From a virus: a DNA stretch of 22,144 nucleotides. Shown one piece after another: positions 1-22,144 of the stretch (position 1 is the stretch's first letter; each line of letters opens with the position of its first letter). The stretch spans positions 1-22,144 of IMG/VR virus record IMGVR_UViG_3300008221_000037. One strand, 5' to 3'. Under the pieces are notes generated by a model. It saw only the letters and a list, made by a program, of their open reading frames with translations, did not search any database and was not told where the DNA came from. The position numbers and the translations under genes were made by a program.

Positions 1-304
1 ATTTGATCTTTAGCTCTAAGCAATCTATCACCTAACCCACATCTAATTTTGTCTACGGTTTAATGTATAAATTCAAGAAATAGTGGCTCACTAACTCTGG
101 TGAGAGAATTTCTATTGTGGAGAAGTGGCAAGAAAAACTAAGCACTAACATGTGTGACAGCTGTCAGAGAGGCAAATCCTCAAGTGACAATCAGAAAGTG
201 ATCCAAAGTTCTGCTCAAAGTGTTGAACTGTAATCGGACAAGTTGCCGATGCAATTGATTAATCAGCGGTAAAGCAGCTTTTTCCTCACCTTAACAGGAG
301 CACG
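1..304. other. Upstream intergenic region of selO
   Basis: No coding region is supported here. A perfect 12-bp palindrome, TGACAGCTGTCA, lies at 155-166 and could bind a regulator, although a single site proves nothing. An AGGAG at 296-300 is the ribosome-binding site of selO. I see no confident promoter or RNA gene. Confidence 0.5.
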
Positions 305-2050
305 ATGGTAATGCGACAACACCAGCAAACCGACGCTATGGAAACAATCTCCAATCTCGACAATCTTGCAGAGTTGGTAATTTACTCGTTTATGGACACG
401 CTCAATGCTGATCCTGACGCAACAGCAAATGGTGCTGACCATTTACCCCGACAAGTCTTTTCAGGCCATTATGTTCCTGTCAGTCCAACGCCACTCGAAA
501 ATCCCGAGTATGTGGCACATAGTAAAAACCTGTTTCGCGAACTGGGCTTCGTCGATAGTTTGGCTCAGTCGGCCGACTTTATGCGTGTGTTCTCCGGCAA
601 TCTTACAAGCGTTCCGGAGCCGATGCGTAAGGTTGGTTGGGCATGTGGCTATGCACTGTCAATTTATGGTACCGAATACACCCAGCAATGTCCTTTTCAG
701 ACCGGCAACGGATACGGCGATGGTCGTGCTATTTCGGTGCTGGAGGCAGTGATCAATGGTCAGCGTTGGGAAATGCAGTTAAAAGGAGGAGGCCGGACGC
801 CATACTGCCGCGGCGCAGATGGACGCGCTGTTTTACGATCAAGTATTCGAGAGTTTCTGGCACAGGAGCACATGCACGCGCTAGGGGTGCCAACGTCACG
901 GTCTCTGAGTCTGTATGTGTCTAAAACCGAAAAAGTAAGACGTCCATGGTACTCAGAAGGCTCACACTCTAGAGATCCAGATACGGTTATATCAGAGCCA
1001 GCAGCTATCTCGACGCGGGTCGCACCGTCTTTCATTCGGGTTGGTCAAATTGAGCTCTTCGGTCGCCGTGCCCGTAACAATGAACATCCAGAAACAATGA
1101 AAGAGCTGGAGCAGATAGTCTTGCACCTGATCGATCGTGAGTATGGTGACGTCATCGACCAAAATCTGAGCACCCCCGAAAAAGTGTTGATGCTTGCTCG
1201 CGAGTACAGAAACCGATTTACATCGCTTATTGCGAACTGGGTCCGTGTAGGTTACTGCCAGGGTAATTTCAACAGCGACAATTGTGCTGCCGGTGGATTC
1301 ACTCTCGACTACGGTCCATTCGGATTCTGCGATATGTTTGATCCTTACTACCAGCCATGGACGGGAGGAGGACGACATTTCGCATTTTTGAATCAACCTG
1401 TCGCAGCGGAAAAAAACTTTCACATGTTTTGTACAGCATTGCGTCCGTTGCTGACTTCGCATCCGGATGCTCTGAGTCAGCTCGACGAGATTCAAAGCAG
1501 CTTCGCATCAGTAATGCAGGTGCAAATGGAGAAAATGTGGGCAGTCAAACTTGGGCTGGATACGTTTAATGAGGAGTTGTTTAGCGAGCTTGTAACGCTG
1601 ATGATGCAAACATCGGTTGATTACACCATTTTCTTTCGCGAACTCTCTATGCTGCCCGACGATATTGGTTCACTAAAAAACAGCTTTTACCAGAACCCTT
1701 CCTATAATCGTGATCACGAACGGATAGATAATCGCTGGTCAGAATGGCTCACAAAATGGAAAACACTCATCGTTAAGGCCAACACGACAGATACGCATCC
1801 GTTTTCTCATGAAGAGCTCTCCAGCCAGATGAAACGGGTCAATCCAAAATACAGTTTGCGGGAGTGGTTAGTTGTGCCTGCTTATCAGCAAGCTAAGGAG
1901 GGAGACTACTCACTTATTCGAGAGCTGCAAGAAGTCATGACTAATCCATACGATGAGCTTTCGAAAGAGGTAGAGGAGAAATTTTACAGGCTGAAGCCAC
2001 AAGCGTTTTTTGAGGTCGGCGGACTGTCGTATTACAGTTGCTCGTCCTGA
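305..2050 (+). CDS. selO: Protein adenylyltransferase SelO (YdiU/UPF0061 family)
   Basis: SelO is a pseudokinase-fold enzyme that transfers AMP from ATP to Ser, Thr or Tyr of target proteins and is linked to redox stress. Family signatures are plain: the nucleotide-binding [12 protein letters not shown] (residues 158-169, Lys160), [11 protein letters not shown] (174-184), and GNFNSDN (320-326) followed by LDYGPFGF (334-341), which supplies the metal-binding Asn and Asp. The protein ends in Cys-Ser-Ser, where vertebrate SelO has selenocysteine-Ser-Ser. At 581 residues it is longer than E. coli YdiU (about 480). The GNFNSDN segment replaces the usual GVMNTDN, as in the longer, eukaryote-like branch of the family. 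The start has AGGAG four bases upstream; a second ATG at 311 is also possible. This is host chromosome, not phage. Confidence 0.93.
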
Positions 2051-2225
2051 TTTTACGAAAAATCCTCAAGGGAATAGCTACGACACGATCTGCAAAAGGG
2101 TCAATACACCGGGGGGCAGATGGGCGAAAATTCGAAGCAAAAAGCGCTTTATGACTGCTTTGCTTCAGGTTAATGCGGCTTTAAAAATGATGTGACTAAT
2201 ATGATTTTCCTGAAATAACTTGGTT
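2051..2225. other. Intergenic region with inverted repeat
   Basis: After the selO stop an 8-bp perfect inverted repeat (GAAGCAAA at 2134-2141, TTTGCTTC at 2159-2166) could form a stem with a 17-base loop in the selO mRNA. No T-run follows, so it is not a clear intrinsic terminator. A 61-codon open frame overlapping the end of selO has no coding character. Confidence 0.35.
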
Positions 2226-2534
2226 ATGGAAATGCAAAGATTATTACGGAAAGTATTCATCAAAGGTGTTAGAGAGCGTTCAGCAATCAAGGTGGGATTA
2301 TCTCAGCACTTTTACAAAATCATCATTATGGTTTTGGGTTTGCTCGCATTTCAGCTCGAAATAATTGTTCGGTTTTTGTTGAACCTGTTACCAACGAGTG
2401 GTGACATTTTCTTTTTATTTGGCATTACTGTGATAGGAATCATCATGTATATCGATTTTCAGATGATTAAATCCAGGATGGAAATGCACATGACTTTAAG
2501 GCAAGTTCTGCGTTATAGAAGAAGGTGCGCATAA
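2226..2534 (+). CDS. Hypothetical small membrane protein
   Basis: Not recognised. The 102-residue product has a basic N-terminus, then two hydrophobic stretches (about residues 29-52 and 60-80) and a basic C-terminus, which fits a two-pass inner-membrane protein with both ends in the cytoplasm. The frame is open from a TTG at 2220; ATG codons at 2226 and 2232 are better starts, but none has a good ribosome-binding site. It stands alone on the host side of the attachment site. It could be a decayed or spurious gene; the hydrophobic pattern is the main argument for it. Confidence 0.45.
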   Translation: MEMQRLLRKVFIKGVRERSAIKVGLSQHFYKIIIMVLGLLAFQLEIIVRFLLNLLPTSGDIFFLFGITVIGIIMYIDFQMIKSRMEMHMTLRQVLRYRRRCA

Positions 2535-2690
2535 GTTTATTAGCAACTCGTTCAAACGCTCTTGCTTGGGCAGCAAAGTGAGAACTTGAAGCTGTGAGTT
2601 TAATATGGTTTGTTTATATCCGATGATATAGCCTGAAATATTTCCTAAATACACATCAACTAAAATCACAATTACCAAACCCCAGATACA
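2535..2690. other. Non-coding host flank before attL
   Basis: AT-rich chromosomal sequence. A 60-codon minus-strand frame (2678-2496) overlaps the previous gene and lacks a ribosome-binding site, so I do not call it. Nothing else is visible. Confidence 0.4.
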
Positions 2691-2711
2691 AAAAAACGGA
2701 CCGAAGTCCGT
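2690..2711 (-). terminator. Rho-independent terminator, minus strand (tRNA terminator)
   Basis: Read on the minus strand this is ACGGAC, a TTCG loop, GTCCGT and then a run of Ts: a six-pair stem with the very stable UUCG tetraloop. It lies nine bases past a CCA end at 2720, which is what follows a tRNA gene. It therefore probably terminates the tRNA whose 3' end forms the attachment site. Confidence 0.8.
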
Positions 2712-2719
2712 TAGTTTGT

Positions 2720-2733
2720 TTGGCGGAGGGACA
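2720..2733 (-). other. attL: Probable attL: 3' end of a tRNA gene (Ser-like)
   Basis: The minus strand reads CTGTCCCTCCGCCA. This fits a tRNA 3' end: acceptor strand TCCCTCC, discriminator G, encoded CCA. A G discriminator with a GGAGGGA acceptor partner would suit tRNA-Ser. No T-loop (TTCRA) follows to the right, so the tRNA body is missing and replaced by phage sequence. The integrase lies 170 bp away, as expected for integration into a tRNA 3' end. The intact tRNA should be at the other prophage end, outside this window. The tRNA identity is inferred. Confidence 0.5.
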
Positions 2734-2785
2734 GTCCTACAGATGGGCGGTTTTTGTGGTTCGCTAAAGTCTTTTTAGTGTTGCA

Positions 2786-2805
2786 TAAATCAATCTAAAT
2801 CAATC
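2786..2805. repeat. Tandem direct repeat TAAATCAATC x2
   Basis: Two exact, adjacent copies of a 10-mer (2786-2795 and 2796-2805) lie between the attachment site and the integrase. The spacing of one helical turn suits side-by-side binding of an excisionase or AlpA-type protein. The function is inferred from position only. Confidence 0.45.
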
Positions 2806-2864
2806 ACCTACATTAATTCACGTCTTCTGAGGTGTTTTAAAGTTTCTGCAAAGCCAAGCATAAT

Positions 2865-2888
2865 GTGGTACAAAAAGTGGTACAAAAA
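2865..2888. repeat. Tandem direct repeat GTGGTACAAAAA x2 (candidate integrase arm sites)
   Basis: Two exact, adjacent 12-bp copies (2865-2876 and 2877-2888) end 17 bp before the integrase start. Tandem repeats between att core and int are where arm-type sites of P4-family integrases lie. They may also let the integrase repress its own promoter. Both roles are inferred. Confidence 0.5.
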
Positions 2889-2905
2889 TCACTGAGACCC
2901 ATTTC

Positions 2906-4201
2906 ATGGCCATAAATAAGCTTACTGTGCTGCAGGTAAATAATCTCTCGATACCAGGCAGATATGCCGATGGAAACGGGCTTTATTTGGATGTGTCCAA
3001 AAACGGTACAAAAAGCTGGTTGTTTCGATACCAGTTGAATAATCAGCGTAAATGGATGGGGCTGGGGCCGTATGATAAGAAATCAAACACACTGGCTGAT
3101 GCGCGCTCTGCTGCGGTTGATAAGCGTTCAATGGTGTTGCGTGGTATAGACCCGGCACAGCATGAAGCAGATGAGCGTCAGCGTGCCGTGGATGCCCGTG
3201 CGCGACAGTTAAAGCAATCAAACCAGCGCAACCGTCTTGATTTGATGACGTTTCGTGTGTGTGCTGCTGAACTTATTGCGAGCAAATCATCTGAATGGAC
3301 CAATGAAAAACACATTCAGCAGTGGACCAATACACTGGACACGTATGCTTATCCCGTTCTGGGTGACTTGCCGGTTAAGGACATTCAAACTGAGCACATT
3401 CGCCGCTGCCTCGATCCGATATGGCACGTTAAGACCGAAACAGCGAGCAGGGTGCGTCAGCGCATCGAGTCGGTGATTGATTACGCGATTGCCAATGGAT
3501 GGCGTAAAGAGGCAAATCCGGCCAGATGGAAAGGGCTGCTGGATACGTTTTACCCTAACCCGGAAAAAGTGAAGCGCAAACGGCACCAGGAGAACGGCAC
3601 TGATGAGCATTTCCCAGCATTAGATTATGCCGATATGCCAGCGTTTATGGCTGAACTTGTCACCATGCCGGGCGTGGCCGCTAAGGCATTACGCTTTTTG
3701 ATCTTAACGGTACCCAGAACCACTGAATTGCGAATGGCCAAGTGGGATGAGTTTGATCTGGAGAAAAAGCAGTGGGATATCCCTGCAGCCAGAATGAAGA
3801 TGACCAAGCCACATCGCGTGGCGCTATCTGATGCAGCGGTTAAGTTGATTCAGGAAATGCCACACATCAATCAGTATGTTTTTCCGGGATGGAAATATGG
3901 CCAGCCGCTCAGTGATGGCGGGATGGCTGCAGTGTTAAAGCGAATGAGTCGGACAGATATCACGGTGCATGGGTTTCGCAGTACCTTTCGGGATTATATC
4001 GGTGAGGAAACCGGGCACCCGTTCCGGTTGGCTGAGTTTGCGCTGGCGCATCAGCTGACGGATAGTGCAGAAAAAGCCTATGCCCGTGGTGATATGTTAA
4101 AAAAACGGTTCAGCATGATGAATGACTGGGCCAAGTATGTAGACAGCAAAATCAGCAAGCACAAAGTGGTGCCGATAAATCGTAAGGTTCAAACCGGTTA
4201 A
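2906..4201 (+). CDS. int: Tyrosine integrase, P4 type (DUF4102 arm-binding domain)
   Basis: Site-specific recombinase that inserts the phage into, and with an excisionase removes it from, the tRNA-end attachment site. Residues 1-90 are the arm-DNA-binding DUF4102 domain (for example YADGNGLYLDV and WLFRYQ). About 110-210 is the SAM-like core-binding domain, and 240-410 is the catalytic domain. The catalytic set is complete: Arg271 (VPRTTELR), Lys298 (ARMKMTKPHR), His355 and Arg358 (VHGFR), His382 (LAHQ) and nucleophile Tyr392 (EKAYARG). The length of 431 residues is normal for the family. It is convergent with the alpA-like gene; the two stop codons share the bases TTAA at 4198-4201. Integrase from a cryptic element is possible, but the gene looks intact. 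Confidence 0.95.
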   Translation: MAINKLTVLQVNNLSIPGRYADGNGLYLDVSKNGTKSWLFRYQLNNQRKWMGLGPYDKKSNTLADARSAAVDKRSMVLRGIDPAQHEADERQRAVDARARQLKQSNQRNRLDLMTFRVCAAELIASKSSEWTNEKHIQQWTNTLDTYAYPVLGDLPVKDIQTEHIRRCLDPIWHVKTETASRVRQRIESVIDYAIANGWRKEANPARWKGLLDTFYPNPEKVKRKRHQENGTDEHFPALDYADMPAFMAELVTMPGVAAKALRFLILTVPRTTELRMAKWDEFDLEKKQWDIPAARMKMTKPHRVALSDAAVKLIQEMPHINQYVFPGWKYGQPLSDGGMAAVLKRMSRTDITVHGFRSTFRDYIGEETGHPFRLAEFALAHQLTDSAEKAYARGDMLKKRFSMMNDWAKYVDSKISKHKVVPINRKVQTG

Positions 4202-4389
4202 GCCGCATCACGCTGATGAATCATTTTACGCATCCATGATTCAATCTCTGACTCTACCCAGACAGATGATCTGCCCACTTTCACAGGTTTGGGAAATTCA
4301 TCCCTTGCCATATGGGTATAGATAAAAGCTTTGCTTTTGCCGATTCTTGACTTCACCTCTGGCAGAGGTAAAAAACGTTCTTTAGTCAT
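4198..4389 (-). CDS. alpA: AlpA-family transcriptional regulator / excisionase-like protein
   Basis: A 63-residue MerR-like winged-HTH protein with the AlpA signature: LPEVKSRIGKSKAFIYTHM (helix-turn-helix, residues 8-26), then the conserved FPKPVKVGRSSVWVESEIESW. AlpA proteins activate or assist excision of P4-like elements and often serve as excisionase. It is the last gene of the leftward operon, overlaps the previous gene by ATGA, and runs head-on into int, overlapping it by four bases. Production from the repressed operon would therefore coincide with induction and excision, which fits an Xis role. That role is inferred. Confidence 0.85.
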   Translation of the reverse strand: MTKERFLPLPEVKSRIGKSKAFIYTHMARDEFPKPVKVGRSSVWVESEIESWMRKMIHQRDAA

Positions 4390-4886
4390 AACGACCCATC
4401 CTCATATTCAGATTTGTAGCCACATTTCGGGCATGTGGTAATCCCCATAAATCGGTGATCCGTTCCATCTTGGGTACGGACTGACCATGCACCAATTAAC
4501 TGGAATTTTTGCCCCGTTTCGTCTTGAGATAACTCAACCTGACAACCTTCTTCTGCAGCGCAGTGATAGCATTCACCGCCTGAAATCGCATAACCAGCAG
4601 TTGATTTGCCAATTTTATGAATCACCCTTGCTATCAGCGGATAAGATTGACGAAATCCATCAGTCCAATCACAAAAATATCGCCAAGCTTTACCTTCAAC
4701 CCAATGGAAAAATTCAAACACGGTCTTATATAAAATCCACCAGTGAATATTTGGCATTTGCCACCCCCAGAACTCATGCTTGCGAGGCATCACTCGTAAA
4801 CAGCATGAGCTGGATATCATTCGACTAAACGACCACCGTATTGGTCTGATTAGTAGCCATCCCCGTAATTGATATACAAATCTCAT
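4386..4886 (-). CDS. Tryptophan-rich zinc-ribbon protein, unknown function
   Basis: Not recognised. A 166-residue product whose N-terminal half is rich in Trp and aromatic residues (WGWQ, HWWILYK, FEFFHWVEG). The C-terminal half has paired cysteines, ECYHC (about 105-109) and TTCPKCGYKSE near the end, which look like a two-knuckle zinc ribbon. The ATG at 4886 overlaps the preceding stop as TGATG; a GTG three bases upstream is an alternative. Coupling on both sides (ATGA with alpA) supports a real gene. The zinc-binding reading is from motif spacing only. Confidence 0.65.
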   Translation of the reverse strand: MRFVYQLRGWLLIRPIRWSFSRMISSSCCLRVMPRKHEFWGWQMPNIHWWILYKTVFEFFHWVEGKAWRYFCDWTDGFRQSYPLIARVIHKIGKSTAGYAISGGECYHCAAEEGCQVELSQDETGQKFQLIGAWSVRTQDGTDHRFMGITTCPKCGYKSEYEDGSL

Positions 4887-5227
4887 CACGCTAACCTCAT
4901 CATTTTTGCTTTCACGGCAATCTCATCGGGTGTGAATCGATTTGACCAGTGGTGTAGTCGGTTTTTAGCTTCCAGATCTTTGTCATGCCGGGGTAGTGGT
5001 GTGGTCCAGTCGCCGTGCTTTCTGTCTTGGGTTTTATCTTGTCGCTCGGCTTCGGTTTGATGGCCACGTTTAAAGGCGTACTCCACACCATGGCGTGACA
5101 GCCAGTTTTGAAAGCGGCCTTTTGACACGTTGAAGTAGGCGGCCCATTCCGCGACAGTTTTGGTCATGCCGTTGTATCGGATCAGCATTTTTCTGCCGTG
5201 CTGTCGGTTGAGTATTTCGGGTTTCAT
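4886..5227 (-). CDS. Small HTH-like DNA-binding protein
   Basis: A 113-residue basic protein. Residues 20-45, TKTVAEWAAYFNVSKGRFQN, look like a helix-turn-helix of the kind in homeodomain-like phage proteins; the tail is charged and hydrophilic. The frame is open further upstream (to 5383), but that part overlaps a 54-codon membrane gene in another frame. I place the start at 5227, where ATGA overlaps that gene's stop and a GGAG lies 10 bases upstream. The target is unknown. It ends with TGATG into the next gene. Confidence 0.65.
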   Translation of the reverse strand: MKPEILNRQHGRKMLIRYNGMTKTVAEWAAYFNVSKGRFQNWLSRHGVEYAFKRGHQTEAERQDKTQDRKHGDWTTPLPRHDKDLEAKNRLHHWSNRFTPDEIAVKAKMMRLA

Positions 5228-5388
5228 GAGGGGCTTACTCCATCCTCTATGGTTAAACAAATCAGAGTGACGCCAACAAAGTACATCGAGAGAAATAACG
5301 CCTCTAAGGTGTAGCCACTCTTGGGAAAGGCAACGAATATCACGAAGCAGGCGAGGGCAATCATTAGCGCTATTGCTGACCATTTCAT
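5224..5388 (-). CDS. Tiny two-pass membrane protein (54 aa)
   Basis: A short gene hidden beside a longer shadow frame. The start ATG at 5388 has an excellent GAGGAAG six bases upstream, set in the stop region of the previous gene. The stop overlaps the next ATG as ATGA. The product starts MKWSAIALMIALACFVIFVA, one membrane segment, followed by a second (about residues 29-46) and a short acidic tail. No family recognised. Small phage membrane peptides of this kind can be holin-like, exclusion or inhibitor proteins, but nothing here decides between them. Confidence 0.65.
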   Translation of the reverse strand: MKWSAIALMIALACFVIFVAFPKSGYTLEALFLSMYFVGVTLICLTIEDGVSPS

Positions 5389-5397
5389 AATGCTTCC

Positions 5398-5670
5398 TCA
5401 GATAAACACTGTCGGGTAATTACGTTTACTGGGCAGCCCTTTGCGACAGCTTGGCGTGCAGTTGAGGTGCACATCTTCTGATTCCACCATGTAGGCTTTT
5501 GATGTGATGGTGACTTCAAACGGGTCAGCTGTTGGGTTGCCATCTGTCCAGTGGCCGCAATTGGCCATTGGGTTGTTTTCTCTAATCGATGGGTGAGGGC
5601 ATTGGCTGTTGCTGCAGCCTGCACATCTGCCGATCAGTGGGTAAAAGAGATCTGGCTGGGGGGCGTTCAT
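5398..5670 (-). CDS. Cysteine-rich small protein, unknown function
   Basis: A 90-residue product with a cluster near the N-terminus, GRCAGCSNSQCPHP (residues 14-27), and later single Cys residues (NCGHW, LNCTPSCRKG), suggesting metal binding. The frame stays open upstream inside the methyltransferase gene. The ATG at 5670 is preferred because it overlaps the methyltransferase stop as ATGA and has AGGAAG five bases upstream. A 79-codon frame over the same DNA in another frame is a shadow. No family recognised. Confidence 0.65.
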   Translation of the reverse strand: MNAPQPDLFYPLIGRCAGCSNSQCPHPSIRENNPMANCGHWTDGNPTADPFEVTITSKAYMVESEDVHLNCTPSCRKGLPSKRNYPTVFI

Positions 5671-6581
5671 GCAGCTTCCTGAATAGCATTGAGCAAATGC
5701 ATGACAGGAACCGGGCAAACAGCATTTCCCATCAAGTGAACTGCAAGTCGATGATTCTCAGGTAATAGATAGTTATTGGGGAACGACATCGCGTCGCGAC
5801 ATTCAAAGCGACTAAGCATTCGCATTTTATCGCCGTCGATAATGGCCCATCTATCACGGGTGGTGATGGTGCCAATTGGTCGGTTCAGGCTTCGGCCGTT
5901 CTTTGTATTGCCGTAATAACTAATAAGAAATCGATCACCATGCTGTTTTCGTCCAGCATCGATTCTTTTGAGTGTGGCGATAGCTCTACCTGGCTTAAAA
6001 ATCGGCTGCCATTTTCCAGCTTCAAAATCTATAAAGCTGCTGGAAGGGATTTCATCCTGTTTTTTCAGGTTTAGTTTTATAGCTTTTTGACTGCGAGACA
6101 GAACCAAAAACATGCGTTGCCGGTTTTGTGGTGCTCCGAAGTCTGCAGCATCGACAATATTAACGCTTACGCTGTAACCAAGAGCCTTTAAAGCTAGTGA
6201 CCATGCGTTGTAAAGTGACCAATCAAGAAACTCTTTAACGTTCTCAACAACAGCAACGGATGGCTTATGAAATTCAAGCGCTGAAATGACTGCCCATGCA
6301 GTGCTTCGGCTGGCATCATGCTCTGCGTTGCTTTTCTTTTTGCCGCGGGCTTTGCTATGACCCTGACAACAGGGTGATGCCAGCAATATGTCGTGTGATG
6401 GGACTTTTGACCAATCAGCCTGGTGCAGATCCTGACAAATGTGCTGGGTGTCGGGGTGATTATTGCTATGCCATTGCACCGCATCTGGCCAGTGGTTTGC
6501 TGCCCACACCACCTCGATTCCAGCCATCTTGGCACCCATCGAGAAACCGCCCGCACCAGCGAATAAATCAATTGCTTTCAT
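5667..6581 (-). CDS. DNA (cytosine-5-)-methyltransferase, phage type
   Basis: Transfers a methyl group from S-adenosylmethionine to C5 of cytosine in DNA. In a phage it most likely masks restriction sites. Motifs in order: I DLFAGAGGF (residues 5-13); IV ASPCCQGHS with nucleophile Cys72; VI VENV (112-115); VIII QNRQR (152-156); a target-recognition region about 165-245; and motif X GNAVCPVPV near the C-terminus. In motif IV the usual Pro-Pro-Cys-Gln is Pro-Cys-Cys-Gln, so a second Cys precedes the catalytic one. The length of 304 is compact but complete. No restriction endonuclease is adjacent, so it is an orphan enzyme. ATGA overlaps join it to both neighbours. Its recognition sequence cannot be read. 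Confidence 0.93.
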   Translation of the reverse strand: MKAIDLFAGAGGFSMGAKMAGIEVVWAANHWPDAVQWHSNNHPDTQHICQDLHQADWSKVPSHDILLASPCCQGHSKARGKKKSNAEHDASRSTAWAVISALEFHKPSVAVVENVKEFLDWSLYNAWSLALKALGYSVSVNIVDAADFGAPQNRQRMFLVLSRSQKAIKLNLKKQDEIPSSSFIDFEAGKWQPIFKPGRAIATLKRIDAGRKQHGDRFLISYYGNTKNGRSLNRPIGTITTRDRWAIIDGDKMRMLSRFECRDAMSFPNNYLLPENHRLAVHLMGNAVCPVPVMHLLNAIQEAA

Positions 6582-6781
6582 TTCGATTCATTCCCGGCTC
6601 TGGCCATGTGTTGATTCATTGATGGGCTGACGCGAAGAAATTCGGGCAGTGAGTGAGGTATGCCGTCGCTCATTTTCTTGTCGTCACAGTTGGCACAGAT
6701 CAGGCGCACACCGTAATCGATGTGGCCGTCTGTGAGTTGGCCAACGGGTTGCCAGCAGCGGGAGCAATTAAGTTCAGGCAT
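6578..6781 (-). CDS. Small zinc-finger-like protein
   Basis: A 67-residue product starting MPELNCSRCWQPVGQLTDG and then CANCDDKK: two CxxC pairs about 22 residues apart, a single treble-clef or zinc-ribbon fold. The tail is hydrophilic. The ATG at 6781 overlaps the previous stop as TGATG; a TTG at 6784 is in frame but less likely. It overlaps the methyltransferase start by ATGA, so its translation is coupled. Phage zinc-knuckle peptides often bind nucleic acid or host proteins; no specific role can be given. Confidence 0.65.
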   Translation of the reverse strand: MPELNCSRCWQPVGQLTDGHIDYGVRLICANCDDKKMSDGIPHSLPEFLRVSPSMNQHMARAGNESK

Positions 6782-7086
6782 CAAGGCGTTTCCATTCCAA
6801 GCTTTTTAAAAGTAATTTCCCTCATGTCTTTTAAGTGTTGCTGTGTTGCCTGCAGCTGACCAATATTCCCGGTTCCGTCAGATGGACGAATACCTGCATG
6901 CCACAGATCATCCATGAGCTGTTGGGCTTCATTTTTATTAATCGTGGCTATTGGGTGCAGGATTTGAGCTTCAGAAATTGGCTCCATGGTGAGCGGCTGG
7001 GCAGCATGCGTTTTGGTATAAACGGCAATTTCAATATTTGAACTGTAATTTGCACGCTGGGCACGTATTCTTAATTGTTCGCTCAT
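6781..7086 (-). CDS. Hypothetical phage protein
   Basis: Not recognised. A 101-residue soluble product with no membrane segment and no Cys. The C-terminal third is helical and charged (QLQATQQHLKDMREITFKKL). I choose the ATG at 7086 because GGAG lies six bases upstream; the frame also opens at 7098, but that ATG is itself part of the GGAG. It is the first gene after the large non-coding block, so its translation probably restarts here rather than being coupled. Confidence 0.6.
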   Translation of the reverse strand: MSEQLRIRAQRANYSSNIEIAVYTKTHAAQPLTMEPISEAQILHPIATINKNEAQQLMDDLWHAGIRPSDGTGNIGQLQATQQHLKDMREITFKKLGMETP

Positions 7087-7646
7087 ATCAGTCTCCATAA
7101 ATTATCTGCGGTGTTACGCCGGGTCGGCACTGGGAGCCTATTCCCCGGATTATTACGCTCTTGCCGTTTCGCACCGCATTGCGATCTATGCTGTCTACTC
7201 GCTTATCCGACTGGAGGTAGCACTCCCAATGACGGCTCTCACGCAACATAGATCGCAATACGATCTTTTTGGGTCCAGCCCGCTGCCGCTACTCAGCGTC
7301 TGGCTCACGTCGGTTGCTACTGCGTCCAGTAATAGCGGAACGCTCTGGGTTGTAATTCTGCGGTGGCCGGTTACCGATTCTATCCGGCGGGGGAGCGCAC
7401 CCCGGCTTGTCCATCGATAAAATGACAGCGCTCGTCTCACCGCATTAGGCTGCTGACTGTCTCGCCAGAGAGGATGGTAGGTACGTGACCCATCACTACA
7501 ATCAGCAGCCTGATGCACGGTGAGTTACGCCCACCACTCGACTGTTTTAGGTCAGGGAAGGAGTACCCCGCCGACAGTTGCACGCTGTTGCCCCCCCTGC
7601 GTGCTGGGGTCGCGATTTGCCAGCCTTACCATCGCGAGGGTGGTGC
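7087..7646. ncRNA. Candidate large structured non-coding RNA (about 0.55 kb)
   Basis: No convincing ORF lies here on either strand, yet inverted repeats are dense. Main helices: 7436-7441 and 7442-7456 with 7502-7516 and 7519-7524 (21 pairs, one 2-base bulge); 7178-7190 with 7247-7259 (13 perfect pairs); 7610-7616 with 7631-7637 (7); 7580-7585 with 7599-7604 (6); 7286-7291 with 7333-7338 (6); 7565-7569 with 7606-7610 (5); 7366-7370 with 7384-7388 (5); 7119-7123 with 7144-7148 (5). It interrupts an operon in which other genes overlap. The strand is unresolved: one U-G pair in the 21-pair helix fits the plus strand, while two pairs that would extend the 13-pair helix to 18 are G-U only on the minus strand. 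Context favours minus. No match to RNase P, tmRNA or intron signatures was seen. Boundaries are approximate. Confidence 0.65.
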
Positions 7647-7964
7647 TCATTTAACTTGTCCGTTCCATGCTTCGATGGTGTCGTGTATTGCACTTAAAAA
7701 ACTGGTTGGCTCATTGGTGAAGCAGTTTTGTGGAATGGTTTGAATGCTGCAGTTAAAGCAGGTGATGCAAATCAGGTGTTGCCCGGTTTCGTCGGGTGTT
7801 TTCTTTTCGCACCATGAGAGGTTTCCACCATCGCCACAGCGTTTGCAGGCGTGCAGCGGGTTGTTGTCAAGCAGCTTTTGTATGTTGAGGATGTCTCGAT
7901 TGATGTTTTCGAGGGCGATGCGTCGGTCGCGGGCTATGTCGAGTAGGGGTTGCAGGATGCTCAT
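7647..7964 (-). CDS. Lar-like restriction-alleviation family protein
   Basis: A 105-residue protein. The layout matches Lar/restriction-alleviation proteins: CKRCGDGGN (about 40-48), then a second pair CITCFNCS (about 67-74), and a C-terminal AIHDTIEAWNG resembling the family's conserved Ala-Ile-x-x-Trp-Asn ending. Rac-prophage Lar modulates type I restriction; most relatives have no tested role. The N-terminal 35 residues form a helical, possibly coiled segment not usual for short Lar proteins. It is coupled to the upstream gene by ATGA and is the last gene before the non-coding block. Assignment rests on motif spacing, so it is tentative. Confidence 0.55.
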   Translation of the reverse strand: MSILQPLLDIARDRRIALENINRDILNIQKLLDNNPLHACKRCGDGGNLSWCEKKTPDETGQHLICITCFNCSIQTIPQNCFTNEPTSFLSAIHDTIEAWNGQVK

Positions 7965-8242
7965 GCCGCACCGCCTTGCAGATACATCCGGCAGTACTGT
8001 TCGACGCCGGTGATGTGCCGTTTTGCCATTAACTTATCAACGGCGCGTTTTGGGCATGTGCTGATGATGGGGTCGCTGAGGCGTTCGTGCGTGACCACAT
8101 AACCGACAACGGTGCTGATTAGGCCGTGCTTACCTCTGCGGTTACTCATTCGCATGGCGATGCTGGATTCTTCGTTTGCAAATACGGTTTGCAGGCGTCT
8201 GAGCTGCTGAATTACGTGCTCTGGGTTGATGGCTTGCTTCAT
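7961..8242 (-). CDS. Hypothetical phage protein, C-terminus similar to next gene upstream
   Basis: A 93-residue product, not recognised. Its C-terminal region (AVDKLMAKRHITGVEQYCRM and then GGAA) resembles the end of the neighbouring 92-residue protein (AVKRLLRAAKITRVERYIRI and then GAAA). This suggests a shared module from duplication. The N-terminal half is different (QQLRRLQTVFANEESS). ATGA overlaps join it to both neighbours. Confidence 0.6.
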   Translation of the reverse strand: MKQAINPEHVIQQLRRLQTVFANEESSIAMRMSNRRGKHGLISTVVGYVVTHERLSDPIISTCPKRAVDKLMAKRHITGVEQYCRMYLQGGAA

Positions 8243-8517
8243 GCTGCAGCACCTTTAGCTTCTTCATAGGATTTAATGCGAATGTATCGTTCAACCCGGG
8301 TAATTTTTGCTGCACGAAGCAGTCGCTTAACGGCTAACTCTGGTGTAATTCCTAGCCACCAACCTCCAATTTGGCTTGATGTAGCAAAAAATGCTGGGAG
8401 CCTGAAACCGCTTTTACCTGCATGCTCGATTTCAAACCCAACAGTATTGTCGGCATCAGGTAAAACTTTTATCAGTAAAATTAATGCGTCTGATATTTGT
8501 GTCTGCATATCACTCAC
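8239..8517 (-). CDS. Hypothetical phage protein, paralogue-like C-terminus
   Basis: A 92-residue product, not recognised. The centre has GGWWLGITPELAVKRLLRAA, and the last 35 residues align with the downstream 93-residue protein. The pattern (Ala-Val-x-x-Leu, Ile-Thr-x-Val-Glu-x-Tyr) may be a small helical interaction module. The start ATG overlaps the previous stop by ATGA, and the end overlaps the next start likewise. Confidence 0.6.
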   Translation of the reverse strand: MSDMQTQISDALILLIKVLPDADNTVGFEIEHAGKSGFRLPAFFATSSQIGGWWLGITPELAVKRLLRAAKITRVERYIRIKSYEEAKGAAA

Positions 8518-9194
8518 TGGGTTATCTCCTTAAGGTCATGTTGAATTTGGTTAAGCACTTCGCTGATTTCCGGGTCGAGCAATCTGGCCAGCCCATCGAG
8601 CGTGCGTAGTTTGATGGTGAGGTTTTCAACTGATTTGCCGTTTAGCCTGGCTTTGAGCGTGTTAAGTGATTGCTCAATTGGTTGAAATTCATTGATTTCT
8701 TTAAGCATAAAAGCGGGTGGTTCAGCCTGAATCACTCTGTTGATTTCTTTTCGCTCATCATCGGTGACTGCTGAGCTGCCAGAAACGACTGTTAATGGTT
8801 CACGCTTGGGCGCTTCAACAATAGGCCGCAATATGCCTTTTGGCCGATTTTCGGGGTTTACTATTTTTTGTTCGGGACTTTTCTCAGCATCAAGCTGCTC
8901 TGGGCTGATTTGCTTATAAGGCATGTAGCCGTTCAGATCGTATTGCTTAATGTCCTTGCCCGTGCCGGTACCAACAGAGTGCTGGCCTAGTGTTTTCAAA
9001 TAGTTCTTATCCAGCAGCCATTGAATGGCGACGTTAAATTCCAACTGGGTGAAGTCGTCGAGCCACATTTTGATGGTGTCACGCAGGACTTTGCGGCCAA
9101 AGTGTTTGCCGGATGGGTTTGCTGATTCGGCTGAGACTGTGGCGATGTGATACATAACCGCATCACAGATGAGCTTATTCGGTGGATTTTTCAT
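8514..9194 (-). CDS. Hypothetical phage protein with winged-helix-like N-terminus
   Basis: A 226-residue product. The N-terminal third (CDAVMYHIATVSAE, then TQLEFNVAIQWLLDKNYLKT) has the helix pattern of a winged-helix domain. A proline- and lysine-rich linker follows (about 95-135). The C-terminal part is leucine-periodic and helical (SLNTLKARLNGKSVENLTIK). The frame is open upstream to 9365, but two tiny membrane genes occupy that DNA in other frames. The ATG at 9194 overlaps the second one's stop by ATGA and is the better start. A replication- or regulation-related role is possible but not shown. Confidence 0.6.
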   Translation of the reverse strand: MKNPPNKLICDAVMYHIATVSAESANPSGKHFGRKVLRDTIKMWLDDFTQLEFNVAIQWLLDKNYLKTLGQHSVGTGTGKDIKQYDLNGYMPYKQISPEQLDAEKSPEQKIVNPENRPKGILRPIVEAPKREPLTVVSGSSAVTDDERKEINRVIQAEPPAFMLKEINEFQPIEQSLNTLKARLNGKSVENLTIKLRTLDGLARLLDPEISEVLNQIQHDLKEITQ

Positions 9195-9307
9195 GCTGGC
9201 ACCATATTGGTGAATACCTGTGCAGCGATGAGTACGGCCAGCACAAAGGTGGTGTTCAGGATGGGGTCGGCGTTGCGAGCCCAGAAGCGTTTGAGATTGG
9301 CTTTCAT
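9191..9307 (-). CDS. Tiny single-pass membrane protein (38 aa)
   Basis: Second gene of the leftward operon. Its ATG (9307) overlaps the first gene's stop as TGATG, and its stop overlaps the next start as ATGA. The product has a basic head (MKANLKRFWARN) and one hydrophobic segment, residues 18-34 (NTTFVLAVLIAAQVF). A basic N-terminus predicts an N-in orientation. No family recognised. Double coupling is the main evidence that it is translated. Confidence 0.6.
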   Translation of the reverse strand: MKANLKRFWARNADPILNTTFVLAVLIAAQVFTNMVPA

Positions 9308-9426
9308 CAGAAAAGCAGCGCGATAAAGAATGCGACCACAAACAGCACACCGATGGTGGTGTCAATTTTTTGTAACTGGGTGTATGGGTCGCGTTCTGGG
9401 CTTTTACATTCGATGGTGTATTTCAT
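9307..9426 (-). CDS. Tiny single-pass membrane protein (39 aa), first gene of leftward operon
   Basis: First gene of the repressed leftward operon. A near-perfect ribosome-binding site, GGGGAAGG, lies four bases before the ATG at 9426. The product has a hydrophilic, charged N-terminal half and one membrane segment at the C-terminus (IGVLFVVAFFIALLF). The shape is that of a tail-anchored peptide. Being first behind a CI-controlled promoter, it should be made immediately on induction or infection. Function unknown. Confidence 0.65.
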   Translation of the reverse strand: MKYTIECKSPERDPYTQLQKIDTTIGVLFVVAFFIALLF

Positions 9427-9446
9427 TTACCTTCCCCTTTAAGTAA

Positions 9447-9509
9447 CCCGCTCGGTTCCTGGTCTTGGTCGGATTGAGTTCCGAGCGGGGCGGTGTTCTT
9501 CGGGCACCG
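9447..9509. promoter_or_regulatory. Paired stem-loops in the leader of the leftward operon
   Basis: CCCGCTCGG (9447-9455) pairs perfectly with CCGAGCGGG (9481-9489), nine base pairs. CGGTG (9491-9495) pairs with CACCG (9505-9509). Both lie between the predicted leftward transcription start (about 9511) and the first start codon (9426). There is no T-run, so they are not a standard terminator. Roles in antitermination, RNA stability or protein binding are possible but inferred. Confidence 0.55.
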
Positions 9510-9516
9510 TGAGGAA

Positions 9517-9531
9517 GAGTAAACCATGCTT
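9517..9531. promoter_or_regulatory. Repressor operator, left site 1
   Basis: GAGTA-AACCA-TGCTT fits the 15-bp dyad AAGTA-N5-TACTT found in the repressor-cro region. It covers the predicted -10 (TTTACT, minus strand 9523-9518) of the leftward promoter, so a bound repressor would block it. Confidence 0.65.
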
Positions 9532-9547
9532 TATAATTTCAAGTCAA
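9518..9547 (-). promoter_or_regulatory. Leftward early promoter (pL-like)
   Basis: On the minus strand, TTGACT (9547-9542) and TTTACT (9523-9518) are separated by 18 bp. The -35 is near consensus and the -10 is weak but identical to the one proposed for cro. The start would be near 9511, driving the operon that begins at 9426. Operators overlap both hexamers. On the plus strand a perfect TATAAT sits at 9532-9537 without a good -35. Confidence 0.55.
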
Positions 9548-9560
9548 GCATGGTTTACTT
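9546..9560. promoter_or_regulatory. Repressor operator, left site 2
   Basis: AAGCA-TGGTT-TACTT, 29 bp from left site 1 and in inverted orientation. Together the two sites form a 14-bp perfect inverted repeat (9518-9531 with 9546-9559). It overlaps the -35 of the leftward promoter. Confidence 0.65.
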
Positions 9561-9604
9561 TTATTTTGTTAAATTTAATCTTCATCTCATGCAAGGATTG
9601 CTTA

Positions 9605-10042
9605 ATGACGTTTTTTTCATTGTTTTTTTTGTTGCTTGCCGGGCAGGCGCACGCTGACCAGATGTATCAGTGCATTGATTCGTCTGGCAGTATGGCGTTT
9701 CAGGCTCAACCCTGTACCGCTGAACAGGGCGAGTCTCACCGTGTACCTATCCCATCAGCACCCTCAGTGGGATGGCAGCAAGAAATTGATTCACCAGAGG
9801 CAGAATCGCAAAGGCGATTGCTCGAATCAATTGAAAAACAAAATAAAGCATATCGTCAGAACTATAATCAGCAGATAAAACAGATTGATGATCGACGCTG
9901 TCAGTATTATCGCGATCAACTGACAGGTGTGGTCGAAAGGTGGGAAACGGCTAAACGCAAAGGGTATACGCAGGCTGATAAGCTGCGCTATGAGGCCAGA
10001 ATCAACGATAGAAAACGGGATGTTTCAAGAGAGTGCAACTAA
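9605..10042 (+). CDS. Exported DUF4124-domain protein
   Basis: A 145-residue protein with a clear signal peptide (MTFFSLFFLLLAGQAHA, predicted cleavage after HA) and a DUF4124-like start of the mature part, DQMYQCIDSSGSMAFQAQPC. A long charged helical region follows (about 60-140), ending in a Cys. The frame is open upstream to 9509, but that part covers the operators; the ATG at 9605 has AAGGA eight bases before it. DUF4124 proteins are periplasmic and of unknown role. Placed between two repressed regions, it may be an accessory (lysogen-expressed) gene; its promoter is not clear. Confidence 0.8.
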   Translation: MTFFSLFFLLLAGQAHADQMYQCIDSSGSMAFQAQPCTAEQGESHRVPIPSAPSVGWQQEIDSPEAESQRRLLESIEKQNKAYRQNYNQQIKQIDDRRCQYYRDQLTGVVERWETAKRKGYTQADKLRYEARINDRKRDVSRECN

Positions 10043-10054
10043 AAGGGATTAATA

Positions 10055-10261
10055 ATGGCAGATGAAAAAAGAAGTGGCTTTTGTAAAGAATGTAATGAAC
10101 GTAGGGTAGTATTCAGAAGAGGCACAAGCCATATTTTGCATTTGTTACTCTCTATTATCACCTTTGGTCTATGGCTGATCATTTGGATTGGCAGTTCAGT
10201 AAAGTTTGGCGGGTGGCGTTGCATGCAATGCGGCTCTAACCAAATAAAAAACATTAACTAG
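10055..10261 (+). CDS. Zinc-ribbon membrane protein
   Basis: A 68-residue protein. FCKECNERR (residues 9-17) and WRCMQCGSNQ (about 54-63) are two CxxC halves of a zinc ribbon, separated by a hydrophobic segment (ILHLLLSIITFGLWLIIWIG). The ribbon halves would lie on the same side if the segment is a hairpin. The start has GGGA upstream and is 12 bases after the DUF4124 gene, so the two probably form an operon. It converges on the repressor, overlapping by four bases. The family is seen in phages and bacteria without known function. Confidence 0.75.
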   Translation: MADEKRSGFCKECNERRVVFRRGTSHILHLLLSIITFGLWLIIWIGSSVKFGGWRCMQCGSNQIKNIN

Positions 10262-10953
10262 CGGGCTCTAAATTTGCCAGAGAAAACTACTACACCGCAG
10301 ATTTGAGCCTCAGTACCCAGAGGAACTATCGGGGCAGGATAGTTTTTATTGAGCGCTATTAAGTACATTCCTGTTTCATCAATTTGAAGCCTTTTAAACG
10401 TGGCCTCCCCAGAATCTGAAAGTCGAACAACGATATCGTCATTGTGTTTATATTGAACATCTGGATCGACGTATATTATGTCTCCGTCCATGTAGTTTGG
10501 CTCCATTGATATACCAGCCACTCGCAATGCAAAGCTTGATTCGCTCATTAGAAGTGGTGCAAAAAGCCAGCTCTCAGGTTCACCTACATCGCCGGAGTCA
10601 CAAAATTTACCTGCCTGTACGCGTGAGATCAGCGGCACTTTTGATGATTTCAACTCAATTACGGCGTTATAATCCTTTTCATTAAAAGTCACGTCATGAA
10701 CCATATTCAAATGTGAAGAACCGGATCGCGTTGCTGGTTCGATATCACCTTGTCCAGCACCCAACCAGTCCGAGCTAACTTTTAATGCCCTGGCAATTTT
10801 TATCAGGTTCTCATGATTTGGCCCGTTTGACGCTCCATTAACAAGCGCACCAATGGCCTGCGGGCTGATACCCACTTTTCTTGCCAAATTGGCTTTACTC
10901 ATTTTTGCCCGATTCATGGCAAAAATAAGTCTCTCATTGAAGTTATTTATCAT
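10258..10953 (-). CDS. cI: LexA/CI-type phage repressor (HTH + S24 peptidase)
   Basis: Keeps the prophage silent by binding the operators on both sides. The N-terminal HTH_3 is at residues 6-60 (KANLARKVGISPQAIGALVN). The S24 peptidase domain has the self-cleavage pair Ala-Gly at 114-115 (SRVQAGKF), Ser149 in AGISMEPN and Lys187 in ATFKRLQ. RecA-stimulated self-cleavage, and so SOS induction, is expected. The length of 231 is typical. On the minus strand TATGAT (10965-10960) is a good -10 that puts the transcript start on the A of the ATG, so the mRNA is probably leaderless like lambda cI from PRM. An operator overlaps this -10, allowing autoregulation. Confidence 0.93.
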   Translation of the reverse strand: MINNFNERLIFAMNRAKMSKANLARKVGISPQAIGALVNGASNGPNHENLIKIARALKVSSDWLGAGQGDIEPATRSGSSHLNMVHDVTFNEKDYNAVIELKSSKVPLISRVQAGKFCDSGDVGEPESWLFAPLLMSESSFALRVAGISMEPNYMDGDIIYVDPDVQYKHNDDIVVRLSDSGEATFKRLQIDETGMYLIALNKNYPAPIVPLGTEAQICGVVVFSGKFRAR

Positions 10954-10968
10954 CAGTAAATCATACTT
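10954..10968. promoter_or_regulatory. Repressor operator, right site nearest repressor
   Basis: CAGTA-AATCA-TACTT, a near-perfect copy of the AAGTA-N5-TACTT dyad. It overlaps the repressor's -10 and ends one base from its start codon, so filling it should shut off the repressor itself (like lambda OR3). Confidence 0.65.
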
Positions 10969-10974
10969 AACAGA

Positions 10975-10989
10975 AAGGTAATCATGCTT
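10975..10989. promoter_or_regulatory. Repressor operator, middle right site (imperfect)
   Basis: AAGGT-AATCA-TGCTT matches the dyad less well but shares its central AATCA with the first site. It lies 29 bp from the third site, the same spacing as between the two left operators. Confidence 0.45.
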
Positions 10990-11017
10990 GCGTTTTACTT
11001 AGAAAGTATGCTTTACT
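10988..11017 (+). promoter_or_regulatory. Rightward early promoter (pR-like)
   Basis: TTGCGT (10988-10993) and TTTACT (11012-11017) with an 18-bp spacer: the same layout as the leftward promoter. The predicted start, 11024 or 11025, falls on the cro ATG. Confidence 0.5.
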
Positions 11018-11018
11018 T
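11004..11018. promoter_or_regulatory. Repressor operator, right site nearest cro
   Basis: AAGTA-TGCTT-TACTT, the best copy of the dyad (both half-sites perfect). It covers the predicted -10 of the rightward promoter. Confidence 0.7.
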
Positions 11019-11024
11019 TTGCGC

Positions 11025-11207
11025 ATGGATAAAAAAGACGCAATTTCATACTTTGGTTCAAAAACCAAACTGGCAACTGCTTTAAAAATAACAAAGCAGG
11101 CAGTTCGACAGTGGAAACAGATCCCGATTGGCCGTCAATATCAGATTGAAGTGCTAACAAATGGCGCTTTACAAGCTGACCGTGATCAACAGGATTCTGC
11201 AGCATGA
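11025..11207 (+). CDS. cro: Cro-like protein of the YdaS family
   Basis: A 60-residue HTH protein. SYFGSKTKLATALKITKQAV is the helix-turn-helix and IPIGRQYQIEVLTNGAL is the typical YdaS continuation. YdaS-type proteins act as Cro in lambdoid prophages. It is divergent from the repressor across the operator cluster, the Cro position. I choose the ATG at 11025; a TTG at 11019 is in frame. No Shine-Dalgarno is present between operator and ATG, fitting a leaderless transcript. A strong terminator follows about 50 bp later. Confidence 0.88.
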   Translation: MDKKDAISYFGSKTKLATALKITKQAVRQWKQIPIGRQYQIEVLTNGALQADRDQQDSAA

Positions 11208-11258
11208 CTCTCTCTCATCTCGGTGTTTTCCAATTTTCTTTTCATCGGGGTGTCCTTT

Positions 11259-11280
11259 GGCGACTTCGGTCGCCTTTTTT
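11259..11280 (+). terminator. Rho-independent terminator after cro
   Basis: GGCGAC, a TTCG loop, GTCGCC and six Ts: a textbook intrinsic terminator. It lies between cro and the rest of the rightward operon. Either the downstream genes have their own promoter, or, as at lambda tR1, antitermination is needed to pass it. No N-like gene was recognised. Confidence 0.9.
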
Positions 11281-11352
11281 ATTCGATGGTTCACAGTTTG
11301 ATCTCCTCGATCTGGTTTCGCATGGATCGAAATATTCAAAAAGGGTTTTTCC

Positions 11353-11763
11353 ATGAGTCAGTACCGTGTGGTTTACGAGCCGATTAATGATTATTTGACA
11401 CCTCACGAAACGGAGACTCTGGCGTCTACCGCTGAGGGCCATACACGCGATGAGACGGCGAAACTGCGTCACCGAGCCAAGGCGACGATTAACGGGCAGT
11501 TACATAGCGCAATTTCTAAGCTAGACGCTGATAACGCGATAAGTGCCATCGCCATTGCGGTGATTAAGGGAATTTTGCGCTATGAGCAGGTGTTGTGTTT
11601 GTGCCTGGTGGTGACGTTGGGCGGTTCGTGCTTGGTGCCGTCGCCTGCTTATGCCAAAGATTTACTGAAGCCTGAACCGACTGATAGTGAGCAGCCTTTT
11701 GCCCGTTATCGAGTCCGTGCGCCGCGTGTTCGAGTGCGCTCTGGCCGTAGGCGGGAAGATTAA
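11353..11763 (+). CDS. LuxR-type HTH protein with a C-terminal hydrophobic segment
   Basis: A 136-residue protein. Residues about 15-75 read as a LuxR/GerE DNA-binding domain (LTPHETETLASTAEGHTRDE, then a TINGQLHSAISKLDADN recognition region). A hydrophobic stretch follows (VLCLCLVVTLGGSCLVPSPAYA, about 80-101), and then a short, strongly basic tail rich in Arg. This is either a membrane-tethered regulator or two parts fused. LuxR-type proteins in phages are usually stand-alone regulators, so the membrane part is odd. No sensor domain is present. It is the first gene after the cro terminator and ends as TAATG into the next. Confidence 0.7.
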   Translation: MSQYRVVYEPINDYLTPHETETLASTAEGHTRDETAKLRHRAKATINGQLHSAISKLDADNAISAIAIAVIKGILRYEQVLCLCLVVTLGGSCLVPSPAYAKDLLKPEPTDSEQPFARYRVRAPRVRVRSGRRRED

Positions 11764-11933
11764 TGCGGTATCAGTCTTGGTTTCAGTGGTTGGTGGCTGC
11801 GTTTGAGTTGGTTGGCACGTTGGGAGTTGTTTGCTTGACCTTGCTGGGTTGCTTGACGGTGTTTTTTATTCAGCTGGCTTGGTGGTTGGTGAGTTTTCCG
11901 GTAATTGGGTTTTGGAGGTTGATACGTGGCTGA
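11763..11933 (+). CDS. Small two-pass membrane protein (56 aa)
   Basis: A very short gene. The ATG overlaps the previous stop (TAATG). The product begins MRYQSWFQWLVAAFELVGTL and is hydrophobic almost throughout, with a Trp-rich second segment (QLAWWLVSFPVIGFW) and a basic end. Coupling in front, and the next gene's ribosome-binding site lying within its 3' end, suggest it is real. It may act with the hydrophobic LuxR-type neighbour. Unknown function. Confidence 0.55.
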   Translation: MRYQSWFQWLVAAFELVGTLGVVCLTLLGCLTVFFIQLAWWLVSFPVIGFWRLIRG

Positions 11934-12264
11934 TGTGAATTCCCATATAGATATTACTGTTTGTGAAAACCGGTTTGATAGGTTGCTGGCGTCGCGTTGT
12001 TTTGCGGTTTTTGTAACCTCTCTTTTTGGTGTTAATCGGGGTTTGTTTTTTCCATATTACTTTGCTGTTAAACGAATATCTGCACGCCAAGAATATTTAA
12101 AACGCAAATCATTCTGGGCTATTTTTGATCCGCCTAATGCGGCATGGAAAGCATTTGCTGATATTCATGGCCAGGATGCGGCGCATAAAAAGTTTGGCTG
12201 TATTTCTGGCGGGTGTTATTGCGTTATGAAGAATTGCGCTGCAACCAGGTCTCGGAGTTGCTGA
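11926..12264 (+). CDS. Hypothetical phage protein
   Basis: A 112-residue product, not recognised. The GTG start at 11926 has GGAGG seven bases upstream and overlaps the previous gene. A hydrophobic patch (CFAVFVTSLFGVNRGLFFPYYF) may sit in or at the membrane. The C-terminus is Cys-rich (GCISGGCYCVMKNC). Its last 41 bases overlap the end of an opposite-strand gene, which is more than usual; one of the two ends may be wrong. Confidence 0.45.
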   Translation: MADVNSHIDITVCENRFDRLLASRCFAVFVTSLFGVNRGLFFPYYFAVKRISARQEYLKRKSFWAIFDPPNAAWKAFADIHGQDAAHKKFGCISGGCYCVMKNCAATRSRSC

Positions 12265-12601
12265 GACCTATGGAGCGACTCATACCTTGTTTGACTAATT
12301 CGGTCACAAAGACGGTTTCACCTGCCTGTAAGAATGTGGTTTTTACTGCACTTGTGTTGCCGTCTAGTGTTTCGGTGATGAAGTTGGGCCTGTATCGGCT
12401 TTTGAGTAAAAAAACAGTTACATCTAACAGTTTGGAGCTATGTACGCAGTCCATTTTTTCACTAATTCCCGCCAATATCTCATTAAGCATCTTTAGTCGA
12501 TTTACGCCTATTTGCTGTGGTTGGTCACCTTTCATTGTCGGGTTAAGCCGAACCACGACTTGGTATAGGGCTGTTTGGCCGTTCATTAGCGGTAAATGCA
12601 T
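12224..12601 (-). CDS. Hypothetical protein in reverse orientation (possible moron)
   Basis: A 125-residue soluble product, not recognised, with mixed charged and hydrophobic residues (QQIGVNRLKMLNEILAGI, VTVFLLKSRYRPN). The start at 12601 has AAAGGAG nine bases upstream; an ATG at 12631 lacks this. It is the only leftward gene inside the rightward early region. A 154-codon plus-strand frame opposite it looks like a shadow, being low in charged residues. An isolated inverted gene suggests a lysogen-expressed accessory gene. No promoter could be assigned firmly. Confidence 0.55.
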   Translation of the reverse strand: MHLPLMNGQTALYQVVVRLNPTMKGDQPQQIGVNRLKMLNEILAGISEKMDCVHSSKLLDVTVFLLKSRYRPNFITETLDGNTSAVKTTFLQAGETVFVTELVKQGMSRSIGLSNSETWLQRNSS

Positions 12602-12669
12602 ACAAAGATGCTCCTTTAATTTTATTGGCATTGTGAATTTATCACAGTTTTTAAATCAAGGGTTTAGAT

Positions 12670-12963
12670 ATGGCTGATGTTATTGCTAAGGATGTTTTAG
12701 CCGCTGCACAGCAGCACATGATTGACCGCGAGTCGATGTATGACACACCTGGTGGTGAGCGTTCGATTCCCGCCACTGTTGAAGCGTTTACAGCTATTAC
12801 TGGTGACGGTCAAATCGATAGCGATGAGCGCGGCTGGCTGTTTATGGTTTTGCTCAAGCTGGTGCGTTGTCAGCAGGGTAATTTTAAGTTGGATAATTAC
12901 GAGGATGCCGCCGCTTATTGTGCGTTGATGGCTGAGTCGGCTGCTATGGATCGGAACAAGTAA
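12670..12963 (+). CDS. DUF6378-like phage protein
   Basis: A 97-residue protein with the conserved run of this phage family: an MIDRESMYDTPGGERSIPAT stretch, then RGWLFMVLLKLVRCQQGN and DNYEDAAAYCALMAE. Family members are common in tailed phages of proteobacteria and have no proven role. It ends as TAATG into the next gene. The family call is from remembered motif shape, so the number may be off, but the conserved pattern is clear. Confidence 0.75.
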   Translation: MADVIAKDVLAAAQQHMIDRESMYDTPGGERSIPATVEAFTAITGDGQIDSDERGWLFMVLLKLVRCQQGNFKLDNYEDAAAYCALMAESAAMDRNK

Positions 12964-13151
12964 TGTCTCGCAATATGAGCACTCGAACGGCTCGCGATAA
13001 GGGGCATCGGGCTGACGCTGCACGTCATGAGTCGCCCGGGTTAAGCGTTCGCCAGTTTTGCCCTGTTTGCGGGCTAAAAAAGCATTCCAGCACGCCACAC
13101 CCTAAGTGTTCTCGCGAAATGCAGCGGCGTTATTTGGCTGGGCAATCCTGA
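12963..13151 (+). CDS. Small zinc-finger-like protein
   Basis: A 62-residue basic product with QFCPVCGLKKHSSTPHPKCS (one CxxC, a His and a later Cys), compatible with one zinc ion. The start overlaps the previous stop (TAATG). It is the last gene before a gap of about 100 bp and the replication gene. Confidence 0.6.
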   Translation: MSRNMSTRTARDKGHRADAARHESPGLSVRQFCPVCGLKKHSSTPHPKCSREMQRRYLAGQS

Positions 13152-13248
13152 TGGTTTGCGGCCCATTTTTAAGTAAAAATCTCAATTATTTTATTCGTCT
13201 GTCGTTCGCGACTTATTTCCAAAGTTATAAATATATCTGGCGGTTTAT

Positions 13249-14052
13249 ATGAAGTATCAAATTCATGTCGATCAGAGGCGTGCTATTGCCCTCGGGATTC
13301 AAAACATTAATCAGGCATTGATATTCGATTTATTGACAGGACTTTCCACGTGGGCGCGGTCTGAGGTGATCAATGGTTCGGTTTATTTTTGGGTATCACG
13401 ACAGAAAATAGCGGATGAACTGGAGCTACTGAACCTGAAAGCTGATACGGTTTATCGGCATTTGAAAGCGTTGGCTGATTTGGGGTTAATTAATTTCATT
13501 AAGTCAGGAAAAAAGGATTTGGTTAATTTGACTGATTTAGGTCGTAGCTACTATGTCGGAAATAGATCCGAGTTTAGTGCGCCTGATGATGTGCAAGTCG
13601 ATGATTTTGAGCCTGAAAACTCGGATTTAAATCCGGATTTTGCTGAAAACTCGGAAATAGATCCGAGATTTGACCATAACTCGGAAATAAATCCGAATAA
13701 ACTCGGAAATAAATCCGAAAATAACTCGGATTTAAATCCGACATATAACACTACCAGTAACATCACACTACCAGAAGATCAGAAAAAGACAGCACGCTCG
13801 AAAAAATTCGAGCCGCCCACGGAAATGGAAATCGATGATTTCGCTCGAGAGAACAAACTCAACCTGACAGGTTTTTTTGAATACTACGCCAGCAATGGTT
13901 GGCGAGTAGGACGAAATCCAATGCGTGATTGGCAGATGGCCGCCAGAGGCTGGCATAAACGGCAGCAGCAGTTTGGTGGAAAGAAAACAGCCACACGACG
14001 ACCGGGCGAGTTTTCTGATATGCCATACGTGAATGGGGAGCGAGTGCTGTGA
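13249..14052 (+). CDS. Replication initiator, lambda O-like, containing the origin
   Basis: A 267-residue protein. The N-terminal winged helix (about 15-105; VSRQKIADELELLNLKADTV is the HTH core) should bind the iterons. An Asn- and acid-rich linker (about 105-180) is encoded by the iterons and so repeats as NSDLNP or NSEINP. The C-terminal domain (FFEYYASNGWRVGRNPMRDW) resembles the C-terminal module of phage replication proteins that recruits the helicase-loader complex. The organisation copies lambda O, whose gene also holds ori. GTGA overlaps the next gene. Confidence 0.85.
   Translation: MKYQIHVDQRRAIALGIQNINQALIFDLLTGLSTWARSEVINGSVYFWVSRQKIADELELLNLKADTVYRHLKALADLGLINFIKSGKKDLVNLTDLGRSYYVGNRSEFSAPDDVQVDDFEPENSDLNPDFAENSEIDPRFDHNSEINPNKLGNKSENNSDLNPTYNTTSNITLPEDQKKTARSKKFEPPTEMEIDDFARENKLNLTGFFEYYASNGWRVGRNPMRDWQMAARGWHKRQQQFGGKKTATRRPGEFSDMPYVNGERVL
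13556..13741. repeat. ori: Six iterons: predicted phage replication origin
   Basis: Sixteen-base palindromic repeats TCGGAwwTAdATCCGA begin at 13556, 13621, 13651, 13681, 13703 and 13726. Copies 4 and 5 are identical, copies 1 and 3 are identical, and the last (TCGGATTTAAATCCGA) is a perfect palindrome. Spacing is 30, 30, 22 and 23 bp for the last five. They lie in frame in the initiator gene's linker, the position of the lambda origin. Confidence 0.85.
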
Positions 14053-14822
14053 GAATTGAAGACCGTGAAGAATTCGATGTTGCGCTTTGTGATGCTTTGT
14101 CGATTTTCGATAAGCCGCCACTGGAGGAAGGTGTTTTCAATATCTGGATGAAGGTTTTGACACCATTCTCGCTAGCTCAGGCAATACGTGCGTTAAAAAT
14201 TCATGTTGCTACATCACGTTTTGCACCAAAGCCAGTGGATATCATCGAAATAATCAACAAGCAGGATGGGCATTTATCTGCTGATGAGGCATGGCCACAG
14301 GTCATTAAGGCGGCTGATGAGAGTGTTTCTGTTATCTGGACTGAGGAAATGCAAGCAGCATGGTTTCATTGCAAGCCCACTTTCGATTCTGGTGATGAGA
14401 TTGGTGCACGTATGGCGTTTCGTCAGTTTTACAACAGATTGCTAGATGAAGCGCGCTTGAGAGGTTTGAGAGCTAAACCAAGTTTAAGCCTTGGTTTTGA
14501 TGCTGATTTGCGCGAGCAGACGATCCGTAAGGCTGAGTATTCTGGTTTGATTTCACATGACCAGGCGTTACATCAATTGCCTGCACCTAAGACCGATGAA
14601 GCTGATGTTTTACGCATTGGTCATGGGATGCAGATAAGTGTTTCAGAGAGTGCGTCAGTTGATTTTCGGCAAAAACTCAGAAAGGCATTGGCTGATGCAA
14701 ATGCTATCACTCAGGCTAAGCGAGCAGCTGAAAAGGCTGGGCGTGAGCAAAAGAAAGAATCTGAGGAAGCAAGACGAAAAGAGTTAATGCGTCAGGCGGG
14801 TATCTTGGAGGGTGAGCAATGA
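14049..14822 (+). CDS. Putative helicase-loader-like replication protein
   Basis: A 257-residue protein starting with GTG, coupled by GTGA to the initiator. The N-terminal 90 residues (FNIWMKVLTPFSLAQAIRAL, then SRFAPKPVDIIEII) have the pattern of phage helicase-loader and inhibitor proteins: a helical domain with the Pro motif before an Ile-Ile helix. The C-terminus is a long, charged, coiled-coil-like helix (AKRAAEKAGREQKKESEEAR). No Walker motif is present, so it is not a DnaC-type ATPase. The role is inferred from position and weak similarity. Confidence 0.55.
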   Translation: MRIEDREEFDVALCDALSIFDKPPLEEGVFNIWMKVLTPFSLAQAIRALKIHVATSRFAPKPVDIIEIINKQDGHLSADEAWPQVIKAADESVSVIWTEEMQAAWFHCKPTFDSGDEIGARMAFRQFYNRLLDEARLRGLRAKPSLSLGFDADLREQTIRKAEYSGLISHDQALHQLPAPKTDEADVLRIGHGMQISVSESASVDFRQKLRKALADANAITQAKRAAEKAGREQKKESEEARRKELMRQAGILEGEQ

Positions 14823-15235
14823 AAAAATCAGGGCGTGAGCAGATGTTGAGCATGGCCCGATTGGGTCAGGAGAAGGTGGATAAATCTATCCGTCCACCAG
14901 TTGGCTACAAGGTGATTGATCAGGTGTTCAAATTGTTTCTCGATGCCTACAAGGATGAGTTCCGGCGCAGGGTTGGTAGTCAGGATGGTTGCAATACTTT
15001 GGCGGGTGAGTGGTTGTTATCGCTGCGATATTACGGCAATGATTTGGTGTTAATGGCTGCTAAGCACTGTATTGAGAATAATGCGGTACCGCCACATTTA
15101 TCAGCTTTCCTTGCGGTATGTGATTCATTGAAAGCGGAAATGAAACCGGTACCGCGCAATCATGATGTGGGTCGGGCCAAGTTGGCTGATATTCGCAAGA
15201 TGGTTGGGTTGGGTAGTCAGGAGGGTTCGCGCTGA
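14819..15235 (+). CDS. Replication protein P-like
   Basis: A 138-residue protein, ATGA-coupled to the previous gene. The centre (VIDQVFKLFLDAYKDEFRRR, then GEWLLSLRYYGNDLVLMAAK, then PPHLSAFLAVCDSL) follows the layout of lambda P-type proteins: a helix, a Trp-containing helix, and a Pro-rich turn before a Cys helix. P-type proteins deliver host DnaB to the origin. At 138 residues it is shorter than lambda P (233), so it may share the task with its larger neighbour. Confidence 0.55.
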   Translation: MKKSGREQMLSMARLGQEKVDKSIRPPVGYKVIDQVFKLFLDAYKDEFRRRVGSQDGCNTLAGEWLLSLRYYGNDLVLMAAKHCIENNAVPPHLSAFLAVCDSLKAEMKPVPRNHDVGRAKLADIRKMVGLGSQEGSR

Positions 15236-15630
15236 TGCAGGCTGGTCGCTCTGGAGTTGAGGTGAGTACACATCCTGCGGATGATGAGTTTGCGAATGAT
15301 TGTTTAAAATTATGGGGTGCAATGGATAGGCTTTATGGGCCAAGAGCTTACCCAAAAAGCTCGGCCTTTGTTTTACGGGCCAGAGGGCAGGAGATTGATA
15401 CCGATATCGTGCTGGTTGAGATAGTTGGTCGTGTAGTGGTTGATTTGCATCATCAAGACCGCGATATTGTCGGTTTGTATTACAAGCCTGGTGAAAATGG
15501 TAAGTGCTGCTCAGTTCGCGCAATTAGCGCTAAATTGGGTTTTCATCACACAGTTATTAATCGAGCGATTGATCGCTGTATAGGTCGCGTGGCTCAAGCG
15601 ATTAAGATGCTTTCTCATGAAGTGTATTAA
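15235..15630 (+). CDS. Q-like late gene regulator
   Basis: A 131-residue protein coupled by TGATG. The C-terminal half (DRDIVGLYYKPGENGKCCSV, then an RAISAKLGFHHTVINRAIDR helix-turn-helix) resembles the sigma-region-4-like DNA-binding fold of small phage Q-type antiterminators. It is the last early gene, immediately before a terminator and the lysis gene: exactly the Q position. It probably lets RNA polymerase read through the terminator at 15700. No zinc-binding motif is visible. Confidence 0.65.
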   Translation: MQAGRSGVEVSTHPADDEFANDCLKLWGAMDRLYGPRAYPKSSAFVLRARGQEIDTDIVLVEIVGRVVVDLHHQDRDIVGLYYKPGENGKCCSVRAISAKLGFHHTVINRAIDRCIGRVAQAIKMLSHEVY

Positions 15631-15699
15631 AAAAACATTTGCAAGTGCGCGCAAAAGAGTTTAAGTTTCGCCATAACGTGCCGATTGGTGCATCAAAAC

Positions 15700-15732
15700 A
15701 AGCCTCACCTGCTTAGCAGTTGGGGCTTTTTT
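15700..15732 (+). terminator. Terminator before the late genes (tR'-like)
   Basis: AAGCC (15700-15704) pairs with GGCTT (15724-15728); inside, CTGC pairs with GCAG. Six Ts follow the upper arm. It lies between the Q-like gene and holin, where a Q-dependent terminator is expected. Confidence 0.7.
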
Positions 15733-15771
15733 ATTGCCCGTCGATTAATTGGTGACAGCAATGAGGTGTTT

Positions 15772-16026
15772 ATGGATTTACCTGAAGCAGGCAGTGTTGA
15801 TGCTCAGGGCGCGATTTCCTATACGGCAGGCGCAATCGGTTTGGCAGTGTCAGGCGCTACATTGTTGCAAATGTTCAGTATGGTCGTTGGGATATTACTG
15901 GGTATTGTATCAATCATCTGCATAATCCTGACATACCGCAGCACTGCTGAGCGTAACCGAGCACAGGAGAATCTATCCAGAGCGCAAACTGAGGCATTGC
16001 TCAAACATAATCAAGAAGTTGATTGA
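15772..16026 (+). CDS. Putative holin
   Basis: An 84-residue protein with a hydrophobic core: a Gly/Ala-rich segment (AGAIGLAVSGATLLQMFSMV) then VGILLGIVSIICIILTY, and a charged C-terminal tail rich in Arg, Glu and Gln. This is the holin pattern: short, one or two membrane spans, polar tail. The frame is open from 15685, but GAGGTG just before the ATG at 15772 marks the start. It is the first gene after the Q-dependent terminator. No endolysin is next to it; it may lie beyond the window. Confidence 0.75.
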   Translation: MDLPEAGSVDAQGAISYTAGAIGLAVSGATLLQMFSMVVGILLGIVSIICIILTYRSTAERNRAQENLSRAQTEALLKHNQEVD

Positions 16027-16616
16027 TGAGTGATACCTTTAATGCGGATATGCGAAAGCTCACTAAAAAGCTTTCTGATCTGGAAAAGAAGCAAATACCT
16101 TTTGCCTCATCATTAGCGCTTAATAAGTTGGCCGTGCTTGGTCAGCGTGCAGCAGTAAGGGGGTTAGTTGTTCACATTGATAAGCCTACCCCTTTTACTA
16201 AGCGAGGCATAAGGGTAAGGCGATCCAATAAAAGCAACCTGGTGTCTGCAGTATTTGTTCAGGATATTCAGGCTGAATACTTAAAGTTTGCAGTCTTTGG
16301 TGGTAATAGAAAGCCAAAAGGAAGGGCGCTGATCATTCCTGTCCAACAGCGTTTAAATCAATACGGCAACCTACCAAAAAATAAAATTAAAAACCTGATG
16401 GCGCGTGATGATACGTTTGCTTTGGTTAACAGTCCACGTGCTGGGATTTATCAGCGATTGAAAAACGGACGGCTTAAGTTGTTAGTAAGTTTTAAAGGCG
16501 GAGCAGATTACCGATCAATATATCCGTTCAAGCAGATAGTGGTGAAGGAGGTGCAGAGGTATGTTGAATCGGCATTCAGATCATCACTGCAGCGTGCATT
16601 ATCCTCTGCAAAGTAA
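16026..16616 (+). CDS. Conserved phage protein, unknown function (tail- or morphogenesis-like)
   Basis: A 196-residue basic protein. IPFASSLALNKLAVLGQRAA is a helical start. PTPFTKRGIRVRRSNKSNLV and AEYLKFAVFGGNRKPKGRAL look like conserved blocks of a structural or morphogenesis protein of Siphoviridae-type prophages. The ATG at 16026 overlaps the holin stop as TGATG; a TTG three bases earlier is in frame. It sits between lysis and packaging genes, an uncommon place for a tail protein. Confidence 0.6.
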   Translation: MSDTFNADMRKLTKKLSDLEKKQIPFASSLALNKLAVLGQRAAVRGLVVHIDKPTPFTKRGIRVRRSNKSNLVSAVFVQDIQAEYLKFAVFGGNRKPKGRALIIPVQQRLNQYGNLPKNKIKNLMARDDTFALVNSPRAGIYQRLKNGRLKLLVSFKGGADYRSIYPFKQIVVKEVQRYVESAFRSSLQRALSSAK

Positions 16617-16764
16617 AAGGTACTCCTGAAGGGTTCAGCAATGCGGGTAATTCGCACCTCGTTTTTTTCACAGATTTGCTGTGCTATGAGGGGTTCAGTT
16701 TCATTTTAGTGGTGATGGTCACTGTATTGCAGTGCTTAATCGCGTTTGTTCTCATGGAATCGTT
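16617..16764. other. Intergenic region before terminase, possible cos region
   Basis: A 148-bp gap with no ORF. A short stem with a T-run near 16645-16672 is a weak terminator candidate. GGGTTCAG occurs twice (about 16629 and 16693). A packaging (cos or pac) site commonly lies just before the small terminase gene, but no diagnostic sequence is visible. Confidence 0.35.
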
Positions 16765-17277
16765 ATGGCGACACTGAAAGAAATCGGCGACCACCTCGAC
16801 ATGAGTGAACGTAACGCCGGAACGATATGTAGCAACCTTGGAATTAAACCGTCGAACACTTCACTTGAGGATGTGCGTGTTGCCTATATTCGCGACATTC
16901 GATCGAAAGCAGCTGGGCGCGGTGGTGATGCTCAGGAAGAGTTGACGCAATCAAGGATTCGCGAAACCAACGCCAACGCAGATCTTAAACATCTGATGAT
17001 TGCTGAAAAGGCTGGCGTATTGGTTCCGGTCGCTGATATTGAGCCACGCCTGGTGAGCATGGTTACCGCTGCCAGGCAGGAGCTTTTAACTTTGCCTCAT
17101 AAAATCGCTACCGACATCAAAGCTTTGCACAACATCGAAATAGATGAATCACTGATTGTGGACCGCGTACATGACTCACTTAAACACCTGGCAACACGTC
17201 TGCAAGAAGACGACGAACCAGATGATGACGAGGGTGTTACGCGGATGGTTGCCACCTCCGAAGTTGACGACGACTGA
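16765..17277 (+). CDS. Terminase small subunit, Nu1-like
   Basis: A 170-residue packaging protein that recognises phage DNA and brings it to the large subunit. The N-terminal winged HTH (MATLKEIGDHLDMSERNAGT) binds DNA. The middle is helical and charged, and the C-terminus is very acidic (EDDEPDDDEG). The ATG at 16765 has GGA six bases upstream; the frame extends to 16732 but without a signal. Its end overlaps the large subunit gene by about 50 bp. Confidence 0.88.
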   Translation: MATLKEIGDHLDMSERNAGTICSNLGIKPSNTSLEDVRVAYIRDIRSKAAGRGGDAQEELTQSRIRETNANADLKHLMIAEKAGVLVPVADIEPRLVSMVTAARQELLTLPHKIATDIKALHNIEIDESLIVDRVHDSLKHLATRLQEDDEPDDDEGVTRMVATSEVDDD

Positions 17278-19177
17278 GTGGGCAAACCGATATCGATATC
17301 TAGCCGCTGAATCGTCTGCATTACCAGGTAAATATGATTCACGTTTAACGCCATGGGTTGCGGGCATGCATGAAGCGCTCGACGACGCGAACGTTTACAA
17401 AGTTGTTTGCATGAAATCCGCCCAAGTGGCATGGACTGACGGTGTGATTAATAACTGGATTGGTCGAATTATTGATATTGATCCATCGCCAATCATTGGC
17501 CTGTTTTCAAAAACAGACTCAGCTCGCGAATATGGACAGGAAAAATTAGCGCCAATGGTGATGGCCACACCGCGATTGCATAAAAAAATTGATGTTGCGA
17601 CCAGCCAAAAGGATGGCAACAGAGCGCTATTCAAAAAATTCCCTGGCGGCTTTCTTAAGCTGGTCGGGTCTAACAGCCCCAGTAATGTGAAGTCGACACC
17701 GGCGCCGAGAGTGTTTGTTGAAGAGCCCGACGACGCCGCAATCAATGTTGGAAAGCAGGGTGACTCGATTAAACTGCTTGAGGAACGAACCAAAACATAT
17801 CACCGGCGCAAGATTGTCTTTGGTGGTACGCCGTCGGTAAAGGGTCTGTCGACAATTGAAGATGCTTACAACAGCTCAGACCAACGCAAGTTTTATGTGC
17901 CGTGTCATGAGTGCAATGAATCGCATGTGCTGAGCTGGTCCAATATTAAATGGGCTGAAGACAAAGAAAAGTCCCACGAAATTTATGGTCATGCCAGACC
18001 GGAAACCGCCTTTTATGCCTGCCCGCATTGCGGCTCGGTTTGGGATGATGCTGAAAAAAATCGTAACGTAAGGCTGGCAAAGTGGGAGGCCACTGCAGAG
18101 TTTCGTGGTGTTGCCGGGTTTTATATCAACGAGCTTTACAGTCCGTTCCCTGGTTCAACATTTTCCCGCCTGGTGGAGCGGTACCTGGAGGCGCAAAAAA
18201 GTAGCGAACAAGGCGACCAAACAGACATGATTGTTTTCACCAATTCCGCACTGGGGTTGGCTTATGAATACAAATCAGACGCGCCAGAAGCTGATGAGCT
18301 TGCCGCAATGGCGTTGCCTTATCCTGAGCTGGTCGTGCCAAAGCAGGGTTTGCTTATCACTGCTGGGGTGGACGTGCAGCATGATCGCTTTGCCGTCATC
18401 CTGCGAGCATGGGGGCGCGACGAAGAAAGCTGGTTGATTTACTGGAATGAGATCAATGGCAATGTAATGGATAAGTCAGATCCAGTCTGGATTGCATTGG
18501 AAAAACGATTGTTTGCCGCCTTCAGTCATGAAAGTGGCGCTCAGCTTTTGCTTTCAGCGCTCAGTATCGACAGCTCAGATGGTCAGACGTCTGACAACGT
18601 TTATCACTGGGTTAGAAAGATGCAGGCCAAATATCGGCAGACACTGGTGATGGCCGTCAAAGGGGCCTCTCAGGATTACGGAATAAAAGAGATTTTCAGC
18701 AAGCCACGAACATCGATTGACACAAAAGGGCGGCACAACAGTAAGGCTGCAAAATATGGATTAAAGCCTCACATCGTCGGCACACATAAAGCTAAAGATG
18801 AAATTGAGCGGCGGTTAAAGCTGACAGGTTACGGTCGCGACCGGTTTCATTATTACGACAAGGTGCCTATCGATTATTACGATCACCTGGTTGCCGAGGT
18901 TAAAGCGCCGCATCGGTCTATTCGCAACAAAATGGTTTGGCAGCTGCGGGCTGGTAAACGCAATGAAGCGCTTGATTGTGAGGTGTATGCCATGCACGCA
19001 TCCAGAGCACGCAAAGTGCACCTGCTCAACGAGGCGCAATGGTCTGTACTAGAAAGCAAGTTAACGCAAACAGAGTTATTTGAGGCGCAAACAGAAAAAC
19101 CTAAAGACCCTGAGCCATCAAAAGAACAACAATCCCGGCGCCAACGTCGCGGGGGCGGCTTCGCTAAACGTTGGTAA
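17225..19177 (+). CDS. Terminase large subunit, GpA family
   Basis: A 650-residue ATP-driven packaging motor and nuclease. N-terminal block WLPPPKLTTTEWANRYRYLA; Walker A-like KSAQVAWTD (about 64-72); Walker B region VFVEEPDD (about 163-170); a zinc-knuckle insert with two CxxC (VPCHECNES and YACPHCGS); nuclease domain beginning AGVDVQHDRFAVILRAWG with its metal-binding Asp. Typical GpA architecture and length. The frame opens at 17156; start codons at 17222 and 17225 are preferred, because the family usually begins about ten residues before the PPP block. A gpW-like gene follows 11 bp after its stop. Confidence 0.95.
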   Translation: MTRVLRGWLPPPKLTTTEWANRYRYLAAESSALPGKYDSRLTPWVAGMHEALDDANVYKVVCMKSAQVAWTDGVINNWIGRIIDIDPSPIIGLFSKTDSAREYGQEKLAPMVMATPRLHKKIDVATSQKDGNRALFKKFPGGFLKLVGSNSPSNVKSTPAPRVFVEEPDDAAINVGKQGDSIKLLEERTKTYHRRKIVFGGTPSVKGLSTIEDAYNSSDQRKFYVPCHECNESHVLSWSNIKWAEDKEKSHEIYGHARPETAFYACPHCGSVWDDAEKNRNVRLAKWEATAEFRGVAGFYINELYSPFPGSTFSRLVERYLEAQKSSEQGDQTDMIVFTNSALGLAYEYKSDAPEADELAAMALPYPELVVPKQGLLITAGVDVQHDRFAVILRAWGRDEESWLIYWNEINGNVMDKSDPVWIALEKRLFAAFSHESGAQLLLSALSIDSSDGQTSDNVYHWVRKMQAKYRQTLVMAVKGASQDYGIKEIFSKPRTSIDTKGRHNSKAAKYGLKPHIVGTHKAKDEIERRLKLTGYGRDRFHYYDKVPIDYYDHLVAEVKAPHRSIRNKMVWQLRAGKRNEALDCEVYAMHASRARKVHLLNEAQWSVLESKLTQTELFEAQTEKPKDPEPSKEQQSRRQRRGGGFAKRW

Positions 19178-19188
19178 ATGGAGTGATT

Positions 19189-19746
19189 ATGACGTTAAAC
19201 AATTCAATCCCGGCATCATTTATTGCTGGCGATACCGTTAAATGGCTGAGAGATCTGCCAGATTACCCGCCTTCGGATGGATGGGAGTTGACCTATTCAT
19301 TGGTTAAGGATGGTGCTCGTAAGGAAGTTACCGCAACAAATAACGGTGACGGAAAATTTTTGCTCACAATATCTGCCACAGATTCTGCTGATTATACCGC
19401 TGGCGATTATGCCTGGCAGGAATATGTCACAAAAGATGATGAGCGATACAGCCTAGGTTTTGGCCGCGCTACTGTAAAAACAAATTTTGCCGCCGCTGAA
19501 AATGGAATCGAGGTCCGGTCTCACGTTAAAAAAACCCTTGATGCACTTGAGGCAATGCTGGAAAGAAAAGCCTCACGTGATCAGATGTCTGTCTCAGTAA
19601 ATGGTCGCAGTGTTGGCGCCATGTCTCCTGCGGATCTGATCAAGTGGCGCGACCTGTATCGGGCGGAATATAAACGCGAATTAAATGCCGAGAAGCTGGT
19701 CAATGGAATGGGTGTCAGTAATAAAATATTGGTGCGCTTCAGATGA
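19189..19746 (+). CDS. Head-tail joining protein, gpW-like
   Basis: A 185-residue protein. The C-terminal 60 residues (VSVNGRSVGAMSPADLIKWR, then KLVNGMGVSNKILVRF) match the gpW pattern of a helix-turn-helix that fills the portal bottom. The N-terminal 110 residues form a beta-rich, Ig-like region (GWELTYSLVKDG, GDYAWQEYV) not found in lambda gpW (68 residues). The ATG at 19189 has GGAG a few bases upstream. It lies between terminase and portal as in lambda, and overlaps the portal start by ATGA. Confidence 0.75.
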   Translation: MTLNNSIPASFIAGDTVKWLRDLPDYPPSDGWELTYSLVKDGARKEVTATNNGDGKFLLTISATDSADYTAGDYAWQEYVTKDDERYSLGFGRATVKTNFAAAENGIEVRSHVKKTLDALEAMLERKASRDQMSVSVNGRSVGAMSPADLIKWRDLYRAEYKRELNAEKLVNGMGVSNKILVRFR

Positions 19747-21215
19747 GATTACGGATCCCCTTTTTTAGTAAACGCACTGTCGAGCCAGAGACTGAACCAC
19801 TAAAACGCAAAGAGCCATACATGGGCAAGCGTGGTTTCTCAGCTGCAGAGTTAAACCGGTTGACAAGTGGATGGGTTGGTACTCACGCGAGTAAAAACCA
19901 GCAGATTGAGCAGGGTAGTGTTTTAATTCGCCGCCGGGCACGGCAGCTTTCTAATGACAATGATTATGTGCGTCGATATCTGAGCATGGTTAAGGCTAAT
20001 GTGGTCGGCACCAACGGTATTGTGATGCAAAGCAAAATCAAAACGACCAATGGTAAGCCTGATGAGGCAGCTATCAAACTGATCGAACGGCGCTGGCGTG
20101 AATGGGTTAAGTGGGGAAACTGCACTATTGACGGGCACCTTTCATGGGTGGATGTTCAGAATATGGTCATGGAGACAGTGGCGCGTGATGGTGAAATGCT
20201 CATGCTCATGCTGCCTGATCGGGCCTCTCGCTCTCTGCGGCTGCAGCCAATAGATATAGACAGGCTCGAAACAGAGCACACAGATTATAATCGCAACATT
20301 CGCATGTCGATTGAATATAACGATCGACGTCAGCCGATTGCCTATTGGATTTTAACCAAGCATCCCGCGGATCAGCATGGCTATATCAGATCGGAGCGCA
20401 AGCGCTACCCGGCAGATATGGTTATTCATGCCTACCGGGCTGAGCATCCTGAGCAGGAGCGTGGGATCAGCTGGATGGCATCATCCATGACACGGCTGAA
20501 TATGCTGGGAGGGTTTGAAGAAGCGGCACTTGTGAATGCTCGAATCGGTGCATCTAAAATGGGATTTTTTACATCGCCTGATGGTGAGGGTTATAGCGGG
20601 GATGCCACTGTAAATGGTCAGATGATAAGTGAAGCTGAGCCGGGCCATTTCGAGCAACTGCCAGATGGGGTGGCTTTTACACCGTTTGATCCACAATACC
20701 CGTCGAATGAATTTCAACCGTTTATGAAAACCGTTTTGCGCGGCATTGCTTCAGGCCTCAACGTTAGCTACAACGGATTGGCATCAGATCTTGAGGGTGT
20801 CAACTTCAGCTCTATACGGTCGGGGGTTATTGATGAGCGCGACCAGTGGCGCAGCAATCAACGCTGGCTGATTGATAGCGTTATGCAGCGAGTGTTCTCA
20901 AAGTGGCTTGATACTGAATTACTCTTTGGTGGTTTGGGTGGTTATGACGTAAGAGACTTTGATCGGCTTAACGCCGTTACCTGGCAGCCACGGGGTTGGG
21001 CTTGGGTTGATCCTCAAAAAGATATCAACGCCTCAATCCTCGCAATTGATAACGGACTGAAAACCCGCGCAGACGTAATTGCGGAATCCGGCAAGGATAT
21101 CGATGAAGTGTTTGAGCAGCTGCAGCAAGAGCAGGAGTTGCTTGAAAAATACAAGCTTAAGCTTAAACAGGAGGGCAACTCAAATGCCGGAACCAATCCA
21201 AACGAAAAAGATTAA
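19743..21215 (+). CDS. Portal protein, lambda gpB family
   Basis: A 490-residue protein that forms the dodecameric ring through which DNA enters the head. The family pattern is clear: NDYVRRYLSMVKANVVGTNG, then QPIDIDRLETEHTDYNRNIR and AEHPEQERGISWMASSMTRL, with an acidic, Gln-rich C-terminal helix (EVFEQLQQEQELLEKYKL). The length is typical (lambda gpB 533). The start is ATGA-coupled to the gpW-like gene. The end overlaps the protease gene start (21184) by 32 bp. Confidence 0.95.
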   Translation: MRLRIPFFSKRTVEPETEPLKRKEPYMGKRGFSAAELNRLTSGWVGTHASKNQQIEQGSVLIRRRARQLSNDNDYVRRYLSMVKANVVGTNGIVMQSKIKTTNGKPDEAAIKLIERRWREWVKWGNCTIDGHLSWVDVQNMVMETVARDGEMLMLMLPDRASRSLRLQPIDIDRLETEHTDYNRNIRMSIEYNDRRQPIAYWILTKHPADQHGYIRSERKRYPADMVIHAYRAEHPEQERGISWMASSMTRLNMLGGFEEAALVNARIGASKMGFFTSPDGEGYSGDATVNGQMISEAEPGHFEQLPDGVAFTPFDPQYPSNEFQPFMKTVLRGIASGLNVSYNGLASDLEGVNFSSIRSGVIDERDQWRSNQRWLIDSVMQRVFSKWLDTELLFGGLGGYDVRDFDRLNAVTWQPRGWAWVDPQKDINASILAIDNGLKTRADVIAESGKDIDEVFEQLQQEQELLEKYKLKLKQEGNSNAGTNPNEKD

Positions 21216-22144
21216 AACAGAATTACTACAGCGACAGCTGGTATTAAAGCGCGACGAAATCGATGTTGATAATCGATTAGTGCCGCTATCCTTTTCAAGC
21301 GAAACAGTGGTGGACCGCTGGTTTGGCGGTGAGATTTTAGATCACACACCAACCTCAATCCGTCTTGGTCGGTTGCAAGAAGGTGGCGCGCTATTGGTTG
21401 AGCACGATCGAAGTGATCATGTTGGCGTCATTGAATCTGTAGAAATAGGCGCGGACCGTATTGGACGGGCAATGGTGCGCTTTGGAAAATCTGCCCGAGC
21501 CGAAGAGATATTCCAGGATGTAATTGATGGTGTTCGTAAATGGGTGTCAACCACATATCGCGTTCACTCCATGGTTCTTGAGTCTAAAAGCGATGATGGT
21601 GAAACCTATCGTGTAATGGACTGGGAGCCGGTTGAAATTTCAATTGTGAGCATTCCTGCAGACCCCAGTGTTGGTGTTGCTCGTGACGCACCCAAAGAAT
21701 ACGACACAGAGATACGCGGCATGCCGGATGTGCCGGAGCCGAAACCGGAAAATAAACCCAAATCAAAGCCCGCTGATGCGGGTTTTTCTTTATCTGGAGA
21801 TAGACAAATGCCCGAAGAAATTAAACCAAACGAAGTCGATGTTGAGCAAATTAAAAAAACGGCTCGCATCGATGAGCAAAAACGTGTCAGCGGCATTCAT
21901 GCGCTGGCTGATAAGTACAGCATGCAGGATGAAGCGCGCAACTTTGTTGAGCAAGGCCGTTCGCTGGAAGAGTTCCGCACTGCCGTACTGGATAAAATTG
22001 ATATCGCTAAGCCTGCACCGGCCACTGCCGATATCGGAATGAGTGAAAGTGAAAGCCGCCAGTTCAGCTTTATCAAGGCAATCAATGCGCTGGCCAATCC
22101 GACGGACCGTCGCGCTCAGGAGTCGGCAGCATTTGAGTTTGATG
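21184..22144 (+). CDS. Prohead protease fused to major capsid protein (partial, runs off window)
   Basis: Open to the window end (320 codons seen). Residues about 18-165 are an HK97-type prohead protease: KRDEIDVDNRLVPLSFSSET, His74 in LLVEHDRSDHVG, and VEISIVSIPADPSV with Ser153 as likely nucleophile. Residues 178-208 form a charged linker. From Met209 the sequence is helical and charged, as in a scaffold (delta) domain before a capsid domain that lies beyond the window. The start has AGGAGG nine bases upstream. A second start (Met209, 21808) has GGAG upstream. The capsid part cannot be confirmed from what is visible. Confidence 0.85.
   Translation, partial: MPEPIQTKKIKTELLQRQLVLKRDEIDVDNRLVPLSFSSETVVDRWFGGEILDHTPTSIRLGRLQEGGALLVEHDRSDHVGVIESVEIGADRIGRAMVRFGKSARAEEIFQDVIDGVRKWVSTTYRVHSMVLESKSDDGETYRVMDWEPVEISIVSIPADPSVGVARDAPKEYDTEIRGMPDVPEPKPENKPKSKPADAGFSLSGDRQMPEEIKPNEVDVEQIKKTARIDEQKRVSGIHALADKYSMQDEARNFVEQGRSLEEFRTAVLDKIDIAKPAPATADIGMSESESRQFSFIKAINALANPTDRRAQESAAFEFD
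21765..21790 (+). terminator. Terminator-like hairpin inside the protease-capsid gene
   Basis: CCCGC (21769-21773), a TGAT loop, GCGGG (21778-21782) and TTTTTCTTT. The A-rich left arm pairs with the T-run, lengthening the stem. It has every property of an intrinsic terminator but lies within an unbroken ORF, 26 bases before an internal start codon (21808). Confidence 0.65.
21796..21810 (+). promoter_or_regulatory. Internal ribosome-binding site and start codon for the capsid/scaffold part
   Basis: GGAG followed by about nine bases and ATG (21808), in frame with the protease. It could make a separate, shorter product lacking the protease, similar in principle to the nested lambda C/Nu3 genes. 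Confidence 0.5.

Follow-up and report, generated by a model that had tools for sequence, protein, structure and literature searches.

A non-coding block at positions 7099–7646 in the leftward operon of a viral contig is well supported as a structured RNA. The window analyzed here is the whole 22,144-base contig, IMG/VR record IMGVR_UViG_3300008221_000037. Our preferred reading, which we hold with about even confidence, is that the block is a modular RNA of the minus strand, that its central slot is occupied either by a domain defined in this analysis (here called D) or by a divergent version of it, and that the RNA most likely acts in trans.

The contig carries genes for an integrase, a CI-like repressor, the terminase large subunit, and a portal protein, and the leftward operon includes a C5-cytosine methyltransferase gene. 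Leftward open reading frames (ORFs) are located at 4386–4889, 4886–5383, 5385–5624, 5667–6581, 6578–6784, and 6781–7098 on one side of the block and at 7647–7964, 7961–8242, 8239–8517, and 8514–9365 on the other. Their junctions overlap or abut, with one 42-nt gap, and the exception is the interval between genes 7647–7964 and 6781–7098 (ORF list, sequence, and folds). The original prediction of a tightly packed operon interrupted by a single block is therefore confirmed by the ORF coordinates. The gap itself is real, but the start previously assigned to it, position 7087, falls within gene 6781–7098. The genes directly flanking the block have no family matches. The direction of the operon and the orientation of the homologous domain in two related phages indicate that the RNA is probably made from the minus strand.

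Long helices are the most conspicuous feature of the block. The 13-pair helix proposed earlier (7178–7190 with 7247–7259) is exact, and the second proposed helix, described as 21 pairs with one bulge, is indeed a long hairpin, although its extent is 7436–7460 with 7498–7524 and its pairing is interrupted by one mismatch and a bulge of 2 nt. The two longest uninterrupted stems measure 13 and 10 bp and occur within 110 nt. None of 300 dinucleotide shuffles reached a 13-bp stem, so the claim that chance does not produce such helices holds. When both strands were folded, the block was more stable than shuffled sequences (minus strand, z = −2.36; plus strand, z = −1.74), as is expected of long hairpins. 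Because both strands fold somewhat better than shuffles, folding energy is silent on which strand is used.

Read 5′ to 3′ on the minus strand, the block begins with domain C (7532–7645; alignment and fold), which is nearly unchanged in the related phages L001 and L002. Its outer stem CACCAC/GTGGTG (7640–7645 with 7532–7537) is accompanied by the hairpins TCGCGAT/ATCGCGA and GCACGC/GCGTGC. Hairpin A (7436–7524; alignment and fold) corresponds to the former 21-pair helix. Module A (7360–7443; alignment and pattern) occupies the site that holds a D domain in L001 and L002, and has an outer stem GCGGTG/CACCGC (7438–7443 with 7360–7365), a 3′ hairpin GCCGG/CCGGC (7384–7388 with 7366–7370), and a possible hairpin TGTC(ATTTTATCGATG)GACA (7408–7427). 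A linker (7263–7359) that is ∼95% identical in the relatives folds as one small branched domain. It is followed by hairpin B (7175–7262), whose 13 perfect pairs at 7178–7190 with 7247–7259 are part of 19-nt arms that match at 89%, and by module B (7108–7177), where an outer stem GCGGTG/CACCGC encloses hairpins. Module B is a second copy of the module A plan GCGGTG...CACCGCAGA. The sequence CACCGCAGA occurs three times in the window, compared to 0.2 occurrences expected, and two of these close modules A and B. A 33-nt stretch around one arm of hairpin B (7236–7268) has an 88% match to an unannotated fecal phage record, MT837373 (E = 0.05). On paper, hairpin A and the outer stem at the D position share a strand; among 104 D copies, competition of this kind was not clearly above chance.

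Only two close relatives, L001 and L002, were found, and a search with neighboring genes gave the same two contigs. No similar block was found in the upstream DNA of five other contigs that carry a relative of gene 6781–7098. The DNA of L001 and L002 is ∼95%–98% identical around the block, and is replaced between window positions 7371 and 7511. Hairpin A keeps its outer pairs and topology in both relatives, but its inner helix of ∼12 bp differs in both arms and is nevertheless fully paired (CAGGCTGCTGATTG/CAGTCAGCAGCCT in the window and ATTGATGGCTTG/CAAGCTATCAAT in L001). In the alignment, 17 pairs fall in the same columns, 4 of these with both sides changed, and 23 fall within one column. The original prediction called for a covariation test of its helices, and hairpin A shows a compensatory change between sister phages. 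Hairpin B is unchanged in L002 and missing from L001. L002 has both hairpin B and module B; L001 has neither and also lacks the downstream gene 6781–7098, in whose place it carries a PHROG 18518 gene. At the module A site, both relatives have a D domain that scores 88 bits with D covariance model R1. Elsewhere in the operon, gene 4386–4889 is absent from both relatives. Their matches flanking it overlap by ∼18 bases, which suggests that a short direct repeat was the site at which the gene was inserted or lost.

The D domain was traced from a 33-nt piece of the L001 block, which has a match in an annotation gap of Klebsiella phage RCIP0108. This gap has the same plan as L001: a perfect 19-bp hairpin comes first, followed by a 19-nt imperfect helix that encloses 112 nt and ends with AGACCAGCACCGGCCACC, and then by a terminator-like hairpin and a T run. 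The RCIP0108 element has whole or partial matches in 123 phage records, and the motif CCGGAGACCAGCACCGG is found in 36 IMG/VR contigs, most of which have one common structure. D opens with an outer stem of free sequence, GAAT, and a GCGC(AGGCTGAT)GCGC hairpin. Next comes a middle that is hypervariable, and then a second hairpin, GCCGG(AGAYCAGCA)CCGGC, after which the outer stem closes. The middle ranges from about 12 to 165 nt, and the outer stem is 6 bp or longer in 101 of the 110 copies. In two contigs (L184, 4600–4646; L243, ∼5882–5928), ∼47 nt of the middle match small-subunit rRNA models (in L184, E is between about 1e-7 and 1e-5), which gives the impression of an insert captured from a 16S-type rRNA.

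Covariation supports this structure. In 27 sequences whose alignment was not fitted to the structure, 91% of the proposed positions are paired and 11 pairs are changed on both sides; this was reached in 0 of 500 shuffles, and slid controls gave 28%–47%. Among 83 aligned copies, which were found by the model and therefore lean towards its structure, 95.7% of the pairs are intact, and for 16 of the 18 pairs both sides have changed. The two hairpin loops also appear to be matched. Copies retrieved via the first hairpin usually carry ATCAGC in the second loop, which is perfectly complementary to GCTGAT. The sequences of the first alignment were retrieved with an ACCAGC pattern; among them, four loop-contact pairs are present in nearly all copies and do not covary. 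A kissing contact between the loops is likely rather than proven, since the loops are complementary yet the contact pairs show no covariation. D has no match in Rfam, and searches of the literature for the motif and for phage noncoding RNAs brought up no description of it. The family that occupies the D position in the sister phages is well supported.

How does the window itself compare? Model R1 finds no credible match in the block. An outer stem closing directly on a 3′ GCCGG...CCGGC hairpin, as in D, is present at 7360–7443, and the module A strand ACCGGCCACCGCAGA is identical to that of L001. The motifs GAAT and GGCTGAT, the latter for loop pairing with ATCAGC or ACCAGC, are absent from the block. 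What the window copy retains of the D position is the outer stem with its closing strand and the stem of the 3′ hairpin; both loops and the middle differ. The loop of TGTC(ATTTTATCGATG)GACA could form 8 bp with the loop ATAGAATCGGTAA (loop test p = 0.035), a result that is only suggestive of loop–loop pairing in this copy. Searching phage and E. coli DNA for the window copy gave no convincing match. IMG/VR searches with patterns from module B and the window loops recovered only L002 and chance matches, among them a terminator-like hairpin (L295) and an unrelated sequence (L306). Because the loops and middle are different and the D model fails, we do not file the window copy as a member of the family; it is a divergent, D-like occupant of the D position.

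D is widespread: phages and prophages of Proteobacteria yielded 154 distinct copies, and the domain is found in enterics, Pseudomonas, Burkholderiales, and Xanthomonas. Carriers include HK629, CUS-3, D6, PAJU2, PY54, jedunaviruses, and the N4-like phage ZC08. In GTDB genomes, at least 119 stretches contain a 20-nt D core, and not all of them are D elements. With at most one mismatch, the core is present in 8 of 296 Enterobacterales, 7 of 300 Burkholderiales, and 14 of 199 Pseudomonadaceae genomes (roughly 2%–7%), and the reversed core in none. These pattern counts were used in place of a whole-genome covariance-model survey, which was set aside because it scores few candidates per genome and so undercounts D.

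The surroundings of D vary. It has Q with the late promoter on one side and the holin gene on the other in HK629 (about 43.42–43.54 kb) and CUS-3, before the holin gene in PY54, after cI in PAJU2, and within or beside tRNA arrays in ZC08, ST4, and D6. In jedunaviruses it is antisense between tail genes and has its own terminator-like hairpin, an arrangement that argues for action in trans. A tRNA is found within 500 nt of 21 of the 154 copies, compared to 1.9% for random positions of the same contigs, and in 19 of these 21 cases it is on the same strand; some copies are only 0–2 nt from a tRNA (L048, L055, and L298). Terminators are near the sense 3′ side of 23 of 151 copies, versus 2 of 147 on the antisense side. 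In the deposited record of phage D6 (MF356679, here L298), tRNAs at 5736–8764 are listed on the minus strand. ARAGORN and Rfam place them on the plus strand, and the deposited strand looks wrong.

A second conserved domain, E (GCGGTCCGGGG...CAGCGGGTAGCCGGA), is present in at least 120 viral contigs, has covarying pairs of its own, and is absent from Rfam. Its model gives a weak match of 5.2 bits on module B. In the four contigs whose neighbors were tested (L182, L241, L174, and L226), E follows a CI-like repressor gene, a site from which expression in lysogens is expected. The same four contigs have a PHROG 14171 gene downstream of E, and two also have a ParB-like gene. E adjoins tRNA-Arg in L052, L173, and L185. 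Of 83 E loci, 15 also contain D, which mostly lies immediately downstream. In a 94-kb phage (L043, 4700–7050), tRNAs in a 2.3-kb array are interspersed with several long hairpins, and two D domains and one E domain are also part of it. These hairpins have the common ends CACAAC...AGAGC and GCTCT...CCGTTGTGG (...GTTGTGG). This type of hairpin is a recurring element, with 22 distinct copies, 15 of which are followed directly by a D-like start.

The known RNAs that most resemble D are PasD and STnc100, which are related prophage sRNAs with a reported common ancestry (PMC13192938). For PasD, RIL-seq is reported to show Hfq binding and base-pairing with mRNAs (PMC13192938). D and STnc100 (RF02076) have the same order of parts: an outer stem ending in GGTG leads into GAAT and a GC-rich hairpin, the middle varies, and a GC-rich 3′ hairpin runs straight into the CACC of the outer stem. 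D also shares a prophage location with STnc100/PasD. However, their loop sequences and middles differ, and D is also found in Pseudomonas, Burkholderiales, and Xanthomonas, whereas most descriptions of STnc100/PasD come from prophages of E. coli and Salmonella. The RF02076 model misses D in HK629, CUS-3, L001, and the jedunavirus RCIP0108, and finds no match in the window, including the block, even at E ≤ 10. Two weak scores connect the families. A copy in phage D6 (1724–1855) that adjoins a canonical D and tRNA-Ser is both a weak D match and a sub-threshold STnc100 match (39.6 bits, with a gathering cut-off of 47). Conversely, model R1 aligns a true STnc100 copy (L308) over its length (E = 0.013 in 9 kb). 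The link between D and STnc100 rests on architecture and these weak scores.

The architecture common to D and STnc100/PasD, together with the association of PasD with Hfq, makes a stable trans-acting RNA the most likely explanation. The minus strand of the block, within the leftward operon, would then give rise to a structured RNA of modular design, whose module A slot would hold a member of D or have been overwritten by a divergent version. In D, the loop of the 5′ hairpin may pair with that of the 3′ GCCGG/CCGGC hairpin, while the sequence of the outer stem is free to vary. The conserved ends and variable middle suggest a rigid scaffold that displays an exchangeable, hypervariable insert. 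Such an RNA could be stable and function in trans on RNAs of the host or the phage, either pairing with them or sequestering them. The window RNA might be cut out of the operon transcript or might act from within it.

The original prediction raised GOLLD and ROOL RNAs (PMC12286853) as a comparison. On this explanation, D and the window block would belong to a large ornate structural RNA of that type, a tRNA-island multimer without base-pairing targets. The niche is the same (phages, prophages, and tRNA arrays), both are modular and several hundred nucleotides long, kissing loops are possible, a size of 500 nt is reached in L013, and the L043 array mixes tRNAs, hairpins, D, and E over 2.3 kb. 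However, D is a small repeated domain rather than one large fold, in many phages it is found alone at 90–150 nt, and its architecture is nearer to that of the 200-nt sRNA STnc100. The window block matches no Rfam family at E ≤ 1, and Rfam scans of the relatives for known RNAs gave no GOLLD or ROOL match in sequence or structure. A phage site near tRNAs characterizes part of the D family and not the window, in which no tRNA genes were found. We therefore consider this explanation unlikely. The structural part of the earlier proposal stands, through the compensatory change in hairpin A and the covarying D domain at the same site in L001 and L002, and the block is not GOLLD or ROOL. The modular make-up of the block, the exchange of the module at the D position between relatives, and the architectural match to STnc100 go beyond that proposal.

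An equally doubtful alternative is that the block acts in cis, as a leader or operon element through which processing, termination, or translation of gene 6781–7098 is controlled. The block is inside the operon directly ahead of the start codon, hairpin B and module B co-occur with the downstream gene (L002 has both and L001 neither), and the D copies of HK629 and CUS-3, flanked by Q with the late promoter and by the holin gene, would suit such a role. Yet the D family has no fixed downstream gene, as illustrated by copies in tRNA arrays, after cI, and antisense to tail genes with a terminator-like hairpin. The put antitermination RNAs of phage HK022 are a phage-encoded stem-loop pair within an operon. 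D differs in that it has no fixed link to operon starts and may have a terminator-like hairpin immediately after it.

It is very improbable that the block is a protein gene, with a genuine 147-codon frame in L001 and L002, a frameshift in the window, and incidental hairpins. This frame is open across the block in both relatives (147 codons in L001), has an ATGA start overlap with the upstream gene, and stays open in only 0.34% of base shuffles. In the window, one additional G within a run (∼7587–7593) breaks it: seven G residues replace the GGTGGG of the relatives, and this may be a sequencing error or real. The frame has no Pfam or PHROG family and no tblastn homolog better than E = 0.8, and differences between L001 and L002 show no third-position bias. 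The spacing from motif to motif across D copies is not in multiples of 3, and D recurs amid unrelated surroundings with covarying stems. As originally predicted, the window has no convincing ORF in the block, only ORFs of 107 and 56 amino acids that lack family matches, and no homologous protein was found in one frame of the block. Conserved coding is thus unlikely, although ribosomes starting at the overlapping ATGA might translate into the RNA.

For the preferred trans-acting RNA, a broader relationship can be proposed tentatively, with somewhat less than even confidence: D, the window version, STnc100/PasD, and perhaps E may constitute one unrecognized superfamily of phage RNAs, built as kissing-hairpin scaffolds with exchangeable stems, loops, and inserts. 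If so, the loop pairs would be alternative solutions of one contact, with GCTGAT/ATCAGC in D, possibly GTGC/GCAC in STnc100, and ATTTTATC/GATAGAAT in the window. The members would be cassettes shuffled into tRNA arrays, into operons, and behind repressor genes, and would represent a general RNA platform of Proteobacterial phages. D is a structured RNA that resides in many well-studied phages yet lacks an Rfam entry, and its fold ties it to the STnc100/PasD sRNAs. Because D lies flush in tRNA arrays, the function of phage tRNA islands becomes directly testable in laboratory phages.
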